A stretch of 64,000 nucleotides of DNA from Phycisphaerales bacterium (GTDB taxonomy: Bacteria > Planctomycetota > Phycisphaerae > Phycisphaerales > UBA1924). Each line of letters opens with the position of its first letter. Position 1 is the stretch's first letter. The notes beneath the pieces were generated by a model. The model made no database searches. It was not told the origin of the DNA and was given only the letters and a program-made list of their open reading frames with translations. A program made the position numbers and the translations under genes. The stretch is from contig JALUWX010000098.1 of NCBI GenBank assembly GCA_027019265.1, positions 62,001 through 126,000 on the forward strand, read 5' to 3'. Shown here piece after piece: positions 1 through 64,000 of this stretch.

Positions 1-943
1 AGCTCGCGCCGATCGCGCTCGCGACGGCCGCGATCTCATCCTCCGCCTGGAATGTGCGCACATCGAGGTGCTTGAGTCTCGACAACCCGTGGAGGATGTC
101 CGACGCGGGGGTGATCGGATAGCCCGCGTAGAGCAACCGTTTGTTCGCTTTCTGCGCGGCCGTCGCGAGCCCCAGCACCATCGCCTGATTGCCGGAGATC
201 TGTCGGTACTCCCCCGATTCGAGCTTCGCCGGCGCGACCCGGTATCGCGCGGGGAAGAGCTCGGCCGTCTCACCGAAGTGGTAGCCCGCGCGGAGGACCT
301 CGATGTTCGCGTTCGCGATCTCGGGTCTCCCCTTCACCTTCCCGAAGTAGCGTTCGAGGTGCTGGATCGTCGGGGTCGGGTCGCGCTCGTAGAGCCAATA
401 GGCAACCCCGAGCGCGAACATGTTCCGGCAGCGATCCATTTCCTTGGTCGTGATCTCCGCACCCTCGAGCGCTTCGCGCGTGAGGCGCGACATGGGAACC
501 TCGAAGAGCTGGTAGGACGATTTGATCTGATCGTCGTCGAGCGGGTTGTACCCGTCGGGGTACCCGCACTTGCTCAGGTTGACGTTGTTGAACTCGTCGG
601 AGTCCGCGATGACGATCCCCCCTGCGATCACGTCCGTCAGGTTCACCTTGAGCCCGGCTGGGTTCATCGCGATGAGGACGTTGACCTCGTCCCCCGGGGT
701 GTAGACCTCGCGCGAGGCAAAGTGGAGCTGGAATCCCGAGACCCCGAAGGTCGTCCCGCGCGGGGCGCGGATCTCGGCCGGGAAGTCCGGGAAGGTCGCG
801 ATGTCGTTCCCGAGGATCGCGCTGGTGGCGGCGAACTGACCGCCGGCGATCTGCATCCCGTCCCCGGAGTCGCCACAGAATCGGATGACGACGGATTCGA
901 GGTCGTCCTCCCGTAGATGTCCCGGGTTCGGATCTTCGCTCAT
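1..943 (-). CDS. korA: 2-oxoacid:ferredoxin oxidoreductase, alpha subunit (partial, C-terminus outside window)
   Basis: Reads from an ATG at 943 leftwards and leaves the window after about 314 codons with no stop, so it is 3' truncated by the window edge. The N-terminus carries the gamma-type domain start (CGDSGDGMQIAGGQFA), normal for enzymes in which the gamma and alpha subunits are fused. The last visible residues include TFQAEDEIAAVASAIGAS, typical of the alpha (pyrimidine-binding) domain of 2-oxoglutarate/2-oxoacid:ferredoxin oxidoreductases. The family oxidatively decarboxylates a 2-oxoacid to its acyl-CoA, reducing ferredoxin, with TPP and Fe-S centres mostly in the beta subunit. The beta subunit gene is expected immediately to the left. 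Substrate (2-oxoglutarate versus another 2-oxoacid) is not decidable here. It diverges from the ACP gene across about 245 bp. Confidence 0.88.
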   Translation of the reverse strand, partial: MSEDPNPGHLREDDLESVVIRFCGDSGDGMQIAGGQFAATSAILGNDIATFPDFPAEIRAPRGTTFGVSGFQLHFASREVYTPGDEVNVLIAMNPAGLKVNLTDVIAGGIVIADSDEFNNVNLSKCGYPDGYNPLDDDQIKSSYQLFEVPMSRLTREALEGAEITTKEMDRCRNMFALGVAYWLYERDPTPTIQHLERYFGKVKGRPEIANANIEVLRAGYHFGETAELFPARYRVAPAKLESGEYRQISGNQAMVLGLATAAQKANKRLLYAGYPITPASDILHGLSRLKHLDVRTFQAEDEIAAVASAIGAS

Positions 944-1188
944 CAGTGCTCCAGAAGCGACGTTTCCTGCGTCCTTGCCAACCACAAGCATATGTCGTCC
1001 CCCATCGCACGTCCCCTCCAGAACCCCTCTGAGGGCGAAGAATCCGCTCCGTTTCCGTCCCCCCCGGAACGGGCCGAACAATGGCTTCACGGGATCTGCA
1101 AGACTACCATTCGGACCGCCACGGATGGATCCGGTGGCCTCTCCCAAGGGCAAGGACTCCCATGCCGCAGACAGGACCTGTGACGACT

Positions 1189-1575
1189 ATGACCAGAGAC
1201 GAGATTCTCGAGAAGATCCGTGACATCCTCGTCGACGCGCTCGCCGTCGATGACGACGAAGTCGTCCCCTCCGCAACCCTCACGGGGGACCTCGGCGCTG
1301 AGTCGATCGATATCCTCGATATCACGTTCAAACTCGAGCAGGAGTTCGGGTTCAAGATCGCGCAGGGCGAGCTCTTCCCCGAGTCCATGATGCAGGACGA
1401 GGAGTACGTCCAGGACGGGAAGTTCACCCCCAAGGGGATCGACATGCTCAAGCAGCGTGTCCCCCACTTCGACTTCGAGCTCCTGGAGCAGGACCCGAGT
1501 GTCGAGAACATGCGGAAGATCCTGACCGTTGAAGCGCTGATCCGCTTTTGCGAGCACAAGCTCCAAGCGGCCTGA
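1189..1575 (+). CDS. Acyl carrier protein-like protein, extended (128 aa)
   Basis: Phosphopantetheine carrier protein. The attachment site is visible as GAESID with Ser39, followed by helix II (ILDITFKLEQEFGFKI) of standard ACPs. It is about 50 residues longer than a fatty-acid-synthesis ACP: after helix II there is an insert (roughly residues 58-95) before the final helix. I chose the ATG at 1189; an in-frame GTG at 1180 is an alternative, with an AGGA-type ribosome site at about 1173. The next gene, 33 bp downstream, encodes a FabZ-like hotdog dehydratase, so the two probably act together on an acyl-ACP intermediate. The extra length suggests a specialised carrier rather than housekeeping AcpP. 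Confidence 0.85.
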   Translation: MTRDEILEKIRDILVDALAVDDDEVVPSATLTGDLGAESIDILDITFKLEQEFGFKIAQGELFPESMMQDEEYVQDGKFTPKGIDMLKQRVPHFDFELLEQDPSVENMRKILTVEALIRFCEHKLQAA

Positions 1576-1608
1576 TCCTCTCGCCAACCGAATCAACGGA
1601 GAACGCGC

Positions 1609-2151
1609 GTGCGCTGGATGTGGATCGATCGGATCGTCGAGCTCGAACGCGCCACGCGCCTTGTTGCGATCAAGCACGTGTCGATGGCCGAGGAACATAT
1701 CCACGACCATTTCGCGCCGACCCCCACCCGTGACGCGCTCCCCGTGATGCCCATGTCCCTCATCGTTGAGGGGATGGCGCAGAGCGCCGGGATCCTCGTG
1801 GGTCACGCGCACGACTTCGCGGAGAAGGTCATCCTCGCGAAGGTCGCGAAAGCCGAGCTCTCCAGGGAAGCGACCCCCGGGTGCACTCTCCGCTACACGG
1901 CGACGATCCAATCTCTCAACGAAACCGGCGCGTCCACCAAAGGACTCGTCGAACTCATCGACCCGGCCAACGGTTATCCGGACGGATCGCCCGCGCAACC
2001 GGAAGTGATCGGGGAGATCGATCTGATGTTCTCCCACTTGGATCGCAATCTGTCCGGGGCGGAGTACCCTGAGGAGAACTTCGTGTTCTCCGAGTCGTTC
2101 CGCACCTTGCTCCGATCCAGCGGCATCGACACGGCGTACCCCATCCCGTAA
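1609..2151 (+). CDS. FabZ-like 3-hydroxyacyl-ACP dehydratase (hotdog fold)
   Basis: 180 aa, GTG start. The FabZ core is recognisable: HDHFAP contains the equivalent of the catalytic histidine (His34), followed by PVMP and LIVEGMAQSAG with the catalytic glutamate (Glu54). Family members dehydrate 3-hydroxyacyl-ACP to trans-2-enoyl-ACP. The protein is somewhat longer than FabZ (about 150 aa), with an extended C-terminal tail. It sits between an unusual ACP and a lipoprotein gene on the same strand with short gaps (33 and 46 bp), consistent with an operon. The context favours a dedicated lipid or acyl-modification pathway over the general FabZ, but this is inference. Confidence 0.8.
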   Translation: MRWMWIDRIVELERATRLVAIKHVSMAEEHIHDHFAPTPTRDALPVMPMSLIVEGMAQSAGILVGHAHDFAEKVILAKVAKAELSREATPGCTLRYTATIQSLNETGASTKGLVELIDPANGYPDGSPAQPEVIGEIDLMFSHLDRNLSGAEYPEENFVFSESFRTLLRSSGIDTAYPIP

Positions 2152-2197
2152 GATGGGACGACACAGGACCACGAAGGGACATCAGGAGATCAGACCC

Positions 2198-2752
2198 ATG
2201 AAAGCCACCGCCCTTCGCACAGCTGTAGTACTCTCACTCGCGACCCTCATGCTCGCGAGCTGCGGCCCCAAGCGCCCGGAAGTGAACCGTGAACAACGGA
2301 AGATCCACTCCGCGCACCGAGGGCTCGCGTTCACACGCCTCGTCGTGACCTTCAACGAAGCCAACGCCCTCGCCCGCGCCGCCCAGGAGGGCGCTGACTC
2401 CATCGCCGCGACCGATCCCGAGGATCCCAAAGCCCAGAAGGCTGCTGACCTCGCGGAAGAGACCCGCTCCTTCGCCGACGACATCGAGTGGTCCCTCGCG
2501 AACACCCAGAAGATGTTCAACCACCGTCGGTACATGGACAAGCTCTGGAACCAGTACACCAAGCTCTTCCCCGAAGAAAAAGAGATGGTCGCCGCGTACC
2601 GCTCGGGTGATCTGCGGACCTACCGGTTCCAGTTCGAGTACCGGCGCGCGTACAAGAAGAACTACGGGATCAAGAAGGCCGAGCCCCGCTGGGAAGACCT
2701 CAAGCCCGTGATCCGGAAGTTCTACGAGACCGACGAGTCGGACTCCGAGTAA
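2198..2752 (+). CDS. Predicted lipoprotein of unknown function (184 aa)
   Basis: The start ATG at 2198 has an AGGAG ribosome site about 11 bp upstream. The first 22 residues are a lipoprotein signal: basic start, hydrophobic stretch, and lipobox LMLASC with Cys22 as lipidation site. The mature part is hydrophilic and rich in charged residues, probably helical, with no domain I can name. It is the last gene of the ACP/dehydratase set and is followed by a hairpin (2785-2809) that may end the transcript. An acyl-chain or envelope role for the cluster is a guess from context only. Confidence 0.7.
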   Translation: MKATALRTAVVLSLATLMLASCGPKRPEVNREQRKIHSAHRGLAFTRLVVTFNEANALARAAQEGADSIAATDPEDPKAQKAADLAEETRSFADDIEWSLANTQKMFNHRRYMDKLWNQYTKLFPEEKEMVAAYRSGDLRTYRFQFEYRRAYKKNYGIKKAEPRWEDLKPVIRKFYETDESDSE

Positions 2753-2768
2753 CCCGGTTCACTGACAA

Positions 2769-3794
2769 TCAAACTTCCAAGAGCAAACGCCGGATCGTCT
2801 CCGGCGTTTCTCCTTGTCCGGTCCGAGCGCTCAGCAGCGCCGTATGCCCCATCGCGAGCACACTCGCATGGTCCACGGGTGATCTCGACGGCGCGACCCC
2901 GGAACAGAGCTGGATCAACTGCTCGGTGAGCCTCCGAGCCGACGGGTCGATCTCGGAATCTGCTTGCACTTCGCATGAATCGATCACCGTCCCGGACCGG
3001 TCGTATCTCGTAAACCCGAGGTCGTGGACACTGATGTGCCCATCGCTCCCGAGGATGTTCATCGACAGGGATGTACGCCCCGTCTGGTCGCTGATCTGCA
3101 CGATCCCCGCGCGTCCGTCGGGGAGGCGCAGGTGCGCCGTGATGACCCCGTGGAGGCTCCGGAGCGATTGACCCGGGAGCTGATGGAGCGCGGACCCGGA
3201 GGAGGTCCCGGTATAAGCCGCATCGATGATCTCGGGGATCCCCATGAGGGTGCGGAAGAGATCCATCGCGTCGAAGAGGCGCGCACCAAGCGAGCCGTAG
3301 ATCGACGGGCTCAGGAGCGACATCGACATGGAGCGGATCGGACCGAACGACTCGAGAGCGGCCATCAGTTCATCGATGAGCCTCGATCTCCGGACCATGG
3401 GGACCAATCGAACGAACTGCGCGAACGCGCCGCTCTGGAGCGCATCGGTCCACGAAGTCCCCGTGATGACCGTCGCTTCGGCCGGGATCGGTTCGAGGGT
3501 TGCGACACAGACCTCGTGCGCGTGCGCGTGCTGGAGCGCGACCATGTCGTTCTCGAGGTCTTTGTCCCCGAACCCCCCGGGGTCCGCGAGCAGCACGAGA
3601 TCGGGCTTCGCGGCGTTGAGCACACGGCGCAGGTCGTCGAAGTGTTCGCAGCAAAGCGACTTCGCGGTTTCCGACCCGCGCGTCGGATCGGCGCACCCCG
3701 CGCCGACGATGGAAACGCCGGCACGCGCGAGCGCGTCGCTGAGCATCGGGGCTTGATTCGGCTGCGCCCACACAATGGCGCTGGTCGAACTCAT
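2769..3794 (-). CDS. Gfo/Idh/MocA-like oxidoreductase family protein
   Basis: About 341 aa from the ATG at 3794. The overall plan resembles the Gfo/Idh/MocA family: an N-terminal Rossmann half (VWAQPNQAPMLSDALARAG, then KPDLVLLADPGG), a middle region with E-P-I typical of the dinucleotide-site end (CVATLEPIPAE), and a C-terminal alpha/beta half containing GRAGIVQISDQTG and MNILGSDGHISV. The canonical N-terminal glycine-rich GxGxxG is poorly conserved, so the cofactor or activity may differ. Substrate unknown. It converges on the lipoprotein gene and backs onto rnpB. Upstream TTG/ATG starts are possible. Confidence 0.6.
   Translation of the reverse strand: MSSTSAIVWAQPNQAPMLSDALARAGVSIVGAGCADPTRGSETAKSLCCEHFDDLRRVLNAAKPDLVLLADPGGFGDKDLENDMVALQHAHAHEVCVATLEPIPAEATVITGTSWTDALQSGAFAQFVRLVPMVRRSRLIDELMAALESFGPIRSMSMSLLSPSIYGSLGARLFDAMDLFRTLMGIPEIIDAAYTGTSSGSALHQLPGQSLRSLHGVITAHLRLPDGRAGIVQISDQTGRTSLSMNILGSDGHISVHDLGFTRYDRSGTVIDSCEVQADSEIDPSARRLTEQLIQLCSGVAPSRSPVDHASVLAMGHTALLSARTGQGETPETIRRLLLEV
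2785..2809 (+). terminator. Possible terminator of the ACP/dehydratase/lipoprotein transcript
   Basis: A perfect 9-bp stem (AAACGCCGG / CCGGCGTTT, 7-nt loop) starts 33 bp after the lipoprotein stop codon. It lies inside the 3' end of the convergent oxidoreductase gene and has only a short T run, so it is a modest candidate. Confidence 0.4.
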
Positions 3795-3854
3795 AACCCC
3801 ATGATACAGCAAGACTCACGACCCCGCTCGGCCGATGGGCGTACCATCAGTGCC

Positions 3855-4326
<472 letters not shown>

Positions 4327-4334
4327 CCGTGAAC

Positions 4335-4374
4335 GCACCCCCGAGGGACATCTCTCGGGGGTGCGGCCTTTTTT
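4335..4374 (+). terminator. Rho-independent terminator of rnpB
   Basis: An 11-bp perfect GC-rich stem (GCACCCCCGAG / CTCGGGGGTGC, 8-nt loop) is followed after four bases by a run of six T. It directly follows the RNase P RNA. The last T overlaps the stop codon of the convergent membrane-protein gene. Confidence 0.92.
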
Positions 4375-4835
4375 CAGGGTGACCAGAAGATCCATGTATA
4401 GAGAAAGATTCCAAATCCGGTGTAAATCAACACCCGGGCTGGAACCAGAGCCCAGAAAAGAATCCGAGTTGCGAACAACGTGTCCAAAGCGTATCGCTGT
4501 GAACGGTTGCGGCGATAGAACTGAAACATCAGAACGTCTGCCGTGATCATCGAGAGCAACGCGATTCCGAAGCCCAATCCAAGCGTGACACACCCAGCAA
4601 CGATCGATGTGTACGTGACGATTGTCATCCATCCGATCCAAGCCTGGAGCTTGGATCGTGCGTACGCAGGATGCCATGAATCGATCGGTGATCCGCACTC
4701 AGGACACTGATCCCCGACCTTCAGACCGATCAGACTGTACCCACAGATATCACAATCACGGGTGAGTTCTCGATACGGCTTCCGGATCGAGTCCCACTTG
4801 GTTGTTTCTGTGCGCGTCGGATCCGTCTCGCTCAT
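4374..4835 (-). CDS. Zinc-ribbon-headed membrane protein (153 aa), unknown function
   Basis: The N-terminal cytoplasmic part has a zinc ribbon (CDICGY at about residue 28, then CPECGSP), followed by three or so hydrophobic segments (for example GWMTIVTYTSIVAGCVTLGL and a C-terminal VLIYTGFGIFLYTWIFW). It starts one base after the aldehyde dehydrogenase stop, so the two are probably co-transcribed. The same ribbon-plus-membrane plan recurs in the proteins at 6240-6659 and 7453-7887. No enzymatic motif is seen; the function is unknown. Confidence 0.7.
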   Translation of the reverse strand: MSETDPTRTETTKWDSIRKPYRELTRDCDICGYSLIGLKVGDQCPECGSPIDSWHPAYARSKLQAWIGWMTIVTYTSIVAGCVTLGLGFGIALLSMITADVLMFQFYRRNRSQRYALDTLFATRILFWALVPARVLIYTGFGIFLYTWIFWSP

Positions 4836-4836
4836 C

Positions 4837-6219
4837 TCAGTTGTTCGTGCTCACCACACGGACCTGACAGAACTGACGATGCCCCATCGGACCCGAGTGG
4901 TACGAGTACCCCGAGTTCCGCGCACCGACCCAGGGTGACCCGGACGCGCCACCGAGCGATCGGTTGACCCCGACCATCCCGGCCGTCAACTTGCGCCCGA
5001 CCTCGCGCGCCTTCGTGTCCTCCCCGAAGACGACGGCCCCGAGCCCGTACTCCGTGTCGTTCGCTTTCTCGACGGCCTCCGCGTCGTCCTTCACCCCGGC
5101 GACACACACGACGGGACCGAACGTCTCGACCGTCATGATGTCCATATCGTGGGTGCACCCGTCGAGGACGGTGGGCGCGACGAAGTTGCCGTCCATGGGT
5201 TCGCCGCCGTGAACTTTGGTGGCGCCCTTTGAGAGCGCGTCGTCGATCTGCTTGAGGACGTGGTCCTTCTGGGCACGCATCACCATGGGCCCCATGGTCG
5301 CGCCCTCCATCGCGCAGTCCCCGACCTTGAACTCTTGAACCTTCTCGATGAGCTTGTCCATGAACTCAGATTTGATCGACTCCTGGACGTAAATCCGCTC
5401 CGTCGAGACACAGACCTGTCCGCAGTTCCGCAGCGCGTTCCGCGCACCGAACGCGGCGGCCGTCTCGAGGTCCGCGCCCTCGAGCACGATCATCGGGTCC
5501 TTCGACCCGAGCTCGAGGATGAGTCGCTTGAGCCCCTTGGCCGCACTCGCCATGATGTGCTGACCCGCGTTCTTCGACCCCGTGAACGCGATCATGTCCA
5601 CGTCCCCGGCCACGAGCGCCTTGCCCTGGGCGTCCTCGCCGTGCACGATCTGGAGGACCCCGTCGGGGAGGAACGCCTGGAGCACCTTCACATACGCATC
5701 CGCGATGAGCGGGGTCTGCTCGCTGGGCTTGCAGACCACCGTGTTCCCGGCGACGAGCGCGGGGAGGATCATCCAGTGCGGCATCAGGATCGGGAAGTTC
5801 CACGGGGTGATCGCGGCGCAGACCCCGTACCCGTCGTAGTAGATCGTCGATTCGACCCCCTCGTCCTTGAGCACCTCGGGCGCGACGGCCTTTGCGATCT
5901 CGTCCGCTTCCTCAGCAAGGCGCGACCCGCAGCCCTGGACCTCCCCGATCCCCTCCGGGATGGGCTTGCCCTGCTCGCGCGAAAGCAGCTCCCCGAGTTC
6001 CTCCGCCCGCGCGACGAGCGCCTCCCCGGCCCCCTTGAGCATGTCCGCTCGCTCCTGCGCCGACAACGCCTGCCACCCCGGAAGCGCGGCCCGCGCTTTG
6101 GCGATGACCGAATCGATCTGGGAGACGGGCGTGATCGGGACGCGCCCGACCTCCTCACCGGTGGAGGGGTTGTAGGAACTGAGAGTCGTCGTGTCGGATT
6201 TGGTGTCCATGGTCGTCAT
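4837..6219 (-). CDS. NAD(P)-dependent aldehyde dehydrogenase
   Basis: About 460 aa from the ATG at 6219 (MTTMDTK; ATG at 6210 is also possible). Aldehyde dehydrogenase superfamily landmarks in order: ITPWNFP and KPSEQTP (cofactor site), FTGSKNAG, LELGSKDP with the general-base glutamate, NCGQVCVS with catalytic Cys270, and ETFGPV plus GVNRSLGG near the end. It oxidises an aldehyde to the acid. The sequence resembles the succinate-semialdehyde / medium-chain aldehyde branch, but the substrate cannot be fixed. Neighbours are zinc-ribbon membrane proteins, so context is uninformative. Confidence 0.9.
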   Translation of the reverse strand: MTTMDTKSDTTTLSSYNPSTGEEVGRVPITPVSQIDSVIAKARAALPGWQALSAQERADMLKGAGEALVARAEELGELLSREQGKPIPEGIGEVQGCGSRLAEEADEIAKAVAPEVLKDEGVESTIYYDGYGVCAAITPWNFPILMPHWMILPALVAGNTVVCKPSEQTPLIADAYVKVLQAFLPDGVLQIVHGEDAQGKALVAGDVDMIAFTGSKNAGQHIMASAAKGLKRLILELGSKDPMIVLEGADLETAAAFGARNALRNCGQVCVSTERIYVQESIKSEFMDKLIEKVQEFKVGDCAMEGATMGPMVMRAQKDHVLKQIDDALSKGATKVHGGEPMDGNFVAPTVLDGCTHDMDIMTVETFGPVVCVAGVKDDAEAVEKANDTEYGLGAVVFGEDTKAREVGRKLTAGMVGVNRSLGGASGSPWVGARNSGYSYHSGPMGHRQFCQVRVVSTNN

Positions 6220-6239
6220 GGACGATTCTAGGGGCGATT

Positions 6240-6659
6240 TCACCACCACTCGAAGAGCGGCGGATAGATCGTGTCCGCGATCATGAGCAACAAGAACTCG
6301 ATGAGGACCACCCAGATCAGCACATTGAGGATCCACGATCGCACCCACACCCGCTCGCTGACACGAGCCCGTCCGAGATGACGGATCCTGTTCCAACGCG
6401 CGCCAACGAACGCCCACAGGAGCATGCTCAGAAATGCGATCGGTGGCACAAACACCATCCCCACAATCGCGAGCACGCACGATCCGATCGCAATGTTCAG
6501 GAAACTGACTGAATCTACAACACAACGCGTCCCCGGGGCGAACGCGGCATGGCACTCTGGGCATGGGTCTCCGGCTTCACGCCCCACCATGTCGTACCCA
6601 CACGCATGGCAGGTGAACTCCGGAAGCCGACGGTACCGCGCTCGGAGCCCCACCAGCAC
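6240..6659 (-). CDS. Zinc-ribbon-headed membrane protein (139 aa), unknown function
   Basis: GTG start at 6659, three bases after the stop of the methyltransferase gene. The N-terminal ribbon reads CHACGY...CPECH (residues about 17-36). Two or three strongly hydrophobic stretches follow (SVSFLNIAIGSCVLAIVGMV and SWILNVLIWVVLIEFLLLM). Same layout as 4374-4835, though the remainder of the sequence is different. Function unknown. Confidence 0.65.
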   Translation of the reverse strand: MLVGLRARYRRLPEFTCHACGYDMVGREAGDPCPECHAAFAPGTRCVVDSVSFLNIAIGSCVLAIVGMVFVPPIAFLSMLLWAFVGARWNRIRHLGRARVSERVWVRSWILNVLIWVVLIEFLLLMIADTIYPPLFEWW

Positions 6660-6662
6660 CGC

Positions 6663-7451
6663 TCACACCCTCGCCGCGACCAGCACGATGAACGAGTCGT
6701 CCAGTTCCTCGCCCGGGTCCTCGATCGGGGAGACGTACGCATTCCCGTCCTCGTCGATCGCATCGGGGAGTTTGGCGTAGACCTCGGTGGTCGTGAACCC
6801 GGCTTCGAGCATCGCGTCTCTCAGTTCGGGGACGCTCCAGAGGCGCCAGTCATAGACGAACGCATCGTCGAACTCGTGGGTGATGACCCCGGCGTCTTCG
6901 ATCCGGAAGTGGATCACGTCGCGGACCATCCCCGTGAGCGGGTCCGCGTCGCGTTGTTCCCAGGTGTACCGGCAGATCCGCCCGTCCCCCATCGGGGTCG
7001 GGCGATGGACCCCGCCGAGGACGAACGCGGTGTCGCCGCCGTAGGTGTCGCAGAGGAAGACCCCTCCGGTCGATTCGACGCGCGATCGCGCGTGCTCGAG
7101 ATACGCAATCAGCTCCGAGCGGGTGTGCCAGTACCCGATCGAGAAGTTCCCGACGAACAGCACATCGCAAGGCTCACCGACCTCGCGGACGTCGCGCTGG
7201 TGCTTGACGATCCGGTCATGAACGCCGTGCTTTGAGAGCGCCTCGGGGTCCAGATCCGCGCAGATCGCTAGGCGATCGTCGCGCGAACCAACCCACGCAT
7301 GGGCCGCCGCGCAGGTCCCGGAGAAGTCCTCCCCGAGCACCGTCGGCGATCCCCCGTGGATCGCGCCCGCGAGCGCGACGAGGTCGTCCGGGCTCTGAAC
7401 ACACAGCTCGTACAGATCGTGCTTGTCCAACTCGCGTTTGGCCTGGGTCAT
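6663..7451 (-). CDS. Class I SAM-dependent methyltransferase
   Basis: About 262 aa, ATG at 7451 preceded by the stop of the upstream gene (TGACATG). A Rossmann-type methyltransferase: motif I is a weak VLGEDFSGTCAAA, followed by LAICADLDPEAL (acidic residue binding the ribose) and CDVLFVGNFSIGYW. The C-terminal half has IHFRIEDAGVI and the SVPELRDAMLEAGFTTTEVY pattern usual in small-molecule methyltransferases. Substrate unknown. It is coupled to zinc-ribbon proteins on both sides. Confidence 0.75.
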   Translation of the reverse strand: MTQAKRELDKHDLYELCVQSPDDLVALAGAIHGGSPTVLGEDFSGTCAAAHAWVGSRDDRLAICADLDPEALSKHGVHDRIVKHQRDVREVGEPCDVLFVGNFSIGYWHTRSELIAYLEHARSRVESTGGVFLCDTYGGDTAFVLGGVHRPTPMGDGRICRYTWEQRDADPLTGMVRDVIHFRIEDAGVITHEFDDAFVYDWRLWSVPELRDAMLEAGFTTTEVYAKLPDAIDEDGNAYVSPIEDPGEELDDSFIVLVAARV

Positions 7452-7452
7452 G

Positions 7453-7887
7453 TCACGGGGTCGCCGCAGCCCCGGCCGCACCGAGGATGAGAACGAAGAT
7501 AATCACGACGAGATACGCCAGCATCAGCGAGTTGAGCACAATCCCGATCCACCCGCACACCTTGCCGGCCGTCGCCATCCCCTGGGAGCTCGCCGGCGCG
7601 CTGCCGGCCTGGATCGCGAGGCGTGCCTTCTTCGCGAAGATCACCGCGATGATCCCGCACGGAAGCCCGACGATCCCATAGCCCATACAGGTCACGATCG
7701 AGATGATCCCGAGGACCATCGAGGTGATCGCTTTGCCGCTCGTCTGAGCGCCGGGTGATGCGAACTGCTTCACCTCGGAGCCGCACTCGGGACATCGCTC
7801 ACCGAGCGCGAGCCCGCTGATGTTGTAGCCGCAGGCGAGGCATTTGTAGCCGTCCCCGGCACGTTGGGGGTTCTGATCATCGTTCAT
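7453..7887 (-). CDS. Zinc-ribbon protein with DUF4190-like membrane domain (144 aa)
   Basis: The N-terminal ribbon is CLACGY...CPECGSE. It is followed by a DUF4190-like two-helix membrane unit (ITSMVLGIISIVTCMGYGI, then GLPCGIIAVIFAKKARLAI) and a last hydrophobic segment ending in GAAGAAATP. DUF4190 proteins are small membrane proteins of unknown role. The gene lies between thiG (54 bp upstream) and the methyltransferase, in a leftward operon-like run. Confidence 0.7.
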   Translation of the reverse strand: MNDDQNPQRAGDGYKCLACGYNISGLALGERCPECGSEVKQFASPGAQTSGKAITSMVLGIISIVTCMGYGIVGLPCGIIAVIFAKKARLAIQAGSAPASSQGMATAGKVCGWIGIVLNSLMLAYLVVIIFVLILGAAGAAATP

Positions 7888-7941
7888 CGCGGTGGGCTCC
7901 TGTGCAGACGATGTGGGTCAACACCCATCGTACCCAATCCA

Positions 7942-8811
7942 TCATTCGCCGGGGATGTAGGAGATCGCGCCTTCCATCGGGCTGCTCGCGGTCGCGTATC
8001 GCTTTTTCTCGATCCGACCGGCGAGGTAGGACTGCCGGCCTCCATCGCAGGCGTGGCGCATCGCGTGCGCCATCATGACGGGATCCTTCGCGTGCGCGAT
8101 GGCCGTGTTGAGGAGCACCCCGTCCGCGCCCAGTTCCATCGCGAAGGACACGTCGCTTGCGCTCCCGACCCCCGCATCGACGATGACCGGGTAGTCCGGA
8201 TCCCCGTCCTTGAGCAGCTCAAGACAGAGCACGATGTTGTTCGCGTTGAGCACACCCTGACCCGATCCGATCGGGGACCCGGCGGGCATGACGGCCGTCG
8301 CACCGGCGTCCTTGATCCGCTGGGCGCTGATCGGATCATCGCTCGTGTAGCACAGCACCTCGAACCCGTCGCTCACGAGCTCACGCACCGCTTCGAGGGT
8401 CCCGACGGGGTCCGGAAGCAAGGTCTTGGTGTCCCCGAGGACCTCGAGCTTCACCCAGTTCGCGCCGGGGTTGTCGAGTTGCTCAAGGATGTCCCGACCC
8501 AGGCGCGCGACTCGGATCGCGTCCTCGGCGCTGAAGCAGCCCGCGGTGTTCGGGAGGATGGTGTACCGATCGAGATCGATGTATTCGAGGAGCGACTTGC
8601 CCTCGGCGTTGAAGAGCCGCTCACGACGGACGGCGACCGTGATCGCCTGCGATCCGCTCGCATCGAGCGCGTCACGCATGAGCTCCATCGTCCCGTACTT
8701 CCCCGTCCCGACCAGAAGACGCGAATCGAGGGTCCGGGTCCCGATTTTCAGCGGCGACAATCCCGGTTCCGTCATGGACCGGTCGATCTCGGATGTAGGT
8801 GTGGTGGTCAT
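7942..8811 (-). CDS. thiG: Thiazole synthase
   Basis: About 289 aa from the ATG at 8811; in-frame ATGs at 8829 and 8775 are alternatives. ThiG forms the thiazole phosphate moiety of thiamine from 1-deoxyxylulose-5-phosphate, dehydroglycine and ThiS-thiocarboxylate. Diagnostic stretches are [19 protein letters not shown] (Schiff-base lysine), [23 protein letters not shown] and [15 protein letters not shown]. No other thiamine genes are nearby and no thi-box riboswitch fits in the 32 bp before it, so it appears to be an isolated thi gene downstream of pyrophosphatase. Confidence 0.95.
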
Positions 8812-8843
8812 GCGCAATGATATGCGCATTCCCCGGGAATCAC

Positions 8844-9395
8844 TCAGAGATCACCCGAACGACGCGCGTTCGAGTACCGCTCCAGCGCGTGCTCGATGAT
8901 CTCGTGCGCCCGTTCGGCCGGCTGGATCTCATCGACTTCCACGATCTTCCCTTCGAGGTTCTTGTAGTCCTCGAAGAAGCGTTTGAGCATCTTGAAGGTG
9001 TGCTTGGGGAAGTCCTCGATCGTCTTGAGATCCTCGAACTCCGGGTCGTTGATGAGCACGGAGATGATCTTGTGGTCGGGCTGCCCCTCATCGAGCATCG
9101 TCATGACCCCGATCGCACGGGCTTCGCAGATACACAGCGGGGGGACCTTCTCCGTGCAGAACACGAGCACGTCCAACGGGTCGTTGTCCTCGGCGTAGGT
9201 CTGCGGGATGAACCCGTAGTTCGCCGGGTAGTAGACAGCGCTCGAGAGCACACGATCCAGACGGAGCAAGCCCGTCTGCTTGTCGAGCTCGTACTTGTTG
9301 CTCGACCCCTTCGGGATCTCGATGATCGATCGGAAGTGCTTCGGGAGGTCCAGGGACTGGATCCCGGGTCGAACGTCGTGCCATGAGTGGATCAT
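8844..9395 (-). CDS. ppa: Inorganic pyrophosphatase, family I
   Basis: 183 aa cytoplasmic enzyme that hydrolyses pyrophosphate to two phosphates and so drives biosynthesis. Family I landmarks are the [14 protein letters not shown] start, [12 protein letters not shown], and the metal-binding signature DNDPLDVLV. Length matches the family (170-180 aa). thiG follows after 32 bp; since ThiE and other pathway steps release pyrophosphate, the pairing is sensible but may be accidental. Confidence 0.96.
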
Positions 9396-9437
9396 GCTTG
9401 AGCGTATCCCTGCGCCCGATCCGGGGCGCGCGAAGAT

Positions 9438-11348
9438 TCACTCACGAGCGGCGATCGGGAACGAAACCATGGACCGATAGCCCTTGGAGTCGTACGCGCG
9501 GACCCCGAAGATCCAGTTGTCCTTGGACTTGTCGATCGTTGCTTCCGTCACATCTCCGACGTCCTTGAAACTCTTCCAGTCCGGGTCCGTCGTGTCTCTC
9601 CACACGATCTCGTACCCGGCGACATCCGAGCTCGACGAGCGATCCCAACGCAGGGTCGTGTCGTTCGACAGTTCCGCGACGAGGATCCGCGTGTTTTCGG
9701 GGGATCGGGGCGCGTTCGCAAGGTGGACGAGGGTCGCAGCGTTGAGCTTCGTCACCCCGGCGAGGTATTCCGGATCGACATAGGTCGCGAGGTCCCCGTA
9801 CTGGACCCCGTCCTCGACGCGCACGTCCTGGTGCTGGTGGTCGTAGTTCTCGTGGACTTCGCAGAACCGGACGGCCGCGAACCCGAGCTCATTGAAGGGG
9901 GTGTGATCACCCCCTCGGAGGTATCGATCCGGACGGAACACGAGCTTGGGCTTGACGGGGAGCTCGCCGTGGAGTTTCCCGATCTGCGCGATGTACCGCG
10001 CGAGCTGACGGGAGGGGGAGTCGGACTCGGATCCGTAGAGCCGGAGTCGGTACAACGCGTTCCGGATCCGCTCGGGGTCCGTTTCGCTCATGAGCTGGAG
10101 GGGGAGCCCCTCGGAAAGAATCCGGACCTGATCTGCAGCCGATCGACCATCGACCCCCTTCGGATCCCCGATGGTGTCGTTATTGAGGACGGCAACCACG
10201 TTCGCATTCTGTGCTTTCAACGCTTGGGCATGGAGCCGAGCACCGAAGAGTCCCTGCTCCTCACCGCTCGTTGCCATCAGCACGATCGTCGTGTCCAGAT
10301 TCTCCGCTGAGAGCACACGAGCGAGCTCGATCAAGGCCGCGACCCCGGACCCATCGTCGTTCGCACCGGGTGCGTCGGATTCCGCGTCCATCGCGCCGCT
10401 CGCGCGGGAATCGAGGTGCGCGAGCACGTAGATGAGTTCGTCCCGTCCCTCGGGATCCGCGCCGGGGATCGTGCACACGACGTTGACGATCTCGACTTCG
10501 CGTGTGATCCGCCGACCATCGGGTTCCACGGTGTGCGAGTCGAAGGACACCACCGGAGCGAGTTCACCCCGCTTCCCAGCGCTCTCGACGGCTCGAGTGA
10601 ACGCGCTGTGGACCCACTCCCGCGCCGCGCCGATCCCCCGATGGGGATCCGTCGTCGTCGAGAGTGTGTGACGGGTCCCGAAGGAAGTCAGCATGTGGAC
10701 ATCGTCAATCAAACGAGCCGCATCGACCCCGGAGATGACACGTTGTGGTTGTTTCATGAGTGCTTTCTGAAAGTACGGGACCGATCCCGGGCTCATCCCG
10801 AGCGCCAATGCATGCTCGATCGCGCTCTCTTGGTTCATCGCCCCGATCGAAACCATATGGAGCCCATAGACCGTTGCGGCACGAGAGCCCGAAGCGCAGT
10901 GAAGCATCATCGGTCCCCCGTTCATCCGAAGCGCTTCGCGGAGCGCCCGCGGCTCCGTTTCGCTCAGGGTCGATCCACGAACAGGGATATGGATGTACTC
11001 GAGCCCGAGCTCCGCGCACAACGCCGCTTCATCGAAGTCGAGCGATTCCATCTCGGAATCCGTACGCATCGAGACGACGACCTTCCCCCCCTTCGCGGCG
11101 AACGCGCGGAGCTGCTCCTCGCTGGGCTGGGGGCCGAAGATCAGTCTCCCGTCGGAGGTGTAGTCCTCGAACTGCTCGTCGGTGTCAACCGTGGGTGCGG
11201 ACCTGGGCACGATCGTTCCCGTTATCGTAAATCTGGGCTTCTTTTCGTTCGAAGTGCCCTGCCCTCCGTCCTGCGCGAATGCCCCCGTGATCCCGCCGAA
11301 CAATCCTGAGAGGATCGCGATTGACGTCAGTGCCCTGGTCCTGTGCAT
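9438..11348 (-). CDS. Exported fusion: DUF442-like phosphatase domain + M28 zinc aminopeptidase + fibronectin-like tail
   Basis: About 636 aa. The ATG at 11348 has GGAG 8 bp upstream; a signal peptide ends at GAFAQ. Residues about 50-150 resemble the DUF442/Blh phosphatase-like domain: VVSMRTDSEMESLDFDE and the active-site-type HCASGSRAA. Residues about 200-540 are an M28 peptidase with the expected metal-site elements: AHLDS, GANDDGSG, GEEQG, NNDTIGDP and a final ENYDHQHQ histidine. The last 90 residues look like a fibronectin-type sandwich (SSSDVAGYEIVWRDT). It probably acts outside the cytoplasm, trimming peptides. The pairing with a Cys-phosphatase domain is unusual. Confidence 0.82.
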   Translation of the reverse strand: MHRTRALTSIAILSGLFGGITGAFAQDGGQGTSNEKKPRFTITGTIVPRSAPTVDTDEQFEDYTSDGRLIFGPQPSEEQLRAFAAKGGKVVVSMRTDSEMESLDFDEAALCAELGLEYIHIPVRGSTLSETEPRALREALRMNGGPMMLHCASGSRAATVYGLHMVSIGAMNQESAIEHALALGMSPGSVPYFQKALMKQPQRVISGVDAARLIDDVHMLTSFGTRHTLSTTTDPHRGIGAAREWVHSAFTRAVESAGKRGELAPVVSFDSHTVEPDGRRITREVEIVNVVCTIPGADPEGRDELIYVLAHLDSRASGAMDAESDAPGANDDGSGVAALIELARVLSAENLDTTIVLMATSGEEQGLFGARLHAQALKAQNANVVAVLNNDTIGDPKGVDGRSAADQVRILSEGLPLQLMSETDPERIRNALYRLRLYGSESDSPSRQLARYIAQIGKLHGELPVKPKLVFRPDRYLRGGDHTPFNELGFAAVRFCEVHENYDHQHQDVRVEDGVQYGDLATYVDPEYLAGVTKLNAATLVHLANAPRSPENTRILVAELSNDTTLRWDRSSSSDVAGYEIVWRDTTDPDWKSFKDVGDVTEATIDKSKDNWIFGVRAYDSKGYRSMVSFPIAARE

Positions 11349-11424
11349 GATGTGCTCCATGTGCGAGTGTATGGAGATCCCCCGAGCCGGGCCGGAATAT
11401 GGCCGTGTGGTCTAGGATCGAAGC

Positions 11425-12318
11425 ATGAGTACCAACGAACACCCCGGCGCTCGATTGCGAGCATTGATGCAACACGACACGGTGATGGCCCCCGGCGCGT
11501 TCAATGCGCTCGTCGCGCGGGCCGTCGCGCAAGCGGGGTTCGGCGCGTGCTACGTCTCCGGGGGCGCGATCTCCGTTGGCGCGGGAGTCCCGGATGTCGG
11601 GCTTCTGACGCTCGATTTCTTCGCTTCGATCGTCCGTCAGGTCGCGCAGGGATCCGGGCTCCCCGTCATCGCTGATGCCGACACCGGGTTCGGGGAAGAG
11701 GAGATGGTCCGGAGGACCGTGATCGAGTACAACCACGCCGGGGGCGCGGGGCTCCATATCGAGGACCAGGTCTTCCCGAAGCGCTGCGGACATCTCGATG
11801 GCAAATCGCTTCAATCCGTCGATCAGATGGTCTCACGCGTTCAGTGGGCTCGAAAAGCGAGCGAGGACTGCTCGAGCGGCGACTTCCTCATCTGCGCTCG
11901 AACCGATGCGAAGGGGGTCGAGGGTTTCGACAGCGCGATCGAGCGTGCGAAGGCCTATGTCAACGCCGGCGCGCACATGATCTTTCCCGAAGGGCTCACA
12001 AGCGAGGACGAGTTCGAACGCTTCGCCGGCGCGATGGACGAGCTCGGGGACAAGCGCCCCTTCATGCTCGCGAACATGACCGAGTTTGGGAAGACCCCGA
12101 TGATCGGGATCGATCGGTTCAAGACGCTCGGGTACAACATCGTCATCTACCCCGTCTCGACCATGCGCCTCGCGATGGGCGCGATCACCCGGGCGCTCAG
12201 CGAACTCAAGTCCGAGGGGACCCTCGAAGGGCAACTCGGGAACATGCAGACCCGTGACGAACTCTACGATCTTGTTGAGTACACCCCGGGTACCCCGTGG
12301 GAGTTCCCGGCTCATTGA
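11425..12318 (+). CDS. prpB: Methylisocitrate lyase-type enzyme (isocitrate lyase/PEP mutase superfamily)
   Basis: 297 aa. The superfamily signature is explicit: IADADTGFGE, then EDQVFPKRCGH with catalytic Cys121 and GKSLQSVDQM; ARTDAKGVEGFDSAIERAK follows. KRCGH with this spacing is characteristic of 2-methylisocitrate lyases, which cleave methylisocitrate to succinate and pyruvate at the end of the methylcitrate cycle. A PrpC/GltA-type citrate synthase lies about 1.3 kb away (13597-14751), supporting propionate catabolism. Other lyases of the superfamily (for example oxaloacetate decarboxylase-like) cannot be fully excluded. Confidence 0.82.
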   Translation: MSTNEHPGARLRALMQHDTVMAPGAFNALVARAVAQAGFGACYVSGGAISVGAGVPDVGLLTLDFFASIVRQVAQGSGLPVIADADTGFGEEEMVRRTVIEYNHAGGAGLHIEDQVFPKRCGHLDGKSLQSVDQMVSRVQWARKASEDCSSGDFLICARTDAKGVEGFDSAIERAKAYVNAGAHMIFPEGLTSEDEFERFAGAMDELGDKRPFMLANMTEFGKTPMIGIDRFKTLGYNIVIYPVSTMRLAMGAITRALSELKSEGTLEGQLGNMQTRDELYDLVEYTPGTPWEFPAH

Positions 12319-12346
12319 GTCGATTGGCTTGAAACTTGAGGACGGG

Positions 12347-12691
12347 TTACGCGTCGTTGACGTCTTCGTCTACGGAGTCGTCGTCCGACCCGGCCGCGAG
12401 GAGCGGGGTCTGCTCACCCGAACGGTACGGGAAGTTGATCGTCCCACACTTGGTGCAGGTGATCCCGTAGGTCCCGGCGGGCATTTTCGCGATACTCGCT
12501 CCGCACCCGGCGCATGTCACGGCGCTGAGCTTGGCCGTCATCGAGTTGACCACCGCGGCCGCCGCCACGATCGCCACCCCAACCGCGGGGAGCACCGGCA
12601 CAGACAGCATGCCCACAACGCCGATGACCCCGATCGTCAACGCGACGAGCACGGCAAACACACGGAGTCTGAGTTTCGCGAGCCAGGGCAT
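12347..12691 (-). CDS. Small membrane protein with C-terminal zinc ribbon (about 114 aa)
   Basis: The ATG at 12691 is favoured by GGAGG 5 bp upstream; GTG at 12727 would give 126 aa. Two adjacent hydrophobic segments (LRVFAVLVALTIGVIGVVGM and VPVLPAVGVAIVAAAAVV) are followed by a zinc ribbon (CAGCGASI...CTKCGTINFP) and an acidic tail (SDDDSVDEDVNDA). Ribbon and membrane parts are in reverse order compared with the proteins at 4.4-7.9 kb. Function unknown. Confidence 0.65.
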   Translation of the reverse strand: MPWLAKLRLRVFAVLVALTIGVIGVVGMLSVPVLPAVGVAIVAAAAVVNSMTAKLSAVTCAGCGASIAKMPAGTYGITCTKCGTINFPYRSGEQTPLLAAGSDDDSVDEDVNDA

Positions 12692-12829
12692 AACGGCCTC
12701 CATACCGACAGAAACAGGGATCCTCACGATCCTATTCCATTCTATCGTCTATCCGACCCGCTCGGCATTCAGGATCCGACTTCCGGACACACATTTCACA
12801 ATGGCCCCCGCGCGTCCCCAGCCTGTGAG

Positions 12830-13495
12830 TCAGATCGGACGGTACAAGTCGATGATCTCACGGAGCTTGTCCGGATCGCGCAGGTGGTTGACCTGGATCT
12901 CAACCCCGTCCTGTCCCGACGAAGAGATCCCGATCCGCCCCACCCCGAACACCCGCTGCAGGAAGGTTTGATCGACCTGGATGTTCCGGATGTTGTCATG
13001 GACGACTTCCGAGGTTGCTCGGGAGAAGAACCCACGATGCATGATGGTCCGCTTCGTCGTGACCTCAAAGGCCGCCCCGAGCCGATCCACCCACCACCAT
13101 CCGATCATGACGATGGATCCCACGATCATGGGGAGGAAGAGCAGGTGGTACCACGGGGTGTGGTCCCCGATCTCGACCCACAGCGCCCCCACGATCCCCG
13201 CAACGAGCTGAAGCACCATGAAGGAGAACCGGATCGGTCGAGATCGGAACCAGCATCGACGGACTTTGAGCACGCGCTGCTCGGGTCCGAAGTCGGCCGG
13301 GTATCCCGCTTTCGCCGCTCGGTCGATCACCTTGGAGTCCACGTCAGGATCCGAGTCATCGATCGCCGGCGCAGAACCATCCGGTTTCGGGACCCGGTTG
13401 ATATCGCCGCAGTTGAGGCACTCGTGCTTGGTCCCGGCGAACTCGTCGTCGAGTTCGATCTCCATGTCGCAACGATCGCACGTGAACCTGATCAT
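12830..13495 (-). CDS. Zinc-ribbon + bacterial PH (bPH2/DUF304-like) membrane protein
   Basis: 221 aa. The N-terminus is a zinc ribbon of CDRCDMEIELDDEFAGTKHE type closed by CLNCGD. After a linker come two transmembrane helices (FSFMVLQLVAGIVGALWVEI and WYHLLFLPMIVGSIVMIGWW), then the bPH2 domain: FEVTTKRTIMHRGFFSRATSEV, DNIRNIQVDQTFLQRVFGVG and GVEIQVNHLRDPDKL. bPH2 proteins (YdbS/YdbT-like) are membrane proteins of poorly defined role. A terminator belonging to the citrate synthase gene lies just upstream, so this gene has its own promoter. Confidence 0.8.
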   Translation of the reverse strand: MIRFTCDRCDMEIELDDEFAGTKHECLNCGDINRVPKPDGSAPAIDDSDPDVDSKVIDRAAKAGYPADFGPEQRVLKVRRCWFRSRPIRFSFMVLQLVAGIVGALWVEIGDHTPWYHLLFLPMIVGSIVMIGWWWVDRLGAAFEVTTKRTIMHRGFFSRATSEVVHDNIRNIQVDQTFLQRVFGVGRIGISSSGQDGVEIQVNHLRDPDKLREIIDLYRPI

Positions 13496-13533
13496 ATCGA
13501 GACCCCTCCAGTCGTGTGTGGATCATCATACTT

Positions 13534-13562
13534 GAGAAAACGCCCGCGCATCGCACGGGCGT
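13534..13562 (-). terminator. Rho-independent terminator after citrate synthase
   Basis: Read on the minus strand: a 7-bp stem ACGCCCG / CGGGCGT with a 9-nt loop followed by TTTTCTC. It lies 35 bp after the citrate synthase stop codon. Confidence 0.75.
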
Positions 13563-13596
13563 CTCATGGGTTCTTCGGATCCCGACAGACAGGATT

Positions 13597-14751
13597 TCAG
13601 TCGTTCCAGTTCCGCGTCGCCGGACCGACATAGGCCGCCCGAGGACGGATGAGCCGGTTGTTCGCGTGCTGCTCCATGATGTGGGCGCACCAACCCGTGA
13701 TGCGCGAAGCCACGAAGATCGGGGTGTACTGGGGGACGGGGATCCCCATCGTGTAGTACGTCATGCCGCACGGGAAATCGACGTTCGGGAAGATGTTCTT
13801 CTCCGTCTCCATGATGCGCTGCACCTCTTCACCCAGATCGAAGAGCTTGACAAACTCCTCCCCACGCGCTTCCGCGGCCTTCCGCCCCAGCCCGTGAAGG
13901 ATCGGAGCCCGATGGTCCCCGTTCTTGTACACACGGTGCCCGAACCCCATCAGCTTGCGCTTGTCAGCGAACGCCTTCTCCATCCACGCGTGGATCTTGG
14001 CATTGTCGTTCTCGTGACCGATGTCCGCGCGGATCTCCGCGAGCATCTCCATCGCCGCTTCGTTCGCGCCCCCGTGGAGCGGCCCCTTAAGCGCGGCGAT
14101 CGCGCCCGTCACCGCGCCGTGCAAATCACTCAGCGTCCCCGCGATCACGCGCGACGTGAATGTCGATGCGTTGTAATCATGCTCCGCGTACAGCACGAGC
14201 GAGACGTCCATGACCTTCACCGCTTCGTCGCTGGGTTTCTCACCCGTCATCATCCACAGCAGGTTCGCCGCGTGGGAGAGCGAGGAGTCGGGCTCGATGA
14301 AGTCGCGCGCATCGATCGCGTTCTGCATGTGTCCGATGATCGTGGGGATCTTCGCGAGCAAACGCTTCGATTTGCGGAGATTCGCTTCGGGGGAGTTGTC
14401 CTGACAATCCGGATCGAGGTGCGCGAGCATCGACACACCCGTCCGGAGCAGATCCATCGGGACCGCGCTGTGATGATGGACCAGATCGCCCGAGGTCTTC
14501 AGGAACGACCTGACCGAATCGGGGATCGAACGTTCCGATTTCAGCTCGTTCTCGAACGATTCCAGTTCCGATGCGCTGGGTTTGCGACCCACGAGCAGGA
14601 GGTACGCAACCTCCTCGAACGAAGCATTCTCAGCGAGATCCGCGATCTCGTAGCCACGGTAGATCAGGGCCGACTGTTCGACATTGCAGATCTCCGTCTC
14701 GCCGGCGATCACGCCTTCGAGCCCTTTTGCGTGGGTGGGTGCGCTGGTCAT
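13597..14751 (-). CDS. Citrate synthase / 2-methylcitrate synthase
   Basis: 384 aa, the short, type I-like architecture shared by many bacterial citrate and methylcitrate synthases. Catalytic elements are present: AEHDYNASTF (His), LKGPLHGGANE (His), GFGHRVYK (substrate His/Arg) and NVDFPCGMTYY (Asp). The C-terminal QHANNRLIRPRAAYVGP binds substrate carboxylates. It condenses acetyl-CoA or propionyl-CoA with oxaloacetate. Sequence alone does not separate GltA from PrpC, but the nearby methylisocitrate lyase-type gene makes a methylcitrate role, or a dual role, plausible. Own terminator downstream. Confidence 0.93.
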   Translation of the reverse strand: MTSAPTHAKGLEGVIAGETEICNVEQSALIYRGYEIADLAENASFEEVAYLLLVGRKPSASELESFENELKSERSIPDSVRSFLKTSGDLVHHHSAVPMDLLRTGVSMLAHLDPDCQDNSPEANLRKSKRLLAKIPTIIGHMQNAIDARDFIEPDSSLSHAANLLWMMTGEKPSDEAVKVMDVSLVLYAEHDYNASTFTSRVIAGTLSDLHGAVTGAIAALKGPLHGGANEAAMEMLAEIRADIGHENDNAKIHAWMEKAFADKRKLMGFGHRVYKNGDHRAPILHGLGRKAAEARGEEFVKLFDLGEEVQRIMETEKNIFPNVDFPCGMTYYTMGIPVPQYTPIFVASRITGWCAHIMEQHANNRLIRPRAAYVGPATRNWND

Positions 14752-14805
14752 GGTGTACTCCGTTCGTCTAAGGGGAAGGGGTCCTGGGTGGAGGGAAGTC
14801 TAGGC

Positions 14806-14839
14806 AAAAAACACGCCCCGCTCGTCGGAGCGGGGCGTG
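14806..14839 (-). terminator. Rho-independent terminator after trigger factor
   Basis: On the minus strand: a perfect 12-bp stem (CACGCCCCGCTC / GAGCGGGGCGTG, 4-nt loop) followed by a run of six T. It starts 25 bp past the trigger-factor stop. Confidence 0.93.
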
Positions 14840-14864
14840 CAGAAAGCTCGATTCAGTAGGATTC

Positions 14865-16211
14865 TCAACCCTTGGCGGACATCTTCTCGTTGAACTCGTC
14901 GGCGCTGACTTCCGTCACCTTGGCGTTCTCGAGAATCTTGTCGATCGTCTTGTGCTCGCGCACCTGCTGGAGGAGCATCTGCGCCTGACCCGACTGGATC
15001 AGTTCCTGCTGGAGTTGCTCCGGACGCTTGCCCTGCTGACGCGCCATCGCGACGATCAGGTTGTTGACCTCCTGCTCCTCGATCTGGACGCCGAGCTGGT
15101 CGGCGGCCTTGTTGACGATGAAGAACTGCTTGAGTTCCGCCGTCGCACGCTCCGAGGACTGCGAACGGAGTTCCGCCATCCGCTTCTCGATCTCGACCTG
15201 ATCGACCCCACGGTACATCATCTCCATCCGCGCACGCTGGAGGGTCCGCGCCGCTTGCTGGGCCGTCAGACCCTGGGGGAGATCGAACTCCACCGAGTCG
15301 GCGAGGTTCTTGACGACCTGGGCACGCATGACGCTCTTCTGCTGCGCCTGGGCACGCTCATCGAGACGCGCCGTGACCATCTCTCGGAGCTGGTCTTCGG
15401 ACGCGAGGCCGTACTTCGCGATGACGTCGGCCATCGGCGCGGGGACGATCTCGTAGATCTTCTGGACCTCGAAGTTGACCGTCAGATCCTTCCCACGGAT
15501 CGCTTCGACCTCGTGGTTCTCAGGGCCCTTGGTCTTCACCTCGACGGAATCGCCTTCCTTCGGGGTCCCGAGCTGCTTCGCGAGATCCTGGACGATGACC
15601 CCGAGGATCATCCCTTCGTCTGTCCCCTCGGGAACCTGGATGACGGCGCCATCGATGTTGTAATGCTCGGTCCCATCGGAATCAACCATGACACCCTTCC
15701 CCGTCAGGTAGTGACCGGGCTTGGAAGCGTCCTGCTCTTCGAGGTCGCCCTCGTTGATCGCGATCTTCTTAATCTCCTCATCGACGAGCCCCTCGGGGAG
15801 CGACGCGTCGGGCTTGAGGATCTCGATCCCTTCCAGATCGGGGAGGTCGAACTCCGGCATGACCTCAACTTCGACCTCGATGTTCACGGGCTTCCCGACT
15901 TCGACCTCGATGTCCTCGAAGACCTCGTCCGGGGGGGTCCCGATGACCTTGAGGGCGTTGGACTCAACCGCGTCCTGGTAAGCCGTCGAGACGAGCGATT
16001 GACGGGTCTGGGTCTTGATGTAATCGCCGAATCGTTTCTCGATCAGACGACGCGGGGCGCGACCGCGGCGGAACCCGGGGAGCTGCGCCTCGTGCGAGAT
16101 CGTCTCGATCGCGGATTCCATCGACTCGGAAACTTTCTCCGCCGGGACCTCGATCGAAATCCGCTTGCGGCAAGGGCCCGCGTCCTCGATTTTGACTGTG
16201 TTGGAAGCCAT
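14865..16211 (-). CDS. tig: Trigger factor (ribosome-associated chaperone/peptidyl-prolyl isomerase)
   Basis: 448 aa from the ATG at 16211, with AGAAGG about 8 bp upstream; reading further upstream is only open frame. The N-terminal ribosome-binding domain shows the signature GFRRGRAPRRLIEKRFG (residues about 48-64; the family motif is G-F-R-x-G-x-x-P). The middle FKBP-like domain follows (GVMVDSDGTEHYNIDGA to about residue 240), then the long helical C-terminal chaperone arms. It binds nascent chains at the ribosome exit. Length fits the family (430-450 aa). Confidence 0.93.
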   Translation of the reverse strand: MASNTVKIEDAGPCRKRISIEVPAEKVSESMESAIETISHEAQLPGFRRGRAPRRLIEKRFGDYIKTQTRQSLVSTAYQDAVESNALKVIGTPPDEVFEDIEVEVGKPVNIEVEVEVMPEFDLPDLEGIEILKPDASLPEGLVDEEIKKIAINEGDLEEQDASKPGHYLTGKGVMVDSDGTEHYNIDGAVIQVPEGTDEGMILGVIVQDLAKQLGTPKEGDSVEVKTKGPENHEVEAIRGKDLTVNFEVQKIYEIVPAPMADVIAKYGLASEDQLREMVTARLDERAQAQQKSVMRAQVVKNLADSVEFDLPQGLTAQQAARTLQRARMEMMYRGVDQVEIEKRMAELRSQSSERATAELKQFFIVNKAADQLGVQIEEQEVNNLIVAMARQQGKRPEQLQQELIQSGQAQMLLQQVREHKTIDKILENAKVTEVSADEFNEKMSAKG

Positions 16212-16409
16212 GGTATCTGTGCCTTCTGGCGCGCTGATGGCGCCTCCGAAACGCGTGCGGGGCTGCTGTCGATCCGCCAGCGCACGCCTGCGACCCGGAC
16301 CGACCCTGACGGACAATCCATCAGGACGAGAAGCATAGGCATCGACCCCCGATTCCCGCGCCTCAAGCCGTATCGGAGGGGAATCTGGGCATAGCATCCC
16401 ATCCACCCA

Positions 16410-16493
16410 GCCGGAGTGGCGGAATTGGTAGACGCGGCGGATTCAAAATCCGCTGTCCGAAAGGGCTTGGGGGTTCGAGTCCCCCCTCCGGCA
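16410..16493 (+). tRNA. tRNA-Leu (anticodon CAA)
   Basis: 84 nt class II tRNA. The acceptor stem is GCCGGAG / CTCCGGC with discriminator A. The anticodon stem GCGGA / TCCGC encloses the loop TTCAAAA with anticodon CAA, reading UUG. There is a long variable arm and a canonical T arm (GGGGGTTCGAGTCCCCC). CCA is not encoded. Confidence 0.97.
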
Positions 16494-16534
16494 TTCACAC
16501 CCAAACCCGAACCTCCAAACGAGGGAGAGCAGAT

Positions 16535-16858
16535 ATGTCCGAACAACAACCCCAAGGTCAGCAGCAGGTTCAGCTCCGGATCGACGAATCCAAGATGAAC
16601 ACCACCTACGCGAACACCATCCGGACCTCGACCACCAACGACGAACTCGTCATGGACTTTGGGCTCAACCTCCCCATGCAGCACCCGGGTCAGCAGCCCA
16701 TGATCGTCTTCAACGTGGGCTCGCGCGTCGTCATGAACTGGGCCGCCGCCAAGCGCCTCGCGATGACCGTCGGCGGGGCCGTCCGTCAGTACGAAGACCG
16801 CTTCGGTGAGATCGAGGTCCAGGGCTCCAATCCCCAGACCCCCCCGGCGAACAACTGA
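16535..16858 (+). CDS. DUF3467 family protein (107 aa)
   Basis: GGGAG ribosome site shortly before the ATG at 16535. The core NTTYANTIRTSTTNDELVMDFG and the ending AMTVGGAVRQYEDRFGEIE match the DUF3467 pattern: a small soluble protein of unknown role common in planctomycetes and other bacteria. The N-terminus is Gln-rich (QQPQGQQQVQ). It follows the tRNA gene directly and precedes the moxR operon by 178 bp. Confidence 0.82.
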   Translation: MSEQQPQGQQQVQLRIDESKMNTTYANTIRTSTTNDELVMDFGLNLPMQHPGQQPMIVFNVGSRVVMNWAAAKRLAMTVGGAVRQYEDRFGEIEVQGSNPQTPPANN

Positions 16859-17036
16859 TCGAGGACCACGGGACGCCCCAATCCTCCAATTTCTCGATAA
16901 ATCCATGACTGGACCCGTGAACCCGCGCGTCCCGATGATGTAGAACAAGAATCGCCGGCGCTCAGGAGTGTCGCGCGGCTTGTGCTGCGCGTCGATCACC
17001 CCTCCGCGCCGAGAACCCCTATCCCGGAGATCCGCT

Positions 17037-18056
17037 GTGACCACGACAAGCGAGACGCAACCGCTAAGCGACGAGCAGGTCCTGACACACGCAGAGCCCA
17101 TCAACCGGCTCGTCGATGCCGTCGGGACCATCGTCGTCGGCCAGGAGCACATGGTCCGATCCCTCGTGATCGGGCTCCTCACAGGAGGGCACGTCCTCCT
17201 CGAAGGTGTCCCGGGACTCGCAAAGACCCTCACCGTCACCACCCTCGCGCAAGCACTCCACGCACGGTTCGCGCGGATCCAGTTCACCCCCGACCTCCTC
17301 CCGGCGGACCTCATCGGGACCCAGATCTACAGCCCCAAGGACGGAACGTTCAGCGCCAGGAAAGGCCCGATCTTCGCGAACATCGTGCTGGCCGACGAGA
17401 TCAACCGCGCCCCGGCGAAGGTCCAGTCCGCGCTCCTCGAAGCGATGCAGGAGAAGCACGCGACCATCGGAGATGCGACCTACGACCTCGTCAACGCCGG
17501 CGAGCCCTTCCTCGTCCTCGCAACCCAAAACCCGATCGAGCAGGAAGGGACCTACCCCCTCCCCGAAGCCCAGGTGGATCGGTTCATGCTCAAGCTCAAA
17601 ATCGGGTACCCGACGAGCGAGCAGGAGCGATCGATCATCGATCGGATGATCTCGACGGAGCACACCCCCGGACTCGATCCGATCCTGAACCTCGAACAGA
17701 TCAGCACCGCGCGTTCGATCGTTGATCAGATCGTGATCGATGATCGGATCAAGGACTACATCGTCTCGATCGTCAGCGCCACGCGCGACCCCGGAGCAGT
17801 CAGTGCCAACTGGACCCTCGACCTCCCCCGACTGATCGAGTTCGGCGCCTCCCCCAGGGCTTCGCTCGCGCTCGCGCGAGCAGCACGCGCCAACGCGTTC
17901 CTCTCCGGACGCGGCTACGTCACCCCGAGCGACATCAAGCGGATCGGGATGGACGTGCTCCGTCACCGGGTGCTCATCAGCTACGAAGCGGAAGCAGAAG
18001 GGATCACGAGCGAGGACATCGTGCGTGAGATCTTCGACCGGATCGCGATCCCCTGA
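17037..18056 (+). CDS. moxR: MoxR family AAA+ ATPase
   Basis: 339 aa. GTG at 17037 chosen because GGAGA lies 6 bp upstream. Walker A is GVPGLAKT, Walker B is IVLADEINRAP, followed by the sensor I region (LATQNPIEQEGTYPLPEAQ) and the C-terminal AAA lid. MoxR ATPases are chaperone-like and typically act with VWA-domain proteins to mature or insert metal-containing or envelope complexes. Here it heads an eight-gene series with DUF58 and Bat proteins, the classic aerotolerance-operon order. Confidence 0.93.
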   Translation: MTTTSETQPLSDEQVLTHAEPINRLVDAVGTIVVGQEHMVRSLVIGLLTGGHVLLEGVPGLAKTLTVTTLAQALHARFARIQFTPDLLPADLIGTQIYSPKDGTFSARKGPIFANIVLADEINRAPAKVQSALLEAMQEKHATIGDATYDLVNAGEPFLVLATQNPIEQEGTYPLPEAQVDRFMLKLKIGYPTSEQERSIIDRMISTEHTPGLDPILNLEQISTARSIVDQIVIDDRIKDYIVSIVSATRDPGAVSANWTLDLPRLIEFGASPRASLALARAARANAFLSGRGYVTPSDIKRIGMDVLRHRVLISYEAEAEGITSEDIVREIFDRIAIP

Positions 18057-18081
18057 ACGAATCGACGGAGCGACGCGCCCC

Positions 18082-18987
18082 ATGATCACCAAGGAGCTCA
18101 TGCAAGCCGTCAAACGCTTGGAGATCCGCGCCAGGCGGCGCGTGGATGATCTGTTCGGCGGCGAGTATCACTCCGCGTTCAAAGGCCAAGGGATCGAGTT
18201 CGCAGAGGTGCGCGAGTACCAGCCCGGCGATGACGTCCGCACGATCGACTGGAACGTGACCGCGCGATCGGGCAAGCCCTTCATCAAACGATTCACCGAG
18301 GAACGCCAGCTCACGTGCGTGCTCGCGATCGACTGCGCCCGATCGACCGGGTTCGGCGCAGTCCGTCGGTCCAAGCATGAACTCATGAGCGAGGTCGGCG
18401 CCGTCCTGACCCTGGCCGCCGCTCGGAACAACGACCGGGTCGGGCTCTGTGTGTTCGGGTCCGAGCATCGAAAGCGAACCCTCCACGTCGAACCGAGCAA
18501 AGGGCGCACCCACTCGATGCGCATCATCCGAGAGCTCATCGACGCTACCCCCGGAGACACCCAAACCGATCTCGCGGACGCGATCAAAGAGATCGGTCGC
18601 ACACACAAACGCCGCGCGATCGTCTTCATCCTCTCCGACTTCCTCTCCGGGCTCAACAACTCCGAAGAACCCGAATGGGCGAAGCCCCTCCGGGTCCTCG
18701 GGCACAAGCACGAGGTCGTCGCGATCCAATGCACCGATCCGCGCGAGTTCGAGCTCCCCCGCGCGGGGATCATCCGCATGAGCGACCCGATCACGCACGA
18801 GAGGTTCGTCGTCGATACCTCCTCCAAGCGCGTCCGCGAACGCTACGCCAAGCGGGCGCAGCTCGAGAACGAGACCATCGTGAGCGCGATCACCAATGCA
18901 CGGGTCGATCACATCGAACTCTCAACGGGTCACGATTACACGGACACCCTCGCCCGGTTCTTCCACACGAGGAACGCGCGCCGATGA
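18082..18987 (+). CDS. DUF58 domain protein (MoxR-associated, VWA-like)
   Basis: 301 aa, ATG at 18082, 25 bp after moxR. DUF58 signatures: RRVDDLFGGEYHSAFKGQG, EFAEVREYQPGDDVRTIDW and the ARSGKPFIKRFTEERQL segment, followed by a VWA-like fold beginning LAIDCARSTGFG, whose metal-site serine pattern is degenerate. These proteins are normally encoded next to MoxR and are thought to be MoxR clients or partners. The stop overlaps the next start (ATGA). Confidence 0.9.
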   Translation: MITKELMQAVKRLEIRARRRVDDLFGGEYHSAFKGQGIEFAEVREYQPGDDVRTIDWNVTARSGKPFIKRFTEERQLTCVLAIDCARSTGFGAVRRSKHELMSEVGAVLTLAAARNNDRVGLCVFGSEHRKRTLHVEPSKGRTHSMRIIRELIDATPGDTQTDLADAIKEIGRTHKRRAIVFILSDFLSGLNNSEEPEWAKPLRVLGHKHEVVAIQCTDPREFELPRAGIIRMSDPITHERFVVDTSSKRVRERYAKRAQLENETIVSAITNARVDHIELSTGHDYTDTLARFFHTRNARR

Positions 18988-19856
18988 GAACCGTGCTCCT
19001 CCATCTCGTGATCCTGATTTCGCTCGGGCTCGGTGCATGCCGCGAGTCTTCCAACGCGCTCGATACGACCAACTACGAGAGCTCCATCACGGACACCCCC
19101 ACCAATGTGGAGGTCAGACTCACCCTGGATCGGACCGAACTCGATCCGTCCCAGGTCCTCCGCGCAACCCTGACCATCACCTACCCCCAAGGTGTCTCGA
19201 TCGAGCCAATCGAGCCTCTCGTCGATGAATCCGAACTCAAGGTCAGCGACCGAGTTGAATCCGCGATCACCTTCGACGGCGACCGTCACTCCCGCTCCAT
19301 CACCCTCGTTTACGAGCCCTACCTCCCGGGCACCACCGATCTCTCGCCCTTCGGCGCCCGGATCGATCAAGAGGACCAACCCCGGCGTGTCGTCCGGCTC
19401 GCGCCAGTCGAGATCACTGTTCAATCCATGCTCGACGAATCCGATGACGGGACCCTCGAAGCAGCGGCCGGCACATACGCACCGCCCGCGCCCGATCACA
19501 CATCCACCGAACGCGCCCTGATCATCGCCGCCATCGCGATGGGTGTGCTTTGCTTGCTCATCGTGCTCGTGATCCGCCGGCTCGGGAAACCCGCAGAAAC
19601 GACAACCATCCCCGCCCCCGAGGTCCGGATCCGTGCAGCCCTCAGCGCCAAGTCGCTCGATGATGCGCGGATCGTCGAGATCCACAACGCGCTCGCCCAG
19701 CTCGCGCGTCGGCGCGCCGGTATTGCTCCTCTCCTCGCGGATGTCGAACGAGCCCGCTTCGGATCCGTCCGTGATCGTGAAGACACCATCCGCCGTGCCG
19801 CATCCCGAGCCATCGACTTCCGAGAGCCCCCGCGCCCCCGGGAGGAAGCCCGATGA
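18984..19856 (+). CDS. Predicted lipoprotein/membrane protein of the bat operon (290 aa)
   Basis: Overlaps the DUF58 gene by 4 bp and batA by 4 bp. It starts with a lipoprotein-type signal (SLGLGAC, Cys19 or so). An extracytoplasmic beta-rich domain follows (VEVRLTLDRTELDPSQVLRA, similar in feel to BatD beta-sandwich domains), then one transmembrane helix (ALIIAAIAMGVLCLLIVLVI) and a cytoplasmic C-terminal helical tail (IVEIHNALAQLARRRAG). It takes the place normally held by a small DUF4381-type protein. A structural partner of the VWA proteins is likely; exact role unknown. Confidence 0.75.
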   Translation: MRTVLLHLVILISLGLGACRESSNALDTTNYESSITDTPTNVEVRLTLDRTELDPSQVLRATLTITYPQGVSIEPIEPLVDESELKVSDRVESAITFDGDRHSRSITLVYEPYLPGTTDLSPFGARIDQEDQPRRVVRLAPVEITVQSMLDESDDGTLEAAAGTYAPPAPDHTSTERALIIAAIAMGVLCLLIVLVIRRLGKPAETTTIPAPEVRIRAALSAKSLDDARIVEIHNALAQLARRRAGIAPLLADVERARFGSVRDREDTIRRAASRAIDFREPPRPREEAR

Positions 19857-20902
19857 ACTGGACCTACGCCTACCCCTGGGTGTTCTGGCTCGCGTCCCTG
19901 GTGATCCTGGTCGCGCTCGTTCGGGTTGTGATGATCTCGCGCCGTCGAGGGATCGCCGTCCCGGCCGCCTCCTCTCGGCTCCGCGCGGCGGGCTCAAGCT
20001 TCCGTTCCTTGCTCCGTCCGATCCCCACGCTCCTCACGATCCTCGCCCTCCTCGTCGGGCTCGTCGCGCTCGCCCGCCCCCGAGAGATCATCTCCGATTC
20101 CAAGTCCTCGCAGGACGCGATCGCCCTCCAGCTGGTTGTTGACCGCTCCGGATCCATGGACGAACCCGCCGCGTTCAAGGGCGAGCAGACCAACCGGCTC
20201 GAAGCCGTCAAGAAGGTCGTGGAGCAGTTCGTCGTCGGCGACAGCAAGGACCTGAGAGGACGCGAAGGCGACCTCCTCGGGCTCATTGTCTTCGGGACCT
20301 TCGCCGACACGATCATGCCGCTGACCCAGTCCCACGAAGCGCTCGTCGAGGCGCTCCGCCGGATCGAGCTCCCGACCATCGAACGCGAACGCTCCACAGC
20401 GATCGGGGACGCCCTCATCCTCGCGTGTGCACGGCTCAAGGCCTCCGAAGACGCCATGCGCGCCGAACTCGACGATGAGGAGTTCGAACTCAAGAGCAAG
20501 GCCGTCGTCCTCCTCACCGACGGCGAGAACCGCGCGGGCGACTTCACCCCAGACCAAGCGGCGAGTCTTGCGAAAGACTGGGGGGTCAAGATCTACATCA
20601 TCGGGATCCGCGGCGGCACCACCCAGGCCGGCGGATTCTTCCGACTGAACATGGGGCAAGAAGTCAACGAAGAGCGCATGAGCGATGTCGCGGAATACAC
20701 GGGCGGGCACTTCTGGGGTGTGGACTCACTCGATCAACTCACCGACGTGTACGCCGCGATCGATGAGCTCGAACGCACCGAGATCCGTGTTTCCGAATCG
20801 ACCCGCTACGAGGAACGCTTCCAGCCCTATGCGATCGCGTCCATGCTCCTGCTCGTCGGCGCGTACCTGACCCGTGCCGCGTTCGGATCGGAGGTGGTGT
20901 GA
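19853..20902 (+). CDS. batA: BatA-like VWA-domain membrane protein
   Basis: 349 aa. The N-terminal membrane segments (WVFWLASLVILVALVRVVM and PTLLTILALLVGLVAL) precede a VWA domain with a complete MIDAS: VVDRSGSMD (DxSxS), the threonine in ERSTAIGDAL, and LTDGENRAGD. The domain faces the periplasm and a final helix (ASMLLLVGAYLTRAAF) anchors it. BatA and BatB pair in the aerotolerance operon of Bacteroides and relatives, where they contribute to envelope or oxidative-stress tolerance. Confidence 0.9.
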   Translation: MNWTYAYPWVFWLASLVILVALVRVVMISRRRGIAVPAASSRLRAAGSSFRSLLRPIPTLLTILALLVGLVALARPREIISDSKSSQDAIALQLVVDRSGSMDEPAAFKGEQTNRLEAVKKVVEQFVVGDSKDLRGREGDLLGLIVFGTFADTIMPLTQSHEALVEALRRIELPTIERERSTAIGDALILACARLKASEDAMRAELDDEEFELKSKAVVLLTDGENRAGDFTPDQAASLAKDWGVKIYIIGIRGGTTQAGGFFRLNMGQEVNEERMSDVAEYTGGHFWGVDSLDQLTDVYAAIDELERTEIRVSESTRYEERFQPYAIASMLLLVGAYLTRAAFGSEVV

Positions 20903-21954
20903 TGAACCACACAACACTCTTCGGACTCGTGGATCCGCGCTTCGCGGACCCCAACTGGATCCATGCGCTCTGGATCGTGCCGCTGGTTGCGCTGCTGCTC
21001 GCATTGTCCTTCTGGTTCCGTCGGCGTGGCGCGGACCGGTTCGCCGACGACGCACGGCGATCGAGCTTGGTCGGGCGGAAGCGTCTCCTCACCCCCTGGC
21101 TTCGGGTGACCTGCGCCGTCCTCTCGATCACCCTCGGCGCGATCGCTCTCGCGCGCCCCCAAGCCAACCCCGAATCCAGAGAAACCGAGACCAAGGGCCG
21201 AGACATCGTCTTCGTGCTCGATGTCTCCAGATCCATGCTCGCTCGAGATGTTGCTCCGAACCGACTCGACCGTGCCAAGCTCTGGATCAGGGATCTTGTG
21301 AACGAACTCCGTCAGGACCGGGTCGCGTTGGTCGCGTTCGCCGGATCTTCGAGTGTTGAATCTCCGCTCACCACTGACCGTCTTTTCTTCGACCTCGCCC
21401 TGGAAGAGCTCTCACCCAATAGCGTCGATGTCGGCGGGACCAATATCGGGGACGCGATCCGCCGCTGTATGGACCTCGTCTTCTATGACCTCGATGACGA
21501 AACGACCGCAGCGCACCGGGACATCATCCTCATCACCGATGGCGAGGATCAAGAATCCCTCCCGGTCGATGCCGCTCGCGCCGCTGCCGAGAGAGGAATC
21601 CGGATCATCACGATCGGGATCGGTTCCGAGACGGGTGATGTTGTCCGGGACGAACGCAACGAGCCCGTCACCCAACGCGGAACCCCCGTCCGCACCCGTC
21701 TCGATACATCAACGCTGACCCAGATCGCGGGCGCAACCCCCGGGGGGGTCTTCCTGAACGTCGGGACCGGGGATATCGATCTCGCACAGGTCTACCAGGA
21801 CCTCATCGCGAGCGCCGCCCAGACCGAGTTCGGGAAAGCTTCGATCACGACCTACGAGGAGTTCTACATCTATGCGCTCGCGCCGGCACTCGCGTTTGCG
21901 CTCCTCGAGTTTGCCCTGGGCTCGCTCGGGCTCAGAAAGGACCCGCGCCCATGA
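20899..21954 (+). CDS. batB: BatB-like VWA-domain membrane protein
   Basis: 351 aa, overlapping batA and batC by 4 bp each. Same plan as BatA: membrane helices at the N-terminus (LWIVPLVALLLALSFWF and a second near residue 70), a VWA domain with MIDAS motif VLDVSRSM (DxSxS), the GGTNIGDAI threonine and ITDGEDQES, and a C-terminal helix (YALAPALAFALLEFALG). It probably forms a heteromeric assembly with BatA. Confidence 0.9.
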   Translation: MMNHTTLFGLVDPRFADPNWIHALWIVPLVALLLALSFWFRRRGADRFADDARRSSLVGRKRLLTPWLRVTCAVLSITLGAIALARPQANPESRETETKGRDIVFVLDVSRSMLARDVAPNRLDRAKLWIRDLVNELRQDRVALVAFAGSSSVESPLTTDRLFFDLALEELSPNSVDVGGTNIGDAIRRCMDLVFYDLDDETTAAHRDIILITDGEDQESLPVDAARAAAERGIRIITIGIGSETGDVVRDERNEPVTQRGTPVRTRLDTSTLTQIAGATPGGVFLNVGTGDIDLAQVYQDLIASAAQTEFGKASITTYEEFYIYALAPALAFALLEFALGSLGLRKDPRP

Positions 21955-23063
21955 GACTCCGCCTCATCACCATCCTCGCGATCCTCCCCGCTCAGTTCAC
22001 GCTCGCGCAACCCGAGAGCGAGAACCCCACCCTGGACGAACAGACCGCGCGTGAGCAGATCACCAACGCGATCAGCACCATGGATACCGATCCAGAGCGC
22101 TCCCGCTCAACCCTGGAGCGGATCGCGGATCGCGCCCCGAGCAACGACCTCAAGGCGGCCGCCCTCTACAACAACGCTGTGCTCGCGAAACGAGAGTCCC
22201 GCACAGAGGATGCGCTCGAATCGTTCACCCAAGCCCGAACCCTGACGACCGACCCCGTCCTCCGTCGCGACGCGCTCGACAACATCGCGCACATCCATGC
22301 GAAGTACGGCGAGCTCCCGGATGACCAACCCCCTTCACTCGAATCGATCGACACAGCGCTCGAATCACTCCAGCTCGCCGAGCGTGCATTCCTCGATGCG
22401 TCCAGGACAGATCCATCGCACATGGAATCCATCCGGAACCTCCAGCGCACGCGCCAGCGGATCCGCGAGCTCGAACAGCAACGCGAACAGCTCGAGCAAC
22501 AGCAAAACCAACAGCAGCAACAGGGCGATCAAGGACCGCAGAACCAGAACTCGGACCAGCTCCAGCAGCTCGCAGATCAGCAGCGCGAACAAGCCCAACA
22601 GAGCGAGAGCGCCCAGTCCCAGAGACAATCCCAGGAACAACGCGAAGATCGCCAGCAACAACAACAGGACCTCTCCGAGCAGACCCAAAGCGCGCAGCAA
22701 CAGATGAGCGATTCGCTCGACGAAGAGACCCAGCAGGACCTTGAGCGAGCGCAGGAAGCCCAGCAACGCGCCCAAGAAGCCCTCGAACAGGGCAACGACG
22801 AACAAGCGGCGCAGGCGCAGCAGGAAGCCGCGGACGCGCTCGAGCAAGCCGCCCAGCGCCAACGCGAGCAGGAAGCCCAGAACCAACCCCAACACCAACC
22901 CCAGAACCAGCAAGGCGAGGGCGAACCCCAGGACGAAGGCGACCCACGCGACAATATCGATGAACTCGCGCAACGACTCCTCGATAAGGAACGCCGGGAA
23001 CGCGAACGCCGGAGCGTCTACAGACAAGGCGGGCAGCCCGTCCGTGTCGAGGAGGACTGGTAA
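21951..23063 (+). CDS. batC: BatC-like TPR protein with long Gln/Glu/Arg-rich region
   Basis: 370 aa. Signal peptide ending near FTLAQP; residues about 25-160 form TPR-like helices (SRSTLERIADRAPSNDLKAA, ALYNNAVLAKRESRTEDALE). Residues about 165-345 are almost wholly Q, E, R, A, D and S, predicted as coiled coil or disordered. This low-complexity region is far longer than in typical BatC. The position between batB and batD identifies it; TPRs probably mediate protein contacts in the Bat complex. Confidence 0.85.
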   Translation: MRLRLITILAILPAQFTLAQPESENPTLDEQTAREQITNAISTMDTDPERSRSTLERIADRAPSNDLKAAALYNNAVLAKRESRTEDALESFTQARTLTTDPVLRRDALDNIAHIHAKYGELPDDQPPSLESIDTALESLQLAERAFLDASRTDPSHMESIRNLQRTRQRIRELEQQREQLEQQQNQQQQQGDQGPQNQNSDQLQQLADQQREQAQQSESAQSQRQSQEQREDRQQQQQDLSEQTQSAQQQMSDSLDEETQQDLERAQEAQQRAQEALEQGNDEQAAQAQQEAADALEQAAQRQREQEAQNQPQHQPQNQQGEGEPQDEGDPRDNIDELAQRLLDKERRERERRSVYRQGGQPVRVEEDW

Positions 23064-24829
23064 TGCTACGAGTGACCACCATCATCGCATTGCTCCTCAC
23101 GCTGATCGCCCCAAGCGCGATCGCGCAGGACGACATCACCATTGAGTCGCAGCTCTCCTCATCGAGCGCCTACGTCGGTGAAGAGCTCACCCTCCAAGTC
23201 CTGGTCCGGGGCGCGGACACCGCCGAACAACCGGAGATCGATTTCCCGGACACACTCTTGGTCGAGTACCGAGGGGTAAGCCGGAACACCTTCTCAAGCA
23301 CCCGCTACATCAACGGACGCCAAACCACAACGAGGGATGATCGCTACACCCACACCTACCGGATTACGGTCAAGGAAAACGGGCTCATCGAGATCCCCCC
23401 CGCGCGTCTCACCATCAACGGACGCACCTACGAATCCCATCCAAACCAGCTCGTCGCACGACTCCCCCAGCTCGCCGACACCGACGCGATCGAACTCGCC
23501 CTCCCCGACCGCCCTGTCTACGTCGGGGAATCGATCAACGCCGAAATCAGTTGGTGGATCGGTGGCTCGACCTCGGGCTTCAGTTTCGACTCGAGTATCT
23601 TCCCCGGCTCCGTTCGGGTCGCGCCCGGCGAAACTCCCGCCCCCAACGGGGACCAACGCGCCTTCGAGTTCCTCGGTGATCAAACCATCGGTGTCGTCGA
23701 GCAGGTCATCCGAGACGGCCAACCCATGACCCGACTCCGATTTTCCCTCCGGATCACTCCCGCCCGACCCGGAGCGATCGAGATCGGTCCGATCCGCGCG
23801 GTCTTCGTCCGCACCGATGACTTCAACCGAGGCCGCCGCGCGTACGCGGAATCCGATCCTGTCATCCTCAACGTCTCCGATGTCCCCACACAAGGCCGCC
23901 CCAAGGACTACAACGGCCTGATCGGTCAGTACGCCCTCCGCACAGGCGCATCGAACACCAGCGTCAACGTCGGGGATCCCATCGAACTCCAGCTTCTCAT
24001 CCGTGGAGACGAGCCCATGGTCGCTCTCCGCGATTCCCTCAACACCTCCACGCTCGAAGCTTCCGGATTCCGAGTCTCCCCCGATGGCTGGCGTGAAACC
24101 GATCGCCGCCGAACAGGTGAACGCGTGTACACCACCACCATCCGTGCGACCGATGCATCGATCAACGCGATCCCTCCCATCGAGCTCTCGACCTTCGACC
24201 CCGAGCAAGGCCGCTACTCCACCGCCCGCTCCGATCCCATCCCGCTCAATGTGCGAGCCGTCCGCCAAATCACACTCGACGACGCCATCGTCTCCGACCA
24301 ATCCTCCCCCGTGTCACCAAAACGTGAGCTCGAGCGCAACCACAACATTGTCTGGGCGCACCCAAGCACCAACCAGATCATCGGATCGGAACACCGGTTC
24401 GATCTCATCGGATCCCTCCGCTCCTCGGGTGTCATTGCGATCCTCGCAATCGCGTTCGGCGTGCCCCTCATCGCGCTCGGTTGGCGCGTCTGGTTCACAC
24501 ACCACGATCCGGACCAAGCCCGGATCCACCGCGCGTGGAAGCAAGCCCGATCTCTCCACGCCAAGGGTGAGCACGCGCGAGCCCTCCGGGTCTACGCGGG
24601 AGCGCTCCTCAACGCCGACCCCGACTCCCTCACGAGCGATGACCTGTCCCGTCTGAGTGCGAGCGAATCCACACTCGAATCGACCCGGAGGGTCCTCACC
24701 CTCGAAGAGTCCGCGCACTTCGCGCCCCCACCGGCCAGGAGCGACCGACCCGCCCCGGATCGACGAATCCTCCATCAGCTCCGTCGAGAAGCCCGCCCCG
24801 TTTCCAAACGCAAGGGGGTCCGCTCATGA
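23063..24829 (+). CDS. batD: BatD-like oxygen-tolerance protein
   Basis: 588 aa, start sharing one base with the batC stop (TAATG). A cleavable signal (LIAPSAIAQD) is followed by several immunoglobulin-like beta domains: SSSSAYVGEELTLQVLVRG, VKENGLIEIPPARLTINGR and PVYVGESINAEISWWIGG. A transmembrane helix follows near residues 450-470 (VIAILAIAFGVPLIALGWRV), then a cytoplasmic helical tail. This matches the BatD family (PF13584). It is presumed to be the large periplasmic scaffold of the Bat complex. Confidence 0.9.
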   Translation: MLRVTTIIALLLTLIAPSAIAQDDITIESQLSSSSAYVGEELTLQVLVRGADTAEQPEIDFPDTLLVEYRGVSRNTFSSTRYINGRQTTTRDDRYTHTYRITVKENGLIEIPPARLTINGRTYESHPNQLVARLPQLADTDAIELALPDRPVYVGESINAEISWWIGGSTSGFSFDSSIFPGSVRVAPGETPAPNGDQRAFEFLGDQTIGVVEQVIRDGQPMTRLRFSLRITPARPGAIEIGPIRAVFVRTDDFNRGRRAYAESDPVILNVSDVPTQGRPKDYNGLIGQYALRTGASNTSVNVGDPIELQLLIRGDEPMVALRDSLNTSTLEASGFRVSPDGWRETDRRRTGERVYTTTIRATDASINAIPPIELSTFDPEQGRYSTARSDPIPLNVRAVRQITLDDAIVSDQSSPVSPKRELERNHNIVWAHPSTNQIIGSEHRFDLIGSLRSSGVIAILAIAFGVPLIALGWRVWFTHHDPDQARIHRAWKQARSLHAKGEHARALRVYAGALLNADPDSLTSDDLSRLSASESTLESTRRVLTLEESAHFAPPPARSDRPAPDRRILHQLRREARPVSKRKGVRS

Positions 24830-25623
24830 TCCGCGCCCTGATCATCTCGCTCGTCCTCCTCGTCCCCGGCGCGTTCGCTTCGGTCTCGATCGACGAAGCA
24901 CTCCAAGATCTGGACAACGCGATTGCTTCACACGAGCAGAGCACCAATCCTCAAAGCATCTTCGAAGCGGCCGCGATCCTCGAACACGCGTTCGAGGAGC
25001 AAGACATCGAAACCTCCGGCGCATCGCTCGCGCTCGGGAACGCATACTTCATCGCCGGCGATCTCGGCCAAGCGATCCTCCACTACAAACGGGGCACTGA
25101 CATCGACCCACGCTCCCCCGAGCTCCGTGACAACCTCAAACACGCTCGCTCCCTCGTCGAGCCCGCTCCTCGAGCCGATGGTTCACTCAGCTTCTCCAAG
25201 ATCGCTCTCTCTTGGCGCGGGTTCATCGCCCGACGCGCCCTGCTCACACTCTCACTCGGCTTCCTCATGCTCTCCAGCGTCATCGCCACACTCGCGATTA
25301 TTCGGGTCCGTATCCCTCGCCCCAGACTCCTTACATTCACCTCCCTGACTCTCGCGATCCTCGCGATCGTCCCCCTTGGGTTCGAAGCCTGGACCACCCA
25401 CGCAAACCCCGAGATCGTGATCGTGGATCCGAACACCCAGGCCATGTCGGGCCCGAGTGCGAGCGCGTACGACCCCGTCTTCGAACAACCCCTCGGCGCA
25501 GGGGTCGAAGCCCGGGTCATCGACTCGAAAGACGGATGGATCCACGTGGAGCTCGGATCAGGGGATCGGTGCTGGATCGATCAGGAACGAGCCCGATACG
25601 TGGTCCCCCAAGCCCGAAGCTGA
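24826..25623 (+). CDS. batE: BatE-like protein: TPR, two membrane helices, SH3-like tail
   Basis: 265 aa. Signal-like N-terminus (IISLVLLVPGAFAS), a TPR pair (GASLALGNAYFIAGDLGQAI, LHYKRGTDIDPRSPELRDNL), two adjacent membrane helices (LTLSLGFLMLSSVIATLAII and LLTFTSLTLAILAIVPLGF), and a C-terminal SH3b-like domain (GAGVEARVIDSKDGWIHVEL, ending with DRCWIDQ). This domain order is that of BatE. It is the last gene of the chain; thiolase begins 21 bp later and may be read from the same transcript. Confidence 0.85.
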   Translation: MIRALIISLVLLVPGAFASVSIDEALQDLDNAIASHEQSTNPQSIFEAAAILEHAFEEQDIETSGASLALGNAYFIAGDLGQAILHYKRGTDIDPRSPELRDNLKHARSLVEPAPRADGSLSFSKIALSWRGFIARRALLTLSLGFLMLSSVIATLAIIRVRIPRPRLLTFTSLTLAILAIVPLGFEAWTTHANPEIVIVDPNTQAMSGPSASAYDPVFEQPLGAGVEARVIDSKDGWIHVELGSGDRCWIDQERARYVVPQARS

Positions 25624-25644
25624 CCCCACGAGCTACCATCGAGC

Positions 25645-26850
25645 ATGCAACGACGTGCCGCCGTGATCTGTGCTCTCCGTACCCCCGTCGGCCGATACGG
25701 CGGGACCCTCTCCAGCATCCGACCCGACGACCTCGCGGCCCACATCATCCGCGCTGTCGTCGAACGATCCGGAATCAACCCGGAACTCATCGACGATGTC
25801 TATATGGGTGATGCGAACCAAGCGGGTGAAAGCAACCGCAATGTCGCGCGGATGGCTTCGCTCATCGCCGGGCTCCCCGAATCCGTCCCGGGCACGACGG
25901 TCAATCGCTTATGCGCCTCCGGGCTCGAAGCGATCCACATCGCCGCTCGGATGATCGAAGCCAACCACGGCGATGTCTTCATCGCCGGCGGCGTCGAGTC
26001 GATGAGCCGCGCCCCGCTCGTCATGAGCAAAGCGGAGAGCGCGTTCGATCGGAACCAGAAGATCTACGACACCTCCATCGGATGGAGATTCATCAATCCC
26101 AAACTCTCCGAACTCCATCACCCATACTCGATGGGTGAAACCGCGGAGAACGTCGCTCGGGACCACGGGGTGTCGCGCGAAGACCAAGACAAGTTCGCCG
26201 TTTCGAGCCAGCAGAAGTGGGCCAAAGCCCAAGCCGAGGGAAAGTTCGCTGACGAACTCGTCCCCGTCGAGATCCCCCAGCGCAAAGCCAACCCGATCGT
26301 CTTCGACACCGACGAGCATCCGCGCCCCGACACCACCCTCGACATCCTCGCCAAGCTCCGCCCAGCCTTCGTCAAGGATGGCTCCGGGACCGTCACAGCC
26401 GGAAACTCGTCCGGGGTCAACGATGGCTCCGCCGCCCTCCTCCTCGTGGAAGCGAATAAAGCCGAATCCCTCGGGCTTGAGCCCATTGCGTATGCAGGAT
26501 CGAGCGCGAGCGCTGGGGTCGACCCCGCGTTCATGGGCATCGGTCCGGTCCCCGCGATCCGCAAAGCCCTCGACCGAGCCGAGCTCGCGCTGAACGATAT
26601 CGATCTCGTCGAGATCAACGAGGCCTTCGCCGCCCAGTCCATCGCATGTGTACGAGAACTCGGGCTCGATGACTCCATCGTCAACGTCAACGGCGGCGCC
26701 ATCGCGATCGGTCACCCCCTCGGGTGCTCGGGCGCGCGGATCGCCACCACCCTTATCCATGAGATGATCAAACGCGACAGCAAGCGCGGGGTGGCCGCAC
26801 TGTGCGTGGGTGTTGGACAGGGTCTCGCGACCGTGTTCGAACGAGTCTGA
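25645..26850 (+). CDS. Acetyl-CoA acyltransferase / thiolase (3-oxoadipyl-CoA type similarity)
   Basis: 401 aa. Complete thiolase active site: NRLCASGLEA with nucleophile Cys90, NEAFAAQSIA, GGAIAIGHPLGCSGAR (His) and CVGVGQG (second Cys). Degradative thiolases cleave 3-oxoacyl-CoA with CoA to acetyl-CoA plus a shortened acyl-CoA. The MQRRAAVICALRTPVGRYGG start and overall pattern resemble PcaF/PaaJ-type enzymes. It converges, with no gap, on the CoA-transferase/aminotransferase operon, whose product would be a 3-oxoacyl-CoA, suggesting a shared pathway. Confidence 0.92.
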   Translation: MQRRAAVICALRTPVGRYGGTLSSIRPDDLAAHIIRAVVERSGINPELIDDVYMGDANQAGESNRNVARMASLIAGLPESVPGTTVNRLCASGLEAIHIAARMIEANHGDVFIAGGVESMSRAPLVMSKAESAFDRNQKIYDTSIGWRFINPKLSELHHPYSMGETAENVARDHGVSREDQDKFAVSSQQKWAKAQAEGKFADELVPVEIPQRKANPIVFDTDEHPRPDTTLDILAKLRPAFVKDGSGTVTAGNSSGVNDGSAALLLVEANKAESLGLEPIAYAGSSASAGVDPAFMGIGPVPAIRKALDRAELALNDIDLVEINEAFAAQSIACVRELGLDDSIVNVNGGAIAIGHPLGCSGARIATTLIHEMIKRDSKRGVAALCVGVGQGLATVFERV

Positions 26851-28173
26851 TCAGCCCATCTTCTTGAGAATCTCGAACCCGCTCGTGAGCGCTCCAACGA
26901 GCGTGTCGATCTCATCGTCCCCCATCGGGGTCGAGAGCGCGGCCGAGCACGAGTTGATCATGATGATCCCGTGATCGAAGAGGTGATCGAGCAGCGTCGT
27001 AAGCCGTTTGCTCTCCTCAGGGCTCATGAACGCTTCTCGATAGTTCGTCGGGGCCTGTGATTTCATGTGGACCCGGAACATCGAGCCCGCGCCCGTCACG
27101 CTCGCGCACACACCCGTGTCCGAGATGGCTTTCTCAATGTCTTTCTTCGCACGATCCGCGAGCGCGTTGAGTCGCTCGATCGCGGCACGGTCGAACTTTT
27201 GCATCGCGATCAGCCCGGCCGTCGTGCTGATCGGATTCGCGCTGTATGTCCCCGAGTGCGGGTACAGGTACCGTTTCGACTTCGGGTTGAGCACATCCAT
27301 CACAAAGTCACGACCCGCGACCGCGCCGATCGGGAATCCCCCGCCGATCATCTTCCCCATCGCCGTCATGTCCGGGGTGATCCCGTAGTGTTCTTGGAGC
27401 CCAGAGAAGCCGGAACGGAACGTGATGACTTCATCAAGAATGAGCATAACCCCGTTCGCGCTCGTCCACTCACGCAGTGCATGGACGTAGTCCTGCTGCG
27501 CCGGATTCAGCCCGACCCGGTGGGGCATCAGGTCCAGCACCAGACACGCGAGTTTGTCCTTATTCCGATCGAGCAGCGCGATCGAACCCTCGATGTCGTT
27601 GTACGGGATCACCACCACGTCATCGATCGCCGACGACGGGGTTCCGTGCACGAGGGGTACCCTCGACGGGTCTTTCGCTTCACCCCAGTTACTCGGCCCG
27701 GGGGTCTGGCTCACCTCCACGTAGTCGTACCCCCCGTGGTACGCGCCCTCCGCTTTCGCGATCATCGGGCGCTCTGTGTACGCGCGTGACGCTTTGATCG
27801 CGACCATCAACGCTTCGGTCCCGGAGTTCACGAACCGCATCTTCTCGAACGTCGGGTTCCGCGACGACAGATACTCCGCGTACTCGATCTCGATCTCGGT
27901 CCCGACATTGAACGCTGTCCCACGAGCGGCCTGTGCGCTCACAGCGCGGACCATGTCCGGATCAGCGTGCCCGTGGATCAGCGAAGCCATGTTGTTCGCG
28001 AAGTCGATCCGGGACACACCCTCGACATCGATCAGCCGGCATCCCTCGCCGTGATTCGCATAGAGCGGGTGCGGGTCTCGGATCACCGCGTTCCGGCTCA
28101 CCCCACCCGGGAGGACCCTCAGCGCCCGCTCGTACAACTCGGCGCTGCGCGACGTCTCGATACCAGTGCTCAT
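26851..28173 (-). CDS. Class III PLP aminotransferase (GSA-aminomutase / beta-amino-acid aminotransferase type)
   Basis: About 440 aa from the ATG at 28173. Fold-type I class III enzyme: FVNSGTEALMVAIKASRAYT (cofactor phosphate site), LDEVITFR (Asp contacting the pyridine N) and AMGKMIGGGFPIGA with the PLP lysine. It is homologous to glutamate-1-semialdehyde aminomutase, but the active-site stretch DEVITFR lacks the G of DEVMTGFR usual in HemL and is closer to what I recall of (S)-beta-amino-acid aminotransferases. Operon context with an aminomutase and a CoA-transferase favours a catabolic aminotransferase over HemL. Confidence 0.8.
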   Translation of the reverse strand: MSTGIETSRSAELYERALRVLPGGVSRNAVIRDPHPLYANHGEGCRLIDVEGVSRIDFANNMASLIHGHADPDMVRAVSAQAARGTAFNVGTEIEIEYAEYLSSRNPTFEKMRFVNSGTEALMVAIKASRAYTERPMIAKAEGAYHGGYDYVEVSQTPGPSNWGEAKDPSRVPLVHGTPSSAIDDVVVIPYNDIEGSIALLDRNKDKLACLVLDLMPHRVGLNPAQQDYVHALREWTSANGVMLILDEVITFRSGFSGLQEHYGITPDMTAMGKMIGGGFPIGAVAGRDFVMDVLNPKSKRYLYPHSGTYSANPISTTAGLIAMQKFDRAAIERLNALADRAKKDIEKAISDTGVCASVTGAGSMFRVHMKSQAPTNYREAFMSPEESKRLTTLLDHLFDHGIIMINSCSAALSTPMGDDEIDTLVGALTSGFEILKKMG

Positions 28174-28189
28174 GGCGATATTCCGTTGT

Positions 28190-28855
28190 TCAGTGCGAAA
28201 GGGGAAGCAGTTGCGCACCCGTGCGCTCCTGCACATACGCAAAGTCCGCTCCGGGGGTCAGCTCCACGAGCCTGAACCCGTCCGGGGTGACATCGATCAC
28301 CGCAAGATCCGTATACACCCGTGTCACCACACCCAGACCCGTCAGCGGGTACGTGCACGATTCGACGAGCTTGGGCTCCCCCGTCTTGGTTGTGTGCTGG
28401 GTGATGACGTAAATCTTCTTCACCCCGGCGACGAGATCCATCGCGCCACCCACGGCCGGGATCGCGCCCTCCTCACCCGTTGACCAGTTCGCAAGGTCCC
28501 CGTTCTGCGCCACCTGGAGCGCCCCAAGCACGCACAGATCAAGGTGACCCCCACGGATCATCGAGAACGAATCCGCGTGGTGGAAGTAGGCCGCGCCCGG
28601 GATCGCAGAAACCTGCTTCTTCCCGGCGTTGATCAGCTCCGGATCACCCTCGCCCTCCTCGGGCGAAGGACCCATCCCGAGGAGCCCGTTCTCCGTGTGG
28701 TAGATGAGCGTGCGCCCCTCAGGAACAAACTTGGCGACGAGTTCGGGGATCCCGATCCCGAGGTTCACATAGGACCCATTCTCGATGTCCTGCGCGACGC
28801 GCTGCGCCATCTGCTCACGGGTCCAACCAACTCGCTGTGTCATCGATTCGCTCAT
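28190..28855 (-). CDS. 3-oxoacid CoA-transferase, subunit B
   Basis: 221 aa. CoA-transferase family I beta subunit, with catalytic Glu55 in YHTENGLLG and NLGIGIPELV, GGHLDLCVLGALQV and the LTPGADFAYVQERTGA end. It transfers CoA from succinyl-CoA or acetyl-CoA to a 3-oxo acid together with subunit A, whose gene overlaps it by 4 bp. Could be ScoB, AtoA or PcaJ; genomic context (aminomutase, aminotransferase, thiolase) suggests a 3-oxo acid derived from a beta-amino acid. Confidence 0.92.
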   Translation of the reverse strand: MSESMTQRVGWTREQMAQRVAQDIENGSYVNLGIGIPELVAKFVPEGRTLIYHTENGLLGMGPSPEEGEGDPELINAGKKQVSAIPGAAYFHHADSFSMIRGGHLDLCVLGALQVAQNGDLANWSTGEEGAIPAVGGAMDLVAGVKKIYVITQHTTKTGEPKLVESCTYPLTGLGVVTRVYTDLAVIDVTPDGFRLVELTPGADFAYVQERTGAQLLPLSH

Positions 28856-29562
28856 GGGTACGACACCCCCGCCGCGATCAGTTCGCTCTCGTGCGCGGGC
28901 TCAGCGACCTCGACCACGCGTGACACAAAGATCCCAGGCGACACCACAGACTCCGGATCGATCCCACCGGGCTCAACGACCGACTCGACCTGCACGATCG
29001 AGACCTTCGCGGCCATCGCCATGATCGGTCCGAAGTTCCGGGCTGTCTTGTTGTACACGACGTTCCCGTACGTGTCCGCGCTCCGTCCCTTCACGAACGC
29101 GAAGTCCGCTTTGAGCCCGTGCTCCATCACGTACTCACGACCGTCGAACTCGCGCGATTCCTTCCCCTCAGCGAGCGGGGTCCCGACCGCGCTCGGGGTG
29201 TAGAACGCGGGGATCCCAGCACCGCCCGCGCGGATGCGCTCCGCGAGTGTCCCCTGAGGAACAAGCTCGAGTTCGCACTTCCCCGCGCGATAGAGCTCGG
29301 GGAACACCGTGGAGTTCGCCGTCCTCGGGAATGAGCAGATGAACTTCCGGACCCGACCCGCTTTGAGCAGCGCCGCGAGCCCGACCTCGCCGGAGCCCGT
29401 GTTGTTGCTCACGATCGTCAGGTCCTTGGAACCCTGATCGATCAACGCGTGGATCAGCTCGATCGGAGAGCCGGCCTCGCCGAACCCGCCGACCATAACT
29501 GTCGCGCCGTCGAACACATCGCGGACGGCTTCCGCCGGACTCGAAATCTGTTTGTCGATCAT
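28852..29562 (-). CDS. 3-oxoacid CoA-transferase, subunit A
   Basis: 236 aa. Alpha subunit signatures: GATVMVGGFGEAGSPIELI (glycine-rich oxyanion/CoA site), NNTGSGEVGLAALL, PQGTLAERIRAGGAGIPAFY, FAFVKGRSADTYGNVVYNKT. It forms the heteromeric CoA-transferase with the next gene. ATG overlaps the stop of the KamA-like gene (ATGA), so translation is coupled. Confidence 0.92.
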   Translation of the reverse strand: MIDKQISSPAEAVRDVFDGATVMVGGFGEAGSPIELIHALIDQGSKDLTIVSNNTGSGEVGLAALLKAGRVRKFICSFPRTANSTVFPELYRAGKCELELVPQGTLAERIRAGGAGIPAFYTPSAVGTPLAEGKESREFDGREYVMEHGLKADFAFVKGRSADTYGNVVYNKTARNFGPIMAMAAKVSIVQVESVVEPGGIDPESVVSPGIFVSRVVEVAEPAHESELIAAGVSYP

Positions 29563-31007
29563 GTCGCTTTCTGCTCGACCGTGACCTTGATCATGTTCGG
29601 GTTCGCGACTCGCTCGTACTCGAAGAGCCCGGCCTGGTCGAACAGCACCCGATCCGCATAATCATCAAACCACATCGCGTTCGGATTGCGCCCCACGATA
29701 CAGACCTTCCCACGATCCGGCGCATCCGCGGCGTTCCGGAGGAGCTTGAAGATCACGACCCCGTTCTCGCTCCCCTTCAGCCCCTCGATGGGCTCATCCG
29801 TGACCGCGACAACCTCGGTCTTGCCCTTGTAGTGGGTGATCGACATCCGCGCGTGACACTCGACACCCGACAACCCCTTCTGGGAGTCGTTCAGGGTGCG
29901 CCACGCTGTCTCGATCGGGACGTTGAACGCTTTGTACGCAACGATGTCGCGACCACAGAAGAAGTAGTGGTTCTCACCACCCACGCGCTTGAACTCACGC
30001 TGGAGAATCCGGAGCGCATCGGAATCGTCGTTAATCCCCTTGATGATCGGCGCCTGGTTCTCGACCGTAAGCCAACCACGCTTGACGAGCTCGCGCATCG
30101 CACGACCCGTTGAGGGAATCCACTGGAGGAAGCCCTTCTCGTCCTTGATGTAGTTCCCGTCGTCGTCCTTCGCGAGGATCTCGTCGGGGTGCTCGAAGTG
30201 GAGCATGAAGCTCATCCCCACCTCGGGGTACGTCTCGTGGAACGCATCGAGCATCGCCAGGAACGTGTCGTCGAACCGATCGGGGTAGAAGGCCATCTCC
30301 TTGGTCCCGATCCGGATCGTCTCGATCCCGGCCTCAGCGAGCGCTCCGAACCAAGCAGCGAGCTTCGAGTTATTCAGCACCATCGGGTCACCACCCGAGA
30401 GCAGGATCTCGCGCAGCTTCTCGCGCCCCGTGTCCGGATGGCGCCCCCCGTTCTTCTCAACAAGCTCGTTGTGGGACTTGATGTAGGCCACGATCTCGGG
30501 GATCTTCGCGAGCCCCTTCTTCGCGACCGTCCCGTCCTGGCGTTGGATCTCTTTCCGCGCGATAAGTTCTTCTCTGTAGCAGAAACGACAGTGCGCCGAG
30601 CACGTCGAGACCACATACATGAGCCCCATCTCGTACTTGTGGAGCAGACCCTCCACAGGCGCGTAGTCCATCTGGTTCCCCGGGTCCTCGGAACCCGCAA
30701 GATCGAGGGTCTCGTCCGAGCTCGCTTTCACGAGCTTCTGGATCGGGGGGCTCTTCCGAGCGAGTTCGTAGAAGTGACGGGTGATCTTGACGGGCATCCG
30801 TTGCTCAACGTCCCGCTCCGTCCCTTTGAGCGATTTGAGCTTCTCGATCTCGTCGGAGTCGTAGAAGGTCAGCATGTCATCGGGAGCTTTGTCGTTGAAG
30901 AACGGCGCGAGACCATTGATGATCTCCCGTTCGTACCGCGCGTCCTCGACCGTGTCGAGAAAGGCCTGCTCACGTTCAGTCGGGACATGTTTCGGTGCGA
31001 TCTGCAT
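29559..31007 (-). CDS. KamA-like (lysine 2,3-aminomutase family) radical SAM protein
   Basis: About 482 aa from the ATG at 31007 with GGAG upstream. Radical SAM cluster CSAHCRFC (Cys136, Cys140, Cys143) with the KamA-type spacing CxxxCxxC and following YREE. Then LLSGGDPMVLNNSKL (SAM binding) and PIIKGINDDSDALRIL. KamA enzymes move an amino group from C2 to C3 (lysine, glutamate or arginine) using PLP. The PLP motif PGGGGK of classical LAM is replaced by a region reading THYKGKTEV; its lysine may be the equivalent, but this is uncertain. First gene of an operon with the CoA-transferase and a class III aminotransferase. Confidence 0.85.
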   Translation of the reverse strand: MQIAPKHVPTEREQAFLDTVEDARYEREIINGLAPFFNDKAPDDMLTFYDSDEIEKLKSLKGTERDVEQRMPVKITRHFYELARKSPPIQKLVKASSDETLDLAGSEDPGNQMDYAPVEGLLHKYEMGLMYVVSTCSAHCRFCYREELIARKEIQRQDGTVAKKGLAKIPEIVAYIKSHNELVEKNGGRHPDTGREKLREILLSGGDPMVLNNSKLAAWFGALAEAGIETIRIGTKEMAFYPDRFDDTFLAMLDAFHETYPEVGMSFMLHFEHPDEILAKDDDGNYIKDEKGFLQWIPSTGRAMRELVKRGWLTVENQAPIIKGINDDSDALRILQREFKRVGGENHYFFCGRDIVAYKAFNVPIETAWRTLNDSQKGLSGVECHARMSITHYKGKTEVVAVTDEPIEGLKGSENGVVIFKLLRNAADAPDRGKVCIVGRNPNAMWFDDYADRVLFDQAGLFEYERVANPNMIKVTVEQKAT

Positions 31008-31058
31008 CCATTGAACTCCAACAAAGATCCGATCCGGTCGATGACACCACTGTACCAA

Positions 31059-31086
31059 AGTGTACACTGGATGAACACAAGTGTAA
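31059..31086. promoter_or_regulatory. Candidate operator in the KamA/RpiR divergent region
   Basis: A perfect 10-bp palindrome AGTGTACACT (31059-31068) is followed about 11 bp later by a further AAGTGTAAC half-site. It lies between the divergent KamA-like and RpiR-family genes, where an RpiR-type regulator controlling both would bind. Palindrome seen; function inferred. Confidence 0.5.
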
Positions 31087-31111
31087 CAGATCGACCATCG
31101 GAGAACCAGCC

Positions 31112-31957
31112 TTGTCGCTCCAAGAATTGATCGCGCCCATCAATCAGAAGCTCACCCCCACCGAGCTCCGGATCGCGCAAGCCGTCCTCACCGATCCAAC
31201 CCTCCTGGCCTTCGGGACCGTATCGGACCTCGCGAACCACGTAGGGACCTCCCGCCCCTCCATCATCCGCTTCGCCACCAAGCTCGGATTCGACGGCTAC
31301 ACCGACCTCCAAACCTGGATCCGGGACGATCTGACCCGACAGCTCTCCTCCCCGAGCCAGCGCATCCGGAGACAGGACGGTTCCCTCGGACCCATCCGGA
31401 CCCAGATCGAATCCGCCGTCCGGACCAACCTCGAAGCGCTCGACCAGCCCAAGCTCGACACCCTCGCGAAGCCCATCACCAAAGCCAAACGGGTCTGGAT
31501 CCTGAGCGGCGAAACCTCGATGGCCGGCGCACACGCGCTCCATTCCGGGCTCTCCATGGTGCGTCCCGATGTCCGACTCGTCGAGGAGCACGACACGGGA
31601 CGGGACCTCTCAAGCGCCTCACCCGGGGATGTCGCCGTCGTCTTCGACTTCGCCCGGTACCGACGGAACTCAATCTCAGCAGCCCGAGCCCTCGCAGAAC
31701 TCGGGGTCACGATCGTCGCGATCACTGACGGCCCCATGTCCCCCCTCGCGTCCCTCACCCAGACGTGGTGCGAACTCACCATCCCCGCCGTCGGCCCGTT
31801 CGATTCCTCGGTCCCGGCCGTCCTCGCCGCGGAGCTCATCGTCGTCCGGGTCGTCCAGCACCTCGGAGACGATGCGCGGGACCGGATCGACCGACTCGAA
31901 CAACTCTGGCAATCCACGGGGACGTTCCTGAACTACTCCCCACGTCCTGATCGCTGA
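31112..31957 (+). CDS. MurR/RpiR family transcriptional regulator (HTH + SIS)
   Basis: 281 aa using TTG at 31112, which has GGAGA 7-8 bp upstream; no ATG fits. N-terminal RpiR-type HTH (KLTPTELRIAQAVLTDPTLL, SDLANHVGTSRPSIIRFATKLG) and a C-terminal SIS domain (AKRVWILSGETSMAGAHAL, SASPGDVAVVFDFARYRRNS). SIS domains normally sense phosphosugars, yet the divergent operon is amino/oxo-acid metabolism, so the ligand may differ. Convergent with the histidine kinase. Confidence 0.88.
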   Translation: MSLQELIAPINQKLTPTELRIAQAVLTDPTLLAFGTVSDLANHVGTSRPSIIRFATKLGFDGYTDLQTWIRDDLTRQLSSPSQRIRRQDGSLGPIRTQIESAVRTNLEALDQPKLDTLAKPITKAKRVWILSGETSMAGAHALHSGLSMVRPDVRLVEEHDTGRDLSSASPGDVAVVFDFARYRRNSISAARALAELGVTIVAITDGPMSPLASLTQTWCELTIPAVGPFDSSVPAVLAAELIVVRVVQHLGDDARDRIDRLEQLWQSTGTFLNYSPRPDR

Positions 31958-31972
31958 TCCGAAGCCGATGAG

Positions 31973-34360
31973 TTATGCCGCGCGTTTCTCCGCCACCGCT
32001 TTCGCGGGGAGCCAAATGCGGAACGTCGTCCCCACCCCATCCTCGACCTCAAGATCCAAACGCCCACCATGCTTCTGCACGATCACGTCCCTGCTGATCG
32101 CAAGACCCTGACCCGTCCCCTTCCCGACTTCCTTCGTTGTGAAAAACGGATCAAAGATCCGGCCCTGGATCTCTTCAGGAATCCCCCCGCCAGTATCCCG
32201 GACTTCCACCTGCACCCCTCCCTCCATACGTCGAGTAGAGATCACAATCCTCCCCTTCGAATCCCCTTCCTTCTTGTTCGATTCGATCGCGTCCGCGGCA
32301 TTCACGATCAGGTTCAGAATCACCTGATTGAACTCGCTGAGGAGACACGGAACATCTCCGAGCGCCTCCTCGAGTTCAAACTCGATATCCGCAATATACT
32401 TCCACCGATTGCTGCACACAGTCGCCGTCGATCTGATCGCACGATTCAGATCCACATACTCAACCGACGTCGTTCCAGGATGCGAGAACTCTTTCATCGC
32501 CATGACGATGTGAGTGATCCGATCGATCCCCTCAATCGACTGCTCGATCGAACGGGGGATCTCATCCCGAAGAAACTCATAGTCGATATCCTTGAGAATC
32601 GTGCACATCTCTTTATAACGCTCGGCCCATCCTTTGGGCACACCCCCCGGCGACGCGCTCTCGATGGACCGCTCAAGCACCCTCAGGATCGCAGAAAACT
32701 GATCCCGCATAAATCGCACGTTGTCGCCGACATACTGCGCCGGGGTGTTGATCTCGTGCGCGATCCCCGCCGCGAGCTGACCGATGGACTCGAGCTTCTG
32801 AGACTGGAGAAGCTGCGACTCCAGCTTCTTCTGCTCGGTCACATCGACAAAGCCCCCCATGATCCCGTACACCGCGCCGTGCTCATCCCGCATCGGGATC
32901 TTTGAAACGTGCACCGTCGCGAAGTTCCCATCGATCCCAGTCACCGTCCGCTCCTCGTGAAGGATCACATCCCCGCTCTCAAGGACATCTCGATCCTCCC
33001 GCATGAGCTGCTCATAGATATCGCTATCGACGACACGCTCCCCGGTCGTCCCAACAAGCTCTTCCGCGCCCGCAGCGCCGACCCATCGCGCAAACGCGAT
33101 ATTGCAGTCCGTGATTTTGAGATCCTTGTCCTTCCAATACACCTGGAACGGGACCGTCGAGATCACCGCTTCGAGAAGCGAGTGCTCGTCCTTCAATCGA
33201 CGCTCCGAGTTTTTGAGCGACCGTGTCATGTTCGCGAATGATCTCGACAACGCACCGATCTCGTCATGCGCCTCATCGATACTGATCCCCGAGAGCTCAC
33301 CTCTCCCGCACGCATGCGCATCATCGGCAAGACTCCGGATGCGATCCGTCATCCGATGAGCGGATATCAACGCGACGAGCGCCGCGACCACCCCGAAGCC
33401 GATCCCCCCGATCAGAATCTGATCTCGCAGCGCATGCGCCGGCGCGTAGAACCGGTCCCGATCCCACAAGAGCAAGACCCGCCACCCCGTGACCGACCCG
33501 ACCTCCTGATGCGAGAGCACCCCAAGGACATCCCCACGGCTCCGGAAGCGATCCGCTCCGAACCCTTTCATCTCCAAACTCTCAGGACGGAGCTCCCAAT
33601 CACCTTCCCTGAAAGAAGTGCAAACCCGTGCACCTGTCTTGCTGAATACCACAATCCCAACAGCACCAGCGCCCTCATGGATCCGGAGCCTTGATCCAAC
33701 GAAGGCCTCAAGGGACGACAGACTCACCAAACATTTGAGCACTCCGAGCGGTTCGCCGTTGTCATCGTCCACCCGCAGACCGATCGAGATCGAGTTCACC
33801 CCGGCGCTCTCATCGAAAACGACCTCATCACCGATCCAGATCCCATCCTCCATCGCGCTGATCCACCATGACTCATCGCTCTGGTCGAAATCGCTCGTCA
33901 TATCCGACTGCGCCACATTCGCTCCGTACCGATTTGTCAAAAATATCTCTGCGTAACTCGCGGCCCCTTGGTCACCAGCAGCACGAACTCGCTGCGACAT
34001 ATCCTCAGCAAGCTCTGACCCAAGAACTGATTCCAGCAAGCCCTCGTCAACCTCCCCGGCACGCCACGCAGCATCGATCTCCTGAATCTTTGAATCCATC
34101 CCGGGAGCCCCATACGCGAGATTCGAATCACGGAGCGCATCGACAACCATTCTCGAAGACGAAAACCCCTCCCATTCATTGATCGAGTACTGAATCAGGA
34201 GATCCACATCCCTCGCCATCATGTCGCCCATGCCGCTTGCCGCTTGAGTCATCTGGGCCTCGAGCACCTGCTCCGCGCGTATCGCCGAGTACACCCCGAT
34301 CACCATGATCCCCAACACCGGTGGTGTGATCAGCGCGAGCATCCGTGATCTGATCCGCAT
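31973..34360 (-). CDS. Membrane histidine kinase (dCache-like sensor, HAMP, PAS, HisKA, HATPase)
   Basis: 795 aa. N-terminal helix ([20 protein letters not shown]), a large periplasmic dCache-like domain to about residue 310, second helix ([19 protein letters not shown]), HAMP linker, PAS domain around 395-510 ([32 protein letters not shown]), HisKA with [13 protein letters not shown] (phospho-acceptor His535), and HATPase with [19 protein letters not shown] and GTGQGLAIS. It senses an extracytoplasmic cue. No response regulator is adjacent, so it is an orphan kinase in this window. Confidence 0.93.
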
Positions 34361-34544
34361 GATGATCTCCTCTGCACACGATCCCGGTTCACAATCGAGA
34401 CGGATGCGACTCAGTGCAACACCGGAATGTCGAGCAGATCAACTCAGGACTGAATCATCAGATCATCTGTCCAGACGCTGCGCGTCAACTTTCAGAAGAA
34501 CACGCACACCCAATCCGGTGTGCAGCCCCAACCCTTCACCCCTA

Positions 34545-36782
34545 TCAGGGTCCCGCACGAAGGGCACGCTCGAACTCCTCAAGACGAAGAATCGAGGGAT
34601 GTACCTGACCAAGACTCTTTCGGAGCCGAGACAGCGTGTCCTCGTACTCAACTTGCGAATCCTCGACAATCGACTCGACAAGCCGAAGATATCCAAGCGT
34701 AACCAGCGCCTCGTGATGATCCTCACCAAGCAACTCGGCCAATGAGCGATACGCGTCCGAATACACCTCCCGAGCAACCCCCACATCACCCGCCGAGCAC
34801 AGCATGTGCCCCAGCTGACGACGCGCCCAAGCCTCGTGGAAACGATCACCGATCCCGCCGAGACGATCTGCGGCTACCTCGACCATCGAGATCGCACGAG
34901 CGTGCGTTGAAGCCTCATCCACACGGAAGATCGCATTCCCGAAAGCTACCGCAACAATCCACCGAAGCTCGGGCTCATCCATCGCGATCGCATCCGCGGC
35001 CACTCGCGCCTCCTCGAGATACGAGATCTGCAGTCCCGATCGCCCGAGCGCCCCCCCAAGTTCAGCCAACTCCAGCAGCAACTCCACACGTGCCGATCCC
35101 GTATCGGGACCGAGCGAACCGACAAGTCCATGCGTGTACTCAAGCTGCCTGACCGATCGATCAAGCTCCCCATGATCTCGGAGCACCATGCATTCCGCGA
35201 TGCCCAGATCGATCGAGAATCTCGGATCCAACTCGCTCCCACGCTCGATTTGATCCAACTCGCGTTCCGCTTCATCAACCCGACCCAGATACAGCAGAAG
35301 CTCCGCGAGATCCAACCGTACCCGATCACGAGAACCCGGATCCCTTCCCATCTCATAATCGTGAATCGCTGCGAGGTACTGCTCGATCGATTCCTCGAAC
35401 CTCCCGGACACCCTGTATCGATCCGCAAGCGATGCATGAAGCCCCCCCGACTCCTCCGGGCTCATCACCCCATTCGCTTCAACCGTATCCGCGATCCGAT
35501 CAATCACCCGATCCACCTGCGGCACATGAGCGGAACGCCTCGGGTTCTGCCCCGTGATCGACATCGCCTCATCCGTCGAAAGCTCCACACCCAAAGACCC
35601 CTCCCGCTCGACTCCAGCCCTTCCATTGTCTGATACGCTTCGACCGTCCAGAATCGATCCGACCACGCCTATGACGATGATCAGCATCAGCATCGCCGAC
35701 AACGAGAGCTTCCACCGCACCCCACCCCCACGCGCTCGTTCTTCAGACACCCGAGCAAACGCATCCATCACCTCCCCAAGATCCCCCGGCCGCTGCTCCG
35801 GATCCACCCGGAGCATCCGGCCCAGTACCTCCCGTACCCCGTCGTCAAGATCCTGAATCTCATCGAGAAGCTCCAGTGGCTTCCCGATCCGGATCATCCG
35901 CCGCGCTTCGTCATCGGTCTTCGATGGGAACTCCTGCAAACGCACTCCGTGCACAAGCTCCACATACAGCAGCGCCAACGCATAGATGTCCGTCCGCGCA
36001 TCGAATCCGGTACTCCGGACCAGCAGCTGCTCCGGCGCCATCGAGATCCGGGTTCCCACATGCGCATCAGGATCCCCACCCCCAGGCAGATACCCCGCAA
36101 GCCCGAAATCGATGATCCGCGGCAACCCATGACGATCGATCAGTACGTTCGAAGCATTCAGATCGAGATGCACAACCCCCTGCTCATGCGCCGTCTTCAC
36201 CGCGCTCAGGATCTGAACAAACAGCACCCGATTCGCATCCGCGGTTCGAGATTGATCCAAGGCCAGATCCTGGATGGTCCTCGCCCCCTCGACAAGCTCC
36301 ATCGCGATCCATGGGACCATGATCGATCCGAACCGCTCTATCCCCGACTCATAGATGTGCGCGATATGCGGATGAGCCACCGACGCTTGCGCGATCGACT
36401 CACGCTCGAAACGCGCGCGTGCACGGTCGGACTCAAGCCCGAATCGGAGCACTTTGATCGCGACATCCCGATCCGGGTTCGTCATCGAAGCCCGAAAGAT
36501 CGAGCTCGACCCCCCGATCCCGATGAGCGATCGGATCGTGAACCGCCCCCCGAGCACCACAGACCCGTCCAACGCGATCTCCACGACCTCGGGGATCGAA
36601 TCCGCCATCGTGTCCGCATCCAGGAACCCGCTCCCCACATTCTCGAACATCCCCCGGAGCGTCCGAGCGAGCACGGGATCCGCGCGTTCGATCTCCCCGA
36701 GCCGATCCTTTCGAATCGCACCATCGAGCCCAGCGAGCTCGTGGTACATCCCCTCGACCCGATCGAACAGATCCTTATTCAT
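34545..36782 (-). CDS. Ser/Thr protein kinase with transmembrane helix and extracytoplasmic TPR-like region
   Basis: 745 aa. Hanks-type kinase domain about residues 75-345: glycine loop IGIGGSSSIFRA, VAIKVLRFG (ATP lysine), VHLDLNASNVLID (catalytic Asp207) and IDFGLAG. Two changes from the HRDLKxxN consensus: R to L and K to N, so catalysis may be atypical. A transmembrane helix (LSLSAMLMLIIVIGVVGSIL) is followed by TPR-like helices of about 350 residues. Its start overlaps the ECF sigma gene by 8 bp, the sigma/kinase pairing common in planctomycetes. Confidence 0.9.
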   Translation of the reverse strand: MNKDLFDRVEGMYHELAGLDGAIRKDRLGEIERADPVLARTLRGMFENVGSGFLDADTMADSIPEVVEIALDGSVVLGGRFTIRSLIGIGGSSSIFRASMTNPDRDVAIKVLRFGLESDRARARFERESIAQASVAHPHIAHIYESGIERFGSIMVPWIAMELVEGARTIQDLALDQSRTADANRVLFVQILSAVKTAHEQGVVHLDLNASNVLIDRHGLPRIIDFGLAGYLPGGGDPDAHVGTRISMAPEQLLVRSTGFDARTDIYALALLYVELVHGVRLQEFPSKTDDEARRMIRIGKPLELLDEIQDLDDGVREVLGRMLRVDPEQRPGDLGEVMDAFARVSEERARGGGVRWKLSLSAMLMLIIVIGVVGSILDGRSVSDNGRAGVEREGSLGVELSTDEAMSITGQNPRRSAHVPQVDRVIDRIADTVEANGVMSPEESGGLHASLADRYRVSGRFEESIEQYLAAIHDYEMGRDPGSRDRVRLDLAELLLYLGRVDEAERELDQIERGSELDPRFSIDLGIAECMVLRDHGELDRSVRQLEYTHGLVGSLGPDTGSARVELLLELAELGGALGRSGLQISYLEEARVAADAIAMDEPELRWIVAVAFGNAIFRVDEASTHARAISMVEVAADRLGGIGDRFHEAWARRQLGHMLCSAGDVGVAREVYSDAYRSLAELLGEDHHEALVTLGYLRLVESIVEDSQVEYEDTLSRLRKSLGQVHPSILRLEEFERALRAGP

Positions 36783-37362
36783 CCTCCACCCCTCCCACCA
36801 CCTTCATCCCGAGCCATGCGCGTGCAAAGGCCCAATCCCGTTCCACACTCCGCAACGGACGACCGAGCATCGCCGCGATTTTCACCATCGTCATACCCCC
36901 AAAGAACCTGAGTTCCACGATCGATGCTTTCTCCTTATCCATCGCCGCAAGTTCGTTCAACGCTTCATCCAACGCGATCAGATCCACCACCATCGGCGCG
37001 ATCTCCTCTGCCCCCCGCGCGACACACGCCGAGTGCCCAGCATCAGCGTTCAACCGAGCCCGACGTGATCGGGCGTAGTCCACCAACACACGCCGCATGA
37101 TCCGCGCCGTGATCGCGCGGAGCTCATCCCGATCCATCGACCTCGCCCTCGGATCCCCGCCGTACGTCCGGAGCAACCGTTCGTACGACTCATGAAGCAC
37201 CCCGCTCGTCCCCAGCGTGTGCCCCGCCCGTTCATGACGCATCAACCCCCGAGCAACATGCTCCAGATCCGTGTAGATCGATTCGAAAACCATGCTGATC
37301 GCGCTCGCGCCATCCCCGTCGTGCGCCCTCGTGAAGTGCGTGATGTGATTCTGCTGAGCCAT
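36775..37362 (-). CDS. ECF subfamily RNA polymerase sigma factor
   Basis: About 195 aa from the ATG at 37362 (TTG at 37371 possible). Sigma region 2 (VARGLMRHERAGHTLGTSGV, LHESYERLL, ITARIMRRVLVDYARSRRA) and region 4 (IVELRFFGGMTMVKIAAMLG, RPLRSVERDWAFARAWL) match the planctomycete-type ECF-like sigma family. It probably controls a regulon in response to the coupled kinase at its 3' end rather than via an anti-sigma factor, as no anti-sigma gene is visible. Confidence 0.9.
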   Translation of the reverse strand: MAQQNHITHFTRAHDGDGASAISMVFESIYTDLEHVARGLMRHERAGHTLGTSGVLHESYERLLRTYGGDPRARSMDRDELRAITARIMRRVLVDYARSRRARLNADAGHSACVARGAEEIAPMVVDLIALDEALNELAAMDKEKASIVELRFFGGMTMVKIAAMLGRPLRSVERDWAFARAWLGMKVVGGVEDE

Positions 37363-37484
37363 CCTCGACAAACCGGATTCTCGGACCCGACATCCTCACT
37401 TTTTTCGTCACGGGTCGGCGGGACACCCGTTCCACAAACGCTCTGACACACGGGAGAGCATGACCCCGTTCAGGAGATCACCCC

Positions 37485-40400
37485 GTGTACGAGCATATGT
37501 TCCATCGGTTCCGTCACGCCGCGTTCATCACGACCACCGCGATCCTCGCTGGATCCGCGAGCGCCCAGGTCCAAGCCAACGCGCAGATCACCTACCAACG
37601 CGCCATCGAATCCCACCTCAACACCGGGAACGAAACCCTCGATCTCCTCGGGATCGGGACCGACCCCGACGATGGGACCACATTCCTCGTCTGCAAGACC
37701 AACACCCAAGCCGACTGCCCATCACCCGACAACATCCACATCTACCGCCACGACACATCCAGCAACACCTGGGTCTTCGAGGATGCAATCGACCACCCGG
37801 GCTTCGTCTCCCCGAACTTCGTCGAAGTCCGGGGAGACACCATCGCGATCGGGCAATCGTTCAGCCCGGGCAATATCGGGAACGACGGCACAGACATCTA
37901 CCGGAGGAATGCCAACGGGTGGGCGCACGAAGCGTTCATCCGCCCCGCCGACAACAACGTCGGAGACTACTTCGGCGCATCCGTCAGCATCGACCAAGAC
38001 ATCCTCGCGGTCGGTGCACCCCAAGAGGGCGACGACCCCCGCGCCTCCCAGATCGGTCCCGGATCCGTCTACGTGTTTCAGCGCATCAACAACACCTGGA
38101 CCCAGATCGACAAAGTCACCAGCGATGACGGGTCCGACGGCGATGACTTCGGGCGGAACATCAAGATCCGCGCCACGACCGATGGCTGGCGCCTTATCGT
38201 CGGCGCTCCCGATCACAGCACCGACCCAAGCGACTTCAATCTCGCCGGCGCCGTCTATGCGTTCCAGCACATCAACGGAACAACAACCCAGCTCAACAGT
38301 GTCGCACGATCCACCAACCAGCTCGCCGTCGGCGACTTCGGTTCCGACGGGATCGGCTTCGACTCCGAGATCGCCGCCGTGGTCGATCAAGACTCCATCT
38401 GGAGCTATCGCTTCGACCCTGTATCCGGGCTCCAACCCATCGGCCCGCTCTTCTCAAACGACACCCTCTCCGCGCCCGTCGTCGAGAACCGGACCATCCT
38501 CGTCTCGGATCCGTCCGGATCCCTCGCAAACGCGACCGAACCAAATCTCACGCGCATCCATGAAGACCTTCAGGGGAACTGGGTAACAACACACTTCCCT
38601 CGTCCCCCCCAGTTCGTTGATGACGACCTGTTTGGTTCCCACATCGCGTTCAACGGCACACTCATCGCCGCAGGCGTTCCCGGGCTCGACCTGGACGTCC
38701 CCAATGCCGGGGGGGTCTGGACCCAAACGACCGGCCCCAACACGTACCCCACCACCCTCCTCCTCGAAGGGGTCGGATCAGCCAACGCTCACCTCGCCGA
38801 ATCCATCGCCGCCGACGGCGAATGGATCGCGCTCGGATCCCCGGGCGCTACAAGCGACTGTATCGGGATCCCCACCGGATCCGTCCGGATGCTCCGCGCA
38901 AGCGGCCCCGACTGGATCACCACCCAAGTCATCATCCCCCCACCAAGCACCCCGGGAGGGGAGTTCGGACACGCGCTTTCGCTCCACAACGACACCCTCG
39001 CCATCTCCATCCCCGGATACCAAGCGTCACCCACCGAGGACCCCGTCGGCGCAGTCCTCCTGTACAAACGCACGGGCTCGACCTGGATCCACACCCACAA
39101 CATCTACGGCCAGTTCCCCGGAGCCGGATTCGGCGCGGCGATCGCGCTTGAGAACAACGACCTCATCATCGCGCAACCCAATCACAACGGATCCGGATCC
39201 ATCTCCCACTACCACCGGAACTCGCAAGGACAATGGATCACCGGAATTACCACCAACGCACCCGGGCTCACCCCTGGCGCGAGGTTCGGGCACGCGCTCT
39301 CGCTCCACAACGGCACCCTCCTCGTCGGCGCGCCCCACAACCAGAACGAGTCCGGGAGTGTCTACGCATTCACCCTGACCAACAACACACTCACCTTCAA
39401 CCAGACCCTGACCGTCCCGGGTGCGCAGACCAATGCCCAAGCGGGATGGGCGATCGCGCAAAGCGACACCCACGCCTTCATCGGGCTCCCGTACCAGGGC
39501 ACCCTCCCCGGGTTCCAGTTCCCCGGACAGCTCGCCATCATCCCCAAGTCGGGCAACACCTTCGGACCCGGGACCTCCGAGTTCGACCCATTCGGGCTCG
39601 GGACCGGGTTCGGATCATCCATCGCCGCCAACAACGCGCTGCTCGCAGTGAGTTCGCACGACCCCGGGCATGAAGCGATCCGTCTCTTCGCCGATTCGGG
39701 ATCAGGCTTCCAGTTCCTCCAATCAGTCCTCTCCCCCACCAACGCTCAAGACTCAAGCTTCGGCTCGTCCGTCGCCCTCGTGGCGCAGTCCATCGTGATC
39801 GGTGCACCGAACGAATCCACCCCAATTGTCACCCAAGGCGGCCGCGCCCACCTCTTCGACATCGAGCTCCGCTACACCGTCCCCGAGTGCGACCAAGGGA
39901 TGCTCGACGACCGCGTCCAGTGGGTCCAGGACGACGCTCCGAACTCCGGCGAATGGTTCGCAAAGTCCATCGCCGTCGATCAAGGATTCGCCATCGCCGG
40001 GGTCCCCTACGATCACTACTCATACACCTACAACGGAAACACCGTCAACGCCAACAACACGGGCAAAGCGGTCATCTTCCAACGAACCGCGCCCAGGACC
40101 TGGACCCCAGTCGCAACCTTCCGAGGAAACAACATTGAGTCAAGCCCTCCACCCGGGATCCAAACGGATTGGCATGGTTGGGCTGTTGATATCAAACACA
40201 ACACCGCCGCCGCAGGCGGAACCCAGGCCTACGACGAAAGCACCAACCTCCGTTCTGGATCCGTCCAGATCTACGAACGAACCCTGACAGGCTGGTCACG
40301 CACCATAGAGCTCTTTCCCTCGAACAACAGCATCCAAGGCAGCGACCAGATCCTTGAGTTCGGCGCATCCGTTGACTTCGATTCCACCTCGAACCTGCTC

Positions 40401-41372
40401 GCCATCGGCGCGGCAAACAGCCGAATCGGAGGTGTCACAGGAACGGGCGCCGGGTTCGTCTACGAGCGGGTCGGAGATCAATGGCTCGAATCCAACCAGC
40501 TCTCACCACCGACAGCCCTGTTCGCCGACCATGACGGCCTGAGTATCGCCGTTGAAGAAAGCTGGCTCGCGCTGGGTTCCCCCGACAACGACACCTACAC
40601 CGGAGGGGCCGTCCATATGTTTCAACGCACTGCGCCGGGCCTGTGGGTCTTCCATTCCTCGCTCCATATCCCAAATATCTCCACCAGCGCTCGTTTCGGT
40701 GCCTCGGTCGAACTCGATCGGTCGGACATCGGACTCACACTGATCGTCGGAGCACCCAATACCGCCGACGGGTTCGTGAACTCCGTCGGTGCCGCGTATG
40801 CTTTCGTGCTCGATCCCATCGCCTCTCAATGGAATCTCTTCCAGGAACTCCGCCCCGAGCTCCCAAGAACAAGCACCTCATACGGAACCTCCGTGGTGAT
40901 CGATCACAACTCCATCGCTGTGGGGGGACCCTACATCCAGAACCCGAATGCGATCGGAACCCAATGGACCGGAGGGGTCGAAGTCTACAACCTCGATGCC
41001 AACACCGGGCAGTTCACCCGAAGAATCCTCATCCGGTCCGATCCTCCCGAATGGGGCACCGCCAACGGATGGGGCTCGTCCGTCGGACTCTCCGGCGGCA
41101 ACGTGCTCCTCGGGTCCAACCTCGCCGACGGTGAGCCCTTCGACCCAGCGAACGTGAACAGGAGCTGGGGTGCGTTCATCGCTTATGACATCATCTGTGT
41201 CCCGGATTGCCGTGTTGATCTCAACAACGACGGAACCCTCGACTTCTTCGATATCTCCCTCTTCCTTGCAAACGTCAGCGCCCAGGATCCCAGCGCCGAC
41301 TTCAACGGGGACTCCATGATCGACTTCTTCGATATCTCCGCGTTCCTCACCGAGTTCGCGCTCGGGTGCTGA
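37485..41372 (+). CDS. Large secreted FG-GAP-like repeat protein with C-terminal dockerin-like (DFFDIS) module
   Basis: 1295 aa. GTG at 37485 with AGGAG 8 bp upstream; signal peptide ends at GSASAQ. The body is a series of repeats in which phrases like DYFGASVSIDQDILAVGAP, GEFGHALSLHNDTLAIS, ARFGHALSLHNGTLLVGAP and SSFGSSVALVAQSIVIGAP recur every 50-60 residues, as in FG-GAP/beta-propeller surface proteins. The last 60 residues contain two calcium-loop-like repeats, DLNNDGTLDFFDIS and DFNGDSMIDFFDIS, flanked by cysteines. It likely acts outside the cell or on the surface. No enzyme motif found. Confidence 0.85.
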   Translation: MYEHMFHRFRHAAFITTTAILAGSASAQVQANAQITYQRAIESHLNTGNETLDLLGIGTDPDDGTTFLVCKTNTQADCPSPDNIHIYRHDTSSNTWVFEDAIDHPGFVSPNFVEVRGDTIAIGQSFSPGNIGNDGTDIYRRNANGWAHEAFIRPADNNVGDYFGASVSIDQDILAVGAPQEGDDPRASQIGPGSVYVFQRINNTWTQIDKVTSDDGSDGDDFGRNIKIRATTDGWRLIVGAPDHSTDPSDFNLAGAVYAFQHINGTTTQLNSVARSTNQLAVGDFGSDGIGFDSEIAAVVDQDSIWSYRFDPVSGLQPIGPLFSNDTLSAPVVENRTILVSDPSGSLANATEPNLTRIHEDLQGNWVTTHFPRPPQFVDDDLFGSHIAFNGTLIAAGVPGLDLDVPNAGGVWTQTTGPNTYPTTLLLEGVGSANAHLAESIAADGEWIALGSPGATSDCIGIPTGSVRMLRASGPDWITTQVIIPPPSTPGGEFGHALSLHNDTLAISIPGYQASPTEDPVGAVLLYKRTGSTWIHTHNIYGQFPGAGFGAAIALENNDLIIAQPNHNGSGSISHYHRNSQGQWITGITTNAPGLTPGARFGHALSLHNGTLLVGAPHNQNESGSVYAFTLTNNTLTFNQTLTVPGAQTNAQAGWAIAQSDTHAFIGLPYQGTLPGFQFPGQLAIIPKSGNTFGPGTSEFDPFGLGTGFGSSIAANNALLAVSSHDPGHEAIRLFADSGSGFQFLQSVLSPTNAQDSSFGSSVALVAQSIVIGAPNESTPIVTQGGRAHLFDIELRYTVPECDQGMLDDRVQWVQDDAPNSGEWFAKSIAVDQGFAIAGVPYDHYSYTYNGNTVNANNTGKAVIFQRTAPRTWTPVATFRGNNIESSPPPGIQTDWHGWAVDIKHNTAAAGGTQAYDESTNLRSGSVQIYERTLTGWSRTIELFPSNNSIQGSDQILEFGASVDFDSTSNLLAIGAANSRIGGVTGTGAGFVYERVGDQWLESNQLSPPTALFADHDGLSIAVEESWLALGSPDNDTYTGGAVHMFQRTAPGLWVFHSSLHIPNISTSARFGASVELDRSDIGLTLIVGAPNTADGFVNSVGAAYAFVLDPIASQWNLFQELRPELPRTSTSYGTSVVIDHNSIAVGGPYIQNPNAIGTQWTGGVEVYNLDANTGQFTRRILIRSDPPEWGTANGWGSSVGLSGGNVLLGSNLADGEPFDPANVNRSWGAFIAYDIICVPDCRVDLNNDGTLDFFDISLFLANVSAQDPSADFNGDSMIDFFDISAFLTEFALGC

Positions 41373-41418
41373 TCCCCCCCAACGCTCCCCGTCCGCTCTC
41401 GCACTTATCGGAGACCCC

Positions 41419-43095
41419 GTGCTCAAAGCCATCCTCACCGTGCTCGCAGCCCTGACCTTCAGCACCCACGCGCAGGACACAGCGTGTCCAAAGAGCGGGA
41501 TCAACCTCGCCGGGATCCCCAGCTGGACCCCCAGCTGGCCTTTCGTAGACGCATTCAAAATCCGCCGCCCCTGGATCTCGGGAGACGCATCGGGAAGCGT
41601 CTGGGATGACGGGCGCCCGATCCCCACCGACGAGTTCGGATGGGTCACGTCCATCCTTCCGGACCAACGCGTCCACACCCTCATCTACGACAACGCCTTC
41701 GGACACTACCCCGCCGGACGCTATGTCTGTCTCTACGAGGGACAGGGCAACCTCCATATCGGAGGCGACGCGACCGAGATCACACGCGCCCCCGGGCGCA
41801 TCGAACTCGACGTCTCCCCCACCGAAAGCGGTATGTGGCTCACCATCTTCTCCACCGACCCGCAGGACCATATCCGCAACATCCGTCTCATAATGCCCGG
41901 GTTCGAATCCACCTATCAAACACACCCCTTCCACCCCGACTTCCTCGATTCCCTCAGAACAATCGACGTCATCCGTTTCATGGATTGGCAGAACACCAAC
42001 ACCACCTGGAACCACCCCTGGTCCCAGCGCCCCAAACCCACCGATGCAGGATACTCCCTCGGGCTCGGGGTCCCCATCGAGGTCATGATCGATCTCTGCA
42101 ACGAGCTCGACATCGACCCCTGGTTCTGCATGTCCCACCGATTCGACGACGAATACGTTGACAACTTCGCCGCCCTCGTGGCGCAGCGCCTCGAGCCCGA
42201 ACGCACCGTCTACGTCGAACACTCCAACGAAGTCTGGAACGGGATCTTCCCTCAGTCCTCCTATGCCGCCCAACAAGCCAACCTCCGAGGGATCCCCGGA
42301 GACGACGACTTCCAACGCGCGATGCGCTACCACTCCGAGCGGAGTGTCGAGATCTTCGACCTCTGGGACAACCACCTCCCCATCGACCGGCTCGTCCGAG
42401 TTATGGGGGGATGGCAATCCAACACCTGGGTCACCGACCAGCTCCTGAGCTGGAACAACGCCCACCTTCACACCGACGCATTCGCGACCGCGCCCTACTT
42501 CGGGAACGATCTCGGAGTCGGATCAAACCCAAACCAGACACTCCAGATGACCCCAGACGAAATCATCGATCAGTGCTTCATCAGTATCCAAACCGAACGC
42601 GCCCAGACCCAAGCACAATCCGCAACGCTCCAGAGCTACCCAGGAGTCGAGCTCATCGCGTACGAATCCGGACAGCACCTCGTCGGGGTCGGGGAATGGA
42701 CCAACAACACGGAGCTCACCGCGCTCTTCATCGAAACGAATCGGCACCCCCGGATGTACGACCTCTACATCGATGACGTGCAGGGATGGCGCTCCAGCGG
42801 AGGCGGACTCATGGCCGCTTTCGCTTCATGCTTCACCCCCACCCGCTACGGGTCCTGGGGACTCCTCGAATACCAGGACCAACCCCTGGACCTAGCCCAC
42901 AAAATGCGCGCCTGGATCGACCTCTCCACCAATCCCGCCGACTACGACCACTCCGGATCCATCGACTTCTTCGATATCTCCAGTTTCCTCGCAGACCTCA
43001 TCGCCGGCGACCCAGCCGCTGACATCAACCACGACAACACCCTCGACTTCTTTGATGTGTCCGCCTTTCTCTCTCTGCTGAGCAGCGACTGCTGA
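41419..43095 (+). CDS. Secreted glycoside-hydrolase-like/cellulose-binding-type protein with dockerin-like C-terminus
   Basis: 558 aa, GTG start 46 bp after the previous gene. Signal peptide (MLKAILTVLAALTFSTHAQD). The central region has a TIM-barrel-like feel: DVIRFMDWQNTN, VPIEVMIDLCNELDIDPWF and VYVEHSNEVWNG (Glu in an N-E pair typical of clan GH-A-like enzymes), and later VELIAYESGQHLVG. The C-terminus has two DFFDIS repeats (HSGSIDFFDISSFL, NHDNTLDFFDVSAFL). Probably acts on an extracellular polysaccharide; family and activity unassigned. Confidence 0.8.
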   Translation: MLKAILTVLAALTFSTHAQDTACPKSGINLAGIPSWTPSWPFVDAFKIRRPWISGDASGSVWDDGRPIPTDEFGWVTSILPDQRVHTLIYDNAFGHYPAGRYVCLYEGQGNLHIGGDATEITRAPGRIELDVSPTESGMWLTIFSTDPQDHIRNIRLIMPGFESTYQTHPFHPDFLDSLRTIDVIRFMDWQNTNTTWNHPWSQRPKPTDAGYSLGLGVPIEVMIDLCNELDIDPWFCMSHRFDDEYVDNFAALVAQRLEPERTVYVEHSNEVWNGIFPQSSYAAQQANLRGIPGDDDFQRAMRYHSERSVEIFDLWDNHLPIDRLVRVMGGWQSNTWVTDQLLSWNNAHLHTDAFATAPYFGNDLGVGSNPNQTLQMTPDEIIDQCFISIQTERAQTQAQSATLQSYPGVELIAYESGQHLVGVGEWTNNTELTALFIETNRHPRMYDLYIDDVQGWRSSGGGLMAAFASCFTPTRYGSWGLLEYQDQPLDLAHKMRAWIDLSTNPADYDHSGSIDFFDISSFLADLIAGDPAADINHDNTLDFFDVSAFLSLLSSDC

Positions 43096-43123
43096 GCACC
43101 GCAACCACGACTCAATGAGCAAA

Positions 43124-43153
43124 CCGCTCGGCACGATTCGACGTGCCGAGCGG
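43124..43153 (+). terminator. Probable terminator hairpin after the secreted-protein genes
   Basis: Perfect 11-bp stem CCGCTCGGCAC / GTGCCGAGCGG, 8-nt loop, 28 bp after the stop. The following T tract is weak (TGGTTGTGG), so efficiency is uncertain; the minus strand has a similarly weak T run. Confidence 0.6.
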
Positions 43154-43273
43154 TGGTTGTGGATCTCAACGGATCCAGATCGGGTTGAGCCTGCCCCCCG
43201 CAGCATTCGCCACCCCAGCCGCAACCGATCCTGAGCCATGCCGATCGTCGATCACCCCAACCCGTGAGAATCA

Positions 43274-43873
43274 GTGCGAGCGATCTCCAGTACCAGGACT
43301 GCGCCCGAGATGTGCATCGGCGCAGCAGAACAGGAGTACATCACCGCGAGATGTCTCGTGACCCTCGGAGAAATCCTCACCGCGCAAGGGCGATATGAGG
43401 AAGCCCTCCTCGCACTCGATGACGCCACCATTATACTCACAACGCTCACAGGCTCGACGAGCCCCGACTCCGCGAAACTCAACCTCGTCGCGGCCAACGC
43501 TGAGTTTGAATCCGGGGACGTGACCGCCGCGATGAATCGATTGCGCGAAGTGGTAGACATCCTCGAATCGACCGTCTCTCCGAGCCACCCCGACCTCGCA
43601 GAAGCAAGAGCATACCGAACCGCGTACCAAGCTCAGGGCAGCGATGAGCGGCGCAAACAACTCGCCGCAGCCCACGAGCTCGTCGATCGATCCCACGGCC
43701 CCGATCACAGACTGTCCATCGCAGCCCTCAACGCCGCGCTGAAACTCGCGGATGACCCCGCCGACGAGTACACCGCCCGCCGTCTCCGCACCACGATCAC
43801 CACGCTCGAAAGACGCAGAGCCGCGCGGATCGGTCCCGATCTCCACCGATCACACCCAAAACTCTCGTTTTAA
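43274..43873 (+). CDS. TPR-like fragment, probable truncated remnant of a larger protein (199 aa)
   Basis: Open from a GTG three codons after an in-frame stop, so the N-terminus looks cut; an ATG at 43310 is an alternative. Repeats of TPR type are visible (ARCLVTLGEILTAQGRYEEA, MNRLREVVDILESTVSPSHP, GPDHRLSIAALNAALKLADD), a style typical of the C-terminal part of planctomycete kinase-TPR proteins such as the one at 34.5 kb. No kinase domain, signal peptide or ribosome site is evident. May be a decayed gene. Confidence 0.5.
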   Translation: MRAISSTRTAPEMCIGAAEQEYITARCLVTLGEILTAQGRYEEALLALDDATIILTTLTGSTSPDSAKLNLVAANAEFESGDVTAAMNRLREVVDILESTVSPSHPDLAEARAYRTAYQAQGSDERRKQLAAAHELVDRSHGPDHRLSIAALNAALKLADDPADEYTARRLRTTITTLERRRAARIGPDLHRSHPKLSF

Positions 43874-44032
43874 ACGAAACAGTCTTCCGCGGGGCGGAAA
43901 ATTCGACCGCATGTGTCGAGCAGCGTCTCACGAGACGAAGCTCATGCACCATCATCCGGGACGAGAAGGAGCACACCAGCACACCTTCTACCGCGCAGCG
44001 GATATCATACGAACTCAATCGGGACAACTTCT

Positions 44033-44989
44033 GTGAAAAGCACCTTTCGAGACAGCCTGGGGCAAGCATGCGAAGTGATCCCTGGCTTCGCGAACAGCGT
44101 CTTTCAGGGTGATCGAGGCGGCGGCAACTCTGGATACTTCCAATCCGAACAAAACTGCACACAGCCCGACTCAACACGCGCTCGGCTCGAAGGGGTTGCG
44201 AACCGCGTCCGACTTGCTGCGCGACTTCTCGACTCGGTAGCGCCCGCCGCGAATGGTCCAGCGTTGGTGATCGGAGCGTCGCACGGCGAAGAATGTCTCT
44301 GGCTCGCCGATCAGCTCGGCGATCGATGCGATCGGATCATCGGGACAAATCTCACCGAACTCGATCCATTCGACGGCGGAGTCCTCAAGGCGTTCAGCGA
44401 TATCTCGGGAAACCCAGAACACGCCGCACATTGCTCTGACCGAATCGAGCTCTGCCGTGACGATATCGCAACCTCCTCGCTCCCAACCGGACACTTCACC
44501 AGAGTCTGCTCATGGCAAACATTCGAGCATGTGATGGATCCCCGCGCCGGGTTCGAAAACGTGTCGCGTGTCCTGCGCCCAGGCGGCGTGGGCTACATCG
44601 AATACAACCCCTTCTTCTCGATTGACGGCGCTCATTGGCCAGCGACCATCGACATCCCGTGGGCACATGCCCGGATGGAAAACACCGAGTTCGAGCGTGC
44701 GGTGTTCACGCTCCATCCTGATCGCCAGAAGGATGCCGTCTCGTTTGTGCATCGCGCGATCAACCGAATGACACAACAGCAGATGCTCGGCTACGCTCAC
44801 GATGCCGAACTCGAGATCGTCGCGTTCTTACCCCGGATCCGAACCGAAGACCTCCTCTCCCTCACGCCCCAGATCGTCAACGGAGTGCGTGCTTTGTACC
44901 CGCTCGCCTCACCCTCAGATCTCGCCGCCCGCATCGTCCGGGTCGTGGTCCGCAAACCGCCTGACGCAGCAGAGACCAGAGCGGACTGA
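44033..44989 (+). CDS. SAM-dependent methyltransferase of the glycan cluster
   Basis: About 318 aa with GTG at 44033. Class I methyltransferase: motif I ALVIGASHGEECLWLA, acidic loop IGTNLTELDPF, and the post-motif region FTRVCSWQTFEHVMDP followed by VSRVLRPGGVGYIEYNPF. The extended N-terminal and C-terminal parts are specific. It is followed after 2 bp by an FkbM-family gene and converges on the leftward glycan operon. Substrate unknown; probably a sugar or glycan-linked group. Confidence 0.78.
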   Translation: MKSTFRDSLGQACEVIPGFANSVFQGDRGGGNSGYFQSEQNCTQPDSTRARLEGVANRVRLAARLLDSVAPAANGPALVIGASHGEECLWLADQLGDRCDRIIGTNLTELDPFDGGVLKAFSDISGNPEHAAHCSDRIELCRDDIATSSLPTGHFTRVCSWQTFEHVMDPRAGFENVSRVLRPGGVGYIEYNPFFSIDGAHWPATIDIPWAHARMENTEFERAVFTLHPDRQKDAVSFVHRAINRMTQQQMLGYAHDAELEIVAFLPRIRTEDLLSLTPQIVNGVRALYPLASPSDLAARIVRVVVRKPPDAAETRAD

Positions 44990-44991
44990 AC

Positions 44992-45861
44992 ATGACGGAT
45001 ACGCAGCAACACATGCATGCACAAGACCCGAGCAGCATTGAGGATCTCCGGAATGAGATTGCTCGACTGCGTGAAGTGACCTACGAGCACCACTGGCGTC
45101 TTCAAACGCTCGAAGCCGAAATGCGCAAGCGCGTCGCCGTAGCCGAAGCTCGCGCTGCGCTTCTGGAGTCCGGCAGAACAGCCCGTCAACCTGGCATGGT
45201 CAGCAGATCACAGTACGGCGAAGACGGGGTACTCTGGGAGCTGTTCGACGGGCAACTGGAAGGCACGTATGTCGAAGCCGGCGCGATCGACGGGCTGCGA
45301 CTCTCCGTGACAGCACTCTTCGAAGCAGTCGGCTGGCAAGGGCTCCTCATCGAACCGATCCCCGAACAGGCGGCTCGATGCAAGGCGAATCGCCCCGCGA
45401 ATCATGTGATCCAAGCCGCCCTCGCTGCGCCCGGGCACGCCCCAACCACACACTTTGTCCACTTCAACGGCGCTCCGGAGTTTTCGGGTATCAATCCCAG
45501 CGAGGATCACCGTGTTCTTGCAAGCAACCAAGGCGGATCGACGGAGCAGATCGAAGTTACACAGACGACCCTCGACGATGCGCTCAAGAACGCCAGCGCC
45601 GATGCCTGGAACGGGATCGACTTTGTGGTGCTGGATCTCGAGGGCGGAGAGCTGGATACCCTCCGCGGGTTCAACCTGGACCACTGGCGCCCTCGTGTGC
45701 TCATCATCGAAGACCATGACCGCTCGCCCAGCTCCCCCATTGCTCAGTACATGGAGAACCGGGGGTACGAAGCGGTCGGTATGATCAGAATCAACAGGGT
45801 GTACATACGGCTCGAAGAGCAGGCACTGCTTCAGCGAGCCTCATGCATCAACTGGCTCTAA
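44992..45861 (+). CDS. FkbM family methyltransferase with N-terminal coiled coil
   Basis: 289 aa. Residues about 12-60 are charged heptads (IEDLRNEIARLREVTYEHHW). The FkbM domain has QYGEDGVLWELFDGQLEGTY, VEAGAIDG, LIEPIPEQAARCKANRPA and DFVVLDLEGGELDTLRGF. FkbM enzymes O-methylate sugars or polyketides. Companion of the methyltransferase just upstream. Confidence 0.88.
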   Translation: MTDTQQHMHAQDPSSIEDLRNEIARLREVTYEHHWRLQTLEAEMRKRVAVAEARAALLESGRTARQPGMVSRSQYGEDGVLWELFDGQLEGTYVEAGAIDGLRLSVTALFEAVGWQGLLIEPIPEQAARCKANRPANHVIQAALAAPGHAPTTHFVHFNGAPEFSGINPSEDHRVLASNQGGSTEQIEVTQTTLDDALKNASADAWNGIDFVVLDLEGGELDTLRGFNLDHWRPRVLIIEDHDRSPSSPIAQYMENRGYEAVGMIRINRVYIRLEEQALLQRASCINWL

Positions 45862-45880
45862 CAGCCCAACACAAGACGCA

Positions 45881-46840
45881 TCAGGCCAGCAACGCACAGC
45901 TCCCGCACGCCGGTACATGCTCCCGGCTGAGCAGGTCTTTGCGAAGCTTCCGGCGCTCTTCATGGTTGTAGATCTCTAGCAAGTGCATGTCATTCAAATC
46001 TCCGAACCCCGCCTCGCCCGTCGAATCAACACCGCAGAACGCCGCCTTCCCGGATGCCAGGATCTGCAGTTTGAAGAACTGCCCGCATGTCACTGCAGGC
46101 GGGCGCGACTGGTACGCCAAGCTCACATTCCCCATCCAGTCAACCCGCGGCGAGATCCTCGCTTGGAACTGCGGCCAGCGATCATTGCACCAACGCAGAA
46201 ACGCATCGTCAGCATCGCTGCCGTCTCCGATCCGGCTCACTGCAATCCCCGGAGCAGCGACAGCGCCCGACGAGAAGGCCTCGTGCAACCGATCCAGGTT
46301 TCTCACCGTGCGCGTGAACGGGATCTGCATCACGCGTTCGTACTCGGATTCGCGATGGTCGTTGAAGCTGATGTTCAGCAGAACAATCCGCTCGAGGGTA
46401 CCCAGATCATCGATGAGCTTCGGGGTGAACGTGGAACCATTGGAGAAGATGGCGACACGCGTAGCGGCGTACCGGCGTTCGAGTTCTTTGAGCAGCGGCA
46501 TCACACGCTTGTCAAGGAACGGCTCATTCACCCGAGACGGGTTGATCGACACCGGAACATCATCGGGGAAGTCGGCGAGTTCATCGAGAAACTTCTCGAT
46601 CAACGCGTCGCACATCCGATCGCCCTTGCGATCGAGGTGCGGATACGGGCAGAAATCGCATGCAGCATTGCACCGCACCAAGGTCTCGATCCCGATCCCC
46701 TTGGGAACATCCATGTAGGGTGAATCGGCCAGTGCATGCACGGCCTTGTCATACGCGGCCTGCTCGGGAGTGAGACTGTGCGTGTGCAGTCCCTGCTCGA
46801 CAGACGCAGCAACCGGGTTCGTGATGACAGGGAGTCGCAC
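45881..46840 (-). CDS. Radical SAM/SPASM-type protein of the glycan cluster
   Basis: About 319 aa using GTG at 46840 (GGAG 8 bp upstream); GTG at 46867 is possible. Radical SAM cluster CNAACDFCPY (CxxxCxxC) and NPSRVNEPFLD. The C-terminal SPASM-like cysteine set is seen in CGQFFKLQILASGKAAFCG and PACGSC. Such proteins modify peptides or sugars or serve as anaerobic dehydrogenases. It is the last gene of the leftward operon, 48 bp after the GT9 gene. Confidence 0.85.
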   Translation of the reverse strand: MRLPVITNPVAASVEQGLHTHSLTPEQAAYDKAVHALADSPYMDVPKGIGIETLVRCNAACDFCPYPHLDRKGDRMCDALIEKFLDELADFPDDVPVSINPSRVNEPFLDKRVMPLLKELERRYAATRVAIFSNGSTFTPKLIDDLGTLERIVLLNISFNDHRESEYERVMQIPFTRTVRNLDRLHEAFSSGAVAAPGIAVSRIGDGSDADDAFLRWCNDRWPQFQARISPRVDWMGNVSLAYQSRPPAVTCGQFFKLQILASGKAAFCGVDSTGEAGFGDLNDMHLLEIYNHEERRKLRKDLLSREHVPACGSCALLA

Positions 46841-46888
46841 TGCGCTTGCTCCAGGCAAAGAACACACCCAGTCGAGAACATCACTGAT

Positions 46889-48076
46889 CTATCGGCAAGG
46901 CTTCCCGTGATACATGAGCGGTATGCTATCCGAAACCGCCGGATACCGCCCCCGATGTCCATCAAACGGATTGAATCCCGCCGGTGGCGCACAAACCTCC
47001 CCAGCCGCCTGCCCATCGAACGCGCGACGGATCGCGATCGCGAAGATCTCAGGCGGGATGTCCGCAACGCAGTGCGTCCGTTCATACCTGCACTTCCAGT
47101 CGCATCCATAGCAATCGAGCGGAAGCATCGCGACATGGGTCAACGGGCTGTAAGGAAGAAATCGCCCCGGGAAAGCACCACCGAGCAGCACCGCGTTCGG
47201 AACGCCGCTCGCACACGCCGCGTGGGTTGAGAACGTATCGGTACCGATGCAAACGCGCGATGCGGCGATGATCGCAAGACATGTCCTCAGTTCTGTCTTG
47301 CCCGCGAAATCAAGAACCCGCACCGGGGACCCCACCACCGCCTGCTGGATGTCGCGGATCATCGGGCGTGCGTCATCCGTACCGACAGCGATGATCACGC
47401 GCTCCGCTTCACTGTCTCGGAATGCCAGCCCGAGGGCATCGCCCCAACCGGGGTAATGGGTGTTTCGCCATCGACCAACCGGGCACAAGACGACCGCATC
47501 CTTCGGGCTCACTCCGTGTTCATGGAGCATCCGAGCCGCTTGATCGTGATCATCTTGCGAAAGGAAGAGACGCGGAGCCACCGGCTCATCACCATCGTCT
47601 CCCAGACCCCGAAGAAACGCCGCGTGGTGCTTGAGTTCGCAAACAGCACCGAACTCCGGTTCAGGTATCGAGGTGATAACCCGGTCATACCTCGATTGAA
47701 ACTCATGAATATCCCGGGCTGATGCGTTCGCCGTGTCCGATTCGATACACACCCTGCGCCCCGCATGAATCCCTTCGACGATCGACTCGCCGTGCGGGTG
47801 CTTGGAGCGGATCGGGTTGAGCAACAGATCGGGCTTCCACCGATTCGCCATGTCGATCGCGCTATCACGCTGCGATTCAGTGAACCGAGCATCGTCGTAC
47901 TCGATAGGGACGACATCATCCACAAAGGGGCAGTGGCGGTACAGCGGCGCGACCGAGTTCCGGCAGAGCACCCCGATGGTCGCGTCGGGAAACAGCCCCC
48001 GCAGCCGTTCGAGCGCCCCGCTCCAAAGGATCGCGTCCCCAATCGCGTCCGTCCGGATGATCAAAACACGCGTCAT
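46889..48076 (-). CDS. Glycosyltransferase family 9 (heptosyltransferase-like)
   Basis: 395 aa. GT9 features: RVLIIRTDAIGDAILWSGAL (N-terminal phosphate/acceptor loop) and VVLCPVGRWRNTHYPGWGD. The donor-site half contains RVLDFAGKTELRTCLAIIAA and CIGTDTFSTHAACASGVPNA. GT9 enzymes usually add heptose or related sugars to LPS cores. It overlaps the upstream fusion gene by 4 bp. Confidence 0.9.
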   Translation of the reverse strand: MTRVLIIRTDAIGDAILWSGALERLRGLFPDATIGVLCRNSVAPLYRHCPFVDDVVPIEYDDARFTESQRDSAIDMANRWKPDLLLNPIRSKHPHGESIVEGIHAGRRVCIESDTANASARDIHEFQSRYDRVITSIPEPEFGAVCELKHHAAFLRGLGDDGDEPVAPRLFLSQDDHDQAARMLHEHGVSPKDAVVLCPVGRWRNTHYPGWGDALGLAFRDSEAERVIIAVGTDDARPMIRDIQQAVVGSPVRVLDFAGKTELRTCLAIIAASRVCIGTDTFSTHAACASGVPNAVLLGGAFPGRFLPYSPLTHVAMLPLDCYGCDWKCRYERTHCVADIPPEIFAIAIRRAFDGQAAGEVCAPPAGFNPFDGHRGRYPAVSDSIPLMYHGKPCR

Positions 48077-50916
48077 CCCGGCGCCCGATCGGGAACCAAG
48101 AACTGATCGACCGACAAGATCGGCCTCACACCCGCCGCGCTCGCGACATCCACCATCGCGTCATCTCGGACCCAGTCGAAGTAGTCGGCGAGACGCAGCG
48201 GAAACTCTGTCGCCCGCTGCAATCGCCTCCACTGCGCCAGGGCGTCCGTGTAACCGTAGTACGACTCTTTGAACAACAACTGCGCCTCGGTGGTGTATGC
48301 AAAATGCTGGAACACGAGCCCGTTGGCTTCGGTCGTATCGTGTCCGAGCGGAGCGATCGATGCAACATCGCATTCCGTTCCATCCACCATGCGCCGAACC
48401 AGCCTGGGCGGCTCGTGGGCCGCCCAACGATCCCCGGGCTGATAGCGCCAGGTGCGCAGCCATTCCGTGTCAGGACGATTGCCATAGGTCCCCCGGGTGG
48501 TGATCACGCGATCCGGCCCCACAAAGTAGTCACAGTAGTAAAACGCAGCCGATGCCTCCTCGTGCCGCGAGAACAGAGCCCGCGCCTTGCGCAGCTGCTC
48601 GGGAGTCCAGAACTCATCGACATCGATCTGCCAGAGCAAGGTGGAGCGTTGCAAATCCGCAAGCGGTGCATTGACCATTTCGACTTTCCCATCCCAGAAC
48701 TCCCCGGGCGGCTTCCGGTACAACGTGACCCGCTCCGGGTACGCCGAAACAAGCCGATCGAGATACGCACTGGTCCCGTCCACGCTGCGCCCACCGCTGT
48801 GGATCGATCCCGGTATCCTCCCGCCGTGGGGGAGCGACCACGCCGTATCGTGCTTGAGATCGCCCACCCCCTCAACAATGTGCCAATGCCAGTCCCCGCC
48901 CGCCCGCCGGAAGATGTCGAAATGATGCTCAATGAAAGGCATGCCGTTGAGCACGATCGTAAAGTAATCGACCGAGATGTCATGCTCCGGGTCGGATCCG
49001 ATACTCAGTTCGGCGGATGCCTGGAGGATCGGTTCATCGAGCCCCGGATCTCGTGAAATCGAACACGATGCGAGCGCGGCATGCAGGCGATCAAACGGCG
49101 GTCGAAACGCGACCGCCGTCCCCGCCCGACGGGTATCCTCGACAAAGAGCCAGCCGGACCGCTCGGCCTTGAACGACTCCCACACCCCCCGCAATCCCGG
49201 ATGGCTGGGATGTTCAAGATCATCAAAGATCACCGCCCCACCCGGAGCAACACGTTCAAAGGCAACCTCAAGGTCGCTTCTCGCGCCCTCCTCGGTGTGG
49301 TCGCCATCGATGTGAATCAGATCGATCTCTTGCGGGTTCGTCGGATCAGTAAAAAACGCCGAGAGCGTGTGCCTCGAGCTTCCCTGTACCAAAGCGCGAG
49401 CCATCGGAAGCCCGAGCCGACGAAGCTCGTCGGCCACAAAGCCCGCCCCCGGATTCTCAACCAGGATCCCTTGCTCGGGGATCGAACCGTAGTCCGGGAT
49501 CCAGAGATCGAAGCCATACGCGTGCGTGCCCGGGGACTCCTTGAGCACCTGAGCAAGGGACCGCCCGCGCCTGACACCGACCTCAATATAGGTCGCCGGT
49601 TCGAGAGCACCCGCGATCCAGTTCAACGCCGTGGTCGCATCGAACCAACCATCGCCCGCCGCGATCGCCGTTCGCAACGATTCAATGTTGACCTTCAACC
49701 AGTGATCCGGGGTCAGCCGCTCGATGATCGATAGGACACGCCGCTTGACTTGCACCGACCCCAGAGCAGCATGAACCGCAGGTCCCATCGCGTCCCGCCC
49801 TGATGCGGGAGCGATCAGCGATTCGATCACGGGACGGAGAACTGAGTCGTACTCCGCGAACAACCTCGCCTTGTCCGATTCGAGATCACACGCGATAGCA
49901 GACAAATCCGCTGACAAGAGATCACCGAGACACGCTTCAACTTCCCGCTCGCTCGATGCCCATCGCGCGTGCCTGAAGTGTGTGAGCGCGTGGGTATGCC
50001 TCGGGGTATCGTTGATGATCAGCGCGGGCAAGCCGTGCGCATTCGCATAGAGCCCCGCGTGGAGACGTGTCGTGATCACCGCGTCCAAATCACGGTAGAC
50101 GTCATGCAGATCCCCCGGAAAGCTCTGGAACCGAACCTTGATCGACGTGCCAAGGAACCGCGGAGCGAATGCGAGATACTCGCTCTTGTGATGAGCGATC
50201 AGCGTGATGTCATACCCACGCTCAGCGAGCTCGAGCATGGTGCGGATCGCAAGGTCCGCGGCTTCCGCGTCGGTGGCTTGATTGACGACCCCGTCCTCGT
50301 GAGGAAGCTGAACCGAGAACCCGATCGACCGCACGCTGTGTCCCCGCGGCGGCATCTTGCACTCTGCCACACTCAGCAGCGACGGGCACGCGATGTTCGA
50401 GTACGCCGTACCGAGCGACGCAATGAACTCAGGCACGCGCTCGGTTCTCCCCGTGATAAGCCGAGCGTTCCGGAACACGGTTGATTCGGGCTCGCTCTTG
50501 CAGTGCTCCTCGACATAACTGTTTTCGTACCCAGCACCGATCATCACAACACGATCGGAAAGCCCCGCATCAAGAACCCACCGATATAGCTCTTTGATCT
50601 CATGACCCGCCGAAAGCCCCGCGATCACCACAGCGTCAACCGCAACACCCAAACGCTCGAGATCGCCAGCAGATACAGTGTTCCCGATCCCGCCGAGTGC
50701 GCCGTACGGCGGCTGGACATCGGCGCTGAAGTTATAAAAGAACAAATTCAATGGTCTGGGCGCAGTCACACGACGAAGCACCGCGACCACACCATCGCGC
50801 ACAAAGTCATCTCCCGGGTTCCACATCGTCGTCCCGGAGATCACGATGTTCACCGGCTCGGCACGTTGTGCCGCTCCCCCGCCTACGGCTTTCGGTAGAT
50901 GATCCAGGTATGCCAC
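48073..50916 (-). CDS. Three-domain glycan enzyme: polysaccharide pyruvyltransferase-like + methyltransferase + GT2-like
   Basis: 947 aa; the GTG at 50916 has GAGGAA nearby, though it overlaps the upstream gene by 34 bp (a GTG at 50853 would not). Residues about 20-370 resemble polysaccharide pyruvyltransferases (SGTTMWNPGDDFVRDG, DAVITTRLHAGLYANAHGLP). Residues about 430-610 are a class I methyltransferase (YIEVGVRRGRSLAQVL, IDLIHIDGDHTEEGARSD, AVIFDDLEHP). Residues about 660-947 are GT2-like (FTIVLNGMPFIEHHFDIF, LLWQIDVDEFWTPEQL). The fusion implies consecutive tailoring steps on one glycan. Confidence 0.82.
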   Translation of the reverse strand: MAYLDHLPKAVGGGAAQRAEPVNIVISGTTMWNPGDDFVRDGVVAVLRRVTAPRPLNLFFYNFSADVQPPYGALGGIGNTVSAGDLERLGVAVDAVVIAGLSAGHEIKELYRWVLDAGLSDRVVMIGAGYENSYVEEHCKSEPESTVFRNARLITGRTERVPEFIASLGTAYSNIACPSLLSVAECKMPPRGHSVRSIGFSVQLPHEDGVVNQATDAEAADLAIRTMLELAERGYDITLIAHHKSEYLAFAPRFLGTSIKVRFQSFPGDLHDVYRDLDAVITTRLHAGLYANAHGLPALIINDTPRHTHALTHFRHARWASSEREVEACLGDLLSADLSAIACDLESDKARLFAEYDSVLRPVIESLIAPASGRDAMGPAVHAALGSVQVKRRVLSIIERLTPDHWLKVNIESLRTAIAAGDGWFDATTALNWIAGALEPATYIEVGVRRGRSLAQVLKESPGTHAYGFDLWIPDYGSIPEQGILVENPGAGFVADELRRLGLPMARALVQGSSRHTLSAFFTDPTNPQEIDLIHIDGDHTEEGARSDLEVAFERVAPGGAVIFDDLEHPSHPGLRGVWESFKAERSGWLFVEDTRRAGTAVAFRPPFDRLHAALASCSISRDPGLDEPILQASAELSIGSDPEHDISVDYFTIVLNGMPFIEHHFDIFRRAGGDWHWHIVEGVGDLKHDTAWSLPHGGRIPGSIHSGGRSVDGTSAYLDRLVSAYPERVTLYRKPPGEFWDGKVEMVNAPLADLQRSTLLWQIDVDEFWTPEQLRKARALFSRHEEASAAFYYCDYFVGPDRVITTRGTYGNRPDTEWLRTWRYQPGDRWAAHEPPRLVRRMVDGTECDVASIAPLGHDTTEANGLVFQHFAYTTEAQLLFKESYYGYTDALAQWRRLQRATEFPLRLADYFDWVRDDAMVDVASAAGVRPILSVDQFLVPDRAPG

Positions 50917-51500
50917 GGAAAGCTTTCCTCGTTCGGTTCGCCCAGTGCACGGTGGAATCGACGACCACCGAGATCGCCGTGACCGTCATCGATCGTGAGG
51001 TTGTACGCCAGCGCTTGCCTGTTCCCCCAACTCGCGAGACTGAGCACCTCAACCCCATCAAAGATTGCTTCGAGCCCATCGGGAAGGAAACGGTAGTAGT
51101 CACGAAACGCCGGCGGCCCATGCATCGGATTACTGGCGCAGGTCGTGTGGATCCCAATCCCCCCAGACCGCGTAACACGAATGAACTCCTCAGCCGCGAG
51201 CCAGGGCTTGCGGATGTGCTCAAGGACCTGATGGGAATACGTCAAATCAAACCAACCATCTTCGAATGCCGAGAGGTCCTGAGCATCATGCTCGGGGAGA
51301 GCCGCCACCGTAATGCTCACTGATTCCCAACGGTCCTCAACCAGTTCGGTCAGCGTGGGGTTGACATCGACCGAAAGCGCCCGAGCGATGTTCTCTTCGC
51401 GACACGACGCAATCCACTCGCGGACTCGCCGCAGCATCATGGTCTGCGGGGTCCAGAACCCGTGATCCAGATAATCGTTGTCGCTCACGACTCGGTTCAT
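50883..51500 (-). CDS. Class I SAM methyltransferase, short (205 aa)
   Basis: ATG at 51500 overlaps the stop of the upstream glycosyltransferase by 4 bp. An ordinary small methyltransferase: the post-I region LSVDVNPTLTELVEDRWESV is followed by FDLTYSHQVLEHIRKPW and VTRSGGIGIHTTCASNP. The glycine-rich motif I is poorly preserved, so it may be short or atypical. Substrate unknown; context is glycan tailoring. Confidence 0.75.
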   Translation of the reverse strand: MNRVVSDNDYLDHGFWTPQTMMLRRVREWIASCREENIARALSVDVNPTLTELVEDRWESVSITVAALPEHDAQDLSAFEDGWFDLTYSHQVLEHIRKPWLAAEEFIRVTRSGGIGIHTTCASNPMHGPPAFRDYYRFLPDGLEAIFDGVEVLSLASWGNRQALAYNLTIDDGHGDLGGRRFHRALGEPNEESFPWHTWIIYRKP

Positions 51501-52702
51501 CCCACGCCCCCCCCAATCGCGGGGCACGAACCAGCAAACGCTCCCATGACCGTGTTGAGGAACTTCGCAGGATCCCGTTCCGCGTTCCAAGCCGCCGCCG
51601 ATCGTTGAGCAGTCTCACGGAGCTCACCGAACCTCGCGATTGCCGACTCGACCGCCTCAACTACAGATTCGACCGTGAACGATGCGAATGAAACCGCTCC
51701 CAGCCCCGAACGAGCGGCCTGCTCGGCCAGCCAGGTCTGTCCCGGGACAACAAGCACTCGTCCGCATGAAGCCGCTTCCACAAACACGCCCGACCCTCGT
51801 TCCCGATACGCATCGGGGTTGTACGGCAGAAGAACGATGTCGATCGAGTTCAAGACCGATGCATACCGGGCGGGCGGCAGAGGCCCACGCAAGAGCTCAA
51901 CCGACGACATCGTCTCAAGTCGCTCCGTGCATCGATCAACAGCCTGGTCCTTCCACGAGTTCGATTGCACAACAAACTTCGCGAGCGGATGGAATCCGGA
52001 TATCGATCGAACAACATCGGGGAGAAGCCCGAAGCCGCTCTCGATCTTGGAGTATCCGATGTGCCCAATCACAGGGTTGTGGTTGACATTCACCCCGGTG
52101 TCGCCGGGCTGGACCGTCACCGGCCAAGGCAATGTTGATACACACGGTGCGCCCAGCGACTCGAACACACGAGCGATATGCGGCGTCTCCGCGAAGATCC
52201 TCAGCCGTACTCGCGGGACCGTGCGCAGGATCGCCATCGCTTCTCTGTAAATCTCGGACTCCGCCTCGTCAAGCACACCACCGAAGCCGGGCGGGAACAT
52301 GAGCATCAACGCGTACCGCCGATCATGATGCGAGCAAGACCCCGCAATCCATTCAGCAGCGCCAAGCGCGATGCGACTCGTGATCGTCGGAAAGAACACG
52401 ACCCCAGCTCCGATCTCGCCGTCACCCGCCCTGAGATCGGCGAGCATCGCGTCGTTGTAGCGACGCAGATGAGCTCCGGGATCCGCTCCATCAACCGGCG
52501 CATATGCCGAATGAGTAAAGCGTCTATGTATATTGAACCCTTCAGGCGGGTTGTGGATGTGCTTGAGCCCCCACACCCCGCAATCCAGACCAGCCCGAAC
52601 CGCCTGAGCAACAAGAACACGAGCCAACGATGCATGATGCCCGCCCTCGAAGAAAAGCCCGGGATCAAGAACAGTAAGAGATGGCGCGGAATCCATGATC
52701 AT
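51497..52702 (-). CDS. Glycosyltransferase, family 4-like
   Basis: 401 aa, GT-B fold. The N-terminal half (LFFEGGHHASLARVLVAQAV) and C-terminal half carry ARYASVLNSIDIVLLPYNPD, YRERGSGVFVEAASCGRVLV and VPGQTWLAEQAARSGLGAV, typical of GT4 retaining enzymes. Overlaps both neighbours by 4 bp. Confidence 0.82.
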   Translation of the reverse strand: MIMDSAPSLTVLDPGLFFEGGHHASLARVLVAQAVRAGLDCGVWGLKHIHNPPEGFNIHRRFTHSAYAPVDGADPGAHLRRYNDAMLADLRAGDGEIGAGVVFFPTITSRIALGAAEWIAGSCSHHDRRYALMLMFPPGFGGVLDEAESEIYREAMAILRTVPRVRLRIFAETPHIARVFESLGAPCVSTLPWPVTVQPGDTGVNVNHNPVIGHIGYSKIESGFGLLPDVVRSISGFHPLAKFVVQSNSWKDQAVDRCTERLETMSSVELLRGPLPPARYASVLNSIDIVLLPYNPDAYRERGSGVFVEAASCGRVLVVPGQTWLAEQAARSGLGAVSFASFTVESVVEAVESAIARFGELRETAQRSAAAWNAERDPAKFLNTVMGAFAGSCPAIGGGVG

Positions 52703-54792
52703 GTTTCACCCGCTCCGGCATCCCCGATGCGGGACAGCACCCGATCTCCGACAGTCTCCATGAGCACGCGTATGTTGTGGTCATAGCTGTAGCGAGACCG
52801 AACGAACATGCCCTGCTCAGCACGTAGCCGTTCGTGATACTCCGGATCTGACACGATGCGCTCGATGCGTTCGCGCAGCGTTCCCGCATCGTGGAACACC
52901 GTCTCGAAGTAGCGCGGCGGGAGCGGGGCATGCTCATAGTCCATCAGCAGATCCTCCCGCGCCCGATACAGGTACCGATCAATCACAGCATCCGATCCGG
53001 AGAGCCCGAAGTGCTCCGCGAGCGGCTCAGCGAGTTCGACAAGTCGAGCGCAGCGGTCCGGGGACAGCTCGCGGCGCACCTCCGCAGCGTCCTGGAGCCG
53101 ATCGGCTTCGCAGCTGAAAAACTCCCGCACAAATCGGTCTTCCGGCTCATGCCACGCGCCCAGGCTCCTGCTCAGAATGACACCCCCGGCCGCCATCGTA
53201 TCCAGCAGGCGCTGATGCGATGTCGGAGGGTACGGTTCGAGCCGCAGGTTGAGAACGGATCCCCGCAAGACCTTCGCTAATCCGTCACTGTACGACACAG
53301 GACCTTTCGCGAACCGTGCAAACCGAGGGTGTGACCCCCACTCCGCGCCATAGATCGCGAGCTCAAATCCGAGCTCATCTGCTGCTTGCTCCGCCCATCC
53401 GAGCCCCTGCTGCCGGAAGAGCGGATTGTTCAGATGGAGTTGAATCAGCTCCGCCTGCTGTTCAAATGCTTCCAAAGGCACCCCATTGATACCCAACCCA
53501 GCAGCATGATCTTTGAGCATGCCGGCAATGGTGCCAGACATCGCAACCGACTCATTGTTCTCATACAGAGCAATCAGCTCGTTGCAGACCCCGAGAAAGA
53601 CACGCGACATCGGGAGCGAGGGATCCAGGCCCTTCGAAAAATTATCGACCACCCGCCTCGGGTCGGATCCCGCGTTCGAAACATAGCAAACGACAGGACG
53701 ATCGAAATCAGCCCGATCCTTCGGGTTGTCGCGCATCGCCGTCAGTCTCGGCATCGGGATGCACGCCGACCTTGGATAAGCCCACTGCTGGATATAACGG
53801 TGCATCCAGATCCCGGCACAGAAATCAAACGGCCCAAGCCCGCGCGCCGCATCCGGGCTGATCAGATGCGGGAGGTCATCCTGCACCCAACATACAAACG
53901 GCACTGTGGGAGGCACCCCAGGCAGCGAGTTCCGATGGTGATTAAGCACCAGCACGACATCGGGACGAACGGTTGAAAGTACCCGAGCCGCCTCCGTCTC
54001 ATTCAACCGGTGATGATCTTCCTGCTCAATCAGAAGCTCCGCGTGCCAGCCCTGCCGCCGCAACGACGAGACAATCTCCGCGGCATTGTGACGAAGCACG
54101 GTCGTAAACCGGGACGAAACAATCAACGCCCGCGCCGGACGCCCCCCCCTCCCCAGCAACGCCAAAGCCGATTCGCGTGCATCACGCGTCTCTGACCACG
54201 CATCGATTTGACACCGACAGTCCTCGTAGATTGAAGCGCGATCCGCCTGAATCGCACGCCATGCTCGCTCCGGATGTTCTACGGAACGCCCGATCTGAAC
54301 GATCTTGCTCGGAAGCGGCAAGCACAACGCATCCCTGAAACGATCCCTGAGTTGCTCGGACCACGCAGGCCCGATGAACCACTCGATTTCAGGGCTCGCC
54401 AGCAGACCCTCCGGACCACTCATATCGAAGGCCGCAAGCAAGCAGAGAAACCGATCCAAATCGGGTTCGATCACATACACCGCGGTCCGCTGTCCATTGA
54501 GCCCGATCGGACGGTCGTCCATCCCACGAAACACCGCGCCGTCACCGAGGCCATGCACCGCCAGCACGGTTTGTTGCTCCAGGGCGCTCCGAACGATGTC
54601 AGCATCCGACAAGCCGCCTCTTTCAGGCTCCGATCCGACCACCCCCGATCGCGCCCGCGCCTCAAGGAGATCCGCCAGCTCCGGGTATCGTTCCCGCAAG
54701 GCAGAAATGTTCCGATCGAGGATCGGCGACCTGTCTTGCTCCAAGGGTCCACGCTGCGCCTGTCTGAACGAACTCGAACCGTCAGCACTCAT
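52699..54792 (-). CDS. Large CgeB-like/GT-B glycosyltransferase, first gene of the glycan operon
   Basis: 697 aa. The N-terminal 220 residues (leucine-rich, with DADIVRSALEQQTVLAVHGL) are of unknown fold. Then a GT-B core: ARALIVSSRFTTVLRHNAAE, DVVLVLNHHRNSLPGVPPTV, VCWVQDDLPHLISPDAARGL and the C-terminal NLRLEPYPPTSHQRLLDTMA, AGGVILSRSLGAWHEPEDRF. The spacing resembles CgeB-like glycosyltransferases that decorate spore or surface proteins. The ATG at 54792 begins the six-gene operon. Confidence 0.75.
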   Translation of the reverse strand: MSADGSSSFRQAQRGPLEQDRSPILDRNISALRERYPELADLLEARARSGVVGSEPERGGLSDADIVRSALEQQTVLAVHGLGDGAVFRGMDDRPIGLNGQRTAVYVIEPDLDRFLCLLAAFDMSGPEGLLASPEIEWFIGPAWSEQLRDRFRDALCLPLPSKIVQIGRSVEHPERAWRAIQADRASIYEDCRCQIDAWSETRDARESALALLGRGGRPARALIVSSRFTTVLRHNAAEIVSSLRRQGWHAELLIEQEDHHRLNETEAARVLSTVRPDVVLVLNHHRNSLPGVPPTVPFVCWVQDDLPHLISPDAARGLGPFDFCAGIWMHRYIQQWAYPRSACIPMPRLTAMRDNPKDRADFDRPVVCYVSNAGSDPRRVVDNFSKGLDPSLPMSRVFLGVCNELIALYENNESVAMSGTIAGMLKDHAAGLGINGVPLEAFEQQAELIQLHLNNPLFRQQGLGWAEQAADELGFELAIYGAEWGSHPRFARFAKGPVSYSDGLAKVLRGSVLNLRLEPYPPTSHQRLLDTMAAGGVILSRSLGAWHEPEDRFVREFFSCEADRLQDAAEVRRELSPDRCARLVELAEPLAEHFGLSGSDAVIDRYLYRAREDLLMDYEHAPLPPRYFETVFHDAGTLRERIERIVSDPEYHERLRAEQGMFVRSRYSYDHNIRVLMETVGDRVLSRIGDAGAGET

Positions 54793-55569
54793 GTTGCAGT
54801 ATGATGGCTGACAGCCAAAACCCTTGACTTCAATCGCTTATGGACAGAAAACGCCACGCCCAACAGAGCGTGACACTTCTCGACCGACGACGTACGACAC
54901 ATCGCACCGTGTGCATCGAACTCGAATCCGATCACTTCTGTGACGAACTCGGTCGAGCTCCATCGATGCCTCACGCCCTCGACTCCAGTCCTGCAGCGAG
55001 GTTCCACACGCTCATCTTCCCGACAAAGACCAAGCAGAGTTGCACCCATGATCCCAGTATACCAAGAGTGCCCGATCCCTGGTGTGCCAAACAAACTCGC
55101 ACACCGCAGCCCCGCCGTTGCCCAAATCGTCCGAGACGCTCGGGTGCCCAGAGACACAGCCACCTCTGGAAGACGAGCCATACCGCCACACCCGCCCCAA
55201 AACGGCCGAAACGGCGTCACTCACGTGACACCGTTCCATAGACCGCGATACAAAGCGGAGAGGGGGGGACTGTATTGGCTTGGCACGGCCCACGAGCAGC
55301 AGATGCGGTTTTTGCTGATAAGCATCTGCCTGAAAGGCACTTGCGCTGTTAGATCCAAAATTATCTGATGCGATTCGAACTGGTTTGGATTGGATAATCA
55401 AGGCCAGTTCTAGGCCCATGACAGCCACCGTGAGGGGCTCCAGCATTGCACTTCTGCTCAAGTGATCGAACATGCTTCAAGCGATCATGTGGCTGCGGGC
55501 AGCTCATCTTGCATTTGGATCCACCGTACACCGGATCGTCGAAATGAGCCGTGAAGTGTCCAGTGGATC
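54793..55569. other. 777 bp without a convincing gene; boundary between glycan cluster and metal module
   Basis: No open frame here has family resemblance, codon bias or a good ribosome site. It contains an inverted repeat GCAGATGC (55299-55306) / GCATCTGC (55322-55329) around a T-rich loop, and a weaker GAACTGG / CCAGTTC pair (55377-55410). The right half is less GC-rich than its surroundings. A promoter for the leftward glycan operon is expected near 54800-54900. May be the scar of an insertion; no transposase or att site was recognised. Confidence 0.6.
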
Positions 55570-55962
55570 TCAAATGTCTTGACTGACTTCCATGGCTGAT
55601 CCCCGAGGCGTTTCCGTGGCAGTTCCGTTGTCGTACTCATCGATGTGGCACCAGCCCCGTTCGAGCAGTACGGGAATGCAAGGGTCGATCACACGGTACA
55701 GGGCCTGAAGCCCATCGCGCCGCCTGCCAACTACACCGACCTCGGCGAGGCGTTGCAACTGATTTGAAATGGCCTGCACCGTCATCCCTGTTTCGTCTGC
55801 GAGGTCACCCACGCTGAGCTCGTCAACCCGAATCAGGGCGTGGAGCAGACGGAGTCGGGTTGGATGGGCCAAGCTCTTGAAAAGGGTGCCGACCCGCTCC
55901 GCTTCAAGGGCCCCGATCAGCGGGCGAGCATCCAGAGGCAGTTTCGGGCGGCAAGACTCCAT
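55570..55962 (-). CDS. ArsR/SmtB family metal-responsive repressor
   Basis: 130 aa from the ATG at 55962 (AAGGGG about 8 bp upstream). Winged helix: TLFKSLAHPTRLRLLHALIR, ELSVGDLADETGMTVQAISN, QLQRLAEVGVVGRRRDGLQA. Cys4, and two cysteines in a C-terminal stretch (DPCIPVLLERGWCHID), are candidate metal ligands. Such proteins repress divergently transcribed efflux genes and release DNA when they bind metal; the palindrome at 56002-56035 fits. Confidence 0.9.
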   Translation of the reverse strand: MESCRPKLPLDARPLIGALEAERVGTLFKSLAHPTRLRLLHALIRVDELSVGDLADETGMTVQAISNQLQRLAEVGVVGRRRDGLQALYRVIDPCIPVLLERGWCHIDEYDNGTATETPRGSAMEVSQDI

Positions 55963-56001
55963 GTGGGACCCCTTCAATTACTAGAACAGCGCTGGACCAC
56001 G

Positions 56002-56035
56002 CTTGACTATTACACGATGTAGTGTAATAGTCAAG
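56002..56035. promoter_or_regulatory. Palindromic operator for the ArsR-type repressor, overlapping divergent promoters
   Basis: Perfect 14-bp inverted repeat CTTGACTATTACAC / GTGTAATAGTCAAG with a 6-bp spacer, lying between the divergent repressor and efflux genes. TTGACT boxes in both arms could be -35 elements for transcripts in each direction, so binding would shut both. Length and position are as expected for ArsR/SmtB operators. Confidence 0.85.
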
Positions 56036-56063
56036 AAGTCGCTAGCCTGATTGACCCACACCC

Positions 56064-56504
56064 GTGAAACACCACTCGTCCATCTCGATCCTGCTTGCCC
56101 TTTGGTTCGCCTTGGGAGCCGGGCTCGGCCCGCGGTTCCTCTGCATCTGTGCTGATGGGACAACGACCACGCAGTTCGGCGAGCAGTTCTGCTGCGACGG
56201 ACCAAGCGAAGCACCGTGCCCATCCTCCGCAGAGCGCAGCGATGGGACGGACGACTGCGTTGTGTGCGCGGACGGCGAATGCCAGTCCACCTCGATGAAA
56301 TCTGAGTCGATCGTCGCCGTTGATCGCCTTGAGAAAGACACGGACGAAGACTGGTCTCTGGATGGGCCTGATGATCCGACCTTCCCTTGGTTCGAGTTCC
56401 TCGCTAGCCGATCGGCCAGTACGACTTCTATGCCGCGACCTCCGGTGCTATCAGGCATCGGATTCTCTGCTTGCCATCTTCGCAGCGTGATTTTGCTCGT
56501 TTAG
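56064..56504 (+). CDS. Small exported Cys-rich protein of the metal-efflux module (146 aa)
   Basis: GTG start 28 bp after the operator. N-terminal signal (SISILLALWFALGAGLGPRF). The mature N-terminal part is Cys-rich (LCICADG, FCCDG, CVVCADGEC), then acidic. A hydrophobic end (SACHLRSVILLV) follows. Likely binds metals outside the cytoplasm, by analogy with its location and composition; no named family. Resembles the second small exported protein at 63635 in layout (LCLGGG...DCGCTD). Confidence 0.65.
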   Translation: MKHHSSISILLALWFALGAGLGPRFLCICADGTTTTQFGEQFCCDGPSEAPCPSSAERSDGTDDCVVCADGECQSTSMKSESIVAVDRLEKDTDEDWSLDGPDDPTFPWFEFLASRSASTTSMPRPPVLSGIGFSACHLRSVILLV

Positions 56505-56510
56505 GACGAC

Positions 56511-56572
56511 CTGGGATTCTGCGCAGTTCGTGAACTGCGTTCGTATTTCCCAGGGTCTCGGCGTGCGCCGAG
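56511..56572 (+). repeat. Nested and adjacent perfect inverted repeats before the efflux operon
   Basis: Three stems in 62 bp: outer CCTGGGA / TCCCAGG (56511-56517, 56548-56554) enclosing CGCAGTTC-GT-GAACTGCG (56522-56539), and directly after it CTCGGCG-TG-CGCCGAG (56557-56572). No T run follows. It may be an RNA leader or processing element or a protein-binding site between the small Cys-rich gene and the efflux genes. Confidence 0.6.
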
Positions 56573-56597
56573 CAACGTCTCTATCCGAGTGGAACAC

Positions 56598-58004
56598 ATG
56601 AGATTTACTGAACCAAAGCTTTTTTGCTGCCTGGGCGTCGTCACTCTGTTGGGCGGTTGCGCGCCGTCACCATTCGACTTCGACCCCCCCGCCGCAAGGC
56701 CTCTCTTGCGCGATATGCCTCGTTACGAAGCACCGGAGGATCCTGATCGAGTCGGACCAGGATCAGATGTGGTCACCATCGGTGAGCAGTTGACCCTTCG
56801 CCAGGCTCTCGCGGCTGCGCTCGTACGCAACCCGCGACTTCGATCGCTTGCCTGGGAGCCGAGGATTGCGGAAGCGCGTCGTCTGCAAGCCGGGCTCTCC
56901 CCCAATCCAAGCGTCGGAATCGAGGTCGAAGACTTCGCGGGCTCTGGAAGCTTGAGTGGCTTTGATTCTGCCGAGACCACCATAGCCTTTAGCCAGCTTC
57001 TTGAGCTTGGCGGGAAGCGAGACCGCCGCGTGCGGGTCGCCGAGGGGCAGTGGGTTGTTGCTGCTCTCGACTACGAAGCACAGCGGCTGGCCGTGCTCAC
57101 CGACACCGCGTCCCGCTTCGTGCGGGTGCTGGAGCTCCAGCAGCGTGTTGAGTTCGCCGTTCGCGCGCAAGCACTCGCAGAGGAGAACCGGCGCGTCATC
57201 GATCGGCGGGTGCAGGCTGGAGATGTTTCACCCATCGACGAGATCAAGGCCCGGCTCGAAAGCGAATCCACCCGCATCGCCGCAGATCGACTCAGCCGGG
57301 AACTTGAGGCCGCGAGGCGTGAACTCAGTGCGATGTGGGATGCAACCGACCCCGGCTTTGACACGGCCATCGGATCGCTGGATGACCTGATGCCTGTGCC
57401 GTTGCTCGATGCCCTGACGGATCTCGTTGAGCACCATCCGGAAGTTCAGCGTTGGATTGCAGAGACCGAGCGACGATCATCGGTGGTCGCTCTCGAACGG
57501 GCTCAAGCCGTCTCCGACGTGACGGCTGGTGCTGGCATTCGGTATGCCGAAGAGAGCGAAGATGTCGGTCTCGTCGTGGCCGTGTCCGTGCCATTGGCAA
57601 TCTTCGATCGCAATCAGGGAGGAATACTGGCCGCCCGGCTCCGAGCAGCACAAGCGATCGACGAGGGGCGGGCTTCCCGACGCGATTTGGCCACCCGACT
57701 TGTTCGGGCACACGCCCGATTGACCGCCGCGTATCACGAGGCCCAGGCGATTGATGCCGCCCTACTCCCCGCGGCGAAGGACGCATACGACGCGACGCGT
57801 CGGGCCTACGACGAAGGCAAGCTCCCGTACCTCGATGTCCTCGATGCGCAGCGCACCCTTTTCGATACTGAAACCCAAAGGCTCGAAGCTCTCGCCGAAT
57901 ACCACGCCGCGAAGGTGCAGGTCGAGGGGCTCATCTCAGAGCCGCTGAACACCCATTCGCTCCGCGAACATTCTGATCACCCCAATCAAGGAGACACACC
58001 GTGA
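56598..58004 (+). CDS. czcC: TolC/CzcC-like outer membrane efflux lipoprotein
   Basis: About 468 aa from the ATG at 56598 (GTG at 56589 possible). Lipobox LLGGC. Two outer-membrane efflux repeats typical of the OEP family: LRQALAAALVRNPRLRSLAW and later PEVQRWIAETERRSSVVALE, with amphipathic helices (YHEAQAIDAALLPAAKDAYD). It is the outer channel of the tripartite system and starts the operon; the next start overlaps its stop (GTGA). Confidence 0.9.
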   Translation: MRFTEPKLFCCLGVVTLLGGCAPSPFDFDPPAARPLLRDMPRYEAPEDPDRVGPGSDVVTIGEQLTLRQALAAALVRNPRLRSLAWEPRIAEARRLQAGLSPNPSVGIEVEDFAGSGSLSGFDSAETTIAFSQLLELGGKRDRRVRVAEGQWVVAALDYEAQRLAVLTDTASRFVRVLELQQRVEFAVRAQALAEENRRVIDRRVQAGDVSPIDEIKARLESESTRIAADRLSRELEAARRELSAMWDATDPGFDTAIGSLDDLMPVPLLDALTDLVEHHPEVQRWIAETERRSSVVALERAQAVSDVTAGAGIRYAEESEDVGLVVAVSVPLAIFDRNQGGILAARLRAAQAIDEGRASRRDLATRLVRAHARLTAAYHEAQAIDAALLPAAKDAYDATRRAYDEGKLPYLDVLDAQRTLFDTETQRLEALAEYHAAKVQVEGLISEPLNTHSLREHSDHPNQGDTP

Positions 58005-59779
58005 AACCATCACACGGCATCATTACACTATTTTGCCTATTTACAACAGCATTCCTGCTAGGCGGGTGCGACCGGGGACAGGAAGCATCATCAACATCCG
58101 GCGGTGCGCACGCACCTGATGTGAATCAGGTTGCGCACTCTCACAAGAACGGCGAGACCTGCTTCGTGTGTGACGCCACGAAGCGCGACGCTGGCCGCCT
58201 GTGGTGCAGCGAGCACGCCCGGTACGAGGATCGTTGCTGGATATGCCAACCGCAGCTTGAAGACGCTTCTCGTGCGTATTGCGAGGAGCACCATCTCTAC
58301 GAGGATGAATGCCACATCTGCGATCCCACACGCGGCACGAATGGAAGTGATACGAGTGAAGCGATGGGCGGACTGCACGGGCACGGTACCGACGAGGCGT
58401 GCTTCATCTGCGATGCTTCGAAGCGTGATGCTGGTCGCCTCTGGTGTGCTGAGCACGATCGCTATGAGGATCGGTGCTGGATCTGTCAGCCGCAGTTGGA
58501 AGATGCTACCCGTCCGTACTGCGATGAGCACGGGCTCTACGAAGATGAGTGTCATCTTTGCAATCCGTCACTCCACGACGATGCTGCTGCATCGCCAACG
58601 CAAACCGGGAGCGTTCCGGCTCTATTCTGCAACGAGCACGGGGTGCCTGAGCACGAATGCGGTATCTGCCAGCCTCAGCTCGCAGGTGCACTTGGAATCG
58701 GTAACTCGCTGCTCGTCCGCATGCCCTCCGCGAGATCGGCAGAGCTTGCCGGGCTGACGCTTGAGCAACCGAATCGTGGCGATGCTTCAGCGTCGATCAG
58801 CTTGTTGGGCGAGGTCCGCTACAACGGGAACAGATTGGCAAAGCTCACACCGTTGGCCCCCGGTGTGATCACTGATATCCGTGTCGATGTTGGCGACCAG
58901 GTTGAAGAAGGGCAAATTCTCGCGGTCATCAACTCCGTGGCGGTGGCACAAGCGAAGTCCGCGTACCTGTCCAAGATCGCAGAGGTCGAAGCGAGAACCA
59001 CCGTGTTCGAGCGTGAGCAGAAGCTCGTCAACGAGAACATTGCTGCACGCCGGGACTTCCAGGATGCCCAGGCAGCGCTCAAGCTCGCTGAGCTGGAAGT
59101 GCGTCGCACGCATCAGCAGCTCATCAATCTCGGCTTCACTGAATCGGAAGTCGCGGATATTGCGGCGGAGCAGTCGTCATCCTCGGACCTTTACGTCAGG
59201 GCACCCTTCGCTGGCAGCGTCGTCGAGCGGACCGCGGTTCTTGGCGAGGCAGCGGATTCAGAGGGCTCGCTCTTCGAGATCGCTGATTTGTCGACGATGT
59301 GGATCGAGCTCGCGGTCCCGGAAGAGCAGGCGTTTCAGATCGAGCGCGGCGGGGAGATCGTCGCGAGCGTCCGGGCTCTGCCCGAGATGGAGATCCCCGG
59401 ACAGATCACATGGATCAGCCCGCGTATCGATGAACGAACCCGGATGGTACGGGCCCGCGCGACGGTTCAGAATGATCGTGGCATCCTTCGCCATGGCATG
59501 TTCACTGAGGTCTCCGCAATGATCGGCGGCACCTCGAACTCGCTGCTTGTGCCGGGTGAAGCGGTACACGAGATCGATGGCACATCGTTCGTGTTTGTGC
59601 GGCAGGAACCGGATCTGTTCGCGGTTCGGCGTGTTGATGTCGGGCCGCGCCGGGCTTCCGGCACGATCGCCATTCTGGCGGGCCTCACAGAGACTGAGTC
59701 CGTCGTGACCGGCGGCAGCTTCACCATGAAGACCGAGTACCTCAAGTCTCGCCTCGGTGCGGGATGTGTCGATGACTGA
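58001..59779 (+). CDS. czcB: CzcB-like periplasmic adaptor with N-terminal Cys-rich metal-binding repeats
   Basis: 592 aa, about 200 longer than ordinary HlyD/CzcB adaptors. The lipobox LLGGC is followed by a pair of near-identical Cys-rich units (CFVCDATKRDAGRLWCSEH, RCWICQPQLEDASRAYCEEH, ECHICDP; then the same again) and a third partial copy (LFCNEHGVPEHECGICQP). The adaptor part starts near residue 260: lipoyl/beta-barrel features VTDIRVDVGDQVEEGQILAV and FAGSVVERTAVLGEAADSEG. The Cys clusters could sequester metal for delivery to the pump. Co-translated with czcC. Confidence 0.9.
   Translation: MKPSHGIITLFCLFTTAFLLGGCDRGQEASSTSGGAHAPDVNQVAHSHKNGETCFVCDATKRDAGRLWCSEHARYEDRCWICQPQLEDASRAYCEEHHLYEDECHICDPTRGTNGSDTSEAMGGLHGHGTDEACFICDASKRDAGRLWCAEHDRYEDRCWICQPQLEDATRPYCDEHGLYEDECHLCNPSLHDDAAASPTQTGSVPALFCNEHGVPEHECGICQPQLAGALGIGNSLLVRMPSARSAELAGLTLEQPNRGDASASISLLGEVRYNGNRLAKLTPLAPGVITDIRVDVGDQVEEGQILAVINSVAVAQAKSAYLSKIAEVEARTTVFEREQKLVNENIAARRDFQDAQAALKLAELEVRRTHQQLINLGFTESEVADIAAEQSSSSDLYVRAPFAGSVVERTAVLGEAADSEGSLFEIADLSTMWIELAVPEEQAFQIERGGEIVASVRALPEMEIPGQITWISPRIDERTRMVRARATVQNDRGILRHGMFTEVSAMIGGTSNSLLVPGEAVHEIDGTSFVFVRQEPDLFAVRRVDVGPRRASGTIAILAGLTETESVVTGGSFTMKTEYLKSRLGAGCVDD
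58142..58569 (+). repeat. DNA-level direct repeat encoding the two Cys-rich units
   Basis: Two units of about 180 bp (58142-58328 and 58382-58569, spacing about 240 bp) encode almost the same protein segment, with most differences at third codon positions. That means an old duplication kept by selection on the protein. Confidence 0.85.
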
Positions 59780-59791
59780 TCCGGAGCCACC

Positions 59792-62700
59792 ATGCTGACC
59801 CGCCTTATCGAAATCTCGCTCAAGAGCAGAGTGCTCGTCATTCTGCTGTTCGTAATCGCGTGCGCCGCCGGTGTGTACCGGATGATCCAGCTTCCGATCG
59901 ACGCGTTTCCAGACACCACGCCGATCCAAGTGCAGATCAACACCGTGGCCCCCGCGCTCAGCCCGGAAGAAATTGAGCAACAGATCACTCTTCCTGTCGA
60001 ACTCTCGATCGGAGGGCTGCCCGGGCTTCAAAATGTACGCTCCGTCTCAAAGTTCGGTTTCTCGCAGGTCGTAGCGACGTTCGATGATGATATCCGGATC
60101 ATCGACGCGAGGCAGTACATCACCGAACGGCTCTCGGCTGTTGAGCTTCCAGACGATGTCGGAAGGCCAGAGCTCGGTCCTATTGCAACAGGTCTCGGTG
60201 AGATATTTCACTACGTCATCCGGTCCGAGACCGGTGAACACTCCATCGAAGAACTCCGGACAATTCACGATTGGGTGATCAAGCCCGAGCTTCGGAAAGT
60301 CCCGGGAGTTGCAGAGGTCAACTCGTGGGGCGGATTGGAGCGGCAATATCATGTTGTCGTCAAGCCGGAGGCCCTGATCAAGTTTGGCTTCACACTTGAG
60401 GATGTGCTTGAGGCACTGCAACGAAACAACGCCAATGTCGGCGGTGGCCAGATTGTCACCTCCGGTGAGGCGAGGGTGGTGCGAGGATTGGCTCGTGTCT
60501 CGACGATCGATGAGATCGAGAACATCGTCGTCGCATCCAGCGATGGCACGCCAGTACACATTCGAGATGTTGCAGACGTTGAAATCGGCAGCGAGATTCG
60601 CCGCGGCGCGGTTTCAGCGTACGGGGAAGGCGAGGTCGTCCTCGGCCTAGCCTTTATGCTGATGGGCGAGAACAGCCGTGTCGTGACCGAGGAACTACGC
60701 GAGCGTCTTGAGTCGCTAGCACCCTCGCTGCCGTCTGATATTGTTGTGGATGTTGTTTACGATCGGACTCTGCTCGTCGAGCAGGTCATCAAGACAGTCG
60801 AGCACAACCTTGTGATCGGTGCTGTGCTTGTGATCGTTGTGTTGCTGGTCATCTTGGGCAACATCCGCGCCGGCCTGCTTGTTGCAGTCGCGATCCCTAT
60901 CTCGATGCTGTTCGCCGTGCAGGGTATGTACGAGTTCGCGATCGCCGCGAGTTTGCTCAGCCTCGGCGCGATCGACTTCGGCATCCTTGTCGATGGCTCG
61001 GTGGTCATGACGGAAGCGAACCTCCGCTCGCTGAAGGAACGCCAGCGAGAGCTTGGCCGGAAACTCTCGCCTTCCGAGCGGCTCGAATCGATCGCGAAAT
61101 CTAGTGCGCGCGTGGTGCGACCCATCGTGTTCGGGATGGGCATCATCACGCTCGTCTTTGCCCCCGTGCTGACGCTTGAAGGCATCGAGGGGAAGATGTT
61201 CCGGCCGATGGCGTGGACGTTCATCTTCGCGCTCCTGGGAGCCCTGCTGGTCGCGGTGTTTCTGTCACCCGTTCTGTCGTACTACTTCCTTCCGCGTCGC
61301 GCGAAACCCAAGGACGCCATTCTGCTACGTGGATTGGCCAGGGCATACGGCTGGGCCGTCGGCGGAGCGATTCGACTCCGGTGGGTCGTGATGCTGCTGG
61401 CCGTGGCTCTGCTAGGCGTCGCGGGCTACCGGAGCACGCAGATGGGCGGCGAGTTCATCCCGCGCCTGAGCGAGGGCTCGATGGTTGTGAACACCATCCG
61501 GCTCGCTGGCGTCTCAATTGATGAGTCCGTGCGGTACAACACGCGGATCGAAGAAGTGCTGCTCGATGAGTTCCCAGACGAGATCGAGCACATCTGGAGC
61601 CGCATCGGGACCGCCGAGGTGGCGACCGATCCGATGGGGATCGAGCTAACAGACATCTTTTTGACGCTCAAGCCGCGTGCAGCGTGGACGAGAGCGGACA
61701 CGCAGGCGGGGCTCGTGATCGAGATGGAGAAGACCATCTCACAGTTCCCCGGCGTCAATATGGTGTTCACGCAGCCGATCGAGATGCGCATGAACGAGAT
61801 GGTTTCGGGCATCCGATCCGATATCGGAATCAAGATCTTCGGCGACGACTTCGACGAGCTGCTCCGGATCGCCGACGATGTTCAGCGCGTGCTTCTGGAC
61901 ATTCCGGGTGCCTCAGATATCTCGGTCGATCAGATCACGGGGCAACCATCGCTGTCAGTTGCTGTCGATCAGTCCCGTGTTGCCCGCTACGGCGTCGCCG
62001 CCAGCGAGGTGTTAGACTTCGTTGAGGCGATCGGTGGGATCCGCGTCGGCGAGGTGTTTGAGGGCCAGCGTGTCTTCCCGCTGGTCGTCAGACTTCCGCA
62101 GACATTCAGGGAAGATGTACAAGCGGTGTCATCAGTACGCATTCCGACCGAAGGGGGCGTCGCGGTGCCACTTTCGTCGATGGCCTCGGTCGATCTCTCG
62201 GAAGGATCGGCCACGATCAACCGCGAGTGGAGCAGAAGACTCATCCGTGTGCAATCGAATGTCAGTGGCAGAGACCCCGCGTCGTTTGTCAGTGAAGCAA
62301 GGGCAGCCATTGATGAACGAGTCACGTTACCCGAGGGTTACGTGCTTGAGTGGGGCGGACAGTTTGAGAACTTGGAACGCGCCAGGACTCGCTTGGTCAT
62401 CGTTGTGCCCGCGGTCCTACTCATGGTGTTCTTTCTGCTGTATTTCAGCCTGAAAAACCTGCGGGATGTTGTCATTATCTACACCTGCATCCCTTTTGCT
62501 GCTGTCGGTGCGATCTTCGCGTTGTGGTGGCGAGATATCCCATTCAGCGTCAGCGCCGCCGTCGGGTTTATCGCTCTCACGGGCATCGCCGTGCTCAACG
62601 GGCAGATCCTCATCACCGCGATCCGCGACACACTCAACACAGGCCAGCAGAGCAAGGATGCGATCATCGCGGCATCGAAGACCCGCCTCCAACCGGTGCT

Positions 62701-62905
62701 CGCAACAGCAATCACCGATATAGCTGGATTCATACCGATGGCGATCGCAACAGGTGTCGGTAGCGAGATCCAGCGCCCCTTGGCGACGGTGGTCATCGGC
62801 GGCATGATCACCTCGACGATCCTCACACTGTTCGTGCTTCCGGTTATCGCATCGGTATTCATGAAGCGAAGCCCGCAGGATGCTGACGCGGAACGTGATC
62901 AATGA
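59792..62905 (+). CDS. czcA: HME-type RND efflux pump (CzcA/CusA-like)
   Basis: 1037 aa. Heavy-metal RND transporter: ISLKSRVLVILLFVIACAAG (helix 1), FPDTTPIQVQINTVAPALSP, and the helix 4 signature IDFGILVDGSVVMTEANL with Asp395, Asp401 and Glu408, the pattern of proton-relay carboxylates in divalent-cation (Zn/Co/Cd-type) pumps. The second half repeats the fold (RMNEMVSGIRSDIGIKIFGD, VGFIALTGIAVLNGQILITA). It exports metal ions from the periplasm/cytoplasm via CzcB and CzcC. Metal specificity is inferred from the motif only. Confidence 0.95.
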   Translation: MLTRLIEISLKSRVLVILLFVIACAAGVYRMIQLPIDAFPDTTPIQVQINTVAPALSPEEIEQQITLPVELSIGGLPGLQNVRSVSKFGFSQVVATFDDDIRIIDARQYITERLSAVELPDDVGRPELGPIATGLGEIFHYVIRSETGEHSIEELRTIHDWVIKPELRKVPGVAEVNSWGGLERQYHVVVKPEALIKFGFTLEDVLEALQRNNANVGGGQIVTSGEARVVRGLARVSTIDEIENIVVASSDGTPVHIRDVADVEIGSEIRRGAVSAYGEGEVVLGLAFMLMGENSRVVTEELRERLESLAPSLPSDIVVDVVYDRTLLVEQVIKTVEHNLVIGAVLVIVVLLVILGNIRAGLLVAVAIPISMLFAVQGMYEFAIAASLLSLGAIDFGILVDGSVVMTEANLRSLKERQRELGRKLSPSERLESIAKSSARVVRPIVFGMGIITLVFAPVLTLEGIEGKMFRPMAWTFIFALLGALLVAVFLSPVLSYYFLPRRAKPKDAILLRGLARAYGWAVGGAIRLRWVVMLLAVALLGVAGYRSTQMGGEFIPRLSEGSMVVNTIRLAGVSIDESVRYNTRIEEVLLDEFPDEIEHIWSRIGTAEVATDPMGIELTDIFLTLKPRAAWTRADTQAGLVIEMEKTISQFPGVNMVFTQPIEMRMNEMVSGIRSDIGIKIFGDDFDELLRIADDVQRVLLDIPGASDISVDQITGQPSLSVAVDQSRVARYGVAASEVLDFVEAIGGIRVGEVFEGQRVFPLVVRLPQTFREDVQAVSSVRIPTEGGVAVPLSSMASVDLSEGSATINREWSRRLIRVQSNVSGRDPASFVSEARAAIDERVTLPEGYVLEWGGQFENLERARTRLVIVVPAVLLMVFFLLYFSLKNLRDVVIIYTCIPFAAVGAIFALWWRDIPFSVSAAVGFIALTGIAVLNGQILITAIRDTLNTGQQSKDAIIAASKTRLQPVLATAITDIAGFIPMAIATGVGSEIQRPLATVVIGGMITSTILTLFVLPVIASVFMKRSPQDADAERDQ

Positions 62906-63504
62906 GCGGGTGCGACTGCGCAGAGAGTGCCGTTGGGCTCGAACAGCGAACACTCATGACGCTATTGACGATTAACGGCGTGATGTTCGTCGCCGAGGTC
63001 GTCGTTGGATGGATCGCGGAGTCCACCGCGCTGCTGGCCGACTCGCTCGATATGCTGGCCGATGCCACTGTGTACGGCATCGCGTTGTACGCTGCGAGCC
63101 GGTCTGGAGGCACACAGCGGACCGCAGCGCGAGTGAGCGGCGTACTTCAGATCGTATTGGGTCTCGGCGTTCTGGTCGAGGTCATTCGGCGGGCGGTGTT
63201 TGGCAGCGAGCCCACGAGTCATCTGATGATCGGAGCCGGGACCGTTGCTCTTGCTGCAAACCTCGTCTGTCTGCGGCTCATCGCGAAGCACCGCGACGGC
63301 GGCGCGCACATGCGTGCGTCCTGGATCTTCTCCAAGAATGATGTGATCGCAAACACGGGTGTCATCGTGGCGGGGCTTCTCGTGATGGTTTCGGGTAGCC
63401 GCGTCCCTGATCTTGTGGTTGGCTCGATTGTCGTCATGGTCGTGGTGCGTGGAGGCGTCCAGATCCTGGCGGACTCAAGGAGAACCGAGGGTGGTCGAAA
63501 CTAA
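62902..63504 (+). CDS. Short cation-diffusion-facilitator-like transporter (200 aa)
   Basis: CDF-type membrane domain: N-terminal Cys (MSGCDCAES), TM2 ALLADSLDMLADATVY (metal-site Asp), TM5-like FSKNDVIANTGVIVAGLLVM, and no C-terminal cytoplasmic domain after about residue 190. CDFs exchange divalent metals for protons. Overlaps the RND gene by 4 bp. The shortness recurs in other cation transporters of this class, so it is probably intact. Confidence 0.85.
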   Translation: MSGCDCAESAVGLEQRTLMTLLTINGVMFVAEVVVGWIAESTALLADSLDMLADATVYGIALYAASRSGGTQRTAARVSGVLQIVLGLGVLVEVIRRAVFGSEPTSHLMIGAGTVALAANLVCLRLIAKHRDGGAHMRASWIFSKNDVIANTGVIVAGLLVMVSGSRVPDLVVGSIVVMVVVRGGVQILADSRRTEGGRN

Positions 63505-63634
63505 TTGTATTTGAATAGTTCGGGCAATGTCGGCGTTGTCCATCAGGCGATCCGGGGTCTCTAAGGAGGATCCTCCCCGATAAATTCGTCTGATCTCAAG
63601 CCACGCTCGACTGGATCCGAGGTATAGTACCACC

Positions 63635-64000
63635 GTGAGTAATCGTCCACTCGCCATTCTGCTTATCACGATCATCGCGTTCCATGCCCTCGCCGGCGGC
63701 GCTGGCGGCATGGCTGTGCTGTGCCTCGGTGGGGGACACGAGCATGCACCCGCGGAGACCGAGCACTGCGAGTCGGCCTGCGGACATGACAGCTCGTGGC
63801 CGCTGCCCGTTCCCGCGGGTGAGCACGAGCATGACTGCGGTTGTACCGATGTCGAAATCACGACCGCGGAACTTTTGACGCTTCCCCGTGGCGATGGTGG
63901 GAGTGATGTGCCGCCCGCGATCGTCATGTCTCCCTCGTGGGGCGTCGTCCTTGCGGAGACCGGCCTTGGACGCCGCGGCCCGCCGATGCCACCGCGTTGG
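63635..64000 (+). CDS. Small exported His/Cys-rich protein (partial, right edge)
   Basis: GTG at 63635 is the only plausible start; the frame is still open at the window end (122 codons). Signal-like start (AILLITIIAFHALAGGAGG), then metal-binding-rich segments: VLCLGGGHEHAPAETEHCES, ACGHDSS, GEHEHDCGCTDVE. Composition and layout resemble the protein at 56064. It is probably an accessory metal-binding protein of the same efflux region. Complete C-terminus not available. Confidence 0.6.
   Translation, partial: MSNRPLAILLITIIAFHALAGGAGGMAVLCLGGGHEHAPAETEHCESACGHDSSWPLPVPAGEHEHDCGCTDVEITTAELLTLPRGDGGSDVPPAIVMSPSWGVVLAETGLGRRGPPMPPRW

Follow-up and report, generated by a model that had tools for sequence, protein, structure and literature searches.

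The window analysed here, a stretch of 64,000 nucleotides from a Phycisphaerales bacterium, carries on its minus strand, in this order, genes for a KamA-like radical SAM/PLP protein (29559–31007), a PcaI-like CoA-transferase subunit A (28852–29562), a PcaJ-like CoA-transferase subunit B (28190–28855) and a HemL-like class III aminotransferase (26851–28173; PF00202). The KamA-like gene opens with a Met codon, and its end at 31007 fits an earlier sequence-only reading of this DNA. The first and second genes overlap by 4 bases, as do the two CoA-transferase genes. The aminotransferase likely starts at an ATG; its open reading frame extends to 28242 if a TTG start is used. On the plus strand, a PcaF-like thiolase gene (25645–26850) abuts the aminotransferase gene stop to stop, and a divergent gene for an RpiR/SIS-domain transcriptional regulator (31112–31957, with a likely TTG start at 31112, judged by eye) lies on the other side. 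The palindrome AGTGTACACT (31059–31068, not assigned to a strand), a candidate operator, lies between the RpiR and KamA-like genes. A Pfam/NCBIfam scan supported the CoA-transferase, class III aminotransferase, thiolase and HTH_6 plus SIS assignments. The gene cluster described in the sequence-only reading was thus confirmed, as the five enzyme genes, including the facing thiolase, and the divergent RpiR gene all lay in the order and at the places it had given.

We examined the conservation of this cluster in 80 loci, the best 80 of 182 relatives, and dropped loci too short for a given gene from the denominator for that gene. Among these loci, CoA-transferase A came next after the KamA-like gene in all 76 on long enough contigs, and CoA-transferase B and the aminotransferase were present in 69 of 70 and 62 of 63, respectively; the four genes are therefore conserved together, a point on which the sequence-only reading had staked its interpretation. 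In the same sample, the thiolase occupied the facing position in 45 of 60 loci with enough contig, and RpiR lay upstream in 44 of 69 with upstream room. Since the order was kept in loci whose titles name Planctomycetota, Verrucomicrobiota and Acidobacteria, the cluster is more than a chance arrangement. We read it as a catabolic operon that has probably been transferred horizontally. Apart from neighbours common to close relatives, no family other than the six module genes recurred across the loci, although the family scan took in 10 of the 213 listed neighbouring ORFs and thus covered distant similarity among neighbours narrowly. No partner enzymes were recognised by eye in seven of the ten distant KamA-like loci L093–L102 plus one LAM-like locus, where nothing hinted at a substrate either, no partner genes lay near the KamA-like gene of L153 (a 50% relative from the phylum of L035), and no relative was found on viral contigs. 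For genome-level comparisons, we used 17 module genomes (10 from a search of related genomes and 7 hand-picked from those that carry the 80 loci) and 13 module-less genomes from within the same family, order or class that gave no match in that search.

The KamA-like protein had no Pfam match and scored weakly against the KamA-family model (89 bits; cut-off, 199), and its scores against lysine 2,3-aminomutase (LAM; TIGR03820, 65.8 bits; cut-off, 525.4) and glutamate 2,3-aminomutase (TIGR04368, 73 bits; cut-off, 650) were below the respective thresholds. Nevertheless, lysine 2,3-aminomutase (2a5h) was its only solved sequence match and the top fold match of its predicted model (pLDDT 76.8), and C136-C140-C143 (CxxxCxxC), R145 and K396 were present in 95 of 95 aligned sequences. 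R145 and K396 correspond to LAM Arg134 and Lys337, which bind the substrate carboxylate and PLP, respectively, and the CxxxCxxC motif holds the FeS cluster. At the positions of LAM Asp293 and Asp330, which bind the side-chain amine of lysine, the protein has R353 (Arg in 95 of 95 sequences) and T391 (Thr in 94 of 95). Thus, of the LAM hallmarks, the FeS, carboxylate and PLP residues were found, and both aspartates and a score above the cut-off were lacking. These proteins also formed their own branch in the tree (support 100/100). The replacement of Asp293 by Arg and of Asp330 by Thr, with the catalytic residues kept, fits a substrate with a distal carboxylate, and we propose that the protein is a 2-aminoadipate 2,3-aminomutase ("M-type"). 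The pocket residues disfavour lysine, both of whose amine-binding Asp positions are changed, and arginine. D354 adjoins R353, so the charge of the pocket is not certain.

The aminotransferase scored 321.3 bits against the HemL model (cut-off, 527.3), and its best solved matches were 6k8h and ForI rather than GSAM. K297 and H241-R242 were found in 67 of 67 aligned sequences after rows no longer than 410 residues had been dropped; one of the eight HemL loci, L105, was set aside because of an internal stop. A separate HemL-like gene (486–593 bits, 4 of 8 over the HemL cut-off) occurred in 8 of the 17 module genomes, exactly those with HemB; the other 9, including the window genome, had neither HemB nor a second HemL-like gene above 185 bits. 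We therefore rejected HemL identity, given the low score, the conserved residues and the occurrence of the module in HemB-less genomes, which settles a doubt that the sequence-only reading had raised against itself. The enzyme is proposed to be a beta-amino acid (3-aminoadipate) aminotransferase.

Both CoA-transferase subunits passed curated PcaIJ/ScoAB-family cut-offs (A: TIGR02429, 354 bits against 128.5; B: TIGR02428, 298.8 bits against 243.55). Subunit A was 65.4% and 66.2% identical to proteins encoded next to pcaJ-type and pcaF genes of Rhizobium etli and Neorhizobium, whose genes sit in IclR–CoAT–CoAT–pcaF operons and one of which is annotated pcaI; subunit B was 60–61% identical to copies in the same operons. 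Six matches named plainly "CoA transferase subunit A", among those listed in a spread sample, were less than 50% identical to subunit A. Against a 3-oxoadipate reading, the best plasmid match of subunit A (Tistrella, 68.9%) was not beside pcaF, and the best solved matches were succinyl-CoA:3-ketoacid enzymes. The best families of the thiolase were both 3-oxoadipyl-CoA thiolases, with 567–571 bits, below their cut-offs of 597 and 605; against PcaF (TIGR02430; cut-off, 597), it scored 567.3 bits, and six other module thiolases scored 535–589 bits, all below the threshold. It was 55–58% identical to PcaF, and its 25 listed plasmid matches comprised 15 annotated pcaF, one paaJ, one other and 8 without annotation. 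Among its solved matches, a beta-ketoadipyl-CoA thiolase came third, behind one unnamed and one putative acetyl-CoA thiolase. A PcaF-like thiolase of at least 548 bits was found in 9 of the 17 module genomes, in 8 of these no more than about 10 kb away from the module, and in none of the 13 module-less relatives (best, 347 bits); its absence from the other 8 module genomes speaks against 3-oxoadipate. PcaF homologues also act in phenylacetate breakdown, and one Verrucomicrobiota locus had another thiolase type upstream. From these similarities, we propose that the window enzyme is a 3-oxoadipyl-CoA thiolase.

Three outlying clusters, one case each, bear on the substrate. A plasmid cluster of Mesorhizobium sp. 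113-3-3 contains KamA (63.7% identity), a ferredoxin, the aminotransferase (55.6%) and a CoA-transferase from a different family, which is 82.6% and 80.9% identical to one located between pcaG and pcaF in Chelatococcus. Of four relatives of this CoA-transferase that were examined, two lay in annotated pca operons, a third adjoined a PcaF-like thiolase and carried no annotation, and the fourth was fragmented and had no annotated pca gene in its vicinity. The best solved match of the Mesorhizobium CoA-transferase was a glutaconate CoA-transferase, which counts against 3-oxoadipate. The gene for its alpha subunit appears frameshifted. Since a Mesorhizobium strain has a version of the cluster, direct testing is feasible. 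The second cluster, L158, has a partial KamA at the contig end, a different aminotransferase (34%) and a thiolase of 669.9 bits, above the PcaF cut-off of 597; its genome had no PF00775 match, and a survey of its class found the module in 3 of 9 genomes, all already known, and no new cluster. In the third, L067, a saccharopine dehydrogenase-like gene lies directly downstream; its best solved match was human AASS, it had no NCBIfam match at 1e-10, and the genome had no PcaF-like thiolase (best, 391 bits). A general link between the module and saccharopine dehydrogenase was rejected, as PF16653 was found in 7 of 17 module genomes versus 4 of 13 module-less ones. The window genome had no PF16653 match and only two class III aminotransferases, two findings that make the supply of 2-aminoadipate there a difficulty for this reading. 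Of 22 module genomes searched for an intradiol dioxygenase (PF00775), 15, the window genome among them, had no match, and the remaining 7 had matches of at most 56 bits; protocatechuate or catechol was accordingly rejected as the 3-oxoadipate source in the window genome.

Together, the PcaI-like CoA-transferase, the PcaF-like thiolase, the Mesorhizobium replacement and the saccharopine dehydrogenase-like gene of L067 point to 3-oxoadipate, and hence to 2-aminoadipate. With somewhat better than even confidence, we suggest that the cluster breaks down an acidic alpha-amino acid. The likeliest one is L-2-aminoadipate, a product of lysine breakdown, which would be degraded via 3-oxoadipate to succinyl-CoA and acetyl-CoA. 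The radical SAM/PLP enzyme would shift the amino group of C2 onto C3, yielding 3-aminoadipate; the aminotransferase would convert this to 3-oxoadipate, the PcaIJ-like CoA-transferase would form 3-oxoadipyl-CoA, and the PcaF-like thiolase would cleave it. The sequence-only reading had proposed a chain from alpha- to beta-amino acid, keto acid, CoA ester and thiolysis, and the gene set supports this interpretation, all of the chemistry being predicted; its order of reactions fits, but the CoA-transferase could act before the aminotransferase. It did not name the likely substrate, 2-aminoadipate, to which the partner enzymes point.

Glutamate, processed by the same module through beta-glutamate, 3-oxoglutarate and 3-oxoglutaryl-CoA to acetyl-CoA and malonyl-CoA, would solve the problem of supply in the window genome because it occurs in every cell, and an Arg at the Asp293 position suits any distal carboxylate. 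Glutamate 2,3-aminomutase likewise belongs to the KamA superfamily and has an acidic substrate, and it has non-Asp residues at both LAM positions, with a basic one at Asp293 (Lys/Asn, versus Arg/Thr in the module). The module protein, however, reaches just 73 of the required 650 bits in that model, the CoA-transferase and thiolase are PcaIJ/PcaF-like, the Mesorhizobium replacement resembles a pca-operon enzyme and in L067 the module is joined by a lysine-pathway gene, so we regard glutamate as unlikely. A slightly smaller chance is given to a pathway in which the CoA-transferase acts first, forming a beta-aminoacyl-CoA on which the HemL-like aminotransferase would act. Kat, a HemL-like enzyme from a lysine fermenter (Cloacamonas) without other porphyrin genes, is active only on thioesters (3-aminobutyryl-CoA; PMC3149608), and it is a close parallel to the aminotransferase of HemB-less module genomes; the module CoA-transferases, however, are like their pca-operon counterparts, whose substrate is the free 3-oxo acid.

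It is improbable that the module acts on some other amino acid (leucine, an aromatic one or another) and that the PcaIJF likeness is mere ancestry. Family-level similarity does not fix a substrate, 15 of 60 loci lack an adjacent thiolase and the Verrucomicrobiota locus has its different thiolase type, but an Arg is invariant where LAM holds the distal group of its substrate, and two outlying clusters have pca-like replacement enzymes. Lysine itself, degraded by a beta-lysine route ending in 4-aminobutyryl-CoA and acetyl-CoA such as that proposed for Bacillus yodTSRQP-kamA, is the least probable substrate: the KamA fold and the enzyme classes (aminomutase, aminotransferase, CoA-transferase, thiolase) match, yet both amine-binding Asp positions are altered, the LAM model gives 65.8 bits against 525 and no acetyltransferase or deacetylase family recurs in the module neighbourhoods.

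The Bacillus subtilis operon, ordered yodT-yodS-yodR-yodQ-yodP-kamA and belonging to an acetylated beta-lysine route, likewise combines KamA, a class III aminotransferase and a CoA-transferase for beta-amino acid catabolism. Clostridial LAM and the KamA of Bacillus share about 60% identity, and the nearest paralogue of YodT, itself listed as a putative BioA-type enzyme, is YhxA (35%; PMC6522883). By comparison, the module KamA forms a far branch, the aminotransferase of the module resembles HemL, and the module neighbourhoods showed no recurring YodP/YodQ-type family. Lysine fermentation (kamA, kamDE, kdd, kce, kal or kat, atoDA) also starts with a 2,3-aminomutase and, with Kat, includes a HemL-like beta-transaminase; the module differs in having no further recurring gene families, a PcaF-like thiolase and a KamA-like protein that fails the LAM tests. 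With pcaIJ-pcaF of the beta-ketoadipate pathway, which so far has been known for aromatic compounds, the module shares a PcaI-like subunit A (65–66%) and a PcaF-like thiolase (55–58%), but the window genome gave no PF00775 match and the proposed source of the 3-oxo acid is an amino acid.

Bacterial 2-aminoadipate breakdown as known runs via 2-oxoadipate. The HglS step is described in PMC7286885. No account of a route from 2-aminoadipate to 3-oxoadipate was found among the open-access papers searched, subscription journals lying mostly outside that scope. We give even chances to the broader proposal that an undescribed KamA-superfamily branch is a 2-aminoadipate 2,3-aminomutase within a lysine-derived beta-ketoadipate route that bypasses 2-oxoadipate and glutaryl-CoA and has passed between phyla as one operon. 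If true, lysine metabolism would gain a new branch, in which a radical aminomutase leads directly to 3-oxoadipate; the KamA superfamily would gain a new substrate and 3-aminoadipate a physiological role. It would also bear on annotation, in which such genes readily receive the labels lysine aminomutase and HemL.

RpiR likely controls the operon through the intergenic region that its gene shares with the KamA-like gene. The palindrome AGTGTACACT, a possible operator, occurred with 0–1 mismatch in 16 of the 51 upstream regions that have RpiR, in 0 of 37 without it and in 3 of 1020 shuffled regions, counts that are not corrected for sequence kinship.

The module comprises an operon on the minus strand encoding a KamA-like radical SAM protein (29559–31007), CoA-transferase A (28852–29562), CoA-transferase B (28190–28855), and a class III aminotransferase (26851–28173), with 4-base overlaps joining the first three genes. 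A thiolase gene on the plus strand (25645–26850) lies stop-to-stop with the aminotransferase gene, and the KamA-like gene has a divergent neighbor on the opposite strand, which encodes an RpiR-type regulator. Family searches agreed with the class of both CoA-transferase subunits, the aminotransferase, the thiolase, and the regulator; the gene set and order proposed in the sequence-only reading were borne out by coordinates and searches. The window genome spans 3.04 Mb in 122 contigs and is 91.5% complete. Genes resembling a Bat (aerotolerance-type) operon precede the thiolase (window 20899–25623) and encode a VWA protein, a DUF4175 protein, a BatD-like protein, and a TPR protein.

The conservation of this neighborhood was examined using the best 80 of 182 KamA-like relatives from a scan of genome contigs (identities 71–84%; Phycisphaerae for the most part, as labeled), counting only loci whose contig has room for the gene in question. 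CoA-transferase A followed the KamA-like gene in 76/76 loci, and CoA-transferase B and the class III aminotransferase were present in 69/70 and 62/63, so these genes are conserved together, and the lack of such conservation, which the sequence-only reading would have taken as refutation, was not observed; a facing PcaF-like thiolase was found in 45/60 and an upstream RpiR gene in 44/69. The module is genuine, and its conservation spans phyla. ORF clustering across the module loci revealed no further recurrent family besides overlapping frames of module genes and close-relative synteny, although distant similarity could escape this approach. Within the window's phylum, this KamA type occurred in 10 of 294 sampled genomes, the window genome counted; within that genome's own family, 5 of the 7 genomes sampled lacked it. 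It was found in 3 of 288 genomes from the phylum to which the Verrucomicrobiota locus L035 belongs (one a 50% relative without partner genes) and, including one partial case, in 5 of 297 from the phylum of L067, whose record is titled Acidobacteria. In the tree, the KamA type formed a single branch (100/100 support) separate from LAM-like and EpmB-like rows. Because two Verrucomicrobiota sequences nested within the Phycisphaerae ones with starred support, the tree suggests that the operon moved by horizontal transfer, provided that the bins are clean. At another Verrucomicrobiota locus, about 3 kb of unrelated ORFs split the operon between CoA-transferase A and B (L079:10245–13086), and a MAG titled Alphaproteobacteria (L019) carried a complete planctomycete-type module and is possibly mislabeled or mixed.

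The aminotransferase scored 321 bits against a HemL cut-off of 527, and its best solved matches were 6k8h (402 bits) and ForI (370 bits), with the best glutamate-1-semialdehyde aminotransferase at ~212. We then compared 17 module genomes (10 from phylum sampling and those of 7 chosen loci). A separate, higher-scoring HemL-like gene was present in 8 of them (486–593 bits, 4 above the cut-off), and HemB was found in exactly those 8; the other 9, the window genome among them, had neither. In addition, H241-R242 was conserved in all 67 module aminotransferases and differed in all 7 aligned HemL-like sequences. Together, these results rule out a HemL identity, which the sequence-only reading had named as a way for its proposal to fail. 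A close parallel is Kat, described in PMC3149608 as a HemL-like beta-transaminase from a lysine fermenter that has no other porphyrin genes, and as active on CoA esters only. Since Kat works only on CoA esters, the aminotransferase and CoA-transferase steps could occur here in either order. With neither HemB nor a HemL-like gene beyond the module's in the window genome, heme auxotrophy is probable in the window's group; the 99% complete relative G095 likewise lacked both. By enzyme classes, the nearest known system is the Bacillus yod-kamA operon. PMC6522883 gives ~60% identity between Bacillus KamA and clostridial lysine 2,3-aminomutase (LAM) and lists YodT, the operon's aminotransferase, as putatively of the BioA type.

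In family searches, the KamA-like protein stayed well below two cut-offs, with 89 bits for the KamA family (cut-off 199) and 66 bits for lysine aminomutase (cut-off 525). Clostridial LAM (2a5h) was its sole solved-structure sequence match and also the top fold match of its structure model (pLDDT 76.8, pTM 0.79; E 5.6e-11, TM 0.51 on the query). When aligned with LAM-like proteins of planctomycetes (e.g., L115–L118), it retained all three cysteines of the FeS cluster as well as R145, the carboxylate Arg (LAM R134), and K396, the PLP Lys (LAM K337). LAM Asp293 and Asp330 bind the amine of lysine, and glutamate aminomutase has Lys and Asn at these positions. The KamA-like sequences carried Arg353 at the Asp293 position (95/95 aligned) and Thr391 at the Asp330 position (94/95). 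The switch from an acidic to a basic residue at the Asp293 position suggests that the substrate carries a distal carboxylate; it is a lead rather than proof, since the nearly invariant Asp354 adjoins Arg353. A second planctomycete KamA-like subfamily (L127, L129, and L130) also has Arg at the Asp293 position, amid HisF/HisH-like or polysaccharide-type genes (labeled by eye from sequence starts).

The partner enzymes point to 3-oxoadipate. CoA-transferase A was 65–66% identical to Rhizobium etli and Neorhizobium copies arranged as IclR, CoA-transferase A, B, and pcaF, and in a spread sample of 30 matches, all six entries labeled simply as CoA transferase subunit A fell below 50%. The best solved matches were succinyl-CoA:3-ketoacid CoA-transferases. 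The best plasmid match (68.9%, Tistrella) was not beside pcaF and lay near a DUF1338 gene (L173:1860–2822); in lysine catabolism, DUF1338 (HglS) acts as a 2-oxoadipate enzyme (PMC7286885). For the thiolase, PcaF was the nearest model (567 bits, under the cut-off of 597), 15 of the 25 listed plasmid matches were annotated as pcaF, and beta-ketoadipyl-CoA thiolase ranked third among solved structures (460 bits) after two less defined thiolases (472 and 463). A PcaF-like thiolase (at least 548 bits) was present in 9 of the 17 module genomes, within ~10 kb of the module in 8 of these 9; the 13 module-less relatives of the same family, order, or class had none (best 347 bits). The remaining 8 module genomes, L067's included, had none. 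An SCP2-type thiolase lay upstream in L035 and was also seen in L036 and L079 (both judged from sequence starts) and in the genome of L154; two of the SCP2-type genomes, G298 and G300, had a PcaF-like thiolase nearby as well.

Three further clusters, one instance each, bear on the 3-oxoadipate reading. Locus L158, whose genome belongs to the same phylum as L067, held a rearranged cluster with part of KamA where the contig ends, RpiR, the CoA-transferase gene pair, a different aminotransferase (34%), and a thiolase scoring 669.9 bits, above the PcaF cut-off; a search of this genome gave no PF00775 match. On a plasmid of Mesorhizobium sp. 113-3-3, the KamA type (63.7%) and the aminotransferase (55.6%) were accompanied by a ferredoxin and by a CoA-transferase from another family, which scored just 19–21 bits against PcaIJ models and had glutaconate CoA-transferase as best solved match. 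Its subunits were 82.6% and 80.9% identical to a Chelatococcus enzyme encoded between pcaG and pcaF in a protocatechuate operon, and 77% and 76% identical to a Methylocella counterpart. That two CoA-transferases of different families, both pca-like, appear to fill one role is the strongest clue for 3-oxoadipate. On this plasmid, the CoA-transferase alpha gene (L136:19140–19979) is unannotated and looks frameshifted near its start, and the module is preceded by a BREX phage-defence cluster (L136:1–10899). In L067, a saccharopine dehydrogenase-like gene begins ~65 bases past the aminotransferase gene, and RpiR has an OCD/mu-crystallin gene upstream of it; the saccharopine dehydrogenase-like protein matched human alpha-aminoadipic semialdehyde synthase best among solved structures and no NCBIfam model at 1e-10.

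The general chemistry of the module is, as we infer it, well supported. 2-Aminoadipate is a product of lysine breakdown, and a 2,3-shift of its amino group followed by transamination would yield 3-oxoadipate; with 3-oxoadipate as the intermediate, 2-aminoadipate is therefore a fitting substrate. PMC5653290 covers bacterial pathways that lead from lysine to 2-aminoadipate. We consider 2-aminoadipate the best reading of these sequences, and one slightly more likely than not. Against it, saccharopine dehydrogenase-family genes showed no real association with the module (7/17 module genomes vs 4/13 module-less relatives), a family search found none in the window genome, and that genome, with only two class III aminotransferases, offers no evident source of 2-aminoadipate. 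Glutamate is a possible substrate instead, as the KamA-like pocket residues allow it. A search of largely open-access literature listed no paper on an aminomutase path from 2-aminoadipate to 3-oxoadipate.

Finally, the RpiR–KamA intergenic region of the window contained AGTGTACACT. Of the upstream regions, 16 of the 51 that have RpiR contained AGTGTACACT with at most one mismatch, as did 0 of the 37 that lack it and 3 of 1020 shuffled regions, a contrast inflated by kinship of the sequences. RpiR likely controls the operon.
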